Shown here: positions 1 to 64,000 of the stretch, one piece after another | How the letters are laid out: the number at the start of each line of letters is the position of its first letter | How positions within the stretch are numbered: position 1 is the stretch's first letter | Origin: Luteibacter flocculans | Lineage (GTDB): Bacteria; Pseudomonadota; Gammaproteobacteria; Xanthomonadales; Rhodanobacteraceae | NCBI RefSeq assembly: GCF_023612255.1 | Contig: NZ_CP063231.1 | Location: 1,718,001 to 1,782,000 of the forward strand | Reading direction: 5' to 3' | Length of the DNA stretch: 64,000 bases | Notes under the pieces: generated by a model | The model's input: only the letters and a program-made list of their open reading frames with translations | Told to the model about the DNA's origin: nothing | Database searches by the model: none | Made by a program: the position numbers and the translations under genes

Positions 1-858
1 ATCGCGCCGCAGCGCGATGCATCGGACGGCCACGGCGCCACCTATCGCTTCGTCGGAGTCGACGGGGGTGCCATGGACAACGAGCCGTTCGAACTCGCCC
101 GCACGGAGCTGGCAGGCACCTTGGGTCGCAACCCGCGTCGCGGCGATCAGGTGAATCGCATCGTGCTCATGGTCGATCCGTTCCCCGAACCGGACGATCT
201 GGGGCCGGAGTTCGCCGCATCGATCAACGTCGTGGAAGCGCTATCGGCCTTGTTTGCGTCATGGAAGCAGCAGGCCCGTTTCAAACCACGGGAAATTGCG
301 CTGGCGATGGACGATGCGGTCTACAGCCGCTTCCTCATTGCACCGACGCGGCCTTGCGTCGATGGCAGCGAACGCTGGCTCGGTGGGCGTGCCCTGGCGG
401 CGGGGGCGCTGGGTGGGTTTTCCGGTTTCTTCGCGGAAGCCTACCGACGCCACGATTTTCTCCTCGGTCGGCGCAACGCGCAGCGCTTTCTCGCCGAGCA
501 TTTTCTGGTGCCTGCCAACAATCCCATCGTCGCGGAGTGGGCGGCCGATCCGGCCATGGCCCATTACCTTCGCGTGCGCGACGGCGTGCTGCATGCGCCC
601 GTCATTCCGCTGGTGGCGGATTGCCATCCCGCGCAGCGGGAAGACACGCTGCCGTTGTGGCCGAAGGGTGCCTTCGATCCAGCCAGCCTTTTGCCGCCGG
701 TCAAGAAGCGGCTGGATGCGCTTTACCGCGTTGCGACGGACAAGTGGAACGACAAACTGCTCACCTGGTTGGCCTGGCATACCTATGCGCGCCGCAAGCT
801 TCTGACGTTTGCGTCGCGCCGGCTCGTGGAGGCCTTGCGCAAGCACGATCTGTGGTGA
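1..858 (+). CDS. Patatin-like phospholipase, C-terminal part (5' end outside window)
   Basis: The frame is open from the first base and stops at TGA 856-858, leaving 285 visible residues. Residues 21-23 are D-G-G within a V-D-G-G-A-M-D-N-E-P-F stretch. This resembles the Asp motif (DG[GA]) of the patatin Ser-Asp dyad, which hydrolyses lipid acyl esters. The G-x-S-x-G nucleophile motif should lie upstream and cannot be seen. The remaining 260 residues are basic and Trp/Arg-rich with no further recognised motif and no membrane segment. An ATG at 73 falls inside the conserved motif and is not a plausible start. The family assignment rests on one motif plus general resemblance, so the lipase call is moderate; no neighbour helps to define a substrate. 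Confidence 0.6.
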   Translation: MAPQRDASDGHGATYRFVGVDGGAMDNEPFELARTELAGTLGRNPRRGDQVNRIVLMVDPFPEPDDLGPEFAASINVVEALSALFASWKQQARFKPREIALAMDDAVYSRFLIAPTRPCVDGSERWLGGRALAAGALGGFSGFFAEAYRRHDFLLGRRNAQRFLAEHFLVPANNPIVAEWAADPAMAHYLRVRDGVLHAPVIPLVADCHPAQREDTLPLWPKGAFDPASLLPPVKKRLDALYRVATDKWNDKLLTWLAWHTYARRKLLTFASRRLVEALRKHDLW

Positions 859-1018
859 ATTCGCCGGAAACGAACCTGGCAGGGTTGTCATGGCGGCGAG
901 ATGCTTTATGACGGGAAGATTCGTCCTATATAACGTGGAGTTATCGACTTCACTATGGCCGCGGCATGCAAAGGGTAGTAGGTTGTCCACTCTGTCACGT
1001 TGATCGCGGGGCTCCTTC

Positions 1019-1393
1019 ATGGGTATGACAGCCTCACCCAGAGCAATCGTGTTCGAAGACCATTCGGGTCTTGCGTCGGCCCTCGCCGATTTGCTGGTCG
1101 AACGACTCGGTTACCGCGTCACCGCATGCGTCGATTCCGTGGAGGACGCGATTCGTGCCGCGCATGCGGAGCCCTGCGACGTGGCGGTCGTCGATCTCGA
1201 GTTGCAAGGCGTCATGGCGTATCCGGCGCTCGACGAGCTTAAGCGCCGGGGCATTCCCTATGTACTGGCGACGGGTTCCATGCTCGTCGATATTCCTCCG
1301 CACTATCGCGCGCCGCTGGTCCTGAAACCGTATAGCGCCACACAACTGGAAACGGCGATTCGCGAAGCGCGCCAGTCCACGCACAGCGCTTGA
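1019..1393 (+). CDS. Stand-alone response regulator receiver domain protein
   Basis: The 124-residue protein is a single CheY-like receiver domain without an output domain. Acidic pocket residues are E13 and D14, the phosphoacceptor is D59 (V-V-D-L-E-L), the conserved Thr is T85 (A-T-G-S) and the Lys is K103 (L-K-P-Y). It should therefore be phosphorylated by a histidine kinase or phosphorelay, but no kinase is encoded nearby. Met1 and Met3 are both possible starts and neither has a strong Shine-Dalgarno sequence. Xanthomonadales carry many such orphan receivers, and the partner here is unknown. Confidence 0.85.
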   Translation: MGMTASPRAIVFEDHSGLASALADLLVERLGYRVTACVDSVEDAIRAAHAEPCDVAVVDLELQGVMAYPALDELKRRGIPYVLATGSMLVDIPPHYRAPLVLKPYSATQLETAIREARQSTHSA

Positions 1394-1641
1394 ACGCGCT
1401 TTCGTAGGAGCCACGGCGGCCATAGGTGCCGCCGAACTCGTCGCCCGGGTAACGCGTGTCGTCGATGCGCATGGCGGACGCAGCCCGGCAGGGGATGGGC
1501 GATCAGTGTTGACCTGCGGGCATGCAATCGCTGTTGTCCAAACGTCAAAAGGATGTCGAAACGTTTGCGTTCCGGCCGGCCACAGGCGACGCTTCGCAGC
1601 ATGCCTTCCTATCCCTTTCCTTCGCCCCTGGGCGTTCACGT

Positions 1642-2643
1642 ATGAAGCGGCGTCGCATGTGGGTGCGCGGCGCTGCCGGCATGCTCGCCGCGATCCTGCT
1701 TTTCGTCTCGGGCGCCTGGGGCGCCCTCGCGTTGGCGTTCCGCTTTCCCGGCCCTCGGCCGCTCCGTTTCATGGTCGCCGGGGCATGGTCGCTGGGTTGC
1801 CTCGTCGCATGGATCGCGTGGCTAGGCTGGCGGTCCTCGTGGGCGCCGCTCGCGTTCGTCGCGGCCCACGTCGTTTTGCTTGGCTGGTGGGCGTCGCTCA
1901 GGCCGCGCAACGACCGTGCATGGGCCGATGACGTAGCGCGCTTGCCCTCGGCCGAGGTGACCGGCTCCCGCGTGCTGATGCACGACGTGCGCCATTTCCA
2001 GTGGCGCACCGACGACGATTACGACGCGCATTGGGAGACCCGCGAATACGATCTCGATCGACTCGTCGGCGCGGACGCGATTCTTTCCTACTGGTCGGGC
2101 GAAGCCATCGCCCATGCCATGCTTTCGTTCGGTTTCGACGATGGAGAACATCTCGTCTTCTCGGTGGAGATCCGCCGCAAGCGCGGTGAGGCCTTCTCGG
2201 AAATCGGCGGCTTCTTCCGCCAGTTCGAACTGGTGCTGGTGGCGGCGGACGAGCGCGACATCGTCCGCGTGCGGACCAACGTGCGTGGCGAGGATGCTTA
2301 CATCTTCCCGTTGCGGATCACTCCAGAGGCGACGCGTTCGTTGTTTCTGTCCTATGTTGATGCCGCGAACGGCCTCGCTCGCTCGCCGCGGTTCTACAAC
2401 ACGGTCACGTCGAACTGCACCACCATCGTCTATCGGATGGCGAAGCGTATCGATGGCGGCCTGCCTTTCGATCTTCGCCTGCTACTGACGGGGTACCTGC
2501 CGGAGTATCTTGCCGACAACGGCGCGCTGGACCCGCGCCACAGCGTGGACGAGTGGCGTCGCGTGGGGCGGATCACCGATCGAGCGAAGGCGACCGGGCC
2601 AGCGGACGACTTTTCCGCAGAGATACGCCGTGGCATGGCGTGA
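1642..2643 (+). CDS. DUF4105 (Lnb N-terminal type) membrane protein
   Basis: The protein has three predicted N-terminal membrane helices (about residues 11-33, 42-62, 66-85) and then a periplasmic domain. The domain carries the two DUF4105 landmarks: a Trp/His segment, Y-W-S-G-E-A-I-A-H-A (His158), and a Cys segment, N-T-V-T-S-N-C-T-T (Cys259). That is the His/Cys arrangement of a circularly permuted NlpC/P60-like fold. DUF4105 is found in the Bacteroides lipoprotein N-acyltransferase Lnb, but the function in Xanthomonadales is not established, so no enzyme activity is assigned. The frame is open 40 codons further upstream (TTG/ATG region near 1522). I chose ATG 1642 because M-K-R-R-R directly precedes the first helix, as in a normal positive-inside anchor. 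Confidence 0.75.
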   Translation: MKRRRMWVRGAAGMLAAILLFVSGAWGALALAFRFPGPRPLRFMVAGAWSLGCLVAWIAWLGWRSSWAPLAFVAAHVVLLGWWASLRPRNDRAWADDVARLPSAEVTGSRVLMHDVRHFQWRTDDDYDAHWETREYDLDRLVGADAILSYWSGEAIAHAMLSFGFDDGEHLVFSVEIRRKRGEAFSEIGGFFRQFELVLVAADERDIVRVRTNVRGEDAYIFPLRITPEATRSLFLSYVDAANGLARSPRFYNTVTSNCTTIVYRMAKRIDGGLPFDLRLLLTGYLPEYLADNGALDPRHSVDEWRRVGRITDRAKATGPADDFSAEIRRGMA

Positions 2644-2783
2644 CGTCTTTGTGAAGACAAGGCCTGTACCGCTTCGCATTGGCAGCGCAGCGCCGAGCAG
2701 ATAATCTCACCGTCCCACGATGCGGCGAGAGACCCTTCCCGGGTCGGCGGCCCCTATGCCTGCGAGGTTATCCACCGTCTTCC

Positions 2784-3029
2784 ATGGCCATGGTGATCTA
2801 CGACATCTCCTTTCATCCGGACGTAGCCGGCCTTTGGCATGTGCAGGTGAACGGCGTCCCCACGGAAAATTTCGAGACGCGCATCGCTGCCATCGCTTAT
2901 GCGGTGCAGCAATCGAAGCTGTTAGGCACGCAGCCAGGCGTGCAGGTACTGGTGTCGGTCGAGGGCGCCGACGGCATCTGGCGCGAATTCGAATCCAACG
3001 CCAAGCGGCCGGTCAGCGGGTTGCTGTAG
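2784..3029 (+). CDS. Small hypothetical protein (81 aa)
   Basis: This short soluble protein is not recognised. It begins M-A-M-V-I-Y-D-I-S-F-H and contains alternating hydrophobic stretches that look like beta strands (L-W-H-V-Q-V; V-Q-V-L-V-S-V) around one helix (A-A-I-A-Y-A-V-Q-Q-S), suggesting a small alpha/beta fold. A second ATG at 2790 is equally possible. An upstream in-frame extension to 2679 reads as Arg-rich non-coding translation and was discarded. It stands alone with about 75 bp on its 3' side before another small gene. Confidence 0.6.
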   Translation: MAMVIYDISFHPDVAGLWHVQVNGVPTENFETRIAAIAYAVQQSKLLGTQPGVQVLVSVEGADGIWREFESNAKRPVSGLL

Positions 3030-3104
3030 AACATCCCTGGCGCTGCACATGGTCTTGATGCGCGATGCATACCATGGGGAGGAACACGGAGGACCATCCC
3101 ACCT

Positions 3105-3341
3105 ATGACGCATCGAAAGATCGGTTACTTCGACGTAGAAGGTTCCTGCTACGTCGCCAAGCCAGGACGCTGGCGCGGTAAATACGTGATCAGCGAAGAC
3201 GGCGAAGAAGTGCAGGAAAAGCTCTGCACCACGTTGCACGAGAACGAAGAGGACGCCTGCGCGGAAGGCATGCAGCTTGGCGTCGAAGCCGCGCGCCGGC
3301 TGATGAAGGAGCGTGAGGGCTTCGACCCCGGGGAAGTGTAG
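3105..3341 (+). CDS. Small acidic hypothetical protein (78 aa)
   Basis: The protein is not recognised. It is charged and acidic with a central E-D-G-E-E run, two Cys (about residues 15 and 42), and a C-terminal helix (E-A-A-R-R-L-M-K-E-R). There is no signal peptide or membrane segment. A GGAGG element lies about 12-16 bases upstream of the ATG, a somewhat long spacing. It may be co-transcribed with the preceding 81-residue gene. The intergenic segment that follows (to 3568) holds the control region of the TonB receptor. Confidence 0.6.
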   Translation: MTHRKIGYFDVEGSCYVAKPGRWRGKYVISEDGEEVQEKLCTTLHENEEDACAEGMQLGVEAARRLMKEREGFDPGEV

Positions 3342-3497
3342 GGCGAGCTCACGGAGCGCGCCGCGCTAGGTCCGGCGCGTCACGGTACGAAGCATAGCTC
3401 GTGCCACCTACCGTGCATTTTCCTGCCCCGTAAGATATTCCGAATGGCCGATGGTGCGCCTGCTTAAGCCGGCGTACGTTTTCATTGCGGCCCTGTG

Positions 3498-3514
3498 AAC
3501 GAAACGTTTTCGTT
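3498..3514. promoter_or_regulatory. LacI/GalR-type palindromic operator candidate
   Basis: AACGAAA-CGT-TTTCGTT is a perfect inverted repeat with 7-base arms and a 3-base centre, 55 bases before the TonB receptor start codon. The core AAACGTTTTCGT equals the right-hand side of a PurR/LacI-family operator. LacI-family repressors commonly control carbohydrate TonB receptors in Xanthomonadales. No LacI-type gene is present in this window, so the regulator would act from elsewhere. Confidence 0.45.
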
Positions 3515-3568
3515 TGCGGACGACCGCGAAGTCCCAGCCCCACTCCCCTAAGGCTTCGGAGACTCACA

Positions 3569-6382
3569 ATGAAGACGTCACCCCTCATGGCGCTGAGGCG
3601 CCACGGCCTCGCTTTGCCCATCGCCGCTGCCCTGGCCAGCGGTGTGTCCGCGCAGGATGCGCCCGTTGCCCCAGCGCCCCAGGAAAAGACCACCGACCTG
3701 CAGACCATCACGGTGACGGGCTCGGCCCTTCCACGCATCGATGTGGAGACGCCATCACCCGTCACGACGATATCGGCCGAACAGATCCAGAAGAGCGGCC
3801 TCACCACCGTCTCCGACGTGGTGCGTGCGGTATCGGCAGACAACAGCGGTTCGATCCCTTCGTCGTTCACCGCCGGCTTCGCCACAGGCTCGTCCGGCGT
3901 GGCCCTGCGCGGCCTGACCGTGAACTCGACCCTGGTGCTGATCGACGGACGGCGCGCGGCCAACTATCCACTGGCTGACGACGGGCAACGCTCCTTCGTC
4001 GATCTCAACACGATCCCGTCAAACGCTATCGAGCGTATCGAGGTGCTGAAGGATGGCGCTTCGTCGCTGTACGGTGCCGATGCCATTGCCGGTGTGGTCA
4101 ACATCATTCTGCGGCCCGATTTTCGCGGCACCGAGTTCACGGCGGATGTCGGTACGTCGCAGCACGGCGGTGGCACCACCCGGCGCGCGACCGTGCTGTT
4201 CGGTGGCGGCGACCTCAAGAAGGATGGGTGGAACGCTTACGTCAGCGCCGAATACCAGCGTGACGACGACATCCTCAACCGCCAGCGCGGCTATCCGTAC
4301 AACACGGCGGACACGCGACGTAGCGGAGGCAACAACCTCATCGGCGGGCAGCCGTCGCAGAACTCGGGATCGATCTACGGCACGGTGACGCCGGGTACGT
4401 TGTCGCGGCCGGGTGACGTCACCTCGGGCGTCGCCGATCCCGGTGCGCTATCTCAGCCGCTGGTGCCCTGCGGCGCCCAGGGCACGTTGGTGAGCGACGA
4501 TCCCGCGAACCCCGGCAGTTATTGCGCGCAGAACTTCGCGCGCTACACCGCGATCCAGCCCACTACCGACCGCCGTGGACTGTATGGGCGCTTCACCCTC
4601 CAGCTTTCCGATCGCAGCAAGGCATATCTCGCAGCGAGCTACTACGAGGTAAAGACCACCTTCCCGGGTCCACCGGCACAGATCCAGGCGGGCACGCCGC
4701 GCAATACCAACTCGATCGCTTTGCCGGCAACGCTGCCTGATGGCTCTCTCAATCCCAACAACCCGTTTGCCGCCGAGGGCAAGGCGGCGCTCATCAACTA
4801 CGCGTTTCCCAGCGCGCTTGCCAACGGCGAGAACGACAACCACAACCTGCGCATCGTCGGTGGGATGACCGGGTATTGGGGCGAGTGGGGTTACGACACG
4901 GCCCTGGTGTTCAATCACTCGTCGCTCGACACGCGTCTGTCGGGCTTCCTCAACTACGATCGTCTCATCGATGCGGTGACGAACGGCACGTACAACTTCC
5001 TCGACCCGCGAGCGAACTCTCGCGCCCTGCTTGCGGCGCTCTCACCGCCCCTGAAGAAGACGTCCACGAGCGACCTGCAATCGTTCGACTTTCGCGTGAC
5101 GCGGCCGCTGCTCGACCTGGCGGGCGGCTCGCTTGGCCTGGCCGCCGGCATCGACGTGCGCCACGAGGAGCAGGACGACCCGGACCTCAACCCGAACCTC
5201 GCGGCACAAGGCCTCGGCATTGCCCACGTGAAAGGAGACCGCACGGTGTCCGGCGTCTACGCGGAACTGGACGCGCCGTTCCTGGAGTCGCTGGAAGTGG
5301 ACGTGTCCGGCCGCTTCGATCACTACTCCGACTTCGGCAACAACTTCTCGCCGAAGCTCGGCATCAAATGGAAGCCCATCGACACGCTGGCCTTCCGCGG
5401 TACGTTCTCAAAGGGTTTTCGTGCGCCGAGTTTCGCGGAGAACGGATCGAGCGAGGCCGAGGGCTTTGCGACGTATACGCCGCCCGCAGATTTTCAGGCG
5501 GCGCATGGCAACAGCGGTTACGTGCAGCCTTATGGGCTGGGTTTCCTCACCCGGGCGAATCCGAACATCAAACCTGAGCGTTCCAAGAGTTGGACCTTCG
5601 GCGTGCTTTATCAGCCGACGCCCGACTTGAGCGCGTCGCTCGACTATTACCGGATCAAGAAGACCGGTGTGATCGCGCAGCAGAGTGCCAGCGCCGTGCT
5701 GGACGCCTATTACGCCGGGCAGCCGCTGCCGACCGGATCGGCGATCGTGCAGGACGTTCCCGATCCGGCGGCGCCGGACGCGCTGCCGCGACCGCTGGTG
5801 GTGGCAGCCCCCTACGTCAACCAGAACGCGCTGGAGACCAAGGGTGTGGACCTCAACCTCAAGGCCGGCCATGACTTCAGCGAGAGCATGCGTTTCACGA
5901 GCGAACTCAATCTCACCAAGATCATCGGCTGGCAGCTGACGCTGGAGGACGGCACGCGGCTGCAGTTTGTGGGCACGCACGGCCCGTATGGGTTGTCGTC
6001 GGGGGCGGGCACACCGCGCTATCGCGGTTCCTGGGCGAACAGCATCCAGTTCGGCAGGACGACGATCACCGGCACGCTGTACTACACCAGCGGACTCAAG
6101 CTCACGGCGCCCGATGTCACCACGGGATGTTTCTCGACCAATACGGACACGGGGGCGAATGTGCCGGCCAGTTGTCGCATGGGCTCGTTTACCGACTTCG
6201 ATCTGACGGGGCGCTACGACCTCAATGACAGGGTGGCGATCACGGGCTCGATCATGAACGTGTTCGACAAGAAGGCGCCGTTCGATCCGCTGAACTATGC
6301 CGCACTCAACTACAACCCGACCTATGCGCAGAACGGTGTGGTCGGACGGTTCTTCACGGTCGGTGTGAGGGTGAAGCTCTAG
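3569..6382 (+). CDS. TonB-dependent outer membrane receptor
   Basis: The 937-residue outer membrane protein has a signal peptide (residues 1-28, cleavage after A-S-G-V-S-A), a TonB-box-like stretch (L-Q-T-I-T-V-T-G) near residue 45, a plug domain (about 60-175, with R-I-E-V-L-K-D-G-A-S-S-L-Y-G-A-D-A-I-A-G-V) and a long beta-barrel. It ends in F-F-T-V-G-V-R-V-K-L, an amphipathic final strand although with Leu rather than the usual Phe. It would import a bulky ligand using TonB energy. The substrate cannot be read from sequence; a carbohydrate or peptide is typical for this large class. I chose the ATG preceded by GGAG and a normal signal peptide over an ATG 28 codons upstream. No partner transporter or sigma/anti-sigma pair is adjacent. 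The only visible regulation is the palindrome upstream. Confidence 0.93.
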   Translation: MKTSPLMALRRHGLALPIAAALASGVSAQDAPVAPAPQEKTTDLQTITVTGSALPRIDVETPSPVTTISAEQIQKSGLTTVSDVVRAVSADNSGSIPSSFTAGFATGSSGVALRGLTVNSTLVLIDGRRAANYPLADDGQRSFVDLNTIPSNAIERIEVLKDGASSLYGADAIAGVVNIILRPDFRGTEFTADVGTSQHGGGTTRRATVLFGGGDLKKDGWNAYVSAEYQRDDDILNRQRGYPYNTADTRRSGGNNLIGGQPSQNSGSIYGTVTPGTLSRPGDVTSGVADPGALSQPLVPCGAQGTLVSDDPANPGSYCAQNFARYTAIQPTTDRRGLYGRFTLQLSDRSKAYLAASYYEVKTTFPGPPAQIQAGTPRNTNSIALPATLPDGSLNPNNPFAAEGKAALINYAFPSALANGENDNHNLRIVGGMTGYWGEWGYDTALVFNHSSLDTRLSGFLNYDRLIDAVTNGTYNFLDPRANSRALLAALSPPLKKTSTSDLQSFDFRVTRPLLDLAGGSLGLAAGIDVRHEEQDDPDLNPNLAAQGLGIAHVKGDRTVSGVYAELDAPFLESLEVDVSGRFDHYSDFGNNFSPKLGIKWKPIDTLAFRGTFSKGFRAPSFAENGSSEAEGFATYTPPADFQAAHGNSGYVQPYGLGFLTRANPNIKPERSKSWTFGVLYQPTPDLSASLDYYRIKKTGVIAQQSASAVLDAYYAGQPLPTGSAIVQDVPDPAAPDALPRPLVVAAPYVNQNALETKGVDLNLKAGHDFSESMRFTSELNLTKIIGWQLTLEDGTRLQFVGTHGPYGLSSGAGTPRYRGSWANSIQFGRTTITGTLYYTSGLKLTAPDVTTGCFSTNTDTGANVPASCRMGSFTDFDLTGRYDLNDRVAITGSIMNVFDKKAPFDPLNYAALNYNPTYAQNGVVGRFFTVGVRVKL

Positions 6383-6529
6383 CGGGGGCATTGACGTGGC
6401 CGGTTTTTTGCTTTAGTTACGGCTTCTTGGGGGAACACCACAGGGGGCCTTCACGGCCATGGCACGTCGATTCACGCTTCGTCTTCGCATGTTCTTCGTT
6501 CGCTCCGCCCGTTTCGGTGGGGGCATTGC

Positions 6530-6700
6530 ATGACCGACCCGATGAAGGAACCGGTAGTAGCCCCGTGGCCCGGTGGCCTCATGCCGGGCACGGTGGCGCC
6601 CTTCGTGATGCGTTATGGCACGGATTTCCTCGTCGCCATGCAGCGCGCCGCGGCGGTCCATGACGCCGCCCATCCGGTACCGGAGAGCGAGCCAGCCTAG
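6530..6700 (+). CDS. Very small hypothetical protein (56 aa)
   Basis: The frame starts ATG-ACC-GAC-CCG-ATG and ends at TAG 6698-6700, giving M-T-D-P-M-K-E-P and a C-terminal H-P-V-P-E-S-E-P-A. A GTGGGGG stretch lies upstream as a weak ribosome site. The composition is protein-like (mixed Met, Val, Ala, Pro) and not Arg-rich as in shadow frames. No family is recognised. Its stop codon overlaps the stop codon of the convergent small membrane protein on the other strand. Confidence 0.4.
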   Translation: MTDPMKEPVVAPWPGGLMPGTVAPFVMRYGTDFLVAMQRAAAVHDAAHPVPESEPA

Positions 6701-6846
6701 CGCGAGGCCGGCTGCGCCGAAGGCGCGCGCTCGCCATCGTCGGGTACGTCGCCTGCGGGGCCGCCGCGATGGATGGCGCCGACGACGAAGATCGCCACCA
6801 GCGCGACGATCAAGGCAACCAGAGCGTAATAGCGCGAACGGTTCAT
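6697..6846 (-). CDS. Small single-pass membrane protein (49 aa)
   Basis: Reading the minus strand from ATG 6846 gives M-N-R-S-R-Y-Y-A-L-V-A-L-I-V-A-L-V-A-I-F-V-V-G, a single hydrophobic helix of about 18 residues after a positive N terminus. A hydrophilic acidic tail rich in Pro, Asp and Glu follows. An AGGGAA element sits about 8 bases upstream of the start. No function is known. The layout resembles many short bacterial membrane proteins missed by gene callers. Confidence 0.55.
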   Translation of the reverse strand: MNRSRYYALVALIVALVAIFVVGAIHRGGPAGDVPDDGERAPSAQPASR

Positions 6847-7009
6847 GGGCGATTCCCTATGCATGGCCGGAGTTTTCGCGCCGGATGGTCAAGGGAATGC
6901 GTGCGGGCCGTTATGCCGACGTGCGAATCCGATCGTGGCGTCGCTGTCACGTACGGTCTACGGAGCAGATCCCACCCTCGATCATGCATCCACCGAGGAG
7001 GGATTTCGC

Positions 7010-7138
7010 ATGAACGAAGAAAACACACCGCAACCGGGCAACAAGCAGCGAGGCGGCATCGGTTACGTGCTGCTCTGGATTCTGGGCGTGCCCATTCCCG
7101 TCCTGATCCTGATCGCCCTGGTGCGCGGCTGCACCTGA
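7010..7138 (+). CDS. Small membrane protein (42 aa)
   Basis: A strong Shine-Dalgarno (GAGGAGGG, 6995-7002) precedes the ATG. After a hydrophilic N terminus (M-N-E-E-N-T-P-Q) comes a single helix, Y-V-L-L-W-I-L-G-V-P-I-P-V-L-I-L-I-A-L, and the protein ends R-G-C-T. The G-V-P-I-P break in the middle of the helix suggests a kinked or re-entrant segment. It is not recognised as a named family. The clear ribosome site and clean hydrophobic profile support it being real. Confidence 0.65.
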   Translation: MNEENTPQPGNKQRGGIGYVLLWILGVPIPVLILIALVRGCT

Positions 7139-7150
7139 GCGTCGCGCCCC

Positions 7151-7243
7151 GATCGCCAGCAGGCTGGCTCCCACCAAAGCAGGCTAGGTCCCGCCGCCAA
7201 CGGCGCGGGACTAAGCTTGGTGGGAGCGAGCCTGCTGGCGATG
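7151..7243. repeat. REP-like palindromic element
   Basis: Two inverted copies of the local REP core face each other: GATCGCCAGCAGGCTGGCTC at the left and its near-complement ending in CCTGCTGGCGATG at the right. The elements are about 45 bases apart. The same core recurs at 27.5, 31.0 and 33.6 kb. Transcribed, the pair would fold into a long hairpin after the 42-residue gene. Confidence 0.8.
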
Positions 7244-7280
7244 GGAATAACCGCAATCCCACATCAAGTAGCAGAGACCT

Positions 7281-7331
7281 TGTGGGAGCCGCTACAGCGG
7301 CGAGAAGCCAACAAAGCGGTATAGCCGCGAG
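7281..7331. repeat. REP-like element, second subtype
   Basis: The stretch reads TGTGGGAGCCGCTACAGCGG, then CGAGAAGCCAACAAAGCGG and TATAGCCGC. The middle is the reverse complement of the spacer (CCGCTTCGTTGGCTT) found inside the elements at 27.6 and 33.6 kb. It belongs to the same composite repeat family but has a different palindromic arm (GCCGCTA-CAGCGGC). It lies just upstream of the acyltransferase gene. Confidence 0.65.
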
Positions 7332-7407
7332 GCGACAGACCCGCAGGCCGCATCGCTGGAGCCGCTGAAATCCCGATATGCTTCCGGGGCCTCAAGGAAG
7401 CCCCGCC

Positions 7408-8544
7408 ATGTCCGATCCGACTTTCCCGCGTAGCCCCGGCATCGATCTGCTGCGCGGGCTGAGTATTCTGCTTGTCGTCGTCCATCATCTTGGCCTGCGC
7501 TTGCCGCTGCACAAGACCGACGCGGCGGACATCTTGCCGATACCCTTGTTGAAGGGGCTGATCTACAACGGCTACGAAGCGGTCTTCGTTTTCTTCGTGA
7601 TCTCGGGATTTCTGATTACACGCCACACCCTCGAACGCGATGGCGCGCTACGCGCCATCGATTGGCGGGGGTTCTATGCGCGTCGTGCGGCGCGCATCCT
7701 GCCTTGCCTGCTGGCGCTTCTGACGCTGCTGCTGACGTGCCACGCGTTTGCGGTACCGAACTACGTCATCGACAGCACGCGGCAATCGCCGATGGGTGCA
7801 ACGGTCTCCGCGCTTACCTTTACGATCAACGTCTACGAAGGTCGCACCGGTTGGCTTCCAGGTGGGTGGGACGTGCTCTGGTCGTTGTCGGTGGAAGAGG
7901 TGTTCTATCTGGCCTTTCCGCTGCTGTGCCTCACGCTCGGGCGCACACGCTGGTTCGTGCCGCTTCTGGCCTTGCTGGTGCTGTCCTTGCCGTTCACACG
8001 TGCTGCCATCGTCGACAACGAGATCTGGCAGGAGAAGGCGTACCTGCCTGGCATGAGCGCTATTGCCGCCGGGGTGCTCGCGGCGATGGCGCGTGCACGA
8101 TGGGGCGAGGGATCATTGGCAAAACGCGTCTTATTGGCCGTGATCGGCACCGTCGCACTGGCGGCGGTGATGTTCTCGGGCGGTTGGTTATGGCGGATGC
8201 TGCACGACGGCTACATGCTCGTGCTCGTGGGCGCCGCAGTGTGCCTCGTGCTTGCTTCGGCGGAGCAGGGAAGCACGTGGCGTGGTTTCGGCTGGCTGCA
8301 ACGCATGGGCAAGGCCAGTTACGAAATCTATCTGACGCACATGTTCGTGGTGTTCACGCTGGTGGGCATCGCGCGCGCGACCGATACGGACGGGACTCAG
8401 GCATGGGTCTGGTATCCGCCTGCGGTGCTGTTGTCGTGGATCGTGGGGACGTGGGTTGCGCGTGGCTTTTCGGAACCGACGAATCGTCGATTGCGCGCCT
8501 GGTTTCTCGCCCGGCGAGAGTCGCTGGCAACGGCAACCCCCTGA
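7408..8544 (+). CDS. Acyltransferase 3 family (OafA/YrhL-like) membrane protein
   Basis: The 378-residue integral membrane protein has about ten hydrophobic helices. The family hallmarks are present: G-I-D-L-L-R-G at the N terminus (R/D/LRG motif), H-H in V-V-V-H-H-L-G, F-F-V-I-S-G-F-L-I-T, and S-L-S-V-E-E-V-F-Y-L. Members acylate cell-surface sugars such as O-antigen, peptidoglycan or exopolysaccharide, drawing acyl groups across the inner membrane. The acceptor here is unknown, and no polysaccharide cluster is adjacent. An ATG ten codons upstream is less likely because CAAGGAAG (7392-7399) is well placed for the chosen start. A perfect hairpin terminator follows. Confidence 0.9.
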   Translation: MSDPTFPRSPGIDLLRGLSILLVVVHHLGLRLPLHKTDAADILPIPLLKGLIYNGYEAVFVFFVISGFLITRHTLERDGALRAIDWRGFYARRAARILPCLLALLTLLLTCHAFAVPNYVIDSTRQSPMGATVSALTFTINVYEGRTGWLPGGWDVLWSLSVEEVFYLAFPLLCLTLGRTRWFVPLLALLVLSLPFTRAAIVDNEIWQEKAYLPGMSAIAAGVLAAMARARWGEGSLAKRVLLAVIGTVALAAVMFSGGWLWRMLHDGYMLVLVGAAVCLVLASAEQGSTWRGFGWLQRMGKASYEIYLTHMFVVFTLVGIARATDTDGTQAWVWYPPAVLLSWIVGTWVARGFSEPTNRRLRAWFLARRESLATATP

Positions 8545-8560
8545 CGGTAGACAGAAAGTG

Positions 8561-8593
8561 ACGAGCCTCCGATCCTGAGGATCGGAGGCTCGT
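8561..8593. terminator. Bidirectional hairpin between convergent genes
   Basis: A perfect 15-base inverted repeat (ACGAGCCTCCGATCC and its complement) encloses a TGA loop. It separates the acyltransferase gene from the convergent CsbD gene. It lacks a long T tract in either direction, but stem length and position fit a shared terminator. Confidence 0.75.
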
Positions 8594-8599
8594 AAACAC

Positions 8600-8785
8600 T
8601 CAGTGCTTGCGATTCTCGTCGCGGGCCTGGTCAGCGGCCTTGCCTACTTCGTTCTGGATCTTACCGGCGTTCTTCTCGATCTTGCCGGCGGCTTCCTTCG
8701 TGTGGTTGCCCGTTACCTTGCCCACGGCTTCCTTCACGGCGCCCTTGACCTCGTGCTTCATACCTTCGGTGCGGTTCTTGTCCAT
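8600..8785 (-). CDS. CsbD family stress protein
   Basis: The 61-residue hydrophilic protein begins M-D-K-N-R-T-E-G and repeats the CsbD-type motif (G-x-x-K-x-x-x-G-x-x-x-G), with M-K-H-E-V-K-G-A-V-K-E-A-V-G-K and A-G-K-I-E-K-N-A-G-K-I-Q. CsbD-like proteins are abundant general-stress proteins predicted to be disordered or helical; their molecular role is unsettled. GAGGAAAC lies 7-14 bases before the ATG. It is a single gene with its own control region in 8786-8900. Confidence 0.88.
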   Translation of the reverse strand: MDKNRTEGMKHEVKGAVKEAVGKVTGNHTKEAAGKIEKNAGKIQNEVGKAADQARDENRKH

Positions 8786-9014
8786 GATGGTTTCCTCGCT
8801 GGTGGCTGCGTCATCGCAGTGGCACCTGTTTACGCCTTGCGGGGCTCATGCATGCGTGAAGCAGACGTCCGTGGTGTTTCACGACATCTCACTCAAGCTG
8901 AACTGCAATGCGTACGGCACATGCTCGTCCGTGGCCGATGACGTAGGGAAGACGCGCGTATCACAGATGGCCGCGCAGTCTCATCGACCACCGACATCAG
9001 GTTTCTCGCTGACC

Positions 9015-9218
9015 ATGCAGAGCCCCCACGTACCCGAGTCGCCCGGCCATTCGCCGGTCATCCCCGAAGAGCAACCCGCACGTCCGACGCCCGAGATGCC
9101 CGACACGGAGCCCTCGAAGGAACAGCCGCAGGCCCCGCCGTCGCATCCCGATCAGCCAGACGGTGAGGGCGAGCCACCAAGGGAGACGCCGGAAGCCTTG
9201 GCGATTCGTGTCCCCTGA
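9015..9218 (+). CDS. Pro/Glu-rich small protein (67 aa)
   Basis: The predicted product is mostly Pro, Glu, Ser and Gln (for example P-E-S-P-G-H-S-P-V-I-P-E-E-Q-P) and must be disordered. No domain, signal peptide or membrane segment is present. The start is uncertain because the frame is open further upstream with a less protein-like composition; the ATG at 9015 is the last one before the Pro-rich run. It lies 24 bases before the histone H1-like gene and could be co-transcribed with it. Confidence 0.5.
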   Translation: MQSPHVPESPGHSPVIPEEQPARPTPEMPDTEPSKEQPQAPPSHPDQPDGEGEPPRETPEALAIRVP

Positions 9219-9242
9219 TCCACTGCGCAGAGGAGCCCGCTC

Positions 9243-9944
9243 ATGCCTGAGAAGAAAACCGTCGCTAGAGCGAAGAAAGACAAGCGCGAAGGAAAGTCGG
9301 CCTCGACCCAGGCCGGTGAATTCGTGCATGAAGAGATCGAACACGTACGCGAGGGCAAGCACGGCGCGCGCTCCGCAAAGCAGGCTATCGCCATCGGGTT
9401 ATCGAAGGCACGACGCGCGGGCGTGAAGGCCAAACCCTCGAAGACAGCAAGCAAGGCAACGAAGAAGAAGGCGGCGCAGGACAGCCGCGCGGCGTCGAAG
9501 AAGCGTTCGTCCGGCACGGCGGCGAAGAAATCCGCCACTCGCAAGCGAGCAGGCGGGGCGACGGCCCGAAAATCGTCGGCAAAAAAAACGACGGCGAAGA
9601 AGGCCACCGTGAAGCGGACGGCTGCGCGGAAGTCGAGTACGAAGCGCACGACTTCCAAGCGAGCCACGACCAAGCGAGCCACGCCGAAAAAGGCCAGCGC
9701 GAGAAAGACATCTGCAGCGAAGTCGTCGACGAGGTCCCGGGCAACCACGAAGGCGCTGAAGCGCGAAGGGCGCTCGGCAGCGTCCACGCGGGCTTTGTCA
9801 GCTCAAGGCAGAAAGGCCGCGTCGAAACGCACGGCGTCGAGCCGATCGAGCGCCGCCAAGAAGGCTGCTCGCACAAAAGGGGCGTCAGGAAGAAAGGCCG
9901 CGGCGAAGAAAGCGGCAAGGACGAGGACACGCAAGGCGTCCTGA
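9243..9944 (+). CDS. Histone H1-like Lys/Ala-rich DNA-binding protein with DUF6496-type N terminus
   Basis: Residues 1-65 form a small folded-looking segment with the conserved K-Q-A-I-A-I-G-L-S-K-A-R-R-A-G-V signature of DUF6496-type proteins. From there to residue 233 the chain is a low-complexity tail of K-K-x-x-A/T-K repeats, as in AlgP and eukaryotic linker histone tails. Such tails bind DNA without sequence specificity and may compact the nucleoid. The repeats make the gene prone to length change between strains. A good ribosome site (GAGGAG) and a strong terminator frame it as one transcription unit, perhaps with the Pro-rich gene before it. Confidence 0.85.
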   Translation: MPEKKTVARAKKDKREGKSASTQAGEFVHEEIEHVREGKHGARSAKQAIAIGLSKARRAGVKAKPSKTASKATKKKAAQDSRAASKKRSSGTAAKKSATRKRAGGATARKSSAKKTTAKKATVKRTAARKSSTKRTTSKRATTKRATPKKASARKTSAAKSSTRSRATTKALKREGRSAASTRALSAQGRKAASKRTASSRSSAAKKAARTKGASGRKAAAKKAARTRTRKAS

Positions 9945-9950
9945 CGAACG

Positions 9951-9978
9951 AAGGCCCGCCGTGAAGGCGGGCCTTTCA
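9951..9978. terminator. Terminator of the histone-like gene
   Basis: Perfect arms AAGGCCCGCC / GGCGGGCCTT enclose a GTGAA loop, and the right arm ends in TTTC. It starts 7 bases after the stop codon and lies before the convergent 53-residue gene. Confidence 0.8.
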
Positions 9979-9991
9979 TGTGGAGCAGGGC

Positions 9992-10153
9992 TTAGACGGC
10001 GTCGCCGCTCAGTCGGCTGGCCACTTCGCCCAGCCAGTCGTAGCCATCCATCTCGCCGCCAAACAGGTCGAACCCGCCATTGGCTTCCGCGAGGCGGTAG
10101 CCAGCGGAGTATTCGAAGGTCGAGATGCCGTATTCGTTACGAAGTTCGTTCAT
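9992..10153 (-). CDS. Unrecognised small acidic protein (53 aa)
   Basis: Read from ATG 10153 on the minus strand, the product is M-N-E-L-R-N-E-Y-G-I-S-T-F-E-Y-S-A-G-Y-R, continuing with an acidic Gly-rich middle (N-G-G-F-D-L-F-G-G-E-M-D-G) and ending S-G-D-A-V. GGGAGA lies about 8 bases upstream, a well-placed ribosome site. It has no membrane segment or known motif. The N-terminal charged half and Gly-rich second half recall leader/core organisation of ribosomal peptides, but no maturation enzyme is nearby, so no function is given. It is convergent with the histone-like gene. Confidence 0.5.
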   Translation of the reverse strand: MNELRNEYGISTFEYSAGYRLAEANGGFDLFGGEMDGYDWLGEVASRLSGDAV

Positions 10154-11795
<1,642 letters not shown>

Positions 11796-11803
11796 GCGAC
11801 CCG

Positions 11804-12220
11804 ATGAACGACACAATCGACCTGATCCGCCGCTATTGCGACGCTTTCAACCGCGGCGACTGGAACGGCATGCTGGCGCTTCTCGACGAGAAGGTCGTGC
11901 ATGACATCAACCAGGAGGGGCGGCAGGTCGGTCGCGACCGCTTTGCCGCCTACCTCGAACGCACGTCCGCCAGCTATGCCGAAGAGCTCCGGAACGTGGT
12001 GGTGATGGCCAACGAGGCGGGCACTCGCGCCGCCGCCGAGTACATGGTGCATGGCGTGTACAAGGCCACCGACGAAGGTCGCCCACTGGCCCAGGGGCAG
12101 ACCTACGTGTTGCCCGGCGGTGCGTTCTTCGAGGTATCCGACGGACGCATCACGCGGATCACCCGTTACTACAACCTCGAGGACTGGCTGGCGCAGGTCC
12201 GACGGGTCGACGTCGACTGA
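11804..12220 (+). CDS. SnoaL-like / NTF2-fold protein
   Basis: The 138-residue protein has the cone-shaped NTF2-like pattern: N-terminal helices (I-D-L-I-R-R-Y-C-D-A-F-N-R-G-D), D-W-N-G-M-L-A-L-L-D-E-K-V-V-H-D, then alternating strands ending in I-T-R-I-T-R-Y-Y-N-L-E-D-W. Members include ketosteroid isomerase-type enzymes and binding proteins. The steroid-type catalytic residues cannot be assigned with confidence. It begins 8 bases after adhC, so they are almost certainly one transcript. That suggests a role linked to formaldehyde or aldehyde handling, which is inference only. Confidence 0.8.
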   Translation: MNDTIDLIRRYCDAFNRGDWNGMLALLDEKVVHDINQEGRQVGRDRFAAYLERTSASYAEELRNVVVMANEAGTRAAAEYMVHGVYKATDEGRPLAQGQTYVLPGGAFFEVSDGRITRITRYYNLEDWLAQVRRVDVD

Positions 12221-12282
12221 TGCCTTGAACCGCGGGCTGGCGGGCCGCAGGTCTTCCTGCGTCCCGTCACCCAAGGTTACGC

Positions 12283-13269
12283 ATGGTCTGGAAGAATCCG
12301 CATTACGACGCCGCGAAGGCGCACCACACGCCGGAAGGCTTCCGCAACCTCGAGCCCGATACCCGCGAACCCGGTGGCTTGCAGCGCTGGCGCAAGGAGC
12401 GCAAGGAACAGGGCCTGCCTCGTCCGCCCACCGAGGGTTACGACGCCTTCGCACAGCGCTGGTGGCAGACGGCGACCTTTGACGGTGAAGACGATGCCGC
12501 GTGGTGGCTCGGCCATGCCAGCGTGCTGGTCCGACACGGTGGGCTTACCGTATTGACCGATCCCGTGATGGGGCACCGAGCCTCGCCGTTGTCGTTTGTC
12601 GGGCCGGCGCGCCGCACACGCGTGCCCGTGGACGTGGACGGACTGCCACCGATCGATGTGGTGCTGCTTTCGCACAACCACTACGACCATCTGGACGAAC
12701 GCACGGTGCGCGCCATTGCGCGGCGCTTTCCGCAGGTGGTGTTTCTCGTGCCGCTGGGGCTCAAACGGTGGTTCGAGCGGCGGAAGATCGCCCATGTCCA
12801 TGAACTGGATTGGTGGGCGACCACCGAGGTGCGCGGGGCCGAATTCACCTTCGTGCCGGCACGACACTGGAGCGCGCGGTCGCTGTGGGATCGCAACCGT
12901 TCGCTTTGGGGCGGCTGGGTCATGGCGCGCGAGGGATTTCGTTTCTGGTTCGCGGGCGACACCGGCTATTCCGACGCTCTGGCAGAGATCGGGCGCCGTG
13001 CGGGGCCGATCGACCTGGCGGCTATTCCCATTGGAGCTTATGCGCCGCGCTGGTTCATGCGCGGGCAGCACGTAGACCCTGCCGAGGCGGTGCGCCTGCA
13101 TCAGGAGGTCGCTTGCCGCCAGTCGATAGCGATCCATTGGGGCGTCTTCGAGCTTGCCGACGACCAGCTCGACGAACCGCCGCGCCTGCTCACGGGAGCG
13201 CTGGCGAATGCAGGGTTGCCGGACGAGGCGTTCCTGCTGCTCAACATCGGCAGCCGAATTGCGCTCTAA
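12283..13269 (+). CDS. Metallo-beta-lactamase-fold hydrolase (NAPE-PLD/UlaG-like)
   Basis: The 328-residue cytoplasmic protein carries the metal site motif S-H-N-H-Y-D-H-L-D, then A-R-H-W-S, F-A-G-D-T-G-Y-S and A-I-H-W-G-V-F. This is the order of the N-acyl-phosphatidylethanolamine phospholipase D-like branch of the superfamily, which uses two zinc ions. There is no signal peptide; the N terminus W-K-N-P-H-Y-D is typical of that branch. The substrate is unknown and may be a phosphodiester or lipid. It sits 62 bases after the SnoaL-like gene, possibly the same operon as adhC. Confidence 0.88.
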   Translation: MVWKNPHYDAAKAHHTPEGFRNLEPDTREPGGLQRWRKERKEQGLPRPPTEGYDAFAQRWWQTATFDGEDDAAWWLGHASVLVRHGGLTVLTDPVMGHRASPLSFVGPARRTRVPVDVDGLPPIDVVLLSHNHYDHLDERTVRAIARRFPQVVFLVPLGLKRWFERRKIAHVHELDWWATTEVRGAEFTFVPARHWSARSLWDRNRSLWGGWVMAREGFRFWFAGDTGYSDALAEIGRRAGPIDLAAIPIGAYAPRWFMRGQHVDPAEAVRLHQEVACRQSIAIHWGVFELADDQLDEPPRLLTGALANAGLPDEAFLLLNIGSRIAL

Positions 13270-13298
13270 TGGCGACCCCGTCGTCCTAGGTCATTGCC

Positions 13299-13523
13299 AT
13301 GTCGTTCCATGAATTCCGCCTGCAGGGCGACTACGTCGAACTCAATCTCCTGCTGAAGTTGGTCGGTATCGCGTCCAGCGGCGGCGAGGGTAAGCACATG
13401 GTGGCGGACGGTCGCGTCGCAGTGGATGGCGTGACCGAACTGCGCAAGACCTACAAGGTGCGCGCAGGGCAGGTCGTGACGATCGACGACGAAGAAATCA
13501 GTGTGCTGCCGGAAGTCGACTGA
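13299..13523 (+). CDS. S4-type RNA-binding protein (YbcJ-like)
   Basis: The 74-residue protein consists almost entirely of an S4-like fold: E-L-N-L-L-L-K-L-V-G-I-A-S-S-G-G-E-G-K, then V-A-D-G-R-V-A-V-D-G-V, then R-K-T-Y-K-V-R-A-G-Q-V-V. It matches the small stand-alone S4 proteins such as E. coli YbcJ, thought to bind structured RNA. The gene lies 29 bases after the MBL-fold gene and is closed by a strong bidirectional terminator. Confidence 0.88.
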   Translation: MSFHEFRLQGDYVELNLLLKLVGIASSGGEGKHMVADGRVAVDGVTELRKTYKVRAGQVVTIDDEEISVLPEVD

Positions 13524-13554
13524 CGCGTCCCGGGCATGCGGGAAGAACCAAAGA

Positions 13555-13584
13555 AAAACCCGGCGCCGTGAGGCGCCGGGTTTT
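13555..13584. terminator. Bidirectional terminator
   Basis: Perfect 13-base arms AAAACCCGGCGCC / GGCGCCGGGTTTT enclose a GTGA loop. A- and T-runs on each side let it act in both directions. It separates the S4 gene from the convergent secreted protein gene. Confidence 0.9.
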
Positions 13585-13603
13585 CGTTGTGACGCGTGTG
13601 CGG

Positions 13604-13876
13604 TTACATGCCGCCAGCGGTGGACGACTTGGCCGGCTCGCTGGTGCTGCTCTTCTTGTGCTTCTTGTGGGTGGACTTCATCGAGTCGCCTGACTTCATC
13701 GAGTCATGGCTCATGGAGCCGCTCTTGTTCATCGACTCATGAGCGCTCTGGGTCGGCGTGGCAGCGGTGGAGGCCGGCGTCGGCGCGGCGGAATTCGCCG
13801 CGTCCTGGGCGAGAGCGGCACCGCTCAGGGTCATACAGCCGGCGAGCATGGCGACGAGCAGTTTCGTGTTGCGCAT
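13604..13876 (-). CDS. Small secreted Ser/Lys/Met/His-rich protein (90 aa)
   Basis: A clear signal peptide (M-R-N-T-K-L-L-V-A-M-L-A-G-C-M-T-L-S-G-A) ends in A-L-A before Q-D-A. The mature part is low-complexity: an Ala/Thr/Pro linker and then imperfect repeats of S-M-x-x-S-G/D with a K-K-H-K-K-S run. It resembles the pentapeptide (MxKDx-like) small periplasmic proteins of proteobacteria, whose function is unknown; Met and His could bind metal. AGGAGATT provides a good ribosome site. A short GC-rich inverted repeat lies further upstream in 13910-13950. Confidence 0.75.
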   Translation of the reverse strand: MRNTKLLVAMLAGCMTLSGAALAQDAANSAAPTPASTAATPTQSAHESMNKSGSMSHDSMKSGDSMKSTHKKHKKSSTSEPAKSSTAGGM

Positions 13877-14079
13877 GTCGAAATCTCCTGGAATTTATTG
13901 CGCCTTGGGGAACGAGCGATGCCCGGCGCAATGGCATCGCTTACCGGTAACACCGGATGTGGAAAGCGTGTGCAGACGCTATCCCTTTTTTGCGGCCTAT
14001 GGGTCTTGCATCGCAGCAATCGGCGAGGCACCGTTCAGGAAAAAATATCCTGTCGTTAAGCCATCGCAAGTTTCTGCGA

Positions 14080-17000
14080 TCAGTGAAAGTCGCGTGACAC
14101 TGAATCCAGCGTCGGCAGCAGGTCGCTGTAATCATGCAGACGAGCTGCCACAAGGTGATGCACGCCGTCGATCGCCTGCCATTGGCCGTCCACGGCCAGC
14201 AGTACCGCATCGAGCAGGGCGCGGCGACATGCTTCGGCGACCCGCGGACGCACGACCACGTTGACCTGTCCGGTTTCGTCTTCCAGGGTGACGAAGGTGA
14301 TGCCGCTGGCTGTCTGTGGTCGCTGGCGCACGGTGACCAGGCCGGCATGGCGCACCCAGGTGCCGTGACGTTGGTCTCCGAGATCGCTGGCCCGCCGGGC
14401 GCGCCTTGCCAGCAAGGCCTTTCGGATGAGCTGCAGAGGGTGGGCAGCAAGCGACAGGCCGTGGGTGGCGTAATCGGCGAATACGTTTTCCGCAAGCGAG
14501 GGTGGGCGTAGGGCCGGGCGTTCCTCGGCCACGGCATGGATCAATGGCAGGCCGCGCTCGATACCCGAGCTTTCCCAGCGCGCGCGATGGCGATGCCCGC
14601 TGAGCACTCGCAATGCACCTGCATCGGCCAGGCGTTCACGCTCGAATCGGTTGAGACTCGCGCGTTGGCAGAGATCGGCCAGATCGCGGAAAGGCGACTG
14701 TGCCCGAGCGGTGGCAATGCGTTCGCCGAGACCGACGGATAACCCGGCGATCATGCGCAGGCCAAGACGCAGGGCATGCGTGTGCGGATTGCTCGCGACA
14801 GGTTCCAGCGTGCAGTCCCAATAGCTGGCGGTGACGTCGGGCGGACGCACCTCCACGCCATGCTTGCGTGCGTCAGCCACCAGTTGCGCCGGCGCATAGA
14901 AACCCATGGGCTGACTGTTGAGCAGGGCGCAGGTAAAGACCTCGGGATGGTGGCATTTCAGGTACGACGAGGCATAGGCGATAAGAGCGAAGCCCGCCGC
15001 ATGCGATTCGGGAAAACCGTAACTGCCGAATCCCTTGATCTGGTCGATGATCTGCTGAGTGAACTCGGGCGAGTAACCATTTTTCGCCATGTTCTCCCGG
15101 ATCTTCGGTTCGAACTTTTCCAATCCGCCGCGGCGTTTCCATGCGGCCATGGAACGCCGCAGATCATCGGATTCGTCCGCGCTGAACTCCGCCACCACCT
15201 GCAGGAGCTTCATCACCTGCTCCTGAAAGATGGGCACACCCAGTGTGCGTTCGAGCACGGGCTTCACGCCTTTCTCGTAGACGACGGGTTCCTGCATCTT
15301 TCGCCGCTGCAGATAGGGATGGACCATGCCGCCCTGGATGGGACCGGGTCGGACGATCGCCACCTGAATCACCAGGTCGTAGTACGCCTTCGGCTTGAGG
15401 CGCGGCAGCATGGACATCTGCGCGCGCGATTCGATCTGGAACACGCCGACCGTATCCGCCTTCTGGATCATCGCGTAGGTGGCATCGTCGTTTTCGGGAA
15501 TGTCGGCAAGGCGTCGATAGTCGGGCCCTCCTTGCGCGCGAAGCAGGTCGATCGCCTTGCGCATGCAGGTGAGCATGCCCAGGGCGAGGCAGTCGACCTT
15601 GAGCAGCTTCATGGTTTCGAGATCGTCCTTGTCCCATTGAATGACCGTGCGCTCGTCCATGGCCGCGTTTTCCACGGGCACCAGATGATGCAGCGGCGTA
15701 TCGGAAATGACGAAGCCGCCCACGTGCTGCGACAGATGCCGCGGCATGCCGACCAGTTCGTCCACCAGGTAGATGAGATGGCGGATGACCCGGCTGCTGG
15801 TATCGAATCCGCGTTCGCGCAGGCGCTCCGGGATGGGTACGTCGCCATGCGCATGCGAGTAGGCGCGGCTGAGCTGGTCGAGCTGATCTTCGGAAAGACC
15901 CAACGCGCGGCCCACGTCGCGTGCCGCGCTCTTGGACCGATAACTGATGACGGTGGCCGCGAGCGCGGCACGCTCGCGGCCGTATTTGTTGAACACGTAC
16001 TGGAGCACTTCCTCGCGGCGCTCGTGCTCGAAGTCGACGTCGATGTCCGGTGGCTCGTCGCGTTCGAGGGAGATGAAGCGCTCGAACAAGGTGGAGATCT
16101 GCGCGGGATTCACCTCGGTGATGCCGAGGCAGAAGCACACCGCGGAATTGGCGGCTGACCCACGGCCCTGACAGAGAATGTTTTTCGAGCGCGCGAAATG
16201 GACGATATCCGCGACGGTAAGAAAAAACGCTTCGTATTGCTTTTGAGCGATGAGATCGAGTTCTTTCTCGATGCGTTCGACGATGTCCGGACTCACGCCT
16301 TCCGGCCAGCGAGTGGCGGCACCCGCGAAGGTCAGCCGACGCAGGTGGGCGGCCTGATCCATGCCTTCGGGTACCAGCTCGCGCGGATAGACGTAATGGA
16401 TGCCGCGAATGTCGAAACCCGTACACCGCGCTGCAATGACGAGGGTTTCTTCAACGATGTCGCGCGGGTAGATGCGAGCGATCGCCTCGCGTTGGCGCAG
16501 GTGACGTTCGCCATTGGGGAACAAGGCGTGTCCCGCTTCGGCCAACGGCGTGTTGAGGCGGATGGCCGTCATCACGTCCTGCAGGGCGCGACGGCTGCGC
16601 ACATGCATGTGGACGTCGCCAGCGGCGACGCAAGGCAGGCCGTGGCGGGCGCCGAGTTCGCGCCATGCCGTCAGTGCCGCCTCGTCGTGCTGGCCGCGAT
16701 GCAGTTCCACGGCAAGCCAGGCGCGCCCGCCAAAGTGCGCGGCGACCCATACGGCGCGCGCTTCATGGGTCGCCGGGTCGGTGACGGCGTACGGTCCAGG
16801 GCACCAGAGTAGGCAGAGGCCTTGCCCGAGCGCTTCGAGATCGGTGCGATGAAGCTCGTAGTTGCCCTTGGTGGCACGTCGGCGGCCGAGCGTGATCAAT
16901 CGACACAGTTCCGCATAGCCCGCCTGGTTCTCGACCAGAAGCACCACGACGGTACCGTCGGAAAGCCGTAGCTCGCTGCCCACGATCAGGGGCACGCCCG

Positions 17001-17226
17001 TATCCAGCGATGCCTCGAGCCCCCGCACGATGCCGGAAAGCGAACACTCGTCGGTAATGGCCAGTGCCGTGTAACCGATGGACTTGGCCCGTTCGAACAA
17101 CTCCCTCGCACTGGACGCGCCGCGCTGGAAGCTGAAATCGCTGAGCGCATGCAATTCCGCGTACGCGGGAGCTTCGGCCGCTTCGTCATTGGCCGGCAGC
17201 AGGTGGGTCGTGTCGATCGACATCAT
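14080..17226 (-). CDS. dnaE2: Error-prone DNA polymerase DnaE2
   Basis: The 1048-residue alpha-subunit-like C-family polymerase is the catalytic part of the ImuA-ImuB-DnaE2 mutasome and performs translesion synthesis after DNA damage. It starts M-M-S-I-D-T-T and has an N-terminal PHP domain (Y-A-E-L-H-A-L-S-D-F-S-F-Q-R-G), a palm containing P-P-D-I-D-V-D-F, fingers, and an HhH region followed by an OB fold at the C terminus (V-R-H-A-G-L-V-T-V-R-Q-R). A 93-codon upstream extension is Arg/Cys-rich, overlaps imuB and was rejected. The start lies 13 bases after the imuB stop, so it is co-transcribed and SOS controlled. Confidence 0.96.
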   Translation of the reverse strand: MMSIDTTHLLPANDEAAEAPAYAELHALSDFSFQRGASSARELFERAKSIGYTALAITDECSLSGIVRGLEASLDTGVPLIVGSELRLSDGTVVVLLVENQAGYAELCRLITLGRRRATKGNYELHRTDLEALGQGLCLLWCPGPYAVTDPATHEARAVWVAAHFGGRAWLAVELHRGQHDEAALTAWRELGARHGLPCVAAGDVHMHVRSRRALQDVMTAIRLNTPLAEAGHALFPNGERHLRQREAIARIYPRDIVEETLVIAARCTGFDIRGIHYVYPRELVPEGMDQAAHLRRLTFAGAATRWPEGVSPDIVERIEKELDLIAQKQYEAFFLTVADIVHFARSKNILCQGRGSAANSAVCFCLGITEVNPAQISTLFERFISLERDEPPDIDVDFEHERREEVLQYVFNKYGRERAALAATVISYRSKSAARDVGRALGLSEDQLDQLSRAYSHAHGDVPIPERLRERGFDTSSRVIRHLIYLVDELVGMPRHLSQHVGGFVISDTPLHHLVPVENAAMDERTVIQWDKDDLETMKLLKVDCLALGMLTCMRKAIDLLRAQGGPDYRRLADIPENDDATYAMIQKADTVGVFQIESRAQMSMLPRLKPKAYYDLVIQVAIVRPGPIQGGMVHPYLQRRKMQEPVVYEKGVKPVLERTLGVPIFQEQVMKLLQVVAEFSADESDDLRRSMAAWKRRGGLEKFEPKIRENMAKNGYSPEFTQQIIDQIKGFGSYGFPESHAAGFALIAYASSYLKCHHPEVFTCALLNSQPMGFYAPAQLVADARKHGVEVRPPDVTASYWDCTLEPVASNPHTHALRLGLRMIAGLSVGLGERIATARAQSPFRDLADLCQRASLNRFERERLADAGALRVLSGHRHRARWESSGIERGLPLIHAVAEERPALRPPSLAENVFADYATHGLSLAAHPLQLIRKALLARRARRASDLGDQRHGTWVRHAGLVTVRQRPQTASGITFVTLEDETGQVNVVVRPRVAEACRRALLDAVLLAVDGQWQAIDGVHHLVAARLHDYSDLLPTLDSVSRDFH

Positions 17227-17239
17227 GGCGCGTCGATCG

Positions 17240-18649
17240 TCAGGCAAACCAGCCGTGCAGCATCCAGCCGTCGAGCGTGCCCACGGGAAGGTAGGCCCAC
17301 GCTTGCTGGCCTTCGACGGTGCGCACGATGTAGTAGTCGCGGCGGGTGTCCCCGCCGTCCCACCAGCCGCTCTCGATGCGCTCGGGGCCGGCAAGCACGG
17401 CAGTCGGGTTCGGGCGCAACGGCAACGGTCGCGGAAGCAGCCAGAGCGGTCGCCGCGCACGCGGTGGCGATACCGCCCCCGTGGGCGTGCCGTGACGCCA
17501 TGCACGTTCGGGGCGGTGATCGGCTACCAGCGCGATCTGGCGCAGGGCGGCATCGCCCAGGCGCGCACGTAGACGCTCGTCGAGCGTGGGCCAATCCAGG
17601 CCATCGCCGCGAACGGGCTCGAACAGGTCGCGCAGCGGCGGCCGGAATATCGGCAGTTCCTCGGCATCCAGTTCGATCGCGCGCGCGGGTGCCGGCAAGG
17701 AAGTCCGTTCCAATCGCGTGCGCGCCAACTCGAACAGACGCTCGGCATCGCGTTGCGGGGTCGCCATGGCGACCACCACGCGTGTCGCTTCGTCGCGCGC
17801 GTGTTCGAGCGTCAGCGTGAAACGTTGCACGCCGCCATCGCGCGCGGCGAGCAGGTTGGCCAGCGAGCGAGTAAGACGACGCAAGGGAAACAACAATGGC
17901 TGGCTGCCATCCAGTTCGCCATCGAATTCGATCTTCTGTTGGAAGTTCGCTGGAGGATGCCAGGCGGGCAGGGCATCTGCGGCTTGTCCGCGGATGCGGT
18001 CGAGCCAGTTCACGCCCTCGCGGCCAATGCGCCGGGTGAGTTCGGGGCGCGGCAGACGGAAGACGTCTTCCAGCCGACGAAAACCCATCGCCTGCAGTGA
18101 ACTCACCGTGGCCGTGGGCAGGCCACTCTGTTTCAGCGGCAGGGCTTCCAACATGCGACGCACGCCTTCGCGTTCGGGCAGCACCATGCCGTCGGCACTG
18201 GCAGCGAACACCCACGAGGCCGCGGCGAACGGCGTCACCGCCAGCGTGTGGGCATGGCCTTGTTCGAGCAGGCCCTGGCGCAGGCGCTCGGCCAGCACGG
18301 GCCACCCGTCGAACAAGCGGAGGCTTGCACCGACTTCCATCAGGATCGCGTGCGGCGGCACCAGACTCACGTGGCCGCTGAACTGGTAGCACCAGGCCGC
18401 CAGTTCACCAAGCAGGCGCGCTTCCGCATCCGTGTCGCGCGGTTTGACCTCAAGCGCGGGACATAGGGCACGGGCGGCGGCAAGGCTTTGCCCACGACGA
18501 ATGCCTAAGCCCACGGCCTCGTCATTCGCCATGGCGATCAGGCGTTGGCGAGCCTTGTGGTCGAGCAGGGCAGAAGGGCCTGCCTCCGGTGTCGCGGCGA
18601 AGGCGGCGGAGAACGCCAGGCCGGGAAAACGGAGACAGGCCCAAAGCAT
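17240..18649 (-). CDS. imuB: ImuB, Y-family polymerase-like mutasome adaptor
   Basis: The 469-residue Y-family relative starts W-A-C-L-R-F-P-G-L-A-F, where active polymerases have the catalytic Asp. As known for ImuB, the acidic active site is therefore missing and the protein serves as a hub between the beta clamp, ImuA and DnaE2. Residues 250-254, Q-P-L-L-F, fit a clamp-binding Q-x-L-x-F pentapeptide at the expected place in the little-finger region. The C-terminal 120 residues form the Arg/Pro-rich ImuB tail. It is second-to-last in the lexA-imuA-imuB-dnaE2 operon. Confidence 0.94.
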   Translation of the reverse strand: MLWACLRFPGLAFSAAFAATPEAGPSALLDHKARQRLIAMANDEAVGLGIRRGQSLAAARALCPALEVKPRDTDAEARLLGELAAWCYQFSGHVSLVPPHAILMEVGASLRLFDGWPVLAERLRQGLLEQGHAHTLAVTPFAAASWVFAASADGMVLPEREGVRRMLEALPLKQSGLPTATVSSLQAMGFRRLEDVFRLPRPELTRRIGREGVNWLDRIRGQAADALPAWHPPANFQQKIEFDGELDGSQPLLFPLRRLTRSLANLLAARDGGVQRFTLTLEHARDEATRVVVAMATPQRDAERLFELARTRLERTSLPAPARAIELDAEELPIFRPPLRDLFEPVRGDGLDWPTLDERLRARLGDAALRQIALVADHRPERAWRHGTPTGAVSPPRARRPLWLLPRPLPLRPNPTAVLAGPERIESGWWDGGDTRRDYYIVRTVEGQQAWAYLPVGTLDGWMLHGWFA

Positions 18650-18722
18650 GGCTGCGTAGGAGTGGCGACGACGGAGCGTCCGTCATGACGGCGTGGACGA
18701 CGCAACGTCATGAGGACTTCCA

Positions 18723-19352
18723 TCAGGCCCGCATGCGCAGCAGCGGAGCGGTGGTGGTCAGCAGACCACGCGACTTGAGCACGTCCACATAGGTGGCCTC
18801 GTCGCTGTTGCTGACCTTCAGGCGGAGCGCCGCGGGACTGTTCTGCGCGGCATGGGTCGCCGAGCGGAAGATCATCGCGCAGGCATCGCCGGTTTCGGCG
18901 GCCAACTGCAGGCGACGCAGGCTGCGGTAGTCGATGTCCTGGAACCAGCCGACCACGGCGCCGCAGCAACCGGAGCGCAGGCATTGCTCCATGCTCCAGG
19001 CGGCCTCGGTGCTACCGGCCTTGATCTCGTGCAGGAAGCGCAGGTCTACCCCTGCGGCCGCGAGCGCGGGTGCGTAGGGCACGTAAGGCGGCGCGACGAA
19101 GATCACCCGTCGATGTTCCTGCGTGAGCGCCGCCAGCGCGGGCATCACCAGGTCCAGTTCGCCCAGGCCGTCGTGCTCGAACAGGATCTCGCTCAGCGCG
19201 CCCTGCGGCCAGCCGCCGCCGGGGAGCTTTGCGTCCAGCGAGGTCCAGCCCGTGGACAGCGCGCGAACGCGCGGCTGACGGTCGGCGGACCGACGCCAGA
19301 TACCGGGATGGTCGAGCACCTGGGCAAGATTCGGGGAGACGATGGCGTTCAT
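18723..19352 (-). CDS. imuA: ImuA, RecA-like mutasome protein
   Basis: The 209-residue RecA/SulA-type protein of SOS mutagenesis cassettes has the degenerate P-loop region L-P-G-G-G-W-P-Q-G-A-L-S-E-I-L in place of a true Walker A, followed by R-V-I-F-V-A-P-P and D-I-D-Y-R-S-L-R-R. ImuA is required for DnaE2-dependent mutagenesis and interacts with ImuB and RecA. The start codon is 2 bases after the lexA stop. A 73-base gap separates it from imuB, longer than other joints in the operon. Confidence 0.93.
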   Translation of the reverse strand: MNAIVSPNLAQVLDHPGIWRRSADRQPRVRALSTGWTSLDAKLPGGGWPQGALSEILFEHDGLGELDLVMPALAALTQEHRRVIFVAPPYVPYAPALAAAGVDLRFLHEIKAGSTEAAWSMEQCLRSGCCGAVVGWFQDIDYRSLRRLQLAAETGDACAMIFRSATHAAQNSPAALRLKVSNSDEATYVDVLKSRGLLTTTAPLLRMRA

Positions 19353-19354
19353 GG

Positions 19355-19978
19355 TCAGGTCCTGCGGATGATGCCGACGTAGCGCCCTTCGATGGCGAAC
19401 GCATGGCGACGTGGATCGACTTCGATCGGTGCGAAGTCGGGATTCTCGGGAAGCAACAGCAGACGGTCGCGCTCGTGCTTCAACCGCTTTACGGTGACTT
19501 CGTCATCGAGGCGGGCGACGACGATCTGGCCGTCGTTCGCGGTGGCCGTCTTGTGGACGGCGAGCAGATCGCCGTCGAGGATGCCGGCATCGCGCATGCT
19601 CATGCCCACCACGCGAAGAAGATAGTCGGCACGCGGATGGAACAGGGCAGGGTCGACCTCGAGCTGCGACTCGATGTTTTCCTCGGCGAGGATCGGCGAG
19701 CCCGCAGCGACCCGGCCGACCAGCGGCAGGTCGTTGGCGGCGAGGGCGCGACGGAGGTCGCTGCCCGCCGGCAGGCGCAGGCCACGGTGCTGGGGGGAAC
19801 GCTCGAGCACGCCCTTGCGGACCAGCGACTCGACGCATGCCTGCGCCGAGCTGTGGCTGGAGAAGCCCAGGGCGTCGGCAATTTCCCGCAGCGTAGGCGG
19901 CATGCCCTGGGCCTGCAGGTATTCACGCAGGAACGCGAGGGTGTTTTGCTGACGCTCGGTGAGGGTAGGTGTCGACAT
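19355..19978 (-). CDS. lexA: LexA repressor, mutasome-linked LexA2 type
   Basis: The 207-residue LexA has an N-terminal winged helix (R-E-I-A-D-A-L-G-F-S-S-H-S-S-A-Q-A), autocleavage site Ala92-Gly93, and the Ser127 (G-M-S-M-R-D) / Lys164 (T-V-K-R-L-K) dyad. RecA-stimulated self-cleavage derepresses the operon. Location at the head of imuA-imuB-dnaE2 marks it as the LexA2 copy known from Pseudomonas and Xanthomonas; a second lexA probably exists elsewhere. An upstream ATG (20056) would add 26 basic residues unlike any LexA. The chosen ATG directly abuts the operator and has no Shine-Dalgarno sequence. Confidence 0.95.
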   Translation of the reverse strand: MSTPTLTERQQNTLAFLREYLQAQGMPPTLREIADALGFSSHSSAQACVESLVRKGVLERSPQHRGLRLPAGSDLRRALAANDLPLVGRVAAGSPILAEENIESQLEVDPALFHPRADYLLRVVGMSMRDAGILDGDLLAVHKTATANDGQIVVARLDDEVTVKRLKHERDRLLLLPENPDFAPIEVDPRRHAFAIEGRYVGIIRRT

Positions 19979-19994
19979 GTGTACATTTGTACAG
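19979..19994 (-). promoter_or_regulatory. LexA2-type SOS operator
   Basis: On the minus strand the site reads CTGTACAAATGTACAC. It contains GTAC-N4-GTAC, the palindromic form of the LexA2 box (GTAC-N4-GTGC) known from Pseudomonas, and also nearly fits the classical CTGT-N8-ACAG. Its last base is immediately next to the lexA start codon. Confidence 0.85.
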
Positions 19995-20014
19995 TGGACG
20001 GCGAGGGCGCGCAA
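19986..20014 (-). promoter_or_regulatory. Candidate lexA promoter overlapped by the operator
   Basis: On the minus strand TTGCGC (20009-20014) and TACAAA (19986-19991) are 17 bases apart. Initiation about 7 bases past the -10 would fall at the A of the lexA ATG, which would explain the missing ribosome site. The -10 lies within the operator, so bound LexA would block polymerase directly. Confidence 0.5.
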
Positions 20015-20085
20015 GCGATCTTTTTCTATTGCACGTTTATGCACGATTGCATACATTTATGCCTGTTCTAATGACGAGGCCCTCC

Positions 20086-21204
20086 ATGCATCCCGCCAGA
20101 GCGACCCGGCTCATCTTTCTTCTTTCCGGCATCGGCATGGCCAGTTGGGCGCCGATGGTGCCGTACGCGAAAGCCCGGCTCGGCCTGGACGACGCCATGC
20201 TGGGCCTCGTGTTGTTGTGTATGGGTTGCGGTGCCGTGGCGGCGATGCCGCTGGCGGGTTTTCTCAGCAACCGCTACGGCAATCGTGACGTCATCTGCAT
20301 CAGCGCGTTGCTGGTCTGCGTGGCCTTGCCGCTGCTGACCGTCGTGCCCAATGTCTATGCGCTGGGTGCCGCGCTGCTGTTCTTCGGCGCGTCGTTGGGC
20401 GTGGTGGACGTGGCCATGAACGCGCATGCGGTGGACGTGGAGAAGCATGCGGGCAGACCCATGATGTCCGGCTTCCACGGTCTTTTCAGCGTGGGTGGTC
20501 TGGTCGGTTCCGCGGGCATGGCGGGCTTGCTGAAGGTCGGTGCGCCGCTCACCGGCAGTGCGCTCGCGGTGTCTGCCGCTCTGCTGGTCATCGTGCTGAC
20601 CCAGTGGCGGCATTTCCTCGTGCGCCTCGACGACGACGGTCAGACGCATTCGATCTTCCGGTTGCCGTCGGCGTCGGTGTTCCTGCTGGGCTTCCTCTGT
20701 CTCGTGGTGTTTCTTGCGGAAGGCGCGATGCTCGACTGGAGCGCCGTGTTCCTGCGCTTCTCGCGCGGCTTCGATCCTTCGCTGGCGGGGCTCGGCTATG
20801 CCGCCTTCTCCGTGGCGATGGCCAGCGGTCGCCTGCTTGGCGATCGCATCACCGCTTCGCTCGGACCCGTGTCGATCGTCCGCTTCGGTGCCTTCGTCGC
20901 TGCACTGGGCTTCTTCCTCGCCACCCTCCTGCCGTGGGGGCCGACGGCGCTGCTGGGCTTCGTACTGGTTGGCCTGGGCGCATCCAACATCGTGCCGGTG
21001 CTGTTCAGCGCCGCGGGGCGACAGCCCAACACCTCGCCCGGCATCGCCATCGCCGCGGTGACCTCACTCGGCTACGCGGGCATGCTCGCCGGCCCGGCGG
21101 TCATTGGTTTCGTCGCTCATCTCAGCAGCCTGTCCATCGCCCTGTGTGGCGTGGCGGTGCTGCTCATCGTCGTCTCGTGCTGCGCGTCCATCGCGCGGCG
21201 TTGA
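20086..21204 (+). CDS. MFS transporter
   Basis: The 372-residue major facilitator has twelve likely helices. It shows the loop 2-3 signature (G-F-L-S-N-R-Y-G-N-R) and a central break at H-F-L-V-R-L-D-D-D-G. The mid-section D-V-A-M-N-A-H-A-V-D-V-E resembles the YbjJ/fucose-permease-like group. The substrate is not predictable. I preferred ATG 20086, which has GAGG six bases upstream, over ATG 20071 and an upstream basic extension. It is divergent from lexA. The HAD gene follows after 19 bases, suggesting one transcript with the phosphatase and DeoR regulator. Confidence 0.88.
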   Translation: MHPARATRLIFLLSGIGMASWAPMVPYAKARLGLDDAMLGLVLLCMGCGAVAAMPLAGFLSNRYGNRDVICISALLVCVALPLLTVVPNVYALGAALLFFGASLGVVDVAMNAHAVDVEKHAGRPMMSGFHGLFSVGGLVGSAGMAGLLKVGAPLTGSALAVSAALLVIVLTQWRHFLVRLDDDGQTHSIFRLPSASVFLLGFLCLVVFLAEGAMLDWSAVFLRFSRGFDPSLAGLGYAAFSVAMASGRLLGDRITASLGPVSIVRFGAFVAALGFFLATLLPWGPTALLGFVLVGLGASNIVPVLFSAAGRQPNTSPGIAIAAVTSLGYAGMLAGPAVIGFVAHLSSLSIALCGVAVLLIVVSCCASIARR

Positions 21205-21223
21205 CCTCTTTCAAGGAACAGCC

Positions 21224-21844
21224 ATGCACAGCAAGCGCGATGTGGTCATCTTCGATTTCGGCGGCGTGCTGATCGATTGGAATCCGCGTTATCTCTATCG
21301 GAAGTTGTTCGGCGACGATGAGGAAGCAATGGAAACCTTTCTCGCGGAGGTGACCACGCCGGAATGGAACCTGCAGCAGGATGCCGGGCGTTCGTGGGAC
21401 GAAGCGGTCCGCCTGCTCACCGAGCAACACCCGACCAAGGCGGAACTCATCGCCGCGTACCAGCATCGCTGGGAGGAGACGCTCGGCGGTTCGATCGACG
21501 ACAGCCTGCGCATCCTGCGCGAACTGAAAGAGGCGGGGCACCCTCTGTACGGACTCACCAACTGGTCGCACGAAACATTCCCGTTTGCACGCGAGCGGTT
21601 CGATTTCCTCACCTTGTTCGACGGCATCGTCGTGTCGGGTGAGGAGGGCATGATCAAACCCGATCCGAAACTCTATCGAACCCTGCTCGATCGCTACGAC
21701 ATCGATCCCACGCGTGCCGTATTCATCGATGACAACAAGACGAACGTAGAGGCCGCCGACGCTCTGGGCATCCATGGCATCCACTTCCATACGCCGGAGC
21801 AGTTGCGCGCTGACCTGGTGGAACTCGGTTTCCTGGCGCAGTGA
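21224..21844 (+). CDS. HAD superfamily phosphatase
   Basis: The 206-residue HAD hydrolase has motif I D-F-G-G-V in V-I-F-D-F-G-G-V-L-I-D-W-N, motif II T-N-W-S, motif III Lys in G-M-I-K-P-D-P-K, and motif IV F-I-D-D-N. Here the usual D-x-D of motif I is D-F-G, as in the epoxide-hydrolase/YihX-like branch, where YihX (an alpha-glucose-1-phosphatase) also has this form. A sugar-phosphate substrate is likely. CAAGGAAC precedes the ATG. Its stop overlaps the GTG of the regulator gene by 4 bases. Confidence 0.88.
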   Translation: MHSKRDVVIFDFGGVLIDWNPRYLYRKLFGDDEEAMETFLAEVTTPEWNLQQDAGRSWDEAVRLLTEQHPTKAELIAAYQHRWEETLGGSIDDSLRILRELKEAGHPLYGLTNWSHETFPFARERFDFLTLFDGIVVSGEEGMIKPDPKLYRTLLDRYDIDPTRAVFIDDNKTNVEAADALGIHGIHFHTPEQLRADLVELGFLAQ

Positions 21845-22611
21845 ACGTTCCGCTCGACACGACACTGCCGCGCGAGCGGCAGCAACGGATTCTCGATCGG
21901 CTCAACCGCGAGGGGCGCGTCGTCGCGGCCGACCTGGCTCAGGAATTTCGGGTTTCGGAAGATTCCATTCGCCGTGACCTGCGCGATCTCGCATCTCAGG
22001 GGCTGTGTCGCCGCGTCTATGGCGGCGCACTGCTTGTTCAGCACGTGGCGCCGCTGGGCGAGCGCCATCAGGAGCGGGCAGAATTGAAGCGGGCCTTGGC
22101 CCATGTCGCCGCTGAGCTGGTCGGGGAGGGGCAGATCCTCTTCATCGATGCGGGTTCGACCAATACCGCACTGGCAAAGGCGTTGCCGGACCATCGCGAT
22201 CTCACCGTCGTGACGAATGCACCTGATGTCGCGACGGCGGTGCTGGGGCGGCCGGGTTTCGAAGTGATTCTTCTCGGCGGGCGACTGGACCCACGTATCG
22301 GCGGCGCCATCGGTTCGCGCACGGTGCGCCAGGCACAGGACATCCGCGCCGACCTGTGTTTTCCCGGCGTCTGCGCCATCGATCCGCAACGCGGACTATG
22401 GACGATCGACGAGGAGGAAACGGTGTTCAAGCAGGCGATCATCGAAGCCAGCGGCGAAACCGTGGCGATCGCCACGCCCGACAAGCTGGTGGCCTCGGCC
22501 ACCCATCACACGGCGCCGATTACCGGTATCGCCCATCTGGTAGTGGCGCCCGATACCGATCTCGCGATGGTAGCTCGCTATCGCGACGCTGGTGTGGCCG
22601 TGCATATGTAA
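21841..22611 (+). CDS. DeoR/GlpR-family transcriptional regulator
   Basis: The 256-residue protein has the DeoR N-terminal helix-turn-helix (R-Q-Q-R-I-L-D-R-L-N; D-S-I-R-R-D-L-R-D-L) and the C-terminal isomerase-like sensor (I-D-A-G-S-T-N-T-A-L-A-K; S-G-E-T-V-A-I-A-T-P-D-K). DeoR proteins repress sugar-phosphate genes and are released by the phosphorylated sugar. It starts at GTG, overlapping the phosphatase stop (GTGA), so it is translationally coupled. The likely target is its own operon: MFS transporter, HAD phosphatase, regulator. Confidence 0.92.
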   Translation: MNVPLDTTLPRERQQRILDRLNREGRVVAADLAQEFRVSEDSIRRDLRDLASQGLCRRVYGGALLVQHVAPLGERHQERAELKRALAHVAAELVGEGQILFIDAGSTNTALAKALPDHRDLTVVTNAPDVATAVLGRPGFEVILLGGRLDPRIGGAIGSRTVRQAQDIRADLCFPGVCAIDPQRGLWTIDEEETVFKQAIIEASGETVAIATPDKLVASATHHTAPITGIAHLVVAPDTDLAMVARYRDAGVAVHM

Positions 22612-22624
22612 TCGCCGACGGGGT

Positions 22625-22654
22625 CGGCTCCCGCCGATGGATCGGTGGGAGCCG
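22625..22654. terminator. Near-perfect 30-base palindrome between deoR and the actin-like gene
   Basis: CGGCTCCCGCCGAT and ATCGGTGGGAGCCG flank a GG centre with only one G-T mismatch. The arms contain the REP-like GGCTCCC/GGGAGCC core. It has no T tract, but it sits between two convergent genes and could stop transcription from both. Confidence 0.6.
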
Positions 22655-22693
22655 TAAGTTCCTGTCGCATTGGGGGCATTGCTCTGTGTGCCG

Positions 22694-23458
22694 TCATATC
22701 GGGCGTTCTCGACGCAAGATGGGCAGGTCCACTTCGCGATACTCAGCACGGGAAATAAAGCCGTTTTGGTCAGACCTGATGAGGGCCTCGATCGAGCCGC
22801 CTAGCCACGAGGCATTGCGTGAATTGGCAGGGGTGCTCAGGTTGATCACCGTATTCGGTGGCGCAAGCGCCTTGATCCCTTCCTTCAGCGAGGCGGCTAT
22901 TTTTTCGTCGATCTCGCCCGCCAGCACGATGTTCCCGAGCAACGCGGAACGGACTTCGTCATCAGTTTTCTTGATGACATTGTAGGTCAGCGTAGCGAGC
23001 TGCTGCCCGCCGGCATAGTTTTCGCGCAAGACAGCATGAAGCACCACTTCATTGTGCTTTACGGCAGCCGCCTCCATCTCGCCTGCGCCTACATGAACGA
23101 CGACACCCGTGGACGCGCCTTGCAACGTCAGTACCGCTGCTGCCCTGCTTTGTGCGAAAAAACCAGGGACGTTGAATGTCTCAAAAGCGATCTGCGTTAT
23201 CTTTTCCAAATCGGCTTTCAGCATAAGCGGGCGCCAGACTGTGAAAAGAGGTCTCTCGTCCGGCAACACGTCCATTTTGGAAAACGCCTGCGCTACAAGG
23301 TGTTCGTAAGCGTCCCAATTCACGGCTTCTTTTCGTGAAGAGGAACCACCTGGCATGCGATCTAACGTGGTGGCGCTCCATCGGGGCGTCTCCTCTCCCG
23401 CAAATCCAGCACGTATCGACGCCACGTCGATATCTATCACCACTGGCTTCCCGTCCAT
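22694..23458 (-). CDS. Actin-like protein reduced to subdomains 1 and 3
   Basis: The 254-residue protein aligns with eukaryotic actin from N to C terminus, not with MreB or ParM. Blocks: residues 6-26 (A-G-F-A-G-E-E-T-P-R; actin 8-28), 48-98 (N-W-D; L-K-A-D-L-E-K-I-T-Q-I-A-F-E-T-F-N; actin 78-130), 99-150 gapless with actin 131-182, and 160-254 (actin 280-375, including A-L-A-P, W-L-G-G-S-I and F-I-S-R-A-E-Y). Two segments are missing: most of subdomain 2 (actin 29-77 reduced to 21 residues) and subdomain 4 (actin 183-279 reduced to 9). Nucleotide-site residues are altered: G13, S14 and G15 become D, V and A; Q137 becomes R105; D154 becomes H122; D157 becomes A125; G302 becomes E182. It lacks a signal peptide. 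A strong Shine-Dalgarno sequence, lower GC than its neighbours and flanking hairpins suggest an acquired, expressed gene. The family is confident; the function is unknown. Confidence 0.88.
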   Translation of the reverse strand: MDGKPVVIDIDVASIRAGFAGEETPRWSATTLDRMPGGSSSRKEAVNWDAYEHLVAQAFSKMDVLPDERPLFTVWRPLMLKADLEKITQIAFETFNVPGFFAQSRAAAVLTLQGASTGVVVHVGAGEMEAAAVKHNEVVLHAVLRENYAGGQQLATLTYNVIKKTDDEVRSALLGNIVLAGEIDEKIAASLKEGIKALAPPNTVINLSTPANSRNASWLGGSIEALIRSDQNGFISRAEYREVDLPILRRERPI

Positions 23459-23463
23459 GTCTT

Positions 23464-23471
23464 ACCTCCTT
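23464..23471 (-). promoter_or_regulatory. Consensus Shine-Dalgarno of the actin-like gene
   Basis: On the minus strand AAGGAGGT lies five bases before the ATG, a full anti-16S match and the best ribosome site seen in this part of the window. It argues that the gene is translated in the bacterium and is not a chance fragment. Confidence 0.85.
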
Positions 23472-23587
23472 GTTGACGCGATGCAATCAAGCGTTAAAGC
23501 CACCCCTGTGTGTCGAAAGCTAGACCGCGAGCAGTGAAAGCCGGGTTAACGTTTGCGCCCGCACGCGACAGCATTTGCTTGGTCAAA

Positions 23588-23615
23588 AAAACGGCGGGCC
23601 TGAGCCCGCCGTTTT
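23588..23615 (-). terminator. Rho-independent terminator of ppsA
   Basis: Arms AAAACGGCGGGC / GCCCGCCGTTTT enclose a four-base loop. On the minus strand the hairpin is followed by a run of seven T. It lies 8 bases after the ppsA stop and isolates the actin-like gene from ppsA transcription. Confidence 0.93.
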
Positions 23616-23622
23616 AGCTTTT

Positions 23623-25995
<2,373 letters not shown>

Positions 25996-26158
25996 AGGAA
26001 AGTCCTCACATCGGTTCGTCGGTTTTGCGGCGGGCCGCGCTAGAAAATCCGCGCATTGTCGAGTGCCGGTCGCAGCCGATACAAGGCGCGATGCACAAAC
26101 GTTCAGGGATCATGCGGGGTGGATTGTCATCCCGGCGTCTTGCGCTAAGGTGGTTCCC

Positions 26159-27001
26159 ATGAGCCAAACGCAGGGAAAACGCCCGATGCGCCGCACCGTG
26201 TTCTTCATCTCCGATTCGACCGGCATCACGGCCGAGACCATCGGCAACAGCATGCTCGCTCAGTTCGAGGGGGTCCAGTTCGACACCCACCGGTTGCCCT
26301 TTATCGACAACCCGGCGAAGGCCGAGGCGGCGTCGCTGCGCATCAAGACCAAGTACGCCCAGGACGGTCAGCGGCCCATTGTGGTCAATACGATGACGTC
26401 GCGAAGCCTCTGCGACATCGTGGCCGGCAGCGGTGCGTTGATGCTCGACGTGTTCGCCCCCTTCATCGAGCCTCTGGAGGCCGAACTGGGCGCGAAGCAA
26501 TCCGGCGCTGTGAACCGGTCCCACGGCCTGGTGGATTTTGAACGTTACGAGGCCCGCATCGAGGCCACGAACTACGCCCTGGCGCACGACGACGGCCTGG
26601 ACGTGGATTACAACCAGGCCGACGTGGTGCTGGTCGGGGTGTCCCGTTCGGGCAAGACCCCCACCTGCCTCTACATGGCCTTGCATTACGGGGTGTGTGC
26701 CGCCAACTATCCGCTCACGGACGACGACCTCGACAAGCTGGAACTGCCGACCCGCCTCCGCCCTTACCGCAGCCGGCTGTTCGGCCTGACCATCGATCCG
26801 GTCCGCCTGGCACAGATCCGCGAGCAGCGCCGCCCCGGCAGCCGCTACGCCACATTGAAGCAATGCCGCTGGGAACTGGAACAGGCCGATCGCCTGATGC
26901 GCCGGGAGAACATCCCCGTCCTCAACACCACGCACACCTCGATCGAGGAAATCTCCAGCAAGATCTTCGAGTACCTCGGTATCGAGCGCCACATGTATTA
27001 G
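26159..27001 (+). CDS. ppsR: PEP synthase regulatory kinase/phosphorylase
   Basis: The 280-residue DUF299 protein inactivates PEP synthase by ADP-dependent phosphorylation of a Thr next to the catalytic His, and reactivates it by Pi-dependent phosphorolysis. It begins V-F-F-I-S-D-S-T-G-I-T-A-E, carries the P-loop G-V-S-R-S-G-K-T and ends T-S-I-E-E-I-S-S-K-I. Its divergent position to ppsA fits this pairing. The frame is open upstream, but only ATG 26159 (or 26186) gives the family N terminus. Confidence 0.95.
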   Translation: MSQTQGKRPMRRTVFFISDSTGITAETIGNSMLAQFEGVQFDTHRLPFIDNPAKAEAASLRIKTKYAQDGQRPIVVNTMTSRSLCDIVAGSGALMLDVFAPFIEPLEAELGAKQSGAVNRSHGLVDFERYEARIEATNYALAHDDGLDVDYNQADVVLVGVSRSGKTPTCLYMALHYGVCAANYPLTDDDLDKLELPTRLRPYRSRLFGLTIDPVRLAQIREQRRPGSRYATLKQCRWELEQADRLMRRENIPVLNTTHTSIEEISSKIFEYLGIERHMY

Positions 27002-27032
27002 ACGAGAGCCGCCACGGAGCAACGCCTTACCC

Positions 27033-27497
27033 ATGACCGCCGTCATCGACCGCCCAACTGCGCTGATCCCGGGACGTTTCGAGTTCCTGATGGGTCTGTA
27101 CGCGGAAAACTACCACCGGCTGGCACGGCTGTTCGCGCCGCAGCGGCTGGCGCCGGGCCGCTACGTCTCGGATGTGGACGATGGCCTCAAGGTGATGCTC
27201 GACGTGCAGGAAAAACACCCGTACACGCTCGAACTCGAACTCACCTACGACTTCCTCGACGAGGCCACCGGGCAACCATCACCCTCGGCGCAGCTACGCA
27301 TGTATACGGATGCACACGTCGCCGAGGCCATGCATTGCCATCCCGGCCGCAAGCTCTGGCAGGTGCTGGGGCCGTTCCCGCCTGCGGACACGGTGCTGCA
27401 GCATCGCCTGCGCATGAACGGGTTTCTGAGCCGTTGGCTCGAATATCTGGCGGAGCAGGGGCATTCGATCGGGACGCTGGAGCGGGTAGATGGGTAA
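27033..27497 (+). CDS. DUF1249 protein (YqiB-like)
   Basis: The 154-residue protein matches the DUF1249 pattern: F-E-F-L-M-G-L-Y-A-E-N-Y-H-R-L near the start, then E-L-E-L-T-Y-D-F, L-R-M-Y-T-D-A-H-V-A-E-A and the C-terminal N-G-F-L-S-R-W-L-E-Y-L. No biochemical role is established; in enteric bacteria the homologue lies next to cpdA and nudF. Here it follows ppsR after 31 bases and may share its transcript. Confidence 0.88.
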   Translation: MTAVIDRPTALIPGRFEFLMGLYAENYHRLARLFAPQRLAPGRYVSDVDDGLKVMLDVQEKHPYTLELELTYDFLDEATGQPSPSAQLRMYTDAHVAEAMHCHPGRKLWQVLGPFPPADTVLQHRLRMNGFLSRWLEYLAEQGHSIGTLERVDG

Positions 27498-27537
27498 ATG
27501 CCAAAAGCACAGGTAGGGGCCACCCTGGTGGCGATGG

Positions 27538-27640
27538 AAGCTGCCGGTGGGAGCCAGCCTGCTGGCGATCGGAATTTACCTCACTGACACACCGCTTCGT
27601 TGGCTTATCGCCAGCAGGCTGGCTCCCACCGGCAAGCTTC
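27538..27640. repeat. REP-like composite element with 26-base perfect arms
   Basis: CCGGTGGGAGCCAGCCTGCT with its continuation GGCGAT (27544-27569) and the exact reverse complement (27607-27632) are separated by 37 bases. The arms extend imperfectly outward into AAGCTGCC / GGCAAGCTT. The spacer contains ACACCGCTTCGTTGGCTT, found again in the element near 33.6 kb. It lies between the DUF1249 gene and the tRNA operon terminator. Confidence 0.9.
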
Positions 27641-27670
27641 CACGGAGCGTGGTTTACGGAATTTCAGGCA

Positions 27671-27700
27671 AAAAAAATCCGCCCAATGGCGGATTCTTTC
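27671..27700 (-). terminator. Terminator of the tRNA operon
   Basis: On the minus strand AATCCGCC-ATTG-GGCGGATT is followed by a run of T. It sits 12 bases past the 3' end of tRNA-Asp, the last gene of the leftward tRNA transcript. Confidence 0.9.
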
Positions 27701-27711
27701 TTTGGAAGTAA

Positions 27712-27788
27712 TGGCGGAGCGGACGGGACTCGAACCCGCGACCTCCGGCGTGACAGGCCAGCATTCTAACCGACTGAACTACCGCTCC
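27712..27788 (-). tRNA. tRNA-Asp (GUC)
   Basis: On the minus strand the gene starts GGAGCGGTAGTTCAGTCGG and ends CCGCTCCGCCA, giving a perfect acceptor stem with the encoded CCA. The anticodon loop is CTGTCAC (anticodon GTC) and the T-loop is GTTCGAGTC. It is third in the Ala-Glu-Asp operon. Confidence 0.97.
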
Positions 27789-27858
27789 ACACTACGTTTC
27801 CAACTTCCAACAACTACCAACTTCCTTAGTCCTTTACACTCTCCGGCGGACCGGAAAG

Positions 27859-27934
27859 TGGCGTCCCCACGGGGATTCGAACCCCGGTCGCCACCGTGAA
27901 AGGGTGATGTCCTAGGCCTCTAGACGATGGGGAC
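27859..27934 (-). tRNA. tRNA-Glu (UUC)
   Basis: On the minus strand it starts GTCCCCATCGTCTAGAGGCC and ends GGGGACGCCA. The anticodon loop CTTTCAC carries TTC and the T-loop is GTTCGAATC; CCA is encoded. It is the middle gene of the tRNA operon. Confidence 0.97.
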
Positions 27935-27945
27935 GTACTAGAAGT

Positions 27946-28021
27946 TGGTGGAGCCAGCCGGGATCGAACCGGCGACCTCCTGCATGCCATGCAGGCGCTC
28001 TCCCAGCTGAGCTATGGCCCC
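27946..28021 (-). tRNA. tRNA-Ala (GGC)
   Basis: On the minus strand it starts GGGGCCATAGCTCAGCTGGG and ends GGCTCCACCA. The anticodon stem CCTGC/GCAGG encloses ATGGCAT with anticodon GGC. The acceptor stem pairs GGGGCCA with TGGCTCC through one G-T pair. It is the first gene of the tRNA transcript. Confidence 0.95.
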
Positions 28022-28037
28022 CTGCTGGAAGCCGCAA

Positions 28038-28066
28038 AGATTACGTCCGCACCGTGATTCCGTCAA
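28038..28066 (-). promoter_or_regulatory. Sigma-70 promoter of the tRNA operon
   Basis: On the minus strand TTGACG (28061-28066) and TAATCT (28038-28043) are separated by exactly 17 bases, near-consensus elements. The -10 ends 16 bases before tRNA-Ala. The AT-rich stretch upstream (28077-28105, with a run of A on the minus strand) could serve as an UP element. Confidence 0.85.
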
Positions 28067-28226
28067 GCGTTCATTACACTTTTTGTAAATTTTTTTTCGA
28101 CATTTCGAGAATGCCGAGGCGTGGCACGCACTTGTACGAGTCGGCACGCGTCGTGGTTTGCATGTCGAACGCGTGCGCATGGCGACGCACGGGTTAACCT
28201 GTCCGTCCATATCCACAGGGGCAGGC

Positions 28227-29987
28227 ATGCACGGCATCGTTTTCATCCAGGACCTGGCCACCGTGATGCTGGTGGCCGGACTCACCACGGTGCTTTTCCA
28301 GCGCCTCAGGCAGCCGGTCGTGCTCGGCTACATCATTGCCGGCGTGTTGATCGGCCCGCACACGCTGCCGGTGATCTTCATCCACGACGAGGAGACGATT
28401 CGCACGCTCTCCGAACTGGGCATGATCCTGCTGCTGTTTGCGCTGGGTCTCGAATTCAGTCTGAAGAAGCTGCGCGCGGTCGGCGGTGCTGCGCTGGTGG
28501 CCGCATTCGCGGAAATCGTGCTGATGGTGTGGATCGGCTACGAGATTGGCCGCTTCTTTGGCTGGTCCGCCATGGACTCGCTGTTCCTGGGCGCGATGCT
28601 TTCCATTTCGTCCACCACGATCATCATGAAGGCGCTCGAGGATCTTGGCCTCAAGCGGGAGCGCTTCGCGCAGCTCATGTTCGGCATCCTCGTCGTGGAG
28701 GATCTGCTGGCGATCGTGTTGATGGCGCTGCTGACCGGTATCGCGGGTACGGGCGGTGTGGAAGCGAGCCAGGCTCTTGCGACGATCGGGCGTCTCGGTC
28801 TGTTCATGGCGGTATCGCTGGTCGTGGGTCTGCTGCTGGTGCCGCGCGTGGTCGACTACATCGCCCGGGTCAGCCGCAACGACGTGTTGCTGGTAGCGGT
28901 ACTCGGCATCTGCTTCGGTTTCTGCCTGCTCGTGACCGAGATGGGCTACAGCGTGGCGCTGGGTGCTTTCATGATCGGCGCGATCGTCGCGGAGGCTGAA
29001 AGCGTGGCGCGCATCGAGCGCATCATCATGCCGGTGCGCGACATGTTCAGCGCCGTGTTCTTCGTCGCCATCGGCATGCTCATCGATCCGCAGCTGCTGC
29101 TCGAATACGCGTGGCCGATCACCGTGGTAACGATCGCGGTGGTGGTCGGTAAGGTCATTACCTGCAGTTTCGGCAGTTTCGTCGCCGGCAACGACGGACG
29201 GACGTCGTTGCGCGTGGGTATGGGCCTGGCGCAGATCGGCGAATTCTCGTTCGTCATTGCGTCGCTCGGACTCACGCTCAAAGTGACCAGTGGATTCCTC
29301 TATCCGGTGGCTGTGGCGGTGTCGGCGATCACCACCTTCCTCACACCGTATCTGATCCGTTCCTCCGATCCGCTGGCCCGATTGCTCGGCCGCGTCTTGC
29401 CCAACCGCTTCATCAGCGTGTTCGGTGCCTACACCGAATGGATGGGCAACCTCGGGCTGCAAGGGCAGGGCGCCATCGTCATGAAGATGATCCGCCGGCT
29501 CGTCTGGCACGTAGTCATCAACATGGCGCTGGTGGTCGCGGTCTTCATCATCGTGGCCTTCGCCTACCGGCGCGGATTCCTGCATCTGGATCTTTTCACC
29601 GACCAGCCGACCGTGCGTCGCAGCCTCGCCTGGTCGCTCGCGGCGTTGCTGTCGCTGCCGATGGTCGTGGCGGCCTATCGCAAGGCCGGGGCACTGGGCA
29701 TGCTGCTGGCCGAACTGTCGATTCCGGACCGGTTCGGCGCCCGTACCTTTCGTATCCGCTCGGTCCTGGGGCGGCTGATTCCGTTGGCGGCCATGCTCAT
29801 CCTGGGCCTGCTTGTGGCGGCGCTCGCCTCGACCATCCTGCCGCCCCGGGAGGTGGCCCTGGTGCTCGTGCTGATCGGCATCGGGCTGGTCTGGCTACTC
29901 TGGCGAGTGCTGGTCCAGGTCCATGCCCGGCTCCAGGCCGCCATCCGCGATACCCTCGAAAAGCCGGGGCACGATGCCGGGGAGTGA
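28227..29987 (+). CDS. Kef/CPA2-type monovalent cation:proton antiporter
   Basis: The 586-residue inner membrane protein has about 12 helices in a Na/H exchanger domain (residues about 10-400). Typical segments are V-L-G-Y-I-I-A-G-V-L-I-G-P-H, L-L-L-F-A-L-G-L-E-F-S, S-S-T-T-I-I-M-K and V-V-E-D-L-L-A-I, the last holding the ion-binding Asp. A C-terminal extension adds further helices and a short cytoplasmic tail but no TrkA-N (Rossmann) domain, so it is not a classical KefB/C. It would exchange K or Na for protons. I chose the ATG preceded by AGGGG; an upstream ATG would add 23 hydrophilic residues. Confidence 0.9.
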   Translation: MHGIVFIQDLATVMLVAGLTTVLFQRLRQPVVLGYIIAGVLIGPHTLPVIFIHDEETIRTLSELGMILLLFALGLEFSLKKLRAVGGAALVAAFAEIVLMVWIGYEIGRFFGWSAMDSLFLGAMLSISSTTIIMKALEDLGLKRERFAQLMFGILVVEDLLAIVLMALLTGIAGTGGVEASQALATIGRLGLFMAVSLVVGLLLVPRVVDYIARVSRNDVLLVAVLGICFGFCLLVTEMGYSVALGAFMIGAIVAEAESVARIERIIMPVRDMFSAVFFVAIGMLIDPQLLLEYAWPITVVTIAVVVGKVITCSFGSFVAGNDGRTSLRVGMGLAQIGEFSFVIASLGLTLKVTSGFLYPVAVAVSAITTFLTPYLIRSSDPLARLLGRVLPNRFISVFGAYTEWMGNLGLQGQGAIVMKMIRRLVWHVVINMALVVAVFIIVAFAYRRGFLHLDLFTDQPTVRRSLAWSLAALLSLPMVVAAYRKAGALGMLLAELSIPDRFGARTFRIRSVLGRLIPLAAMLILGLLVAALASTILPPREVALVLVLIGIGLVWLLWRVLVQVHARLQAAIRDTLEKPGHDAGE

Positions 29988-30016
29988 CCGATTCATCATT
30001 TCTCGGAAAGGTTTCT

Positions 30017-30043
30017 GAACTTTTCGTGTGAAACCCTGTCTCT
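30017..30043 (+). promoter_or_regulatory. Sigma-E promoter of the FKBP gene
   Basis: GAACTT (30017-30022), a 16-base spacer and TCTCT (30039-30043) match the RpoE consensus GAACTT-N16-TCTGA closely. The same core occurs before rpoE in this window (TCTCA). It lies 110 bases before the start codon of a periplasmic folding factor, a typical RpoE target. Confidence 0.7.
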
Positions 30044-30152
30044 CGCCCCGTCATTGCAAGCAGGACGCGAACCACCGCACAATGGCGTTTCCGCCTCCAC
30101 AAGGAGGTGTACCGGCGGCGTCGCCGAATCTTTCCTATAGAGGGAGTATCGA

Positions 30153-30926
30153 ATGAAGCACTTTTTGCGTCCCACGATGACGGCCGTCGCCCTGGCGGTT
30201 GCGCTGGGTACGGCCGCGGGCGCATCCGCCCAGGCCGCCAAGCCGGCTGCCTCCGCGGCACCGGTCGATAAGCAGAAGGCCAGCTATGTCGTGGGTTGGG
30301 ATCTCGCAAGCTCGCTTCCGCCGCTCGTCGCGAAGGAAGTGGATGCCGCTACGGTCGCCAAGGCGCTGCAGGCTGCGCTCTCGGGCCAGAAGCCGACCAT
30401 GACGGAAGCCGAGGCCAAGTCGGTTCGCGAAGCGTTTGTTGCCCAGCTCAAGGTCAAGGCCGAGGCTGAGTACAACAAGGTCGCCGCGCAGAACAAGCAG
30501 GAAGGCGATGCGTTCCTGGCCAAGAACAAGTCCGCTCCGGGCGTGAAGGTCACCTCGTCGGGCCTGCAGTACCAGGTCGTCCAGGCCGGTACCGGCCAGC
30601 GTCCGGGTCCGAACGACACGGTCACCATCAACTACACCGGCACCTTCGTGAACGGCGAGAAGTTCGACTCCTCGGCCGATCACCAGCCGGCCGGCCCGGC
30701 CCAGATCCCGCTCGCTGCGGTGATCCCGGGTTTCCGTGAGGGCCTGCAGCTGATGCAGACGGGCGGCAAGTACAAGCTGTTCATTCCGTCGAACATCGCT
30801 TACGGCGCCAAGCCGGAAAACGGCTTCCCGCCGAACGCGACGATCATCTTCGACGTCGAACTGCTGAAGACCGGTCCGACGCCGGCGGGCCAGGGCCCGG
30901 GCGCACCGCAGGGCGGCGGCAAGTAA
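30153..30926 (+). CDS. Periplasmic FKBP-type peptidyl-prolyl isomerase (Mip/FkpA-like)
   Basis: The 257-residue protein has a signal peptide ending A-S-A near residue 26. A helical dimerisation domain (about 35-130) follows, then an FKBP domain (about 135-245: [32 protein letters not shown]). A Gly/Pro-rich tail ends the chain. Such proteins catalyse Pro isomerisation and act as chaperones for outer membrane and periplasmic proteins. GGGAG precedes the ATG. The sigma-E promoter upstream fits FkpA regulation. A strong terminator follows. Confidence 0.95.
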
Positions 30927-30948
30927 GCCACCCTCGCAAGCAATACCG

Positions 30949-30980
30949 AAAGGGCGCGGAGCGATCCGCGCCCTTTTTGT
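30949..30980 (+). terminator. Rho-independent terminator of the FKBP gene
   Basis: Arms AAAGGGCGCGGA / TCCGCGCCCTTT around a GCGA loop run into TTTTTGTTTT. It is located 22 bases after the stop codon. Confidence 0.93.
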
Positions 30981-30995
30981 TTTCCTTTCGGCTTT

Positions 30996-31086
30996 GTGGG
31001 AGCCGCCCTGGCGGCGATCCCGCGGCAACGGCCATGTCTGCGCGAGTACCCATCGCCAGCAGGCTGGCTCCCACCGCTGGTGGGAT
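30996..31086. repeat. REP-like element of mixed subtype
   Basis: The left arm GTGGGAGCCGCCCTGGCGGC faces the right arm CATCGCCAGCAGGCTGGCTC followed by CCACC. The left arm is of the second subtype (as at 7.28 kb) and the right arm of the first (as at 7.15 and 27.6 kb). It lies between the FKBP terminator and ugd. Confidence 0.8.
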
Positions 31087-31194
31087 GTTGGGCCGTGTCA
31101 GCGTCCCGTCGAATCGACGCGGCGTGTTTGCTCCCCAGGCCCGCCGGTCTACAATCGCGTGTTACGCGCATCCGCCGAGCGCTTCGGGAGCTGC

Positions 31195-32544
31195 ATGAAA
31201 GTCACGATCTTTGGAACCGGCTACGTGGGGCTCGTTACGGGTACCTGCCTGGCCGAGATGGGCAACCACGTGGTTTGCGTCGACGTGGATGCGGGCAAGG
31301 TCGAGCGGTTGAAGAAGGGCGACGTACCCATCTACGAACCGGGGCTCGAACCGATGGTCATCCGCAACCACGCGGAAGGGCGTCTCGATTTCACCACGGA
31401 CGCCGCGCCCGCGATCGCCCATGGCGATGTCGTGTTCATCGCGGTGGGTACGCCTCCCGACGAAGACGGCAGCGCCGACCTGCAATACGTGCTGGCCGTG
31501 GCGAACACCATCGGCGATCACATCGACCGCTACACGATCGTCGTGAACAAGTCGACGGTACCCGTGGGTACGGCTGATCGCGTGCGTGCCGCCGTGGCGG
31601 AGCGCCTGAAACAGCGTGGCGTGGACGTGCCGTTCGACGTCGTATCGAATCCCGAATTCCTGAAGGAGGGCGATGCGGTCGAGGACTGCATGCGTCCGGA
31701 CCGCATCGTGGTCGGCTCGTCCAGCGAGCGCGCCATCGAGCGCCTGCGCAAGCTCTATGCACCGTTCAATCGCAATCACGACCGCATGGTCGTGATGGAC
31801 GAGCGTTCGGCGGAGCTGACCAAGTACGCAGCCAACGCCATGCTCGCGACCAAGATCAGCTTCATGAACGAGATCGCGAACATCGCCGAACACGTCGGTG
31901 CCGACGTGGAACTCGTGCGCCGGGGCATCGGTGCCGATCCGCGCATCGGCTATCACTTCATTTATCCCGGTGCGGGCTATGGTGGCTCGTGTTTCCCGAA
32001 GGACGTGCAGGCGCTGGCGCGCACGGCACATTCGGTGGGCTACGACGCACGTTTGCTCGGTGCGGTGGAAGCGGTCAACGATGGGCAGAAGTCGCGCTTG
32101 TTCGCGCTACTTTCCAAGCACTTCGACGGCAACCTGAAGGGGCGCACCGTGGCCGTCTGGGGGTTGGCGTTCAAGCCCAATACCGACGACATGCGCGAAG
32201 CCTCCAGCCGCCGGCTCATGGAACAGTTGTGGGATGCCGGTGCCCAGGTCCGTGCGTTCGATCCCGAGGCCTCCGATGAGGCACGACGCATCTACGGCGA
32301 GCGCGACGATCTCGTCCTCGTCGCGCATCCCTATGACGCTCTCGAAGGTGCGGACGCGCTGGCCATCGTCACGGAGTGGAAGGCTTTCCGCAGCCCAGAT
32401 TTCCAGCGCGTGAAGTCCTTGCTGCGCACGCCAGTGATCGTAGACGGACGCAACCTCTACGATCCCGCCATCGTGGAGGAAGCAGGGCTTGCGTACTACG
32501 GCATCGGCCGCGGTCGCAGCCTAGCGGGTCGCGAGCATGGCTGA
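31195..32544 (+). CDS. ugd: UDP-glucose 6-dehydrogenase
   Basis: The 449-residue NAD-dependent enzyme oxidises UDP-glucose twice to UDP-glucuronate, a precursor of exopolysaccharide and lipid A sugar modification. It has an N-terminal Rossmann motif [22 protein letters not shown], catalytic Cys in G-G-S-C-F-P-K-D-V, and the C-terminal [19 protein letters not shown] precedes the ATG; a 67-codon upstream extension runs through the REP element and was rejected. slyX overlaps its 3' end by 8 bases. Confidence 0.96.
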
Positions 32545-32749
32545 GTTAGACGATCGCATCACGGAGCTGGAGGTGCGCCTCGCCTTCATCGACGATACGG
32601 TCAACGGGCTCTCGTCCGCCGACGTGGAAATCGCACGCCGGTTGGATCTGCTTGAGCGAGCCGTGCGCGACTTGCGCTCGGACCTCGTGAACATGCGTGC
32701 GGGTCTCGGCAGCGATGCCGCGAACGAGCCGCCACCGCCGCACTATTGA
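32537..32749 (+). CDS. slyX: SlyX family coiled-coil protein
   Basis: The 70-residue protein begins [17 protein letters not shown] and forms one long heptad-repeat helix. It ends in the family-typical P-P-P-P-H-Y. SlyX is widespread in proteobacteria, usually near fkpA or slyD, and has no assigned biochemical role. The start lies inside ugd, so translation is coupled. Confidence 0.92.
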
Positions 32750-32774
32750 AGTAAACGAACGAGCCTTACCGATC

Positions 32775-33422
32775 ATGGCAGAGTCCCTGCGCGACCAGTT
32801 GTTGAAGAGTGGCCTCGTGAAGGAAATTCACGAGGAGAAACGGAAGTCCACGCCACCCCAGCGTCAGGGCGGCAACGCCTCGACGAGTGGGCAGCCCTAT
32901 GCCGGCAACCGCCCCAAGCAGGGCGGCCGCCCGCAGCAAGGCGGCAGGCCGGGCCAGAGGCCGCCCCAGGGCGGCAAGCCATCAAATGGTACGCCGCGCC
33001 CGCCGCGCAAGGACGGCGAGATCGATCTCGCCAAGGCCTATGCGATTCGTGCCCAGAAGGAAGCCAACGAGCGGCGCGAAGCCGAGGCCGCAGCCGCAGA
33101 GCAGGCGCGCCTGCGCAAGGAAAAGAAGCGCAAGGTCGAGGAACTGCTGAAAGGCAAGGCGCTGAATCTTCCGGACGCCGATCAGGTTCGGCATTTCCCG
33201 TACGGGGAGAAGATTCGCCGGGTGTACGTCGACGCGAAGCAGCTTGTGGCATTGAACGCCGGTGAGCTCGGCGTCGTGCAGCAGGGCGGTCGCTATCTGG
33301 TGGTGGAGAAGGCGGTCATCGATGAACTGCGTGACTTGGCGCCCGAATTCATCGCACTGATGGTCGATCCGAACGCCGTGAACGAATCCGACGATGGCGT
33401 TCCCGACGACCTGATGTGGTGA
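32775..33422 (+). CDS. DUF2058 protein (YaiL-like)
   Basis: The 215-residue basic protein has an N-terminal S-L-R-D-Q-L-L-K-S-G-L-V motif and a disordered Gly/Gln/Arg/Pro-rich insert with repeats of Q-G-G-R/K-P (about residues 30-75). A charged coiled coil (about 80-130) and a compact C-terminal domain (Q-V-R-H-F-P-Y-G-E-K-I-R-R-V-Y-V) complete it. DUF2058 members are nucleoid- or ribosome-associated candidates without an established role. It follows slyX by 25 bases. The Gly/Arg-rich insert is longer than in enteric YaiL. Confidence 0.88.
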   Translation: MAESLRDQLLKSGLVKEIHEEKRKSTPPQRQGGNASTSGQPYAGNRPKQGGRPQQGGRPGQRPPQGGKPSNGTPRPPRKDGEIDLAKAYAIRAQKEANERREAEAAAAEQARLRKEKKRKVEELLKGKALNLPDADQVRHFPYGEKIRRVYVDAKQLVALNAGELGVVQQGGRYLVVEKAVIDELRDLAPEFIALMVDPNAVNESDDGVPDDLMW

Positions 33423-33427
33423 GGCGT

Positions 33428-33697
33428 TACCGCTCGCCGCTATAGCGGCTCCCACAACGAAGCGAATCTCCTGTAGGAGCCGCCAAGGCGGCGAGGGGAA
33501 GTTACGGTTGGGGGGCTACTTGCCGGTTGGGACCACTTGCCGACTGGGACCACTTGCCGGTGAGGACCACTTGCCGGTGGGAGCCAGCCTGCTGGCGATG
33601 GGAGCTTGCCTCGCCGCTACACCGCTTCGTTGGCTTTTCGCCACCAGGCTGGCTCCCACCTTTGCCTCGTTGGCTACTCGCCGCCATAGCGGCGAGT
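33428..33697. repeat. Cluster of REP-like elements filling the gap
   Basis: Four palindromic units fill the 279-base gap between convergent genes. They are GCTCGCCGCTATAGCGGCTC (second subtype), TAGGAGCCGCCAAGGCGGCG, a first-subtype pair GGTGGGAGCCAGCCTGCTGG ... CCACCAGGCTGGCTCCCACC (33575-33660) with the shared spacer CACCGCTTCGTTGGCTT, and a perfect hairpin ACTCGCCGC-CATA-GCGGCGAGT (33676-33697) just past the fadJ stop. The last could terminate fadJ. A 17-base tandem array is embedded (separate entry). Confidence 0.85.
33518..33585. repeat. Tandem array, 4 x 17 bases, derived from the REP arm
   Basis: Four head-to-tail copies of ACTTGCCGGTtGGGACC (33518, 33535, 33552, 33569) differ at one to four positions. 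The last copy (ACTTGCCGGTGGGAGCC) runs directly into the REP arm GGTGGGAGCCAGCCTGCTGG, so the array looks like duplications of the arm's outer edge. Confidence 0.9.
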
Positions 33698-33701
33698 AAG
33701 G

Positions 33702-35759
33702 TCAGGCAGCCGGCGCTGCAAGTTCCGGATTGTCCCAGCCTTCCTTCTTCGCAAAGCGCACACCGTGCGCTTTTTCGAGCTTCGCCAGGCGCTCGCGGAC
33801 CGCGGCCACGCCCTCGCTGCGCACGTACTGGATCGGACCACCGCGGAACGGAGCGAAGCCCGTGCCGAAGATCACGCCTGCATCAAGCAGGTCGGCGTCG
33901 TCCACCACATGTTCGGCGAGGCAGGCGACCGCTTCGTTGACCATCGGCAGGATCATGCGGTCCTGGATGTCGGCCGGCGGCACGTAGTCGGGATCGACTT
34001 CCGGCTTGTCCGGTTTGCCGTCCTTCCACACGTACAGGCCTTCACCGTCCTTCTTGCCGCGCTTGTTCGCGGCGAGCTTTTCTTCGAGCCCTTGCGGAAC
34101 TTCGAGCCCAAGGAACGGTGCCAGTTCCTTGCCTACCGAGGCGCAGACGTCGAGACCGACGGTGTCCGCCAGTTCGATCGGGCCCATGGGCATGCCGAAC
34201 TTCTTCGCTTCGCGATCGAGTACCGGTCCCGGCACGCCCTCGTTGTAGAGGCGCATCGCTTCCATGAGGTAAGGCATGAGAATGCGGTTGACCAGGAAGC
34301 CGGGCGTGCCCTTCACCGGCACCGGCAGTTTACCGATGGCCTTGCAGAAGGCGAGGGCGCGCTTCTCGATCGCAGGATCGAGAGCATCGTGACGGACCAC
34401 TTCCACGAGCGGCATCTGCGCCACGGGATTGAAGAAGTGCAGACCGAGGAAGCGCTGCGGCGCCTTGAGACCCTGGCGCAACTCGTCCAGTGGAATGGAA
34501 GACGTATTGCTGGCGAGGATTTCGTCGGCCTGGAACTGCGGCTCGATAGCGGCGTAGAGCGCATGCTTGGCTTCGGGGTTCTCGAAGATGGCCTCGATAG
34601 CGAGATCGGCGTCCGCGACGCCCTTGCCTTCGACGTCCGCACGCAGCCGTGCCACGGCGGCCTCGACCTTGGCGGGTGCCTTCAATTTCTTCTCGAACAG
34701 CGTGCGCGCGCGCTTGATCGCCGGCTCCACGAAACGGGCCTCACGATCCTGCAGCGTGACCTGGAATCCCTTGAGTGCGGACCACGCGGCGATGTCGCCG
34801 CCCATCGTGCCGGCGCCCACCACGTGCACGTGCGAGATGCCGTGATCCGTGCCGCCGCCGAGACCCTTCAGACGTTCCTGCAGGAAGAAGATCCGAATGA
34901 GGTTGCGGGCGGTCGGCGTCGTGGCGAGCTTCGCCACCGACTTCGCCTCCACCTTGAGCCGCTGCTGGATGCTGCCGCCACCGCGCGACCAGGTGTCGAT
35001 CAGGGCGAATGGCGCGGGGTAGTGTTCCTTGCGAACCTTGGCCGCCGTCTGCTTGCGCACCATCGGCGCGAGAATCGCGCGAGCAAGCAGGGTGTTCGTG
35101 GCCCAGCCCTTGGCGCGCTGCGCGAAGGGGCGGGCGGCCGGACGGCGAGCCAGTTCGCGTGCCTCGGCCAGCAGCTCGTCGGGTCGGGCGAGGCGGTCGA
35201 CCAAACCGACGGCCTTGGCGCGGCGTGCGTTGAACGGCTTGCCGGTCAACATGGCAGACAGCGCATCCGGCGCGCCGATCAGGCGCGGCAACCGGGCACT
35301 GCCACCCCAGCCGGGATGAATGCCGAGCATGACTTCCGGCAAGCCGATCTTCGTCGTGTCGTCGTCCGCCGCAATGCGCAGACGGCAGGCCAGCGCGAGT
35401 TCGGCGCCGCCGCCCAGGCAGGCACCATGGATCGCAGCGACGGTCGGGCAGGGCAGGCGGGCGAGGTTCTCGAATACGCGTTGGCCGTTCTCGATGTTCT
35501 CGAGCACGCTGCCGGTCTGCGCGTATTCCACGAATTCGCGGATATCCGCGCCCACGGCGAAGCCCATGGGCTTGCCCGAATGGATGACGACGCCGCGGGG
35601 ATTCTCGATGGCGAGACGCTCCACGAGCGTGTCCAGTTCGTCGAGCACCTCGCGCGACAGCGCGTTGGCGCTCGCCCCCTCACGGTCGAGGGTCAGGACG
35701 ACGATGCCGTCGTCGCCCTCGCTGGTCTTCCAGTGCTTGAATCGGAGTCCTTCGAACAT
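33702..35759 (-). CDS. fadJ: Fatty acid oxidation multifunctional enzyme (enoyl-CoA hydratase / 3-hydroxyacyl-CoA dehydrogenase)
   Basis: The 685-residue alpha subunit of beta-oxidation has an N-terminal crotonase domain (about 1-190: G-F-A-V-G-A-D-I-R-E-F; H-G-A-C-L-G-G-G-A-E-L-A). A Rossmann domain follows (V-V-G-A-G-T-M-G-G-D-I-A; E-A-I-F-E-N), and a C-terminal dehydrogenase domain contains H-F-F-N-P-V and G-F-L-V-N-R. It hydrates trans-enoyl-CoA and oxidises the hydroxyacyl-CoA with NAD. It works with a thiolase (FadI/FadA), which is not in the window. I chose ATG 35759 (M-F-E-G-L-R-F); the upstream extension has no family similarity. FadB is the alternative name. Confidence 0.93.
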   Translation of the reverse strand: MFEGLRFKHWKTSEGDDGIVVLTLDREGASANALSREVLDELDTLVERLAIENPRGVVIHSGKPMGFAVGADIREFVEYAQTGSVLENIENGQRVFENLARLPCPTVAAIHGACLGGGAELALACRLRIAADDDTTKIGLPEVMLGIHPGWGGSARLPRLIGAPDALSAMLTGKPFNARRAKAVGLVDRLARPDELLAEARELARRPAARPFAQRAKGWATNTLLARAILAPMVRKQTAAKVRKEHYPAPFALIDTWSRGGGSIQQRLKVEAKSVAKLATTPTARNLIRIFFLQERLKGLGGGTDHGISHVHVVGAGTMGGDIAAWSALKGFQVTLQDREARFVEPAIKRARTLFEKKLKAPAKVEAAVARLRADVEGKGVADADLAIEAIFENPEAKHALYAAIEPQFQADEILASNTSSIPLDELRQGLKAPQRFLGLHFFNPVAQMPLVEVVRHDALDPAIEKRALAFCKAIGKLPVPVKGTPGFLVNRILMPYLMEAMRLYNEGVPGPVLDREAKKFGMPMGPIELADTVGLDVCASVGKELAPFLGLEVPQGLEEKLAANKRGKKDGEGLYVWKDGKPDKPEVDPDYVPPADIQDRMILPMVNEAVACLAEHVVDDADLLDAGVIFGTGFAPFRGGPIQYVRSEGVAAVRERLAKLEKAHGVRFAKKEGWDNPELAAPAA

Positions 35760-35920
35760 GGCGGTCGTACGGTGGCGAATGAGCGCACCACCATACCTTT
35801 CCCCTTGGCCGAATGCGAGATACCCGACCGTATGGCGTGTTGCCACGCTCCCCCGTACACGGCTGGCGCGGCACCCGTCTTCGGCGGATACTTCGCGCCA
35901 CTCAAGCCGTACGACCCCTC

Positions 35921-36397
35921 ATGGATGCCAACGCAGGAACCGATGTCTTCGACCGCATCCTTTCGGCCTCGGGGCCGCTGGTTGCGCTGAAGGCTGGCGA
36001 CACGACGCTGCTGCTCGAACAGTTTCGTCTGGTGGCCCGGCGCACAGGCCAGGCGGTGTACCTGTGGCGCCATGCGGAAGGGCTGGTGAGCCTGCGTGAT
36101 GCGCAGATGCGGGTACCCGGATGCCTCCGACTTGGCGACGCCCTGCGTTACATCCTGCAGAGCCTGCACTTCGGCGTGTACCTCCTGGACATGCCGCCCG
36201 GTGCGCCCAGTGCGACCGACGGTGCACTTTTACGGCAACTTTCGCGCGCACAGACCGGTCACGTCCGGCGTGTCGTGCTCATCGGCGCCAGCCCCAGCCT
36301 CCTCGCCACGTTCGAAAATGACGTGGTCCTCGTCGACGCCGACTGGCAGGCGCGCTCCGCGGCGCCGCGTCTGCGTGACGGTCGCTGGGTCGTGTGA
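35921..36397 (+). CDS. Hypothetical protein upstream of a c-di-GMP enzyme (158 aa)
   Basis: The protein is not recognised. The soluble alpha/beta-looking chain has L-L-L-E-Q-F-R-L-V-A-R-R-T-G-Q-A-V-Y-L-W, then L-R-Y-I-L-Q-S-L-H-F-G-V-Y-L-L-D and R-V-V-L-I-G-A-S-P-S-L-L. The spacing of Q-A-V-Y-L-W and V-Y-L-L-D resembles an AAA-like core without a Walker A. Its stop overlaps the GTG start of the GGDEF/EAL gene by 4 bases (GTGA), so the two products are made together and probably act together. There is no strong Shine-Dalgarno before the ATG. Confidence 0.65.
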   Translation: MDANAGTDVFDRILSASGPLVALKAGDTTLLLEQFRLVARRTGQAVYLWRHAEGLVSLRDAQMRVPGCLRLGDALRYILQSLHFGVYLLDMPPGAPSATDGALLRQLSRAQTGHVRRVVLIGASPSLLATFENDVVLVDADWQARSAAPRLRDGRWVV

Positions 36398-38931
36398 GTA
36401 CGTACCGCATGACCGAACCCCTTGGTGTACTGATCTTCACGCCGCGCCGCGATGTGCGTCGTGCCGTGTTCGATGCCCTCGACCTCGATGGCGGCTTCGT
36501 GTTGCTGAGCGCCCGCGATTCAGCACAGCTTGAAACGCTGCTGGCGGATGCGCCGCCGTTGCACGTGGTCGTGGTCGGCGCCGACGGCAATCCCGAGGTG
36601 ACCCGCGGGCTACGGATTCTGCGCGGTTTTCCTGCCTACGCGTCGCTGCCGCTCGTCCATATCGTGGACGACGCGCCGGGCGTGGCGCCCGAGGGTGCCA
36701 TTGATTGGCTTCGCGAGAGCGCGATTCCCACCGAACTGGCCCAGCGCGTGCGTGCGGCGCTCGACGCCCCGGCGCCGCCGTCGGTCAGCGGCCCGGCGCA
36801 ACCGGACTGGCGCTTCGCCTTCGATGCCGGAGCGGCCTGGGTCGTGGCATCCACGCCCGACGGCTGCATCGTCGAAAGCGGTGCGGCGATGGAGCGGCTG
36901 TGTGCCGGCGAAGGGCCGGTGCAGGGCCGGCTACTTCAGGAGCTGATCGTGCTTGCCGACGGGGCGACCTGGCCGGTGCCCGACGGTGACGGCCTGGCCT
37001 GTATGCTGCGCCGCCGCGACGGAGGGGAGATCGTCGGCGAGGCGGACGTCCGCCACGTCGTCGACCGCGGCCAGCACCGCATCGCGGTCGCTTTCCGCGA
37101 TTTGCGCTCGGCAGACTCGGCACAGCGGGCGCTCGCGTTGCTCGCCTCGCTGGAGGGCTGCCAGAGCGACGACGAAGGCATCGGCGAAGCGGCGGCCATG
37201 ATCGCCGACGTGCTGGATCTCGACGTGGTCGCCGTCTGGTCCGCACTGCCGGAGAGCGAACTGGGCCCTGAGGTGGTGGCACGCATCTGGAATGCACCCG
37301 GCCAGGTCGAATGGCCGGACGCCAGCGACCTGCCGCTGCTGAAGATATGCCTCGGTGGCGAATCGCTGTTGTCCCTCGATGCCACGTCCGACCTGCCCAT
37401 GGGCGACCCGTTGATCGAGGCGCTCGGACTGCGCTCGTACGTACTGCTGCCGCTGCTGGACGAACGCCGTAACGTGCTCGGCGCGCTGCTGGCCGGCCGC
37501 AGGCGGCATGGCAGCGACGCGCGTATGCTCGGCCTGGCGCTGCGAGCGGCCACTGCGCGTTTCGCCAGCGCACTGGAACTGCGCCGTGCGCGCGAGCAAG
37601 GGCGGGTGCGCGGCCTGATCGACACGCTGACGGGCTTGCCCAATCGGCTGCTCTTCAACGATCGGCTCGATACCACTATCCGCGAGGCCGAGCGCACCGG
37701 CGAATGCTTCGCCACGCTGCTGGTGGATCTCGATCGATTCAAGAGCATCAACGAGACCCTCGGCCACGCGGTAGGCGACAAGGTACTGGTCTCGGTGGCG
37801 AAGCGGTTGCGTGCCAGCGTGCGCGCCTCCGACACCATCGCGCGCTACGCGGGCGACGAATTCACCATGATCCTGCGCCACATCATCCAGCGCGACGACG
37901 TGCTGCGCATCGCCGAAAAGGTCGTGCAGGCGATGGAGGTGCCGCTCTCGCTGGATGATGGCTCCGAACTGCAGGCCACGGTCTCCGTAGGCATCTCGTA
38001 CTTCCCCGATGATGCCGTGGAAGGCGAGCTGCTTCTGCGCCACGCCGACGAAGCGATGTACGGAGCCAAGAGTCTCGGTCGCAACAACTATCAGGTCTAC
38101 GCGAATAACGTGGACGCCACCCAGCAACAGCAGACCGAACTGAAGGCACGCCTGCGTCACGCGGTGCGCAACGACGAACTGCGTGTCTTCTACCAGCCGC
38201 AGGTCGAAGCATCCAGCGAGGACATCGTCGGCATGGAGGCGCTGGTTCGCTGGGAGCATCCCGAGCTCGGCATGATCAGCCCGGCCTTCTTCATTCCATT
38301 GGCCGAAGCGAGCGGCTTGATCGTGCCCATCGGCGAGTGGGTGCTGCGGACGGCCTGCGCTCAGGCCAAGGCATGGGAATCACGCTACGGCCTGGGGCTG
38401 CGGCTGGGTGTCAATCTTTCCGCCGTCCAGTTGATGCAGTCCAATCTCGCCTCGGTGGTAGCCACCGTCCTGCGGGACACGGGTCTCGATCCGCACCAGT
38501 TGGAGCTGGAGGTCACCGAAAGCATCAGCGTGAAGACGGTGCCGCACCTGGTGGAAACCCTCGATGCGCTGCATGCCATGGGCTGCCGGATTGCGATCGA
38601 CGATTTCGGTACGGGCGCGGCGTCGCTGGATTACCTGCGCCGCCTGCCGGCCGACCGAATCAAGATCGACCAGAGTTTCGTGCGCAACATCGGTGTGGAC
38701 CCCGATGACGAAGCCATCGTTCGCGCCACCATCGAGATGGCTCATCACCTGAAGCGCGGGGTGGTGGCCGAGGGCGTGGAAATCGAGCAGCACCTCCAGT
38801 TCCTTCGCCTGAACGGCTGCGACGAGCTGCAGGGCTACCTGTTCTGCCGCCCATTGCCGACCCCCGCCTTCGACAAGCTGCTCGCCGAGCGCGAGCGCCT
38901 GGTCAACGAGGGCAGGGCCGTGCCGGCCTGA
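36394..38931 (+). CDS. GGDEF-EAL c-di-GMP turnover protein with REC-like and GAF domains
   Basis: The 845-residue cytoplasmic protein comprises a degenerate receiver-like N terminus (about 8-125, no phosphoacceptor motif), a PAS-like linker and a GAF-like domain (about 250-400). A GGDEF domain follows (R-Y-A-G-D-E-F; the first Gly is Ala, which is still compatible with activity), then an intact EAL domain (M-E-A-L-V-R-W; N-L-S; E-V-T-E-S; D-D-F-G-T-G; K-I-D-Q-S-F). The EAL side has the residues needed for c-di-GMP hydrolysis, so a phosphodiesterase with a regulatory or weakly active GGDEF is the best guess. It is translated coupled to the 158-residue gene. Confidence 0.9.
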   Translation: MSTYRMTEPLGVLIFTPRRDVRRAVFDALDLDGGFVLLSARDSAQLETLLADAPPLHVVVVGADGNPEVTRGLRILRGFPAYASLPLVHIVDDAPGVAPEGAIDWLRESAIPTELAQRVRAALDAPAPPSVSGPAQPDWRFAFDAGAAWVVASTPDGCIVESGAAMERLCAGEGPVQGRLLQELIVLADGATWPVPDGDGLACMLRRRDGGEIVGEADVRHVVDRGQHRIAVAFRDLRSADSAQRALALLASLEGCQSDDEGIGEAAAMIADVLDLDVVAVWSALPESELGPEVVARIWNAPGQVEWPDASDLPLLKICLGGESLLSLDATSDLPMGDPLIEALGLRSYVLLPLLDERRNVLGALLAGRRRHGSDARMLGLALRAATARFASALELRRAREQGRVRGLIDTLTGLPNRLLFNDRLDTTIREAERTGECFATLLVDLDRFKSINETLGHAVGDKVLVSVAKRLRASVRASDTIARYAGDEFTMILRHIIQRDDVLRIAEKVVQAMEVPLSLDDGSELQATVSVGISYFPDDAVEGELLLRHADEAMYGAKSLGRNNYQVYANNVDATQQQQTELKARLRHAVRNDELRVFYQPQVEASSEDIVGMEALVRWEHPELGMISPAFFIPLAEASGLIVPIGEWVLRTACAQAKAWESRYGLGLRLGVNLSAVQLMQSNLASVVATVLRDTGLDPHQLELEVTESISVKTVPHLVETLDALHAMGCRIAIDDFGTGAASLDYLRRLPADRIKIDQSFVRNIGVDPDDEAIVRATIEMAHHLKRGVVAEGVEIEQHLQFLRLNGCDELQGYLFCRPLPTPAFDKLLAERERLVNEGRAVPA

Positions 38932-38986
38932 TCCGTCGGCACTGCCCGGCCGGGCCTGCTTGAGTTCGCCGGCCCGCCCCGCATAT

Positions 38987-39002
38987 TTTCACCGAGGTGA
39001 AA
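38987..39002. promoter_or_regulatory. 16-base palindrome upstream of the rpoE promoter
   Basis: TTTCACC-GA-GGTGAAA is a perfect inverted repeat with 7-base arms, 17 bases before the -35 of the sigma-E promoter. It has the size of a dimeric repressor or activator site. The regulator is unknown. Confidence 0.45.
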
Positions 39003-39018
39003 TCGGCATGGCGCCAAT

Positions 39019-39045
39019 GAACTTGCGCCACGTCGGCTTGTCTCA
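39019..39045 (+). promoter_or_regulatory. Autoregulatory sigma-E promoter of rpoE
   Basis: GAACTT (39019-39024), a 16-base spacer and TCTCA (39041-39045) match the RpoE consensus. It lies 46 bases before the rpoE start codon, so RpoE activates its own operon, as known for rpoE/algU loci. Confidence 0.8.
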
Positions 39046-39090
39046 TCTGCGCCCGCGACTGGCCCCGAACGCTTTAAGGAGACGGCCCGG

Positions 39091-39687
39091 ATGGGCGAAA
39101 ACGAACTGGATCAAGCACTTGTTGAACGTGTGCAGCAAGGAGACCGACGCGCGTTCGACCTGCTTGTCCGCAAGTACCAGCACAAGGTCATTGCTCTTAT
39201 CTCACGCTACGTACATGACTGGACCGAGTGCGAGGACATCGCTCAGGAGGCCTTCGTGCGCGCCTGGCGCGCGCTGGGCTCGTTCCGCGGCGAGAGCGCT
39301 TTCTATACCTGGCTGTACAAGATTGCGGTCAATACCGCGAAGAATCATCTGGTTGCCATGGGGCGTCGCCCGCCCACCGGCGACATCGATATCGAAGATG
39401 CCGTGTACGTCCCCGGCGCCACGCGCATGCACGAAAGCGCCACCCCGGAGCGCGAAATGATGCGCGAACAGGTGGAACAAACGGTCTTTTCCACTGTCCA
39501 AGCCCTGCCCGAGGAACTTCGGGTAGCCATTACCCTGCGCGAGGTGGAGGGCAAAAGCTACGAGGACATCGCTTCCATCATGGACTGTCCTATTGGCACT
39601 GTCCGTTCACGTATCTTCAGGGCTCGCGAAGCCATCGATCAGAAACTGCGGCCGCTGTTGTCCGACCGCGAGGACCACACCTCATGA
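39091..39687 (+). CDS. rpoE: RNA polymerase sigma-E factor (AlgU type)
   Basis: The 198-residue group 4 sigma factor directs the envelope-stress response. Region 2 shows F-D-L-L-V-R-K-Y-Q-H-K-V and D-I-A-Q-E-A-F-V-R-A-W-R; region 4 shows L-P-E-E-L-R-V-A-I-T-L-R-E and Y-E-D-I-A-S-I-M-D-C-P-I-G-T-V-R-S-R. The length is standard. AAGGAG precedes the ATG. Its stop overlaps the anti-sigma start (ATGA). Confidence 0.97.
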   Translation: MGENELDQALVERVQQGDRRAFDLLVRKYQHKVIALISRYVHDWTECEDIAQEAFVRAWRALGSFRGESAFYTWLYKIAVNTAKNHLVAMGRRPPTGDIDIEDAVYVPGATRMHESATPEREMMREQVEQTVFSTVQALPEELRVAITLREVEGKSYEDIASIMDCPIGTVRSRIFRAREAIDQKLRPLLSDREDHTS

Positions 39688-40349
39688 GTGAAGCCAATCG
39701 CGAAATTCTCTCCGCCGGCATGGACGGTGAGCTGTCACGGGAGGAGGTCCGCTTCCTGCTGCGACGGCTTGAGGCCGATCCGGTTCTTGCCGACACGTGG
39801 GCGCGTTTTCACGTGGGGCGCGACGGCTTGCGCCGTCAGGCTACGCCCTTGGCCTCGGGTGACTTCGCCAGCCGTGTGATGGCCGCCATTGACGCTGATT
39901 CGGCCGAGTTCGCTCAGCCCGCGGGAGTCGCGCAGCCCCGTCGTCGCTGGTTGCAGTGGTCCGCCGGTGGCGCCATCGCCGCCAGTGTCGCGGTAGCCGC
40001 GCTCATGTTGACGCAGCCCGCGGGGAACCGTGTCTCGGCGCCGGATGTTGCTCGCAGCGCACCGTTGAGCGGGGACGCGGAGGTCGCCGACGCCTCGCCT
40101 GCGCCGGTTGCCGCTCCTGCTGTGCCGCAGTGGCTCAGCGGCAACATGGCGTCGCAGTTCACCCAGAAGGCAGCGTTCGACAGCTCGAGTGATGAAGGCG
40201 CTGCCGCCGCTTATCTGCCGCGCTCTACGCCGTACCAGCTTCACCATGCCCGGGCCGCTTCGGCTTCGGAGGGCAATGGCTACATGCTGCTGATCCGTCC
40301 TGACGGAAGCCGTTATGTCCAGCCGGTCGCTGCGCCGCAGGCTCGCTGA
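39684..40349 (+). CDS. rseA: Anti-sigma-E factor (RseA/MucA type)
   Basis: The 221-residue membrane protein has an N-terminal RseA domain (I-L-S-A-G-M-D-G-E-L; E-E-V-R-F-L-L-R-R-L) that binds sigma-E, one transmembrane helix (about 94-113) and a periplasmic tail rich in Ala and Pro. It holds RpoE inactive until cleaved by DegS/RseP-type proteases under envelope stress. It begins within the rpoE stop codon, so the pair is made in a fixed ratio. No rseB-like gene follows; degP comes directly next. Confidence 0.92.
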   Translation: MSEANREILSAGMDGELSREEVRFLLRRLEADPVLADTWARFHVGRDGLRRQATPLASGDFASRVMAAIDADSAEFAQPAGVAQPRRRWLQWSAGGAIAASVAVAALMLTQPAGNRVSAPDVARSAPLSGDAEVADASPAPVAAPAVPQWLSGNMASQFTQKAAFDSSSDEGAAAAYLPRSTPYQLHHARAASASEGNGYMLLIRPDGSRYVQPVAAPQAR

Positions 40350-40364
40350 GCCGCGGCGTATGCC

Positions 40365-40387
40365 GCGCGCCGAGATTCCCGGCGCGC
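40365..40387. terminator. Weak hairpin between rseA and degP
   Basis: GCGCGCCG and CGGCGCGC enclose a 7-base loop and are followed by CCCCTTTCCC. With no T-run it could attenuate transcription between rseA and degP without stopping it. Confidence 0.4.
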
Positions 40388-40460
40388 CCCTTTCCCATTC
40401 GTAACAACCCGCGCGGTCACTCCGCACGGGCAGCCATGGTCAGGTTAAAGGAGGAAATCG

Positions 40461-41885
40461 ATGGCTTTGTGGCATGCACGCGCGCTCCTCGGCGGAGCGC
40501 TGGTTCTGGCAGGTGCTGGCGCCAAGGCGCAATCGCTGCCTGATTTCACGGGCGTCGTAGAAAAGAACGCGCCCGCCGTCGTCCACGTGGAGGCGAAGAC
40601 GACGGGTGTCGCGCGCAAGGCGCGGGGCGGCCCGGGCGGCATGCCCGACGACCAGCAGGAAGAGCTGCTGCGCCGTTTCTTCGGTATGCCGGGCATGCCG
40701 ATGCAACCACGCGAGCAGACCTCGCTCGGTTCGGGCTTCATCATTTCCAGTGATGGCTACATCCTGACCAACGATCACGTGGTCGACGACGCCGACGAGG
40801 TAAAGGTCCGCCTGCAGGACCGTCGCACGTTCACTGCGAAGGTCGTCGGTAAGGATCCCCAGTACGACATCGCCTTGCTCAAGGTCGATGGCTCCTCGCT
40901 GCCCACGGTCTCCATCGGCGATTCGCGCTCGGTCAAGCGCGGCCAATGGGCTCTGGCCATCGGCTCGCCGTTCGGTCTGGATGCCACGGTCACGCACGGC
41001 ATCATCAGCGCCGTCGGCCGCAACCTCGGTAGTGGCGACCAGCCCTATACCTCGTTCATCCAGACCGACGTGCCGATCAATCGCGGCAACTCCGGCGGTC
41101 CGCTGTTCAACCTGCAAGGGCAGGTGATCGGCGTGAACTCGCAGATCTACTCCACCTCGGGTGGCTACCAGGGCCTGTCGTTCTCGATTCCGATCGATGT
41201 CGCGATGAACGTCGTGCAGCAGATCAAGGAAAAGGGTTACGTTTCCCGCGGCATGCTCGGCGTGACCGTCCAGCCGGTGGATCAGTTCGTCAAGAACCTC
41301 GATCTGCCCGACGCCAACGGCGCCCTCGTCGCCCAGGTCACCCCGGGCAGCGGTGCCGACAAGGCCGGCATCAAGCAGGGCGACGTCATCCTGTCGTTCA
41401 ACGGCACACCGATCACGCAGTCGCCCGACCTGCCGCCCCTGGTCGGTCTGACCAAGCCCGGTTCCATGGCCAAGGTCGAGATCCTCCGCGATCACAAGAA
41501 GCAGGTCGTCGACGTCAAGGTCGGCGAACTGCCGCGCGACAAGGACGCCCTGGCCTCGGCCAGCGGAGACAGCGATGGTGCCGGCGGTGGGTCTGCGGCC
41601 GCCCTCGGCATGTCGGTGCAGGACATCGACGCGTCCGCGCGTACTGAGCTTGGCCTCAAGCCGGGCGAAGGCGTGGTCGTCAGCCGGATCACCGGCCGCG
41701 CTGCCGCCAGCGCCGGCCTGCAATCGGGCGACGTGATCCTCATGGTCAACCAGAAGCGGATCGGCAACGCCGCTGCCTTCCGCGATGCCGTGAAGGGGAT
41801 CAAGCCCGGCGATACCGCGATGCTGCTGGTCCGCCGCGACGATTCCACCCGCTTCGTTGGGGTCACCGTACCCAGTGAGCGCTGA
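40461..41885 (+). CDS. degP: Periplasmic serine protease DegP/MucD (HtrA family)
   Basis: The 474-residue envelope protease/chaperone has an N-terminal export signal (about 1-24) and a trypsin-like domain with triad His106 (T-N-D-H-V-V), Asp136 (Q-Y-D-I-A-L-L) and Ser211 (G-N-S-G-G-P-L). Two PDZ domains follow (about 265-355 and 380-465). It degrades misfolded periplasmic proteins. It lies in the rpoE locus as mucD does in Pseudomonas. A strong ribosome site, AAAGGAGGAAATCG, precedes the ATG. Confidence 0.96.
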   Translation: MALWHARALLGGALVLAGAGAKAQSLPDFTGVVEKNAPAVVHVEAKTTGVARKARGGPGGMPDDQQEELLRRFFGMPGMPMQPREQTSLGSGFIISSDGYILTNDHVVDDADEVKVRLQDRRTFTAKVVGKDPQYDIALLKVDGSSLPTVSIGDSRSVKRGQWALAIGSPFGLDATVTHGIISAVGRNLGSGDQPYTSFIQTDVPINRGNSGGPLFNLQGQVIGVNSQIYSTSGGYQGLSFSIPIDVAMNVVQQIKEKGYVSRGMLGVTVQPVDQFVKNLDLPDANGALVAQVTPGSGADKAGIKQGDVILSFNGTPITQSPDLPPLVGLTKPGSMAKVEILRDHKKQVVDVKVGELPRDKDALASASGDSDGAGGGSAAALGMSVQDIDASARTELGLKPGEGVVVSRITGRAAASAGLQSGDVILMVNQKRIGNAAAFRDAVKGIKPGDTAMLLVRRDDSTRFVGVTVPSER

Positions 41886-42011
41886 GCGCAAAACCGGCCG
41901 TCGTTCGGCGGCGGCCGGCCTTCCATGCGATACTACGGGATTCGCGCCGGCCCCCAGGTCGGCGCGCGTCGTTCGCGCCGCGAGCGATGGTGAACGTGAC
42001 CACGGCGCTCC

Positions 42012-43802
42012 ATGGAACTCATCCGCAACTTCTCCATCATTGCCCACATCGACCACGGTAAGTCGACCCTGGCCGATCGCATCATCCAATTGTGTGGCGG
42101 CCTGACCGAGCGCGAAATGGAAGCGCAGGTCCTCGACAACAACCCGATCGAGCGCGAGCGCGGCATCACCATCAAGGCTCAGTCCGTGTCGCTGCCGTAC
42201 AAGGCGCGCGACGGCAAGACCTACCAGTTGAATTTCATCGATACGCCCGGCCATGTCGACTTCTCCTATGAGGTCAGCCGTTCGCTATCGGCGTGCGAGG
42301 GTGCGCTGCTGGTCGTGGATGCGGCGCAGGGTGTGGAAGCGCAGTCGGTCGCCAACTGCTATACCGCGATCGAGCAGGGGCTCGAGGTCATTCCCGTCCT
42401 CAACAAGATCGACCTGCCGACGGCGGACATCGAAAAGGCCAAGGCCGAAATCGAGGCTGTGATTGGCCTCGACGCCAGCGACGCCATTCCCGTCAGCGCG
42501 AAGACCGGTCAGAACGTGATCGAGGTGCTGGAAGCGATCATTCATCGCATCCCGCCACCGAAGCCGGGTAACACCGACAAGCTTCAGGCGCTCATCATCG
42601 ATTCCTGGTTCGACAACTACCTCGGCGTGGTCTCGCTGGTGCGCGTCATGCAGGGCGAGATCCGCCCGGGCGACAAGATCCTGGTGATGTCCACCGGCCG
42701 TACGCATCTGGTGGACGACGTGGGCGTGTTCACGCCCAAACGCAAGAAGCTCGATCGTCTCGCGGCGGGCGAGGTCGGCTGGATCAACGCCTCGATCAAG
42801 GACGTGCACGGCGCGCCGGTCGGCGATACGCTCACCCATGCCGGCAAGCCCGCAGAAGAGCCGTTGCCCGGCTTCCAGACGATGCAGCCGCGCGTGTTCG
42901 CGGGTCTCTTTCCCGTGTCCGCCGACGATTACCCGGCGCTGCGCGAGGCCCTGGACAAGTTGCGTCTCAACGATGCGGCCATGTTCTTCGAGCCGGAGAG
43001 TTCCGAGGCCATGGGCTTCGGCTTCCGCTGCGGCTTCCTCGGCATGCTGCACATGGAAATCGTCCAGGAGCGTCTCGAGCGCGAATACGATCTCGACCTC
43101 ATCACCACGGCGCCGACGGTCGTCTACGAGGTCGCGAAGACCGACGGTAGCGTGCTGCAGATGGACAACCCGGCGAAGCTGCCTCCGCCGCAGCAGATTG
43201 CCGAGATCCGCGAGCCGATCATCGTCGCCAACATTCTCACGCCCGCCGACTACGTCGGCAACGTGATCAAGCTGTGCGAAGAGAAGCGTGGCGTGCAGCG
43301 TTCCATCCAGTACCTCGCCACCCAGGTGCAGGTCACCTACGAACTGCCGCTGGCCGAGGTCGTGCTCGACTTCTTCGACCGGCTGAAGTCCGTGTCGCGC
43401 GGTTACGCGTCGATGGATTACCACCTCGACCGTTTCGACGCGGGTCCGTTCGTGCGCGTGGACATTCTCATCAACGGCGATCGCGTCGACGCACTGAGCC
43501 TGATCGTGCATCGCTCGCACGCCGATCGCCGCGGACGCGAGCTGGTGGAGCGCATGAAGGATCTGATCCCGCGCCAGCAGTTCGATGTGGCGATCCAGGC
43601 GGCGATCGGCGCCGCGGTCATCGCGCGTTCCACCGTGAAAGCGCTGCGCAAGAACGTTCTGGCGAAGTGCTACGGCGGTGACGTGTCGCGCAAGAAGAAG
43701 CTTCTGGAGAAACAGAAGGAAGGCAAGAAGCGCATGAAGCAGGTGGGTAGCGTGGAAATCCCGCAGGAAGCCTTCCTTGCAGTGCTGAAGGTCGACAAAT
43801 AA
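42012..43802 (+). CDS. lepA: Elongation factor 4 (LepA)
   Basis: The 596-residue translational GTPase back-translocates or remodels stalled ribosomes. G1 is [11 protein letters not shown]3 D-T-P-G-H-V-D-F, and G4 N-K-I-D-L. EF-G-like domains and the LepA-specific C-terminal domain follow ([16 protein letters not shown]). It starts the lepA-lepB-DUF4845-rnc-era-recO run typical of gammaproteobacteria. A GC-rich hairpin (about 41893-41922) lies between degP and lepA. Confidence 0.98.
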
Positions 43803-43899
43803 GCCCTTTCGGGCAGCATGACGTTTCACCTATGGATAACCGGCGCGGGATGCGCCGGAATGGGCCTCGCGGCCCCTCGACACGACTGACGGAGTTGGC

Positions 43900-44802
43900 A
43901 TGGCGGCATTCGATTTTTCGGCGATTCTTCTTGGCCTGACGGTTCTCTTCGGAGTGATCTGGCTGTTCGATCGCCTGTTTCTCGCGAAGGCACGCCGGGC
44001 GCGTGCGGAGGCCACTGGCGAGGAGCAGCCCGAATCCTGGCCGGTCGACTGGTCGCGGTCGCTGTTCCCTGTGATTCTGGTGGTGCTGATCCTGCGCTCG
44101 TTCGTCGCCGAGCCGTTCCGTATTCCCTCCGGTTCGATGATGCCCACGCTGGACGTCGGCGACTTCATCCTGGTCAACAAGTTTGCCTATGGCCTGCGCA
44201 TGCCGGCCTTCAACAACAAGCTGGTCGCCAATGGCGAGCCGCGGCGTGGCGACGTGGTGGTCTTTCGTTTTCCGGGGTTCCTCTGCCGCGATGAAAACGG
44301 CCAGACCGTCCGCAGCGGCGATATCACCTGCCAGGATCCGCACGCCGCTGTGCCCAGCGAGAACTGGATCAAGCGCGTGATCGGCTTGCCCGGCGATCGC
44401 ATCGAAACGCGCGGTAGCGAACTCTTCATCAACGGCGAGCGCGTCGGCGCCGATGAAATCGGGCCGTTCAAGGGCAGCATGACCCGCCCCGAAGATCGCC
44501 TGCTGATGACCTACGGCTCCAAGCTCTATACCGAGCACCTGGGCAGCATCAACCACACGATCGCGCTTACCCCCGCGTACAACATGCCGATGGATATTCC
44601 CAACGCGGTGGTGCCGTCCGAGGTGCCCAAGGGCTGCTACATCGTCATGGGCGACAACCGCATGAACAGCACCGACAGCCGCTGGTGGGGCTGCATGCCC
44701 GAGCAGAATCTCGTCGGCAAGGCCTTCTTCGTCTGGCTGGCCTGGCGCGGCCCCAGCAATGGCTGGCTCGATTTCTCCAAGATGGGCAAGGTCATCCATT
44801 GA
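43900..44802 (+). CDS. lepB: Signal peptidase I
   Basis: The 300-residue inner membrane protease removes signal peptides of Sec and Tat substrates. Two N-terminal helices (about 6-26 and 54-70) precede the periplasmic domain. Catalytic Ser79 lies in P-S-G-S-M-M-P-T and Lys158 in N-W-I-K-R-V-I-G-L-P-G-D. G-D-N-R-M-N-S-T-D-S-R is box E. It follows lepA after 97 bases, the conserved order. Confidence 0.97.
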   Translation: MAAFDFSAILLGLTVLFGVIWLFDRLFLAKARRARAEATGEEQPESWPVDWSRSLFPVILVVLILRSFVAEPFRIPSGSMMPTLDVGDFILVNKFAYGLRMPAFNNKLVANGEPRRGDVVVFRFPGFLCRDENGQTVRSGDITCQDPHAAVPSENWIKRVIGLPGDRIETRGSELFINGERVGADEIGPFKGSMTRPEDRLLMTYGSKLYTEHLGSINHTIALTPAYNMPMDIPNAVVPSEVPKGCYIVMGDNRMNSTDSRWWGCMPEQNLVGKAFFVWLAWRGPSNGWLDFSKMGKVIH

Positions 44803-44941
44803 GCGAACGGAGGCGTCCGTCACGCCGCGGGGCGTTGCGGATACCGCCGGACAAGGTAATCTCCGCTGCGGGGCGCATATCGCGCCCCGCGCGCATTCCA
44901 CGTCTTGAACAGGGGAGCCGCCACGGCGGCGGGACACAAGC

Positions 44942-45316
44942 ATGAAATCCAGGCAATCGGGCATTACCCTCATCGGCTTTCTCATCGTGCTGCTGGTGCT
45001 CGGCTTCTTCGCCTTCATGGGCATGAAGCTGGTGCCCGCGTACATCGAGTTCTTCGGCGTGAAAAAGGCCATGAGCCAGATCGCGACGAGCGGCAGCAAC
45101 CAGGACCTCGACGGCATCCGCCGCGACCTGATGTTCAAGATGGGCTTCCAGTATGTGGACGACGCCACGATCCAGCCCAAGGACATCACGCTGGATCGCG
45201 CCAACAATGGTGCAAGGCTCAACGTCAGCTACGAAAAGCAGATCCATTTCCTCTACAACATCGACTTCCTCCTGCATTTCGACAATTCGGTGCAGTTGAG
45301 GAATGCGCCCATGTAA
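44942..45316 (+). CDS. DUF4845 protein
   Basis: The 124-residue protein has a prepilin-like N terminus (S-R-Q-S-G-I-T-L-I-G-F-L-I-V-L-L-V-L-G) and a periplasmic domain ending F-L-L-H-F-D-N-S-V-Q-L. DUF4845 genes are regularly found between lepB and rnc, so this is a conserved position, but no function is known. Gly-Ile-Thr-Leu-Ile-Gly resembles a type IV prepilin site with Gly instead of Glu at +5. The start of rnc comes 9 bases later. Confidence 0.92.
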   Translation: MKSRQSGITLIGFLIVLLVLGFFAFMGMKLVPAYIEFFGVKKAMSQIATSGSNQDLDGIRRDLMFKMGFQYVDDATIQPKDITLDRANNGARLNVSYEKQIHFLYNIDFLLHFDNSVQLRNAPM

Positions 45317-45325
45317 CGAGCGATC

Positions 45326-45976
45326 GTGCAGTTCCCTCATTCCTTCCGTAATCCCGATCTGGCCACCCTGGCGCTGACCCACCGCAGCGTCGGCAAGCCG
45401 AACAACGAACGCCTGGAATTCCTCGGCGACGCCCTTCTGGGTGCCACCGTGGCGGAACTGCTGTTCGAGGCCCATCCCAACGCCAGCGAGGGCGAGCTGT
45501 CGCGTCTGCGCGCGCAGCTCGTCAACGGGCAGGCGCTGGCCGTCATCGCCCGCGAACTGGAGCTGGGCGACAAACTGCGCCTGGGGCCGGGTGAACTGAA
45601 GAGCGGCGGTTTCCGCCGTGACTCCATCCTGGCCGACGCCTTCGAGGCGTTGGTCGCCGCGGTCTACCTGGACGACGGCTACGATGCCTGCCGCCAGCTC
45701 GTGCGCCGGCTGTTCGCCCCGCGGGTGGCCGAGATCAAGCGTTCCAGCAAGGACGCCAAGACCCGCCTGCAGGAATGGCTGCAGGGCAGGGGCTTGCCGT
45801 TGCCCACCTACGAACTTATCGACAGCTACGGCGAAGACCACGCCAAGACCTTCGACGTAAGCTGTTCCATCGACGAGCCTGAGCCGATCCGTGTCGAGGG
45901 GCGCGGCGGCAGCCGGCGCGCCGCCGAACAGGATGCTGCCGAAGCCGTGCTTCGCCGCCTTACCGGCGTACAGTAA
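45326..45976 (+). CDS. rnc: Ribonuclease III
   Basis: The 216-residue double-strand RNA endonuclease processes rRNA precursors and structured mRNAs. The RNase III signature N-E-R-L-E-F-L-G-D-A-L-L is at residues about 30-41, with a second acidic pair in D-A-F-E-A-L-V-A-A-V-Y-L. A double-strand RNA-binding domain occupies about 145-213 (R-L-Q-E-W-L-Q; G-G-S-R-R-A-A-E-Q-D-A-A). Translation starts at GTG. Confidence 0.97.
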   Translation: MQFPHSFRNPDLATLALTHRSVGKPNNERLEFLGDALLGATVAELLFEAHPNASEGELSRLRAQLVNGQALAVIARELELGDKLRLGPGELKSGGFRRDSILADAFEALVAAVYLDDGYDACRQLVRRLFAPRVAEIKRSSKDAKTRLQEWLQGRGLPLPTYELIDSYGEDHAKTFDVSCSIDEPEPIRVEGRGGSRRAAEQDAAEAVLRRLTGVQ

Positions 45977-45985
45977 AAGACACCT

Positions 45986-46918
45986 ATGAACGACTTTGAC
46001 ATCCCCGAGAACGACACCGTCGTCGACGACGACTTCCGCTGCGGCTACGTGGCCCTGGTCGGCCGCCCCAACGTGGGCAAGTCCACCTTGCTCAACGCCC
46101 TTATCGGCGTGCGCCTCAGCATCGTCAGCCACCGCCCGCAGACCACGCGCCACCGCATCCTCGGCATCTCGACCAAGCCGCAGGGGCAGATCCTCTACGT
46201 CGACACGCCCGGCCTGCACCGTGGCGGCAAGCGCGCGATGAACCGCAGCCTGAATCGCGCCGCGCGTGCGGCGATCACCGAGGTCGACCTCGCTGTGCAG
46301 GTGATCGAGGCGGGGCGCTGGACGGACGAAGACATGGCCATGTACGCCGCGCTGGCGGAGCAGAAGGACATGCCGAAATTGCTGGCGATCAACAAGGTCG
46401 ACCTGCAAAAGGACAAGACGGCCATGCTGCCCTTCGTCGCCGATCTCATGCAGAAGCATCCGTTCGACGACGTCTACTACGTGAGCGCGCTGAAAGCGAA
46501 GGGCCTGGACGGTATCGAGAAGGGCATTCTCAGGCGCTTGCCCGAGCAGCCGGCGATCTACGCCGAGGACGAAATCACCGACCGCAGCGACCGTTTTCTG
46601 GCCGCCGAAATGGTTCGCGAGCAGTTGATGCTGCGCCTGGACCAGGAGCTGCCGTACGCCACCACCGTCGAGATCGAACGGTTCGAGGATCGTCCGGACG
46701 GCGTGGCGGAAGTGCATGCGGTGATCTGGGTCGAGCGCGACGGGCAGAAGGCCATCGTCATCGGCAATGCCGGCGCGCAGTTGAAGGCCATCGGTACGTC
46801 CGCACGCAAGCAGATGGAAAACCTGTTCGAGCGCAAGGTGTTCCTCAAGCTCTGGGTGAAAGTCCGCGAGGGTTGGGCGGACGACGAGAACCTGCTCAAG
46901 CGCTTCGGTTACGAATAA
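45986..46918 (+). CDS. era: GTPase Era
   Basis: The 310-residue ribosome assembly GTPase binds the 3' end of 16S rRNA. G1 is [11 protein letters not shown]3 D-T-P-G-L-H, and G4 N-K-V-D-L. The C-terminal KH domain shows [14 protein letters not shown]. An acidic 12-residue N-terminal extension precedes the G domain. It lies 9 bases after rnc and 14 bases before recO. Confidence 0.97.
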
Positions 46919-46932
46919 CCGGGGCCTACGCC

Positions 46933-47625
46933 GTGCGCGTCGAGCAGCAGCCTGCGTTCGTCCTGCACGCGAGACCCTACCGGGAAACCTCGCTGCTGAT
47001 GGAATGCCTCACCCGCGACCACGGCCGCATCGGCGTGGTCGCGCGCGGGGTACGCAAGGAGCGCGCACGACTGCAGCGCGCGCAGCTCGAGCCCTTCCAG
47101 CGCCTCGAGCTCGATCTTCTGCTCAAGGGTGAACTGGCGACGCTGCGGAGTGCGGAGCCTTCCGGCGCGGCGATGCGGCTGGTGGGTGACGCCGGCTTGG
47201 CGGGGCTCTATCTCAATGAACTCGTGGTACGCCTCACGGGCCGCCAGGACCCCAACGCCGACCTCTTCGAACGCTACGAACTCACGCTGCGGCGGATGGC
47301 CGCGAGAGAGCCGCTGGCGTGGACGTTACGCCGGTTCGAGCGCGACATGCTCGACTCGCTGGGCTATGCGTTGCAGTTGGATGTGGATGCTTCCGATGGC
47401 GAGCCGCTCGACCCCGATGCGGCGTATTTCTACGATCCCGAGGCGGGGGCCGTGCCCGGACGCGCGGGCGACGCGCGGTCCGTGCGTGGCCGCGATCTGC
47501 TGGCGCTGGCCGAGGATCGCTCACCCGATAGCGCCGGGCTCGCGTCGTTGCGGCGCATGATGCGCCAGGTGATCGCGTTTCACCTGGGTGGCGGTGAATT
47601 GCGTGCCTGGCGCGTGCTGAAGTAG
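46933..47625 (+). CDS. recO: DNA repair protein RecO
   Basis: The 230-residue protein loads RecA onto gaps with RecF and RecR. The N-terminal OB fold has A-F-V-L-H-A-R-P-Y-R-E-T-S-L-L-M-E and R-G-V-R-K-E; the helical C-terminal part contains L-G-Y-A-L-Q-L. The start is GTG 46933 (V-R-V-E-Q-Q), since the upstream in-frame ATG lies inside era. It is the last gene of the lepA run and faces the convergent REC-Hpt gene across 6 bases. Confidence 0.93.
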   Translation: MRVEQQPAFVLHARPYRETSLLMECLTRDHGRIGVVARGVRKERARLQRAQLEPFQRLELDLLLKGELATLRSAEPSGAAMRLVGDAGLAGLYLNELVVRLTGRQDPNADLFERYELTLRRMAAREPLAWTLRRFERDMLDSLGYALQLDVDASDGEPLDPDAAYFYDPEAGAVPGRAGDARSVRGRDLLALAEDRSPDSAGLASLRRMMRQVIAFHLGGGELRAWRVLK

Positions 47626-47631
47626 CCCGCC

Positions 47632-48387
47632 TTAGACGGTCGGCAAGGCGGCCAGTGCCGCCTCCAGCTCCGCCCTGAAACGGGCGAGGGCATCTGGCAC
47701 CACCGCGCGCGTCTCGCGCACGTGCGCCTGCAGCACCTTGGCCTGGGTGCCGAGCCGCGTCGCACCGCAGAAGCCACAGGCGGACCGCAGTCGGTGCAGC
47801 CGTTCCACCAAAGCCGCCGGGTCGTCCGCGAGGCGGGCCAGCGATCCGAGCAGTTCGATGAGTTCCATGCGCAGCAGGCCGCGCAGCGCGTGCATGGTGC
47901 CGGCGTCGCCCGCGGCGCGTAGCCCCGCGTCATCGTCCAGCACGCGTACCCCCTCGCTGAGACCCAGGGTTGCGGCCAGCGTGTCGGTCAGCGAGGCGAT
48001 CCGGCACGGCTTCTCGATCACGCCCGCGAAGCCTTCGTCGAGCAGCGTGGCGCGCAGACTTGCCGGTACTTCGGCACTGGTCGCCAGCGCCGTGGCGTCT
48101 CGCGAGGCGGCGTTGTCGTCGCGGCGCAGGGAGGACAGCACCTCGATCGCGCCGCCCCGCGGCATGCGGCAATCCAGCAGCAACGCGTCGAAGCGCTCGG
48201 CGCACCCCAGCGCCAGCGCTTCGGCGCCGTCGCATGCCGGCACGACCTCATAGCCATGAGCGCGCAACGCGCTGGCGAGAAACTGCCGTGTCGAAGGGTC
48301 GTCGTCGGCGACGAGAAGGCGGCGCACCGCCGCACCGGAAAGAGGGTGAAGAGCGTCTTGCGACATGTAACGTTCCGTGTCGTTCAT
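47632..48387 (-). CDS. Receiver protein with C-terminal Hpt-like domain
   Basis: The 251-residue protein has a CheY-like domain at 22-145: acidic D28-D30, phosphoacceptor D72 (L-L-D-C-R-M-P), T103 and K126 (E-K-P-C-R). The region at about 160-250 is helical with L-H-R-L-R-S-A-C-G-F-C-G-A-T-R-L, matching the Hpt pattern H-x-L-[KR]-x-x-x-x-x-x-G-A-x-x-L around His198. It could pass phosphate from Asp72 to His198 in one chain. No kinase is adjacent. A second Met at residue 8 is an alternative start. It is divergent from the YdbH-like gene. Confidence 0.8.
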   Translation of the reverse strand: MNDTERYMSQDALHPLSGAAVRRLLVADDDPSTRQFLASALRAHGYEVVPACDGAEALALGCAERFDALLLDCRMPRGGAIEVLSSLRRDDNAASRDATALATSAEVPASLRATLLDEGFAGVIEKPCRIASLTDTLAATLGLSEGVRVLDDDAGLRAAGDAGTMHALRGLLRMELIELLGSLARLADDPAALVERLHRLRSACGFCGATRLGTQAKVLQAHVRETRAVVPDALARFRAELEAALAALPTV

Positions 48388-48411
48388 CTGGTTTTGGCAG
48401 AATGGCCGAGC

Positions 48412-50436
48412 ATGCTTCCTGTATCAACCCGCACGCTCGTCCTCATGCTCGCCGGCTGGATCGCCATGGCCTGGGCAGGTGCTGCCTGCGCGGGGCTTTC
48501 GGTGGAGGCGGACACACTGTCGGTGCCAGGGCTGGAAATGGGTGGCATGCAGGCCGACATCGACACGGCCCCCGACGCTAAAGGGCTCAGCGTCAAGCTC
48601 TCGGCCGAACGCGCCGATGTGCCAGCGCTGGGTTGGCGCAAGGTAGGCGTGGGCCTCGATGGTGCGCTCGGGCGCGACGAACTGGGGCGCTGGGTCTTCG
48701 ACGGTGTCGTGCGCCTGCGCGGCGCGCCGGGCGGTGCACTCGGTCGTGCCGACGTGCACATCGTGGCCGACGCCGCGGCCAATACCCTTGAGGTATCGCT
48801 CAAGCAGGACAAGGCGGTGGCGCAGGTCGCGTTGCCGATGGACCAGACGACGCACGCGCAGATCACCTTGAAGGGCTTGCCCGCAGGTTGGTTGCAAGGG
48901 CTGCTGTCCACCGTGTGGTCGGGCCGCACCACCGCCGGTAAGGTGGACGCCGACCTCGCCCTGGACGTGCTGGACGGTGGCGTGCAGGCAGCCGGCCAGT
49001 TCGCGCTCGACGGCGTCGGTTTCGACAGCCCCGGAAACACGTTGGCGGGGCAGGGCGTGTCCGGCGGGGGGCGCATCGGTTTCGACAATCAGGGCGAGAC
49101 CAGCGTCATCGATCTCGATGCCACGTTGCGCGGCGGTGACCTTACGCTCGCCGCGCTTCGCGCGCGATTGCCGACACATCCCGTACAGCTCTCTCTGAGT
49201 GCGCGCTCGACCAAGGCCGGCATGACGGTCCGTCGCCTGCGTCTGACCGATCCGGATGCGCTGCAGCTGGAAGGGGAACTGGACTTCGCTCCAGGCGGAA
49301 GCCTTTCCCATCTGCGACTCGATCGTTTCAATGCCCGTTTCCCTGCCGCCTACGAGCGCTACGGCACCGGTTTGGTGAGCGGAGGAGCGGGCGATCTGCG
49401 TGCACGCGGGGAGATCGCCGGCCAGCTCGCCTGGGACGCAGGTGCGCTGAAGGCTTTTGCCTTCCAGACCGGCGGTCTCGACCTGGCACTGGGCGACGGT
49501 AGCCTCGGTGTGAACGGCCTGCACGGCGCGCTGGATTGGAGTGCCACCGAAAACCGGCCGTCCACGCGGCTTGGCTGGCGCGCCTTGCAGGTTTACCGCA
49601 TTCCCAACGGTGCCGCCGAAGGCGCCTGGCGCAGCACCGGCGGCACACTGACGCTGGAGAAGCCGCTTGCCATTCCCGTGCTCGACGGCCAGTTTCGCGT
49701 GCTCGGGTTGTCGCTGCGCCCGGGCGCCGCCAGTGGCGAGCGTTTGCAGACGTCGCTGGCGCTGACCCAGATCGACATGGCGGCGTTCTGCCGGGCGCTC
49801 GGCTGGCCCGAGTTCCACGGCAAGCTCGGTGGTGCCGTGCCGTCGCTGCGCTATGTCGACGATCGCGTCGAACTCGCCGGCGGCCTCTCGATCAACGCCT
49901 TCGACGGCTTTATCGATATCACCGGGCTGAGCCTGGCGCAGCCGTTCGGCGACGCCCCCGTTCTGACCGGCAACATCGCCCTGCGCAAACTCGATCTAGG
50001 GTTGCTGACCTCGGTCTTCGACTTCGGCAACATCACCGGGCGTATGGACGGCAGCATCGACGACCTGCGCCTCGTCGGCTGGGCACCCGCGGCTTTCAAG
50101 GCGAACCTGGTGGCCGGGGAGGGCGGACGTATCAGCCAGAAGGCCGTGAACAACCTGACGTCGGTCGGCGGAGGTGGCATTGCCGGTGGCCTGCAGGGCA
50201 CGGTGCTCAAGTTGTTCAAGACCTTCGGCTACCGGCGGATCGGTCTGTCATGCGCACTCAAGGGCGACGTCTGCTCCATGGGCGGACTGGGTCCGACAAA
50301 AGATGGCTACACCATCGTCGAAGGCAGCGGCCTGCCCCGCCTGACCGTGGTCGGGCACCAGCGCGAGGTCGATTGGCCGACACTGGTTCGCCGTCTCAAG
50401 GCGGCCACCGAGGGCGATGGACCCGTCGTACGATGA
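48412..50436 (+). CDS. YdbH-like / AsmA-type intermembrane phospholipid transport protein
   Basis: The 674-residue protein has an N-terminal hydrophobic signal or anchor (about 8-27) followed by a long series of amphipathic beta strands, as in AsmA-like bridge proteins. Its C-terminal region, with L-A-G-G-L-S-I-N-A-F-D-G, N-I-T-G-R-M-D-G-S-I-D-D-L-R-L and G-P-T-K-D-G-Y-T-I-V-E-G, resembles the YdbH group. In E. coli YdbH spans the periplasm with lipoprotein YnbE and partner YdbL. Here the next gene is a lipoprotein with a YdbL-type DUF1318 domain, which supports the call. The start is ATG 48412; the upstream extension overlaps the divergent gene. Confidence 0.75.
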   Translation: MLPVSTRTLVLMLAGWIAMAWAGAACAGLSVEADTLSVPGLEMGGMQADIDTAPDAKGLSVKLSAERADVPALGWRKVGVGLDGALGRDELGRWVFDGVVRLRGAPGGALGRADVHIVADAAANTLEVSLKQDKAVAQVALPMDQTTHAQITLKGLPAGWLQGLLSTVWSGRTTAGKVDADLALDVLDGGVQAAGQFALDGVGFDSPGNTLAGQGVSGGGRIGFDNQGETSVIDLDATLRGGDLTLAALRARLPTHPVQLSLSARSTKAGMTVRRLRLTDPDALQLEGELDFAPGGSLSHLRLDRFNARFPAAYERYGTGLVSGGAGDLRARGEIAGQLAWDAGALKAFAFQTGGLDLALGDGSLGVNGLHGALDWSATENRPSTRLGWRALQVYRIPNGAAEGAWRSTGGTLTLEKPLAIPVLDGQFRVLGLSLRPGAASGERLQTSLALTQIDMAAFCRALGWPEFHGKLGGAVPSLRYVDDRVELAGGLSINAFDGFIDITGLSLAQPFGDAPVLTGNIALRKLDLGLLTSVFDFGNITGRMDGSIDDLRLVGWAPAAFKANLVAGEGGRISQKAVNNLTSVGGGGIAGGLQGTVLKLFKTFGYRRIGLSCALKGDVCSMGGLGPTKDGYTIVEGSGLPRLTVVGHQREVDWPTLVRRLKAATEGDGPVVR

Positions 50437-50460
50437 CTGCTCAACATGGAGTGAAATATC

Positions 50461-51063
50461 ATGCGTAAACTATTGATCTGCATAGCCATCGCAACGCTGA
50501 CGGCGCTCGTCGGCTGCGTCACCATCAACGTCTATTTTCCGGAAGCCGCCGCGCAGAAGGCGGCCGACCAGTTCATCGGCAACGTCCTCGACGACAGCGG
50601 CGCCGCACCGGCCTCGGGCAAGGAAGCGAAGCCGCAACCCGCGCCGGGTCACCAGCCGTCGGCGTCGCTGTTGGATCTCGTCATTCCTGCCGCGCATGCG
50701 GCCGACGCCCCCGACCTGCAGATCCGTACGCCGGAAACCGACGCCATCCGGGCGCGCATGAAGACCCGTTTCGGCGGACAGTTGAAGGCGTTGTTCGATG
50801 CGGGCTCGGCCGGCTTCACCACCGACGGCCTCGTGGCCTTGCGTGACGCCGGCAGTCTGGCCGCGGGCCAGCGCGCGCAGGCCGACGCGCTCGTGCGCGA
50901 GGAGAACAACGACCGCGACGCCCTCTATCGCGCTATCGCGGTGGCCAATGGCCATCCGGAGTGGGAGCCGCGTATCCGCGAGACGTTTGCGCAGGGCTGG
51001 GTCCAGCGTGCGCTGCCGGGCTGGTATTATCAGGACGCCTCCGGCGCCTGGAAGCGCAAGTAG
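50461..51063 (+). CDS. DUF1318 (YdbL-like) lipoprotein
   Basis: The 200-residue protein has a lipoprotein signal with lipobox L-V-G-C (Cys19), then V-T-I-N-V-Y-F-P-E-A-A-A-Q-K-A-A-D. After a Pro-rich linker comes a DUF1318 domain (about 95-198: I-R-T-P-E-T-D-A-I-R-A-R-M; A-V-A-N-G-H-P-E-W; W-Y-Y-Q-D-A-S-G-A-W-K). E. coli has separate YnbE (lipoprotein) and YdbL (DUF1318); here a lipidated N terminus and DUF1318 are in one chain. The gene starts 24 bases after the YdbH-like stop, so both act together in phospholipid transport to the outer membrane. Confidence 0.85.
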   Translation: MRKLLICIAIATLTALVGCVTINVYFPEAAAQKAADQFIGNVLDDSGAAPASGKEAKPQPAPGHQPSASLLDLVIPAAHAADAPDLQIRTPETDAIRARMKTRFGGQLKALFDAGSAGFTTDGLVALRDAGSLAAGQRAQADALVREENNDRDALYRAIAVANGHPEWEPRIRETFAQGWVQRALPGWYYQDASGAWKRK

Positions 51064-51117
51064 GCACTCGCCAGGAACGCACGCCGCCTTGACTCCACGC
51101 GGCGCGTCCTCCCAGCC

Positions 51118-51152
51118 AGCCCGGGCCGTCGGCGGTCCGGGCTTTACGTTTT
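51118..51152 (+). terminator. Terminator after the DUF1318 gene
   Basis: AGCCCGG and CCGGGCT enclose a GC-rich loop and lead into TTTACGTTTT. It lies 54 bases after the stop and just before rlmD. Confidence 0.6.
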
Positions 51153-51159
51153 AGAGCGC

Positions 51160-52461
51160 ATGACCGAATTCGAAGCCACCATCACCGACCTCAGCCATGA
51201 CGGCCGGGGCGTCGCCCGCATCGACAATAAGGCCACGTTCGTTTCCGGCGCGCTGCCGGGCGAGCGCGTCTTGCTGAAATATCGCAAGCGGCATCGGAAC
51301 TACGACGACGCCGAAGTCGTCAGCGTGCTGGAGCCGTCGCCCGATCGCGTCGTGCCGCCTTGCCCGCACTTCGGCCAGTGCAGCGGCTGCGCGCTCCAGC
51401 ACATGGCGCCCGCCGCACAGATCGCTGCCAAGCAACGCGTGCTGGCGGAAAACTTCGAACGCATTGGCAAGGTAAGCCCCGAGCGCTGGCTGGCTCCCCT
51501 CGTGGACGAGCCCTGGGGCTACCGGCGCAAGGGTCGTTTCTCGGTCCGTTACGTGGCGAAGAAAGAGCGCGTGCTGGTGGGTTTCCGCGAGGAATCCAAT
51601 CCGCGCTTCGTCGCGGACATCGACAGCTGCCTCGTCATCCACCCCAAGCTTGGCGACAAGGTCGGATTGCTTGCCGCGCTGGTCGGCGGGATGGACGCTG
51701 CGCGCGACATCCCGCAGATCGAATTCGCTGCGGGCGACGACACGGTCGCGCTCGTGTTCCGCCATCTTGTGCCGTTGTCGGAGCGCGATCGCGCCGCGCT
51801 GGTCGCCTTTGGTCAAGCGCACGACATCGCGATCTATCTGCAGCCGGGCAACCAGAGCAGCGTCCATCCGCTCTGGCCGGAAGCACCTCGCCTGGCCTTC
51901 GCCATACCCGCGGACAACGTGGAGCTGGAATTCCTTCCCCTGGACTTCGTCCAGGTAAATGCGGGCATGAACCAGCGCATGCTGGCGCGCACGCTGGAAC
52001 TGCTCGACCTGCAACCCGGCGACAAGGTGCTCGACCTGTTCTGTGGCCTGGGCAACTTCACGCTGCCGATGGCACGCCATGCGGCGGAGGTCGTCGGTGT
52101 GGAAGGCGAGCATGGCCTCGTGGAGCGCGCGGCGGCCAATGCGGCACGCAACGGCCTGTCCAACGCGTCGTTCCGCGTCGCCAACCTCTTCGACGATCAG
52201 CGCAACGAGCCCTGGGCGCAGCAGCCGTGGGACAAGATCCTGCTCGACCCGCCGCGCGCCGGTGCCGACAAGGTGCTCGAGTATCTGCCGCGCAAGGGCA
52301 CCCAGCGGGTCGTGTATGTCTCGTGCCATCCGGGCTCGCTTGCCCGCGACGCCGGTATCCTCGTGGAGCGGCACGGCTTCCGGCTGGTGTCGGCCGGCGT
52401 GATGGATATGTTTCCGCATACCGCGCACGTCGAATCCATCGCGCTGTTCGAGCGCGGCTGA
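51160..52461 (+). CDS. rlmD: 23S rRNA (uracil-1939-C5)-methyltransferase
   Basis: The 433-residue enzyme has an N-terminal TRAM domain (I-T-D-L-S-H-D-G-R-G-V-A-R) and iron-sulfur cysteines in P-P-C-P-H-F-G-Q-C-S-G-C and D-S-C-L. A SAM-binding Rossmann domain follows (V-L-D-L-F-C-G-L-G-N-F-T-L-P), with D-P-P-R-A-G-A and the catalytic Cys in V-Y-V-S-C-H-P. It begins a run of closely spaced genes (CYTH, nagZ, hpt, phosphorylase). Confidence 0.96.
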   Translation: MTEFEATITDLSHDGRGVARIDNKATFVSGALPGERVLLKYRKRHRNYDDAEVVSVLEPSPDRVVPPCPHFGQCSGCALQHMAPAAQIAAKQRVLAENFERIGKVSPERWLAPLVDEPWGYRRKGRFSVRYVAKKERVLVGFREESNPRFVADIDSCLVIHPKLGDKVGLLAALVGGMDAARDIPQIEFAAGDDTVALVFRHLVPLSERDRAALVAFGQAHDIAIYLQPGNQSSVHPLWPEAPRLAFAIPADNVELEFLPLDFVQVNAGMNQRMLARTLELLDLQPGDKVLDLFCGLGNFTLPMARHAAEVVGVEGEHGLVERAAANAARNGLSNASFRVANLFDDQRNEPWAQQPWDKILLDPPRAGADKVLEYLPRKGTQRVVYVSCHPGSLARDAGILVERHGFRLVSAGVMDMFPHTAHVESIALFERG

Positions 52462-52473
52462 GGGGCGGAACAC

Positions 52474-52995
52474 ATGGGCGTCGAAATCGAACGGAAATTC
52501 CTTCTTGCCGGTGACGGCTGGCGCGCGCTCGTGGAACGCAGCGATCGCATCGCGCAGGGCTATCTCATCGGCGCGGCGGCGGTCGCCGCCGGCCATGCGA
52601 AATCGTCCGTTCGCGTGCGGATCTCCGGCGAGCAGGCCTCGCTCAACATCAAGTCCGCCGTGCTCGGCATCCAGCGTGACGAATTCGAATATCCGATTCC
52701 GCTGGCCGACGCGGAGCATCTGCTCCATGCGCTTTCCGATGGCGTGCTGGAGAAGGTGCGTCACCACGTGCATTACCAGGGCGCGCATTTCGAGATCGAC
52801 GAATTCGCCGGCGACAACGCCGGCCTGATCGTGGCCGAGCTTGAACTGGACGCTGCGGACGCTGCGTATCCACGGCCCGACTGGCTCGGCGTGGAAGTGA
52901 GCGCGCCGCGCTACTACAACGTCAACCTTATCGATCGACCGTTCGCTCGTTGGACGGCCGAAGAAAAGGCAGGCAGGGAGGACACCGCATGCTGA
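52474..52995 (+). CDS. CYTH domain triphosphatase-like protein
   Basis: The 173-residue protein begins G-V-E-I-E-R-K-F-L-L, the CYTH E-x-E-R-K motif. It continues with strand-rich segments bearing basic and acidic tunnel residues (V-R-V-R-I-S-G; E-Y-P-I-P; E-I-D-E-F; V-A-E-L-E-L). CYTH proteins hydrolyse inorganic triphosphate or thiamine triphosphate, or act as class IV adenylate cyclases; bacterial stand-alone forms like this are usually triphosphatases. Its end overlaps nagZ by 7 bases. Confidence 0.9.
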   Translation: MGVEIERKFLLAGDGWRALVERSDRIAQGYLIGAAAVAAGHAKSSVRVRISGEQASLNIKSAVLGIQRDEFEYPIPLADAEHLLHALSDGVLEKVRHHVHYQGAHFEIDEFAGDNAGLIVAELELDAADAAYPRPDWLGVEVSAPRYYNVNLIDRPFARWTAEEKAGREDTAC

Positions 52996-53990
52996 TGGTC
53001 GGTCTTGCCGGCACCGAGCTGGCCGCGCACGAGCACGAATGGCTGACGGCCCGTGGCGTCGTGGGCACCATTCTCTTCTCGCGCAATTTCCAGTCGCGCG
53101 AGCAGGTCACCACGCTCATCGCATCGATCCGCGATGTGGCGGGCGAGGATTTCCTCGTCTGCGTCGATCAGGAAGGCGGACGCGTGCAGCGTTTCCGTGA
53201 GGGCTTTACGCGCTTGCCGCCGTTGGCGGCCATCGGCCGTTTCTACGAAAGCGACCCGGTCGACGCCGTGAACCGCGCGGAAGAACACGCCTGGATCATG
53301 GCAAGCGAGATGCGTGCCATCGGCGTCGATTTCAGTTTTGCACCCGTGGCCGATCTGGATCGCGGGAGCCGGGCCATAGGCACCCGCGCGTTCCACGCCG
53401 ATCCGGCCGTTGCGGCGGAGCTGGTGCAGGCCTACGTGCGCGGCATGCACCTGGGCGGCATGGCCGCGGTGCTCAAGCATTTTCCGGGGCACGGTTCCGT
53501 GGCCGAAGACACTCATGAGTCGGTCGCCATCGACCCTCGGAGCAAGGAAGAGATCTTTGCCAACGACCTTCTGCCATTCCTTGCAGGCATGGACGCGCAC
53601 GCGGAAGCCGTGATGGCGGCACACGTCATCTATCCTGCGATTGATGACCGCCCTGCGGGTTATTCGCGTACCTGGATCGAAGACATCCTGCGTGGCGAAC
53701 TCGGTTTCCACGGCTGCGTGTTCGGTGACGACATCAGCATGGCCGCCGCGGGAAGCGCAGGCGGTATTGCCGCGCGTGCCGCGGCCAACCTCGACGCCGG
53801 CTGCGACATCGTGCTTGCGTGTTTTCCCGAGGCCGTTCCCGAGGCGATTGCGGCGGTTCAAGGCCGCCGTCCGTCGCCGGTCGAACGCATCGCGCCGTTG
53901 CGCGGTGCGATCGGTTCGACCTGGGAAGGCCTTGTCGACAATCCCCAGCGCGAGCGATTCATCGCACGCGTGACCGCACTGGAGCCTTGA
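52989..53990 (+). CDS. nagZ: Beta-N-acetylhexosaminidase
   Basis: The 333-residue GH3 enzyme recycles peptidoglycan by cutting GlcNAc from anhydro-muropeptides in the cytoplasm. Visible are V-D-Q-E-G-G-R-V-Q-R, K-H-F-P-G-H-G, the catalytic His region D-T-H, and nucleophile Asp in F-G-D-D-I-S-M. GGGAGG lies before ATG 52989, inside the CYTH gene. NagZ products affect AmpC-type beta-lactamase induction in related species. Confidence 0.95.
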   Translation: MLMVGLAGTELAAHEHEWLTARGVVGTILFSRNFQSREQVTTLIASIRDVAGEDFLVCVDQEGGRVQRFREGFTRLPPLAAIGRFYESDPVDAVNRAEEHAWIMASEMRAIGVDFSFAPVADLDRGSRAIGTRAFHADPAVAAELVQAYVRGMHLGGMAAVLKHFPGHGSVAEDTHESVAIDPRSKEEIFANDLLPFLAGMDAHAEAVMAAHVIYPAIDDRPAGYSRTWIEDILRGELGFHGCVFGDDISMAAAGSAGGIAARAAANLDAGCDIVLACFPEAVPEAIAAVQGRRPSPVERIAPLRGAIGSTWEGLVDNPQRERFIARVTALEP

Positions 53991-53997
53991 CCGAACC

Positions 53998-54543
53998 ATG
54001 ACTGCCGCCTCGCTCGCTGACGCGCTGACGCGCTCTGACATCCTGTTCACCCGCGACCAGCTCGATATCGAGATCGCTCGCATGGGGCGCGAAATCGACG
54101 ACGCGCTCGCCGGTGAGCGTCCCGTCTTCCTCACCGTGATGCACGGGGCACTGGTCTTCGCCGGACACCTCGCGCTGGCGATCCGCACCGATCTCGAATT
54201 CGACTACGTCCACGCCACGCGCTATCGCGGCGAGACCAGTGGCAGCGACCTGCATTGGCTGCGCCGACCGGAAGTGCCGTTGCAGGGGCGCACGGTGCTG
54301 CTGGTGGACGACATCCTCGACGAGGGCCATACGTTGAAGGCCGTGCGCGATGCATGTCTCGAGATGGGTGCGGCGCGCGTGCTTCTCGTCGTGCTCTGCA
54401 CCAAGTTGCATGGCCGCCGTGCGCACGGTATCGAGGCCGACTTCAACGGCGTCGACCTGCCGGACCGTTACGTGTTCGGCTACGGCATGGACTACCACGA
54501 GCAAGCCCGCAATCTGCCTGCCATCTACGCGTTGAAGGACTGA
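53998..54543 (+). CDS. hpt: Hypoxanthine-guanine phosphoribosyltransferase
   Basis: The 181-residue purine salvage enzyme has the PRPP-binding motif V-L-L-V-D-D-I-L-D-E-G-H-T-L, a flexible loop in Y-R-G-E-T-S-G-S-D-L, and a C-terminal base-binding Y-V-F-G-Y-G-M-D-Y. It transfers ribose phosphate from PRPP to hypoxanthine or guanine. It stands directly before a methylthioinosine phosphorylase gene whose product is hypoxanthine, so the two steps form a short salvage pathway. Confidence 0.93.
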   Translation: MTAASLADALTRSDILFTRDQLDIEIARMGREIDDALAGERPVFLTVMHGALVFAGHLALAIRTDLEFDYVHATRYRGETSGSDLHWLRRPEVPLQGRTVLLVDDILDEGHTLKAVRDACLEMGAARVLLVVLCTKLHGRRAHGIEADFNGVDLPDRYVFGYGMDYHEQARNLPAIYALKD

Positions 54544-54548
54544 GTGCG

Positions 54549-55295
54549 ATGACCATCGATCTCGCCGTCATCGGCGGTAGCGGCCTCTACGCCTTCGAGG
54601 GCCTGGAGAACACGGAGCGGCAGCAGGTAGACACGCCCTTCGGCGCACCGTCCGGTGATGTCGTGACGGGCAGCTTCCGCGGCAAGCGGCTTGCATTCCT
54701 CGCACGCCATGGCGAAAGCCATACGGTACCGCCGCACCGCGTGAACTACCGGGCGAACCTTTGGGCGCTGCACGCCCTCGGCGCGCAGCGGGTGGTGGCG
54801 GTCAACGCCGTGGGCGGCATTCGCGACGACATGGGCCCGCGCGCCCTCGTGGTGCCGGACCAGATCATCGATTACACCCACGGGCGCTACACCAGCTTCA
54901 ATGACGTCGAGGGGGCAGAGGTTCGCCACATCGATTTCAGCGAGCCGTACACGGAAAGCCTTCGTCAGGCGATCGTGGCCGCGGCCCGGGCCGAAGGGCT
55001 CGCGATCATCGATGGCGGCGTCCACGGGGTGACCCAGGGACCGCGTCTGGAAACGCGCGCGGAGATCGCCCGGATGAATCGCGACGGCTGCGACCTGGTG
55101 GGCATGACCGGCATGCCCGAGGCGGCACTGGCCCGCGAACTCGGCCTGGATTTCGCCTGCCTTGCCCTGGTGGCGAACTTTGCTGCGGGTGCGGGAGACG
55201 CCGTGGAAATCAGTATCGAAGAGATCTTCGAGCACCTGGCCGCCGCCACGGCGAACGTGCCGCCGATCCTGGGACGCCTGCTGGACACCCTCTGA
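54549..55295 (+). CDS. S-methyl-5'-thioinosine phosphorylase
   Basis: The 248-residue MTAP/PNP family enzyme begins A-V-I-G-G-S-G-L-Y. Phosphate-site features are A-R-H-G-E-S-H-T-V-P-P-H-R-V-N-Y-R-A-N; the base and sugar site has G-M-T-G-M-P-E-A-A-L-A-R-E-L. The P-P-H-x-V-N-Y-R-A-N form and short length match the bacterial methylthioinosine phosphorylases rather than MTA phosphorylase. The reaction yields hypoxanthine and methylthioribose-1-phosphate, and hpt, 5 bases upstream, reuses the hypoxanthine. Activity on methylthioadenosine cannot be excluded. Confidence 0.88.
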   Translation: MTIDLAVIGGSGLYAFEGLENTERQQVDTPFGAPSGDVVTGSFRGKRLAFLARHGESHTVPPHRVNYRANLWALHALGAQRVVAVNAVGGIRDDMGPRALVVPDQIIDYTHGRYTSFNDVEGAEVRHIDFSEPYTESLRQAIVAAARAEGLAIIDGGVHGVTQGPRLETRAEIARMNRDGCDLVGMTGMPEAALARELGLDFACLALVANFAAGAGDAVEISIEEIFEHLAAATANVPPILGRLLDTL

Positions 55296-55432
55296 TATCG
55301 GAAAGAATCCCAGTTGCGCTTTGGTCTGAAACATGACGATACTTCCGCTGCGCGTGGGGGCGGGCAAAGGGGATCCATGGGGAACGCCTCGCCAACTCAG
55401 GCGCTTCCAGTCCATGTCCAGAGGTTTCCGCA

Positions 55433-55639
55433 ATGCGTTTCGGTACGGTCAAGTGGTTCAACGATGCCAAGGGTTTCGGTTTCATCGCGCCCGAGGACGG
55501 TGGGGAGGACGTGTTCGTCCACTTTTCTGCGATCAATTCGAAGGGGTTTCGTAGTCTCCAGGAAGGCCAGCGAGTGAAGTTCGAAGTGACCCAGGGCCCG
55601 AAGGGTGCCCAGGCGTCGGGTGTCGAAATCGCCGCCTGA
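55433..55639 (+). CDS. cspA: Cold-shock protein (CspA family)
   Basis: The 68-residue RNA chaperone has RNP1 K-G-F-G-F-I and RNP2 V-F-V-H-F and the standard five-strand cold-shock length. GAGG precedes the ATG. A 137-base gap upstream gives room for the long structured leader typical of cold-shock genes. A textbook terminator with a TTCG loop follows. Confidence 0.96.
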
Positions 55640-55660
55640 TCGCTTCCGCTTCGTAACAGG

Positions 55661-55692
55661 AAACCCCGCGCTTCGGCGCGGGGTTTTTTTTT
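55661..55692 (+). terminator. Terminator of cspA
   Basis: AAACCCCGCGC-TTCG-GCGCGGGGTTT is a perfect 11-base stem with a UUCG tetraloop and a T run to 55692. Confidence 0.96.
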
Positions 55693-56204
55693 GGTTCATC
55701 GCGGAATTCCGGGGTGCAGTCGGGATACGTCGATTCCTTGGCCGCGTGACGGCATGTGTCCAGCGGCTGGAGCTACCGCTAGCTCGCGCGGTGAGGCCAG
55801 AGCCTTCGGTGTCCCCCCTCGCTGCTTCAGACAGGTCCTCCGCGTTCGAAAAGGATGGCCGCTGGCGCGGCCCGTGTACGTAGTGGCCTTCGGCCGCTCT
55901 CTTGTGCGGAACTCGCCTCGAGGGGAGACACCGAAGACTCACGCGATGACTGAGGTCGCGTGTCGGGAGAGCCGCAGCCCCCGGTAATGCGCGATGAACC
56001 TTTTTTTGAGCGATCGAAAGCCGTCCAGACGGCCGATGGCAAGCCGGCGACGGCATCCGCTTTTTCGGCATGGATCGTCGGGTTCGCGGTCTTCCGCGAC
56101 ACCGTCAGGCCGGCGCGGACCACCTCGGCCGTTCCGCGCTGCGCACGTTCGTCCGTGGGCCGTCCCGATGGTAGCCACGCCATGCCCGAGTCGAGCATGG
56201 CGGG
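55693..56204. other. 512-base region without a convincing gene; contains an inverted-repeat element
   Basis: No frame in this gap has protein-like composition; the open frames on both strands are Arg/Ser-rich. It contains a 141-base element bounded by inverted repeats (separate entry). Downstream of the element, to 56204, is unassigned sequence that must hold the promoter of the minor-pilin genes. Confidence 0.6.
55800..55940. repeat. 141-base element with 22-base imperfect terminal inverted repeats
   Basis: The left end reads GAGCCTTCGGTGTCCCCCCT then CG (55800-55821). The reverse complement of the right end (55919-55940) is GAGTCTTCGGTGTCTCCCCT then CG, identical at 20 of 22 positions. The interior is not self-complementary and encodes nothing recognisable. 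This is the layout of a MITE-like insertion or a large structured RNA. No target-site duplication is obvious. Confidence 0.6.
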
Positions 56205-56675
56205 ATGCGATCCGCCAGCGGCTCATCCCTCATCGAATGCCTGGTTGCCATGGCCGTCTTTGCCATCGGCGCAGCGTGCAACGCGACCTGGACCATGCAG
56301 TCGATGGCGGCGCATGCGCGTGCGTCACGGTTGAACGCGGCGACGACGATTGCCGCCAGCCTGGTTGCGCATATCCGTGCCAATCCCGAGGGAGCGGTGG
56401 CTTATGACGAAGAAAGTGCGGACGACACAGGCATGCCCCGCACATCGAGCGCCGGGTCACAAAGCGATGCCCGGCACCACACAACGGACGACGGCTGCGA
56501 TGCGTCGTGTCTGGCACGTCGGCTGGCGCAGGACAACGTCCGCGGGTTCCATGCCGAGCTGGCGCGACGCGTCGGTCCTGCCGCTGCCGGTCGCGTGGCC
56601 TGCGATGCGGCGCGCTGCACGATCACGGTGACCTGGGCGGACCGGCCCGTGCTTGCATGGGCATTTCGACCATGA
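56205..56675 (+). CDS. Minor prepilin, PilV-like
   Basis: The 156-residue protein has a prepilin start, S-G-S-S-L-I-E-C-L-V-A-M-A-V-F, with Gly at -1 and Glu at +5 for PilD cleavage, then an N-terminal helix. The C-terminal part holds two Cys pairs (D-G-C-D-A-S-C; V-A-C-D-A-A-R-C) as in PilV/FimT-type minor pilins of Xanthomonadales. It would help initiate type IV pilus assembly. Its stop overlaps the next start (ATGA). Confidence 0.75.
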   Translation: MRSASGSSLIECLVAMAVFAIGAACNATWTMQSMAAHARASRLNAATTIAASLVAHIRANPEGAVAYDEESADDTGMPRTSSAGSQSDARHHTTDDGCDASCLARRLAQDNVRGFHAELARRVGPAAAGRVACDAARCTITVTWADRPVLAWAFRP

Positions 56676-57250
56676 TCTCGCGCGGCATGAGTCTGATCGA
56701 ACTGCTGGTCGGGCTGGCGGTAGCCAGTCTTATTGCGGCGGGCGCCGCGACGGCGCTATCGATCGCGGGCATGGCCGCCGCGCGGCACAGTGTGGCGCGG
56801 CGGCAGAACGATGCCGCATGGCTTGCATTGGCGGCCATCGCACGCGACCTGCGAGTTGCCGAGGTATGGACGGGCTGCCAGGGAAACAGCGATTGCGCGG
56901 CGCGCCCTGCGCACCCAGCGGCGTCTGCGCTGGTGGTGAGTAGAGAGGGGTTCGCTAACGGGGAGAGTGCATGGCGCGTCGAATGGATGGCCGATGGCGA
57001 CCTCTGGCGCTGCGAGAAAGAGCAGTGCGACAAATATCTGCCGGGTGTCGCCACGGCATGGTTCTACGCCGACGTGCTCGATATCGACTGCACCATGCAC
57101 CGCAAGACGCTGACCGATCGCATCCGGGGCGACCCCCTCGCGATCGAGATCGTTCTTTGGATGCGCGACCGCCGCCGCTACATGCGCACCGTGGCGCGGC
57201 CGGCTGCGGTGATGCAACGTCTGCGGGAGCGCTGCCTCCATGCGCCGTGA
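56672..57250 (+). CDS. Minor prepilin, PilW-like
   Basis: The 192-residue protein begins M-I-S-R-G-M-S-L-I-E-L-L-V-G-L-A-V-A-S-L: Gly before Met1 of the mature form and Glu at +5, a canonical prepilin. The body has Cys pairs (W-T-G-C-Q-G-N-S-D-C; W-R-C-E-K-E-Q-C). It fits the PilW position in pilV-pilW-pilX clusters. It is coupled to the PilV-like gene by ATGA and overlaps the next frame by 11 bases. Confidence 0.75.
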   Translation: MISRGMSLIELLVGLAVASLIAAGAATALSIAGMAAARHSVARRQNDAAWLALAAIARDLRVAEVWTGCQGNSDCAARPAHPAASALVVSREGFANGESAWRVEWMADGDLWRCEKEQCDKYLPGVATAWFYADVLDIDCTMHRKTLTDRIRGDPLAIEIVLWMRDRRRYMRTVARPAAVMQRLRERCLHAP

Positions 57251-57557
57251 GCGCGGCGCCATCCTCGTGCTGGTCCTGGCGGTACTCGCGATGATGGCGA
57301 TCCTTGCCGGCGCGTTGGCGCGCTCCGCACACTTGCGAGTGCTGGAGGCGCGGGAGTTCGAACATCTGGAAGCGTGCCGCGCGCTCGTCGATGGTGGCGA
57401 GGGCGCGGGCCAGCGTGCGACCATCGACGATGACGCGAAAGGCGCGTCGTCGAACGAGGGAACCCATGGACCGCAGACGATTCCTCCAGGGGGCGACTGT
57501 CGCCTCGGGTATGGCGCTGGCCGCCAAGGGCATCGCGAAGACCGCGCCCGCCGCTAG
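57240..57557 (+). CDS. Truncated PilX/GspK-like prepilin, overlapped by next gene
   Basis: The first 35 residues, R-G-A-I-L-V-L-V-L-A-V-L-A-M-M-A-I-L-A-G, look like a PilX or GspK N terminus (no Glu at +5, typical of that class). The rest lacks a pilin body: after E-A-C-R-A-L-V-D the frame continues as low-complexity sequence, and its last 30 codons run out of frame through the start of the asparaginase gene. PilX is normally 150 residues or more. Either the 3' part was lost when the asparaginase gene arrived, or it is a short pseudo-pilin. No pilY1 or pilE follows. Confidence 0.45.
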   Translation: MRRERGAILVLVLAVLAMMAILAGALARSAHLRVLEAREFEHLEACRALVDGGEGAGQRATIDDDAKGASSNEGTHGPQTIPPGGDCRLGYGAGRQGHREDRARR

Positions 57558-58488
57558 CGCGTCGTCGGGCGTGGTGCCTCGCGTGTGCTCGACCTGGGAC
57601 TTCGGCGTCGCGGCCAACCAAGCGGCATGGAAGGTGTTGTCCTCGGGCGGTCGCGCGCTGGATGCCGTGGAACAGGGCGCCCGCGTGCCGGAAGCCGATC
57701 TACGCAATCACAGCGTGGGTCGCGCGGGTTATCCCGATCGCGACGGCAAGGTGACGCTGGATGCCAGCATCATGGACGAGCACGGCAACTGCGGTGCCGT
57801 CGCAGCGTTGGAACATATCGCGCACCCCATTTCTGTCGCGCGTCGCGTCATGGAGCGCACACCGCACGTGCTTCTCGTCGGCGACGGCGCGCTGCAATTT
57901 GCCATGGAGCAAGGGTTTCCCCGCGAGGAACTGTTGACGCCCGAGTCCGAAAAGGCCTGGCACGAGTGGTTGAAGACGGCGAAGTACAAGCCGGTCGCCA
58001 ACAGCGAGGTCGGTACGTATAACGCCGGCCCGGGCGGCACGCCTGGCGATGCCAGCAACCACGACACGATCGGCATGCTTGCCATCGATGCGCAGGGCAA
58101 TCTCTCCGGCGCATGCACCACGAGCGGCATGGCCTGGAAGCTGCACGGCCGGGTGGGCGATAGCCCCATCATCGGTGCGGGCCTGTACGTCGACAACGAG
58201 GTCGGCGGCGCGACTTCCACCGGCGTGGGCGAGGAAGTGATCCGCAACGTCGGCAGTTTCCTCGTGGTGGAGCTGATGCGCCAGGGTCGTTCGCCGGAGG
58301 ACGCCTGCCGCGAGGCCGTGGAGCGCATCCTTCGTCGCAAGCCCAACGCCAAGGATCTGCAGGTGGGCTTTCTCGCCATGGACAAGAAGGGCAACGTCGG
58401 TGCGTGGGCCATCCAGAAGGGCTTCTCGTACGCGGTCTGTGACGCGAAGAAGCAGGACACCCTGATCCCCGGCAAGAGCAGCTACTGA
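57466..58488 (+). CDS. N4-glycosylasparaginase / isoaspartyl peptidase family Ntn hydrolase
   Basis: The 340-residue protein has a Tat-type N terminus (M-D-R-R-R-F-L-Q-G-A-T-V-A-S-G) and is probably exported folded. The nucleophile of this self-cleaving family is Thr201 in N-H-D-T-I-G-M-L-A-I-D. The following G-R-V-G-D-S-P-I-I-G-A-G-L-Y holds the substrate-binding Arg and Asp. Members cleave GlcNAc-Asn bonds or isoAsp/Asn. GAGGGAA lies before the ATG. The start overlaps the truncated pilin frame. Confidence 0.92.
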   Translation: MDRRRFLQGATVASGMALAAKGIAKTAPAASASSGVVPRVCSTWDFGVAANQAAWKVLSSGGRALDAVEQGARVPEADLRNHSVGRAGYPDRDGKVTLDASIMDEHGNCGAVAALEHIAHPISVARRVMERTPHVLLVGDGALQFAMEQGFPREELLTPESEKAWHEWLKTAKYKPVANSEVGTYNAGPGGTPGDASNHDTIGMLAIDAQGNLSGACTTSGMAWKLHGRVGDSPIIGAGLYVDNEVGGATSTGVGEEVIRNVGSFLVVELMRQGRSPEDACREAVERILRRKPNAKDLQVGFLAMDKKGNVGAWAIQKGFSYAVCDAKKQDTLIPGKSSY

Positions 58489-58490
58489 GC

Positions 58491-59210
58491 ATGGCGCTGT
58501 TGGAAATCGCGGCGAATTCGGTTGCCTCGGCGTTTGCCGCCCAGGAAGGCGGGGCAGCGCGGGTGGAGCTTTGCGCCAGTCTCGAAGAAGGCGGTATCAC
58601 GCCGTCGCACGGCACGATCGCGCTCGCGCGAGAAGGCTTGCGCATACCGCTGTACATACTCGTGCGACCGCGGGCGGGCGACTTTCTCTACGAGAACGCC
58701 GAGATCGAGGTCATGCTCGACGACATCGCGCATTGTCGTGAACTCGGCTGCGACGGTGTGGTGATCGGCGCGCTCACGGCCGAGGGCGAGGTGGACGTGG
58801 AAGCCTGTACGCTGTTTCTTCGCGCCGCAGGCGACATGGGCGTGACCTTCCATCGTGCGTTCGATCTCGTGCCGGACCGGCAGGCAGCATTGGAAACGCT
58901 GATCGAACTCGGCTTCGAGCGGGTGCTCACCTCCGGCGGCATGCCGAGCGCTGTCGCCGGTGCGTCAACGCTTGCACGACTGGTCGCCCAGGCCGGCGGT
59001 CGCATCGTCGTGATGCCCGGGGCCGGCATCGAACCGGGCAACGTGGCGTCGTTGCGTCAGGCGACGCGTGCGCGCGAATTCCATGCGTCGGCAAAACGGC
59101 GTCTGCCATCTGCCATGCGGCGTACGCCCGGCGATGCGCTCGGCATGGGTGCAGGCGAAATGCGTACCGACGTCGACACGGTACGCGCGCTGGTCGCTGC
59201 GTTGGGTTGA
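58491..59210 (+). CDS. cutC: CutC family copper homeostasis protein
   Basis: The 239-residue TIM-barrel protein of the CutC family has L-E-I-A-A-N-S-V-A-S-A near the start, A-A-R-V-E-L-C-A-S-L-E-E-G-G-I-T-P-S, I-L-V-R-P-R-A-G-D-F and T-F-H-R-A-F-D. CutC was linked to copper tolerance, but its enzymatic role is unsettled. It starts 2 bases after the asparaginase stop, so they are co-transcribed. It is convergent with pdeM. Confidence 0.94.
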   Translation: MALLEIAANSVASAFAAQEGGAARVELCASLEEGGITPSHGTIALAREGLRIPLYILVRPRAGDFLYENAEIEVMLDDIAHCRELGCDGVVIGALTAEGEVDVEACTLFLRAAGDMGVTFHRAFDLVPDRQAALETLIELGFERVLTSGGMPSAVAGASTLARLVAQAGGRIVVMPGAGIEPGNVASLRQATRAREFHASAKRRLPSAMRRTPGDALGMGAGEMRTDVDTVRALVAALG

Positions 59211-59230
59211 TCCGCGTCTCGCGCCTCGCG

Positions 59231-59881
59231 CTATCGCTCCGTCACGGGCAGTAATCCGGCCGGGGTGACCGCCACGATGCGCCGGCCGCTGGCGCGTTCC
59301 ACGTCGTGCAGCCCCGTCAGCGTACCGAAGGCCGGCAACATGCCGACGTCGCGATCGAAGACGAAGGCCGGAAGCCGATGGCGACGCCACCCATCGCGCA
59401 CCGTCACGCCCGGATGCACGTGCCCCGACAGCGTATAGCCCTCTGTGTGCTTCTCCGGGTGATGCGCGAAGACGAACGGCGGTGCGGATACCTTGCCGGG
59501 GCGAACCAGGATGCCCAGCGAAGCGACGTCGAAGTGCCGGTCGTGGTTGCCTGCGATCAGTTCGATCGCCACGTCGGCATGGCGTTGCCGCCATGCGCGC
59601 ACGCGCTCGACCCAGGCGCTGCGTTCCGTCGCCGCGCCATGCACGAGGTCGCCCAACACCGTAAGACGCTCAGGTGCGAACTCGGCGATCAAGGCGTCGA
59701 GTCGCGCGAGATCGCCTTCGGTGTCGCCACTGGGCACGGCGATGCCGGCGCGCCGGAACACCGCGCCCTTGCCAAGGTGAAGATCGGAAACCAGCAATGT
59801 CCGCGTCGCGGCCCAGTGGATCGCCCGTTGTGCGTGCAAGGTCAGGCGCTCGCCGGCCACTTCGATGTCGCGCGTCATCAT
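59231..59881 (-). CDS. pdeM: Ligase-associated calcineurin-like phosphoesterase PdeM
   Basis: The 216-residue binuclear metallophosphoesterase has motifs D-L-H-L-G-K-G, G-D-L-V-H-G, G-N-H-D-R-H and G-H-V-H-P-G in order. It belongs to the four-gene ligase-associated DNA damage cassette of proteobacteria. The start is ATGATG at 59881, overlapping the helicase stop (TGA) by 4 bases, so translation is coupled. A longer upstream frame lies inside the helicase gene and is not real. Confidence 0.93.
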   Translation of the reverse strand: MMTRDIEVAGERLTLHAQRAIHWAATRTLLVSDLHLGKGAVFRRAGIAVPSGDTEGDLARLDALIAEFAPERLTVLGDLVHGAATERSAWVERVRAWRQRHADVAIELIAGNHDRHFDVASLGILVRPGKVSAPPFVFAHHPEKHTEGYTLSGHVHPGVTVRDGWRRHRLPAFVFDRDVGMLPAFGTLTGLHDVERASGRRIVAVTPAGLLPVTER

Positions 59882-62316
59882 GCGTCGGCTCCCGCTTCCA
59901 GTGTGGCTAGCATCCGCTCCACGCGGGTTTTCCAGTCGTCGCCGGCAATCCCGCCACGCAGCCGTTCGACCCAGAGCGGAAACGCCAGCGGACTCAGTCG
60001 CTTCGTTTCGCGCCAGAGCAACTGCGAGCGCGAGACGCGCAGCAGGCAGGCACGCAGTCGCGAATAATCCAGTTGCTGGTCGAGCACTTCGCGTTCGGCC
60101 TGCCACAGCAGCGGGTGCGCAGGATCGTGCCGGCGCAGTACGTCGAACAGCAAGCCGCTGGACGCCTGCAACTGGCGCAGCGTTTTACCGTGAGCTGGAT
60201 AGCCGTTGAAGACGAGGCCCGCCACACGGGCGATCTCGCGGAACTGCCGCCGCGCCAGTTCGGACAGATTGACGCTGGCGCGGATGTCCGTGCGCAGACC
60301 CCAAGGATGCAGCAGCTGACGCATGACCTCGGCATCCAACGGCGGCATGCGCGCGGCCGTCAACGTCAGCCCATAGTCGTTCACCGCATAGCCGTAGTCG
60401 CCCGGCTGGATACGGGCCAGGCGATACGCAAGCACGGCGGCGAGACCTTCATGGGCCAGTCTCCCCCCAAACGGAAACACGAAAAGGTAATCGCCCTCGC
60501 GCGTCCGCGTGCGCTCGCAGAGTGTCTGATCGAGGCCCGGAATGGACGATTGCCTTCGTTGTACGTCGAGCAGCCCGGCCAGTGCACGCATTTCCACGGA
60601 GTCATCCTCACCGGCCAAGGTGCGGCGCAATTCATCGGACAGCTCGCCGGACAGCGGCAGACGGCCGCCCATCCAGCGCGGAACGCCGCCACGCCGGTTC
60701 GGCGCCGCGCGCACATACGCCGTCATGTCGCGCACGCGGACCAGTTCCAGATGGCGACCGGCAAACAGGAAGCGATCGCCAGGGCGCAACCGAGAGAGAA
60801 AACTTTCCTCGACCGAGCCGAGCCGCGCGCCCTTCATGTAGCGTACTTGCAGACTGCCGTCGGAAGTGATGGTTCCGATCGACAACCGGTGCATGCGTGC
60901 GATGCGCCCACTTTCGACCTGATAACGACCCTCGGTCTCCACCAGCTTTTGATACTCCGGATAGCTCGCGAGCGCCGATCCGCCGGTGCGCAGGTAAGCC
61001 AGCACGGCGTCGAAACGATCCCGCGGCAGTTGCGCGTACGCGAGTGACGACGTGATCTCGGCGTATGCTTCGTCGGCGGTGAATCCGCCGCCGAGGGCCA
61101 TCGTGAGCAGGTGCTGGGCGAGTACGTCGAGACAGCCGCGCATGGGGTGGCGAGGCTCCAGATGCCCTTCGGCGAGTGCGCGCCGCGCCGCGGAGACCTC
61201 TGCCAATTCGAGCAAGTGCGTCGGGACGCAGAGAATGCGCGACGGCATGCCGGGCTGATGACCGCTACGCCCCGCGCGTTGTAGCAGGCGCGCCACGCTC
61301 TTGGGGCTACCGATCTGGATGACGCGTTCCACGCTGGCAAAATCGACGCCGAGATCGAGACTCGATGTCGCAACGACGCAGCGCAGCGTCCCGAGGCGCA
61401 GGCCTTCCTCGGTGGCGAAGCGCAGCTTGGGATCGATCGAGCCGTGATGCAGTGCGAGCGTCTCGGGCGCTTCCGGCCATACCGACGACAGCGCTTCGTG
61501 CCACAGCTCGGCCTGCGAGCGCGTGTTCGCAAAGACAAGGCTGCTGCGTGCGCTTAGCACCGCGTCGAGCACGCGTGGCAGTTGTGACAGACCAAGATGT
61601 CCCGCCCAAGGAAACCGTTCGCCGCTGGCGGGTACGGCCGTCTCGACGATCGTCCGCTTCTTCGTGCGCGAGCCGATCAACACACCGTCGCCGGCCAGTG
61701 CGTGCAACGCTTCGTCGAGGTTGCCCAGTGTGGCCGAAAGGCCCCAGGTGCGTAGCTCGGGAAGCCAGTGGCGTAGACGGGTAAGGCCAAGCTGGAGCAA
61801 GGTACCGCGCTTGTTGCCGACCAGTTCGTGCCATTCGTCGACGACGATGCCGCGCAGCCCGGCGAAACGCGTATTCGCGTCCGGGTAGCTGAGCAGCAGG
61901 GCCAGGCTTTCTGGCGTGGTGACCAGCAGTTCGCACGCCCCACGGCGCAAGCGCGCACGCTCTGCACTGCCGCTGTCCCCGGTCCGGCGCAGCACGCGCC
62001 AGGGCAGGTCCATCGCCTGCACCGCAGCGTTGAGATGCTGCGCGGTGTCGGTCGCCAGCGAACGCAACGGGGTAATCCAGAGCAACTGCAAGCCGCTGCG
62101 TGGATGCAGCGCGGCGTCGATGAGCGGGCCGCCAGCGGCTGCAAGCGTCTTGCCGGTGCCCGTGGGCGCGTGGACGAGGCCGTTCCGGCCTTCGTGCCAC
62201 GCACGCCACGCTGCGCGCTGGAACGCCGCAGGGCGGCGTCCCTGTGAGGCGAACCACGCCAGCAGGCGCGCTTCAGCCCGACGCCAGGCGGCGGAGGTCG
62301 TCGAGCTTGTCGGCAT
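59878..62316 (-). CDS. Ligase-associated DEXH helicase (Lhr-core type)
   Basis: The 812-residue superfamily 2 DNA helicase has motif I A-P-T-G-T-G-K-T-L, motif II D-E-W-H, motif III S-A-T-L-G-N, and motif VI Q-R-A-G-R-S-G. Lhr-specific winged-helix and beta-barrel domains follow (L-R-P-G-D-R-F-L-F-A-G-R). It translocates 3' to 5' and unwinds RNA-DNA or DNA hybrids. I chose ATG 62316, overlapping the ligase end by 44 bases; an upstream extension would lie wholly within the ligase gene. Confidence 0.94.
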   Translation of the reverse strand: MPTSSTTSAAWRRAEARLLAWFASQGRRPAAFQRAAWRAWHEGRNGLVHAPTGTGKTLAAAGGPLIDAALHPRSGLQLLWITPLRSLATDTAQHLNAAVQAMDLPWRVLRRTGDSGSAERARLRRGACELLVTTPESLALLLSYPDANTRFAGLRGIVVDEWHELVGNKRGTLLQLGLTRLRHWLPELRTWGLSATLGNLDEALHALAGDGVLIGSRTKKRTIVETAVPASGERFPWAGHLGLSQLPRVLDAVLSARSSLVFANTRSQAELWHEALSSVWPEAPETLALHHGSIDPKLRFATEEGLRLGTLRCVVATSSLDLGVDFASVERVIQIGSPKSVARLLQRAGRSGHQPGMPSRILCVPTHLLELAEVSAARRALAEGHLEPRHPMRGCLDVLAQHLLTMALGGGFTADEAYAEITSSLAYAQLPRDRFDAVLAYLRTGGSALASYPEYQKLVETEGRYQVESGRIARMHRLSIGTITSDGSLQVRYMKGARLGSVEESFLSRLRPGDRFLFAGRHLELVRVRDMTAYVRAAPNRRGGVPRWMGGRLPLSGELSDELRRTLAGEDDSVEMRALAGLLDVQRRQSSIPGLDQTLCERTRTREGDYLFVFPFGGRLAHEGLAAVLAYRLARIQPGDYGYAVNDYGLTLTAARMPPLDAEVMRQLLHPWGLRTDIRASVNLSELARRQFREIARVAGLVFNGYPAHGKTLRQLQASSGLLFDVLRRHDPAHPLLWQAEREVLDQQLDYSRLRACLLRVSRSQLLWRETKRLSPLAFPLWVERLRGGIAGDDWKTRVERMLATLEAGADA

Positions 62317-63868
62317 CGCGGATCGACAGATCGGTACGCCAGCGGATGATGCGCGGAAAGCGCACCGCAACGCCGGCCTTGTGGCGCCCCGAAGCCTGGA
62401 TGGCCTCGAAGGCGAGTTCGAATACATGCGTGGGTTCTACCGATCGCACTGGCCCGAAGCGTTCGATCGTGTGGGCGCGGATCCACCGGTCGAGCCGACC
62501 GATCTCGCTGTCGTCGAGGCCCGAGTACGCCTTCGCGACCGGCACCAGTGCTTCACCGTCCCACACGCCGAAGGTGTAGTCGGTGAAGAGTCCCGAGCGG
62601 CGACCGTGGCCCGGTTGCGCATAGAGCAGCACGGCATCGACCGTGTACGGATCGACTTTCCACTTCCACCAGTCGCCGCGCTTGCGTCCCACGCGGTACG
62701 GGGAATCCAGCTTTTTCAGCATCAAGCCTTCGGTGCGTCGCTCGCGCGATTCGCCGCGCACCGCGGCGAGTGCGTCCCAGGTAGTGGTTTCCACCGAGGG
62801 CGAGAGCATCAAGGTCGGTCCCCGTCCTTCGATCAGCGCAGCCAGTCGTGCGCGACGCTCGACGAGCGGACGCTCGCGCAGATCCTGGCCTTCCCATTCG
62901 AGCAGGTCGTAGGTCATCAGTCGCACGGGCGTGTCGGCCAGCAACTTGGCACCGGGTTTGAGTTTGCCGATGCGCTTCTGCAAAGCGGCGAAAGGCAGCG
63001 GATGATCTTCATCGAGCATCCAGGCAAGGATTTCGCCATCCACCACGCAACCCTCGGGCAGATCGATGGCTGCCAGCTCGATTTCCGGAAAGCGTCCGTC
63101 GAGCCTTTCCTCACCGCGTGACCACAGCACGGCGCCGCCAGCACGACGCATCAACTGTGCGCGGATCCCGTCCCATTTCCATTCGGCCAGCCATTCATTG
63201 ACCGCACCCAGTGCCGTCACCTCCTGTTCGAGCGGCGACGCGAGAAAGAACGGGTAAGGGCGTTCGCCCGCGTGCTCGTCGGCACGCTCCGGTTCTGCCA
63301 ACGCGAGAAACGCTGTGGCCGACGGCTTCCAGGTGCCGCTGAGGCGATGCGCCATGAGATCGGAAGGCAACGCCGCCCATTGCGCCAGGGCCTGTACGAC
63401 GAGCCGATGCGAGACGCCGACGCGCAACGATCCGGTCAGCAGCTTGTTGACCAGGAAGACCTGTTCGCGCGGCAGCGATCGCCACCATTCGCGCAACATC
63501 TCCACGCGCTCCGATGTCTCCAGACGTGACAACGACGGCAGACGCGCCTCCATCCAGACATGCAACGGTGTGTCGCCTTCGGCCGCCTCCGACGCGGGCA
63601 GCATCAAGGCAACCGTTTCCGCGAGGTCGCCGACGTGCTGGTAGCTCTCGTCGATCAACCAGTCCGCGTAGCCGGTTTCCGCGGCGAGCGCGAGGCGCAG
63701 TTCGGTGGCGGTCGCCGTGCGCTTGAGCTTGCCACCGCCAAGCACGTAGACCGCCCAGGCGGCATCCTCGGGGCGTGCCTCCGCGAAATAGCTCGCCATC
63801 GCGTCGCGCTTGGCGGCGGTGGATGCCGTGCGATCGAGCGCTTCGAACAACTCAGCGAAGCGGCGCAT
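62273..63868 (-). CDS. ATP-dependent DNA ligase of the damage-response cassette
   Basis: The 531-residue nucleotidyltransferase/OB-fold ligase has the adenylation motif W-K-W-D-G-I-R-A with the nucleophilic Lys; motif III/IIIa lies around S-R-G-E-E-R-L-D and motif IV around V-V-D-G-E-I. A helical DNA-binding domain forms the N-terminal 200 residues. It is the ATP-dependent ligase linked to the Lhr-like helicase, exonuclease and PdeM, not LigD (no polymerase or 3'-phosphoesterase domains). The ATG at 63868 overlaps the preceding stop as TGATG; a TTG one codon earlier is possible. Confidence 0.94.
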   Translation of the reverse strand: MRRFAELFEALDRTASTAAKRDAMASYFAEARPEDAAWAVYVLGGGKLKRTATATELRLALAAETGYADWLIDESYQHVGDLAETVALMLPASEAAEGDTPLHVWMEARLPSLSRLETSERVEMLREWWRSLPREQVFLVNKLLTGSLRVGVSHRLVVQALAQWAALPSDLMAHRLSGTWKPSATAFLALAEPERADEHAGERPYPFFLASPLEQEVTALGAVNEWLAEWKWDGIRAQLMRRAGGAVLWSRGEERLDGRFPEIELAAIDLPEGCVVDGEILAWMLDEDHPLPFAALQKRIGKLKPGAKLLADTPVRLMTYDLLEWEGQDLRERPLVERRARLAALIEGRGPTLMLSPSVETTTWDALAAVRGESRERRTEGLMLKKLDSPYRVGRKRGDWWKWKVDPYTVDAVLLYAQPGHGRRSGLFTDYTFGVWDGEALVPVAKAYSGLDDSEIGRLDRWIRAHTIERFGPVRSVEPTHVFELAFEAIQASGRHKAGVAVRFPRIIRWRTDLSIRDADKLDDLRRLASG

Positions 63869-64000
63869 CAATCACCTTCCTCGCTGCTGCGAAGGTCAGG
63901 CATCTGGCCTCCCAGCGAACGCAGGGGGAACGCTTCGTGACCGTTCTCGCGCAGGTGGCGGATCAGTGCCTCACCGTCGCCATGGGTGACATAGATGCGT
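63868..64000 (-). CDS. Ligase-associated exonuclease, C-terminal end (gene continues past window)
   Basis: The last 43 residues read R-I-Y-V-T-H-G-D-G-E-A-L-I-R-H-L-R and end R-S-S-E-E-G-D before TGA 63868-63870. A terminal V-T-H-G segment followed by a helix matches the metallo-beta-lactamase/beta-CASP-fold exonuclease that precedes the ligase in this cassette. The catalytic part lies beyond the window, so the call rests on this tail and on position. Its stop overlaps the ligase start (TGATG). Confidence 0.75.
   Translation of the reverse strand, partial: RIYVTHGDGEALIRHLRENGHEAFPLRSLGGQMPDLRSSEEGD

What the first reader, a model, noticed from the sequence alone, without database searches (positions are those of the whole stretch)
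22694..23458. A bacterial protein that is eukaryotic-type actin without subdomains 2 and 4
Seen: the 254-residue product aligns with conventional actin along its whole length in four nearly gapless blocks, including A-G-F-A-G, L-E-K-I-T-Q-I-A-F-E-T-F-N, W-L-G-G-S-I and the extreme C terminus. By hand I count 24 identities over 53 aligned actin positions (78-130). Two clean deletions remove about 28 residues of subdomain 2 (D-loop region) and about 88 residues of subdomain 4. Known: these are insertions into the two RNase H-like halves, so what is left is the conserved core, subdomains 1 and 3. MreB, ParM and MamK are far more distant; actin-like bacterial proteins close to eukaryotic actin are very rare (a Haliangium case has been reported). 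Inference: an acquired, reduced actin doing something new, possibly binding partners that recognise the barbed face.
Basis: partly seen in the sequence, partly recalled or inferred. Interest (0 to 1): 0.96.

Follow-up and report, generated by a model that had tools for sequence, protein, structure and literature searches.

The report
Half-sized bacterial actin lacking ATP site
A bacterium carries, as a lone inserted gene, a eukaryotic-type actin cut down to half of its fold and with its ATP site changed beyond recognition; two other bacteria carry similar half-actins, so such trimming may be a recurrent way of turning actin into something that is no longer a filament.

Summary
The ORF (minus strand, 23458-22694, 254 aa) matches Pfam Actin at E 1.3e-31, lacks 29 residues in the subdomain 2 region and 88 in the subdomain 4 region, and is predicted to keep the actin fold. 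It is a single-gene insertion: 20 of 20 readable congeners have about 40-211 bp between the flanking DeoR and ppsA genes, the window 1,011 bp. Two things change the picture. First, most ATP-site residues are replaced or deleted, and only 2 of 13 barbed-end cleft residues are unchanged, so a normal filament or normal profilin/gelsolin-type binding is unlikely. Second, it is not unique: a filamentous cyanobacterium (265 aa) and a Saprospiraceae MAG (284 aa) hold similar half-actins, and the NCBIfam model syringactin (286 positions) appears to have the same reduced layout; the window protein scores 68 bits against its cut-off of 300. Most likely it is a domesticated, nucleotide-free, non-polymerising actin core used as a binding module in the bacterial cytoplasm. 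The partner is unknown, and function is inferred, not shown.

The parts
22694..23458 (-). reduced eukaryotic-type actin gene, 254 aa
   Evidence: ORF; PF00022 E 1.3e-31; actin fold by AlphaFold2 (best of five models pLDDT 87.4, pTM 0.85; the five range 73.5-87.4) and Foldseek (E 1.4e-24, TM 0.83 by query length, 0.58 by target length)
23321..23362 (-). residues 33-46, the short stretch left where subdomain 2 (D-loop) should be
   Evidence: alignment to actin; low confidence in the model (blocks of 64 and 72)
22994..23011 (-). residues 150-155, junction that replaces subdomain 4
   Evidence: alignment: actin 183-244 and 250-275 missing
23464..23471 (-). Shine-Dalgarno sequence AAGGAGGT
   Evidence: sequence
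22655..23587 (.). inserted segment of about 933 bp holding only this gene; boundaries approximate
   Evidence: 20 of 20 readable congeners have about 40-211 bp between DeoR stop and ppsA stop, window 1,011 bp
23588..23615 (.). hairpin with T-run between ppsA and the actin gene; ppsA terminator as a reading
   Evidence: the scan lists it on the + strand; 2 sites found where shuffles give 1.2 on average; a similar hairpin stands at this place in congener locus L072
22625..22654 (.). hairpin beyond the DeoR gene, left edge of the insertion
   Evidence: homology to congener locus L057 ends at 22653
23623..25995 (-). phosphoenolpyruvate synthase-type gene (name ppsA recalled), upstream neighbour
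   Evidence: PPDK_N and PEP-utilizers domains; its 3' part found in 22 of 23 genus genomes including the own one
21841..22611 (+). DeoR-family regulator, convergent downstream neighbour
   Evidence: DeoRC and HTH_DeoR; present next to ppsA in 20 congeners

Best explanation
A horizontally acquired, domesticated pseudo-actin. SHOWN (by sequence and prediction): it is the subdomain 1+3 core of eukaryotic-type actin, with subdomains 2 and 4 removed and most residues that hold ATP and catalyse hydrolysis replaced; it sits alone between ppsA and a DeoR gene, where 20 congeners have nothing. INFERRED: with no nucleotide, no D-loop and no subdomain 4 it folds as a stable monomer and cannot make an actin-like filament. 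It stays in the bacterial cytoplasm (no signal peptide seen by eye; no type III or type VI secretion apparatus found) and works as a protein-binding scaffold or adaptor for a partner not yet known, using a surface different from actin's hydrophobic barbed-end cleft.
For: Actin family and fold. Reduction. Nucleotide site: G13D, S14V, K18R, Q137R, D154H, D157A, G302 and T303 deleted (roles of residues recalled). It is also largely lost in the other two half-actins (L034 keeps D11; L035 keeps D11, G13, G158, T303, K336), while most full-length bacterial actins keep more of it. Held as coding sequence: no stop in 254 codons where about 10 are expected by composition, end branch of 3.24 changes per site with a predicted actin fold, good Shine-Dalgarno. 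Lone insertion. Two more half-actins, in a cyanobacterium on a 5.4 Mb scaffold and in a Saprospiraceae MAG (L034 model pLDDT 91.1). None of the three half-actin genomes has a match to the T6SS sheath PF05943 or a match over the hrcV type III cut-off; none has another actin match except a weaker one that I read as MreB. In actin held inside the TRiC chaperonin, subdomains 2 and 4 are the more disordered part and make less contact than the barbed end (passages of PMC9113939), so the retained half is a plausible folding unit.
Against: No partner, expression, or conserved gene neighbourhood was found. The protein is in only 1 of 149 relatives searched, the own genome, so selection in the present host cannot be measured. 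Some nucleotide-site residues are kept (D11, G156, G158, G182), and the reading rests on alignment, not on a binding test. The three half-actins are only 27-34% identical to each other, while they are 31-35% (window), 32-41% (L034) and 38-48% (L035) identical to full-length actins; neither their common origin nor their independence is established (AU p 0.32), so a shared function is not shown. The structure models lean on alignments made mostly of full-length actins. The L035 genome is a MAG of unknown completeness, so absences there are weak. Secretion by other routes was not tested.
Confidence: 0.5

Rival explanations
1. Actin mimic released or delivered to a eukaryotic neighbour (fungus, amoeba, plant), where it occupies actin-binding or filament-end sites and disturbs the actin cytoskeleton.
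For: Eukaryotic type of the fold. Three of three tandem full-length eukaryote-type actins in an alphaproteobacterial MAG (Candidatus Finniella) start with sequences that look by eye like signal peptides, so export of actin by bacteria is plausible elsewhere. The name syringactin points to Pseudomonas syringae, which has type III secretion (recalled).
Against: No signal peptide is visible here; no T6SS sheath match and no hrcV match over the type III cut-off in this genome or in the other two half-actin genomes. The target-binding cleft is mostly not conserved. Other secretion routes were not tested.
Confidence: 0.2
2. A relic without function in this host: an actin fragment carried in by chance and on its way out.
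For: Absent at this place in 20 congeners and found only in the own genome among 149 relatives; extremely long branch; degenerate active site.
Against: Intact 254-codon frame where composition predicts about 10 stops, good ribosome-binding site, predicted fold, and a similar reduced layout in two other bacteria and in the NCBIfam syringactin model.
Confidence: 0.17
3. A minimal actin that still polymerises, in a new geometry and without normal nucleotide control.
For: The core of the fold and part of the subdomain 3 contact region (D286, R290, P322) are kept. Bacterial actin relatives form varied filaments (recalled).
Against: The D-loop and subdomain 4, which make the long-pitch contacts in actin (recalled), are absent; the nucleotide site is mostly lost.
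Confidence: 0.1
4. Artefact: mis-assembly, contamination or chance similarity.
For: Three actin hits in public MAG contigs do look like contamination (L039, L044, L046).
Against: Single-contig 4.3 Mb genome with genes shared by the genus on both sides; shuffles score at most 3.7 bits against 137.9.
Confidence: 0.02

Closest known systems
Syringactin (NCBIfam NF040575, equivalog model, 286 positions)
   Same: Best NCBIfam hit (E 5.3e-19; the only other hit up to E 1 is a transporter model, TIGR00949, E 0.0062, 16 bits against a cut-off of 184). The model aligns with the 265-aa cyanobacterial half-actin in one stretch (7-263 to 6-284), so it too appears to lack most of subdomains 2 and 4.
   Different: 68 bits against a cut-off of 300. 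The window protein is shorter still, where subdomain 4 would be. No sequence above the cut-off was obtained and the word is in no paper of the held library, so its function, if known, is unknown to me.
Half-actins of filamentous cyanobacterium ESFC-1 (L034, 265 aa) and a Saprospiraceae MAG (L035, 284 aa)
   Same: Same two regions removed and the ATP site largely lost; Pfam Actin at 175 and 182 bits; L034 model pLDDT 91.1.
   Different: 27% and 29% identical to the window protein; deletion ends differ; L035 keeps 22 aligned positions of subdomain 4; the tree does not group them.
ActM of Microcystis aeruginosa (eukaryote-type actin)
   Same: Eukaryote-type actin acquired by a bacterium (abstract and introduction of PMC3254629).
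   Different: Polymerises and is encoded beside a profilin (abstract and introduction); its length was not tested here. The window protein is reduced, lacks most of the ATP site, and no profilin was found in the genome (no positive control).
BARP of Haliangium ochraceum
   Same: Actin homologue in a bacterium (passages of PMC3035250).
   Different: Sequence not obtained; its layout was not compared.
MreB, ParM, MamK, FtsA, crenactin and other prokaryotic actin-like families
   Same: Actin superfamily fold.
   Different: No Pfam MreB_Mbl or other family listed up to E 1 and no NCBIfam MamK, BeeR or crenactin hit up to E 1 for the window protein.

Membership tests
Actin family (Pfam PF00022) | score above the curated cut-off | tested here: met
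   110.1 bits against 27
Conventional eukaryotic actin | four subdomains | tested here: not met
   16 of 37 subdomain 2 positions and 7 of 89 subdomain 4 positions aligned (boundaries recalled)
Conventional eukaryotic actin | ATP-binding residues (roles recalled) | tested here: not met
   G13D, S14V, K18R, Q137R, D154H, D157A, G302 and T303 gapped; D11, G156, G158, G182 kept
Conventional eukaryotic actin | ATP-dependent polymerisation | not testable with these tools
   needs purified protein
Syringactin (NF040575) | equivalog cut-off of 300 bits | tested here: not met
   68.3 bits
Syringactin (NF040575) | reduced layout, about 286 positions with subdomains 2 and 4 mostly missing | tested here: inconclusive
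   model positions line up with half-actins L034 and L035 and with the window protein at both ends, but no true member was at hand
MreB/ParM/MamK group | better score to these than to actin | tested here: not met
   no such hit up to E 1
Type III or type VI effector | secretion apparatus in the genome | tested here: not met
   PF05943 0 matches (the control rang in E. coli); hrcV best 611 bits against cut-off 692, read as flagellar FlhA (no control genome over the cut-off, but G1425 gave 911 bits)
BARP | sequence and layout of the Haliangium protein | not tested
   sequence not obtained

The most novel reading that the evidence does not exclude
Bacteria that acquire eukaryotic actin repeatedly strip it to the two RNase H-like cores, subdomains 1 and 3, and give up the ATP site, making a new class of nucleotide-free, non-polymerising half-actins. 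Here actin would have become a plain binding module, seen in this presumed gammaproteobacterium, a cyanobacterium, a Bacteroidota member and, by its model, in the syringactin family.
Probability: 0.42. Interest if true: 0.82.

Novelty: new variant of a known kind. Interest (0 to 1): 0.63.

Why it matters
Actin is among the most constrained proteins of eukaryotes because of its filament and its many partners. A bacterial copy freed of both shows which half can fold and be kept without ATP, polymerisation or actin-binding proteins. If half-actins arose independently, they are natural experiments on the minimal actin fold. If they share one origin, they are an overlooked bacterial protein family moving between phyla. 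Either way they give a small, testable scaffold with no assigned function.

Tried and rejected
Single-protein scan of genome contigs: 164 pattern matches, no relative; an alignment scan gave 13 loci. Viral, phage and plasmid collections: no relatives with the queries used. Of the 13 loci I set aside L039, L044 and L046 as probable eukaryotic contamination (partial or split frames, near-identity to actin): L039 was kept as a eukaryotic row in the tree, L044 was aligned but left out of the tree, L046 was not aligned. The other loci were not all checked for contamination. The tree does not place the window protein: 1 of 14 inner branches starred, 10 open, bootstrap not settled, long branches meeting. 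Target-site repeats for the insertion: none convincing. No Rfam match in 21000-26500. Promoter scan of 22500-23700: none found. Viral fold library: best a giant-virus actin-related protein of 278 aa (Hokovirus, TM 0.72 by query length), next a feline sarcoma virus kinase protein at E 1e-8 and TM 0.35, then weaker hits, many Hsp70-like. In one search the MFS and dnaE2 codon figures used wrong frames and are not used; one search gives corrected ones (no dnaE2 there). The idea of barbed-face binding was rejected on the cleft residues.

Full report
WHAT IS THERE. The gene is on the minus strand, 23458 to 22694, 254 codons. It starts with ATG 5 nt after AAGGAGGT. Pfam gives Actin, 110.1 bits, E 1.3e-31, and lists no other family up to E 1 (253 of 254 residues given). 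NCBIfam gives syringactin at E 5.3e-19 and one weak transporter model at E 0.0062, both under their cut-offs. Solved structures: 153 distinct sequences match up to E 1; the 60 listed are actins, best E 2.1e-29. A profile of 13 full-length actins (12 from bacterial records, 1 eukaryotic) scores the protein at 137.9 bits, against 3.7 for the best of 200 shuffles.

REDUCTION. Aligned to gamma-actin, 253 residues align with 87 identities (34%). Missing (gaps of 5 or more) are actin 39-54 and 65-77, and 183-244 and 250-275. By subdomain, with boundaries recalled: subdomain 1 has 134 of 145 positions aligned, subdomain 2 16 of 37, subdomain 3 96 of 104, subdomain 4 7 of 89. AlphaFold2 on an alignment of 11 sequences gives pLDDT 87.4 and pTM 0.85 for the best model; the five models range from 73.5 to 87.4, residues 246-254 are under 50 and the subdomain 2 remnant is weak. 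Eight of the 11 rows are full-length actins, so the prediction leans on them. Foldseek against the PDB gives actins first, E 1.4e-24, TM-score 0.83 by query length and 0.58 by actin length.

THE ATP SITE AND THE CLEFT. At the residues that hold nucleotide in actin (roles recalled), the window protein has G13D, S14V, K18R, Q137R, D154H and D157A, and lacks G302 and T303; D11, G156, G158 and G182 are kept. Of 13 positions of the hydrophobic cleft between subdomains 1 and 3, 2 are unchanged (G146, I345), 4 are conservative (T148S, I341L, L349I, T351S) and 7 are not (Y143T, A144L, G168N, Y169E, L346E, F352D, M355G). L034 keeps 6 of the 13 and L035 keeps 5; both have largely lost the nucleotide site (L034 keeps D11; L035 keeps D11, G13, G158, T303 and K336). 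Most full-length bacterial actins in the alignment keep more of the site, though several (for example L036, L038, L040, L041) have changes in it.

LONE INSERTION. The 3' end of ppsA with its downstream flank was sought in 23 genus genomes, own included; 22 matched. Both flanks could be read in 20 of the 21 other matching genomes; in the remaining one (L060) only the ppsA side matched, close to the end of its contig. In all 20 the DeoR gene and ppsA are separated by about 40-211 bp, counted between the places that match the window's two stop codons; in the window by 1,011 bp. The inserted stretch, about 22655-23587, holds only this gene. It has GC 0.56 and the gene has GC3 0.63, against GC3 0.73-0.86 in 11 other genes of the window (gene names there recalled). 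I saw no transposase or integrase frame in it and no convincing target repeat. Among 149 relatives only the own genome has the protein; among 398 genomes of the order only the own genome has a match to the syringactin model.

IS IT CODING. In 5,000 mononucleotide shuffles none lacked in-frame stops, mean 10.2. The tree gives the protein an end branch of 3.24 changes per site. A frame that has changed so much without a stop and still predicts the fold has, I infer, been held as a protein for most of its history. Whether it is held in the present host cannot be told from one genome.

RELATIVES. A scan of the 84,980-species genome collection with an actin-guided alignment gave 13 loci. I took 3 of them as likely eukaryotic contamination (L039, L044, L046). 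Of the other 10, 8 encode full-length or nearly full-length actins (362-397 aa as cut by my script) and 2 encode half-actins: L034, filamentous cyanobacterium ESFC-1, 265 aa, on a 5.4 Mb scaffold; and L035, Saprospiraceae MAG, 284 aa, on an 8.5 kb contig with other genes that look bacterial by eye. Their Pfam Actin scores are 175 and 182 bits. L034 folds with pLDDT 91.1. Missing actin residues: L034 39-69 and 188-268; L035 37-46, 61-65, 176-232 and 254-268. The ends differ between the three proteins, and I saw no shared neighbouring genes in the stretches read. The tree of 17 rows is mostly unresolved; holding the three half-actins together is not rejected (p 0.32), which shows neither one origin nor several. 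In the two other genomes no second eukaryote-type actin was found, only a weaker match that I read as MreB.

KNOWN FAMILY. NCBIfam holds 'syringactin', 286 positions. Against it the cyanobacterial half-actin aligns in one stretch from 7-263 to 6-284, and the best stretch of L035 is 184-283 to 184-284. So the model itself appears to describe an actin with most of subdomains 2 and 4 missing. The window protein reaches 68.3 bits, far under the cut-off of 300, so it is a distant relative and not a member. I did not obtain a true syringactin: 0 of 398 genomes of a family and 0 of 398 of a genus that I take to be Pseudomonadaceae and Pseudomonas were over the cut-off (identification from a PrrF RNA), and the word is in no paper of the held library. 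Other literature searches (listings only; plus passages of PMC3035250 and PMC6906331, abstract and introduction of PMC3254629, abstract of PMC12645912) showed other bacterial actins (BARP, ActM, Uab actin) but no description of a half-actin.

HOW IT MOST LIKELY WORKS. Shown: actin core fold by prediction, ATP site mostly lost, no subdomain 2 or 4, lone gene. Inferred: a monomeric, nucleotide-free binding module in the cytoplasm. Against delivery into another cell: no signal peptide by eye, no T6SS sheath match, and one hrcV match of 611 bits under the type III cut-off of 692, most likely flagellar FlhA; the other two half-actin genomes have no match to either (one of them is a MAG). Profilin was not found in 11 genomes, but that search had no positive control. 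In the TRiC-actin complex subdomains 2 and 4 are more disordered and make less contact than the barbed end (passages of PMC9113939), which fits the retained half being a folding unit.

TAXON. The genome is one 4.3 Mb contig; its name is not told. That its class is Gammaproteobacteria follows only from the Pseudomonas-type RNA in a genome of the same class. That it is near Luteibacter or Dyella is a guess from gene content, recalled and untested.

VERDICT. A real, unusual gene: a new variant of the known, rare kind 'eukaryotic-type actin in bacteria', close in layout to syringactin, a curated model for which I found no paper. Interest 0.63; the bolder reading, a recurrent class of nucleotide-free half-actins, 0.82 if true.

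Noticed in passing
L098:8766-12517 (also L087; Candidatus Finniella inopinata MAG, contig CAMASM010000008.1): Three tandem full-length eukaryote-type actin genes (413, 414, 401 aa), each starting with a sequence that looks by eye like a Sec signal peptide, on a contig whose other frames look bacterial: possibly exported actins of an intracellular alphaproteobacterium. One literature search held 122 papers, 8 listed, none of the 8 with the word Finniella.
   Followed up: partly
L049, L052, L053 (genomes G990, G1396, G1425, a genus I take to be Pseudomonas): Full-length eukaryote-type actins (370, 362, 371 aa) in 3 of 398 genomes. In G990 and G1396 they lie near a similar aldo/keto-reductase-like gene and the G1396 frame ends early; in G1425 the gene follows a SelO-like gene (names recalled).
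   Followed up: partly
L004:1495-2565 (genome G550, same class, 2.4 Mb): Actin of 356 aa, E 1.4e-123 to Pfam Actin, beside a gene that looks like fusA and on the same contig as an MreB-like match, so not obvious contamination.
   Followed up: no
L039, L044, L046: Actin fragments in bacterial MAG contigs that look like eukaryotic contamination: close to conventional actin, split or cut frames.
   Followed up: partly
Hokovirus HKV1 protein A0A1V0SF23 (fold library): Best viral fold match of the window model is a 278-aa giant-virus actin-related protein, TM 0.72 by query length and 0.67 by target length; it may be another shortened actin.
   Followed up: no
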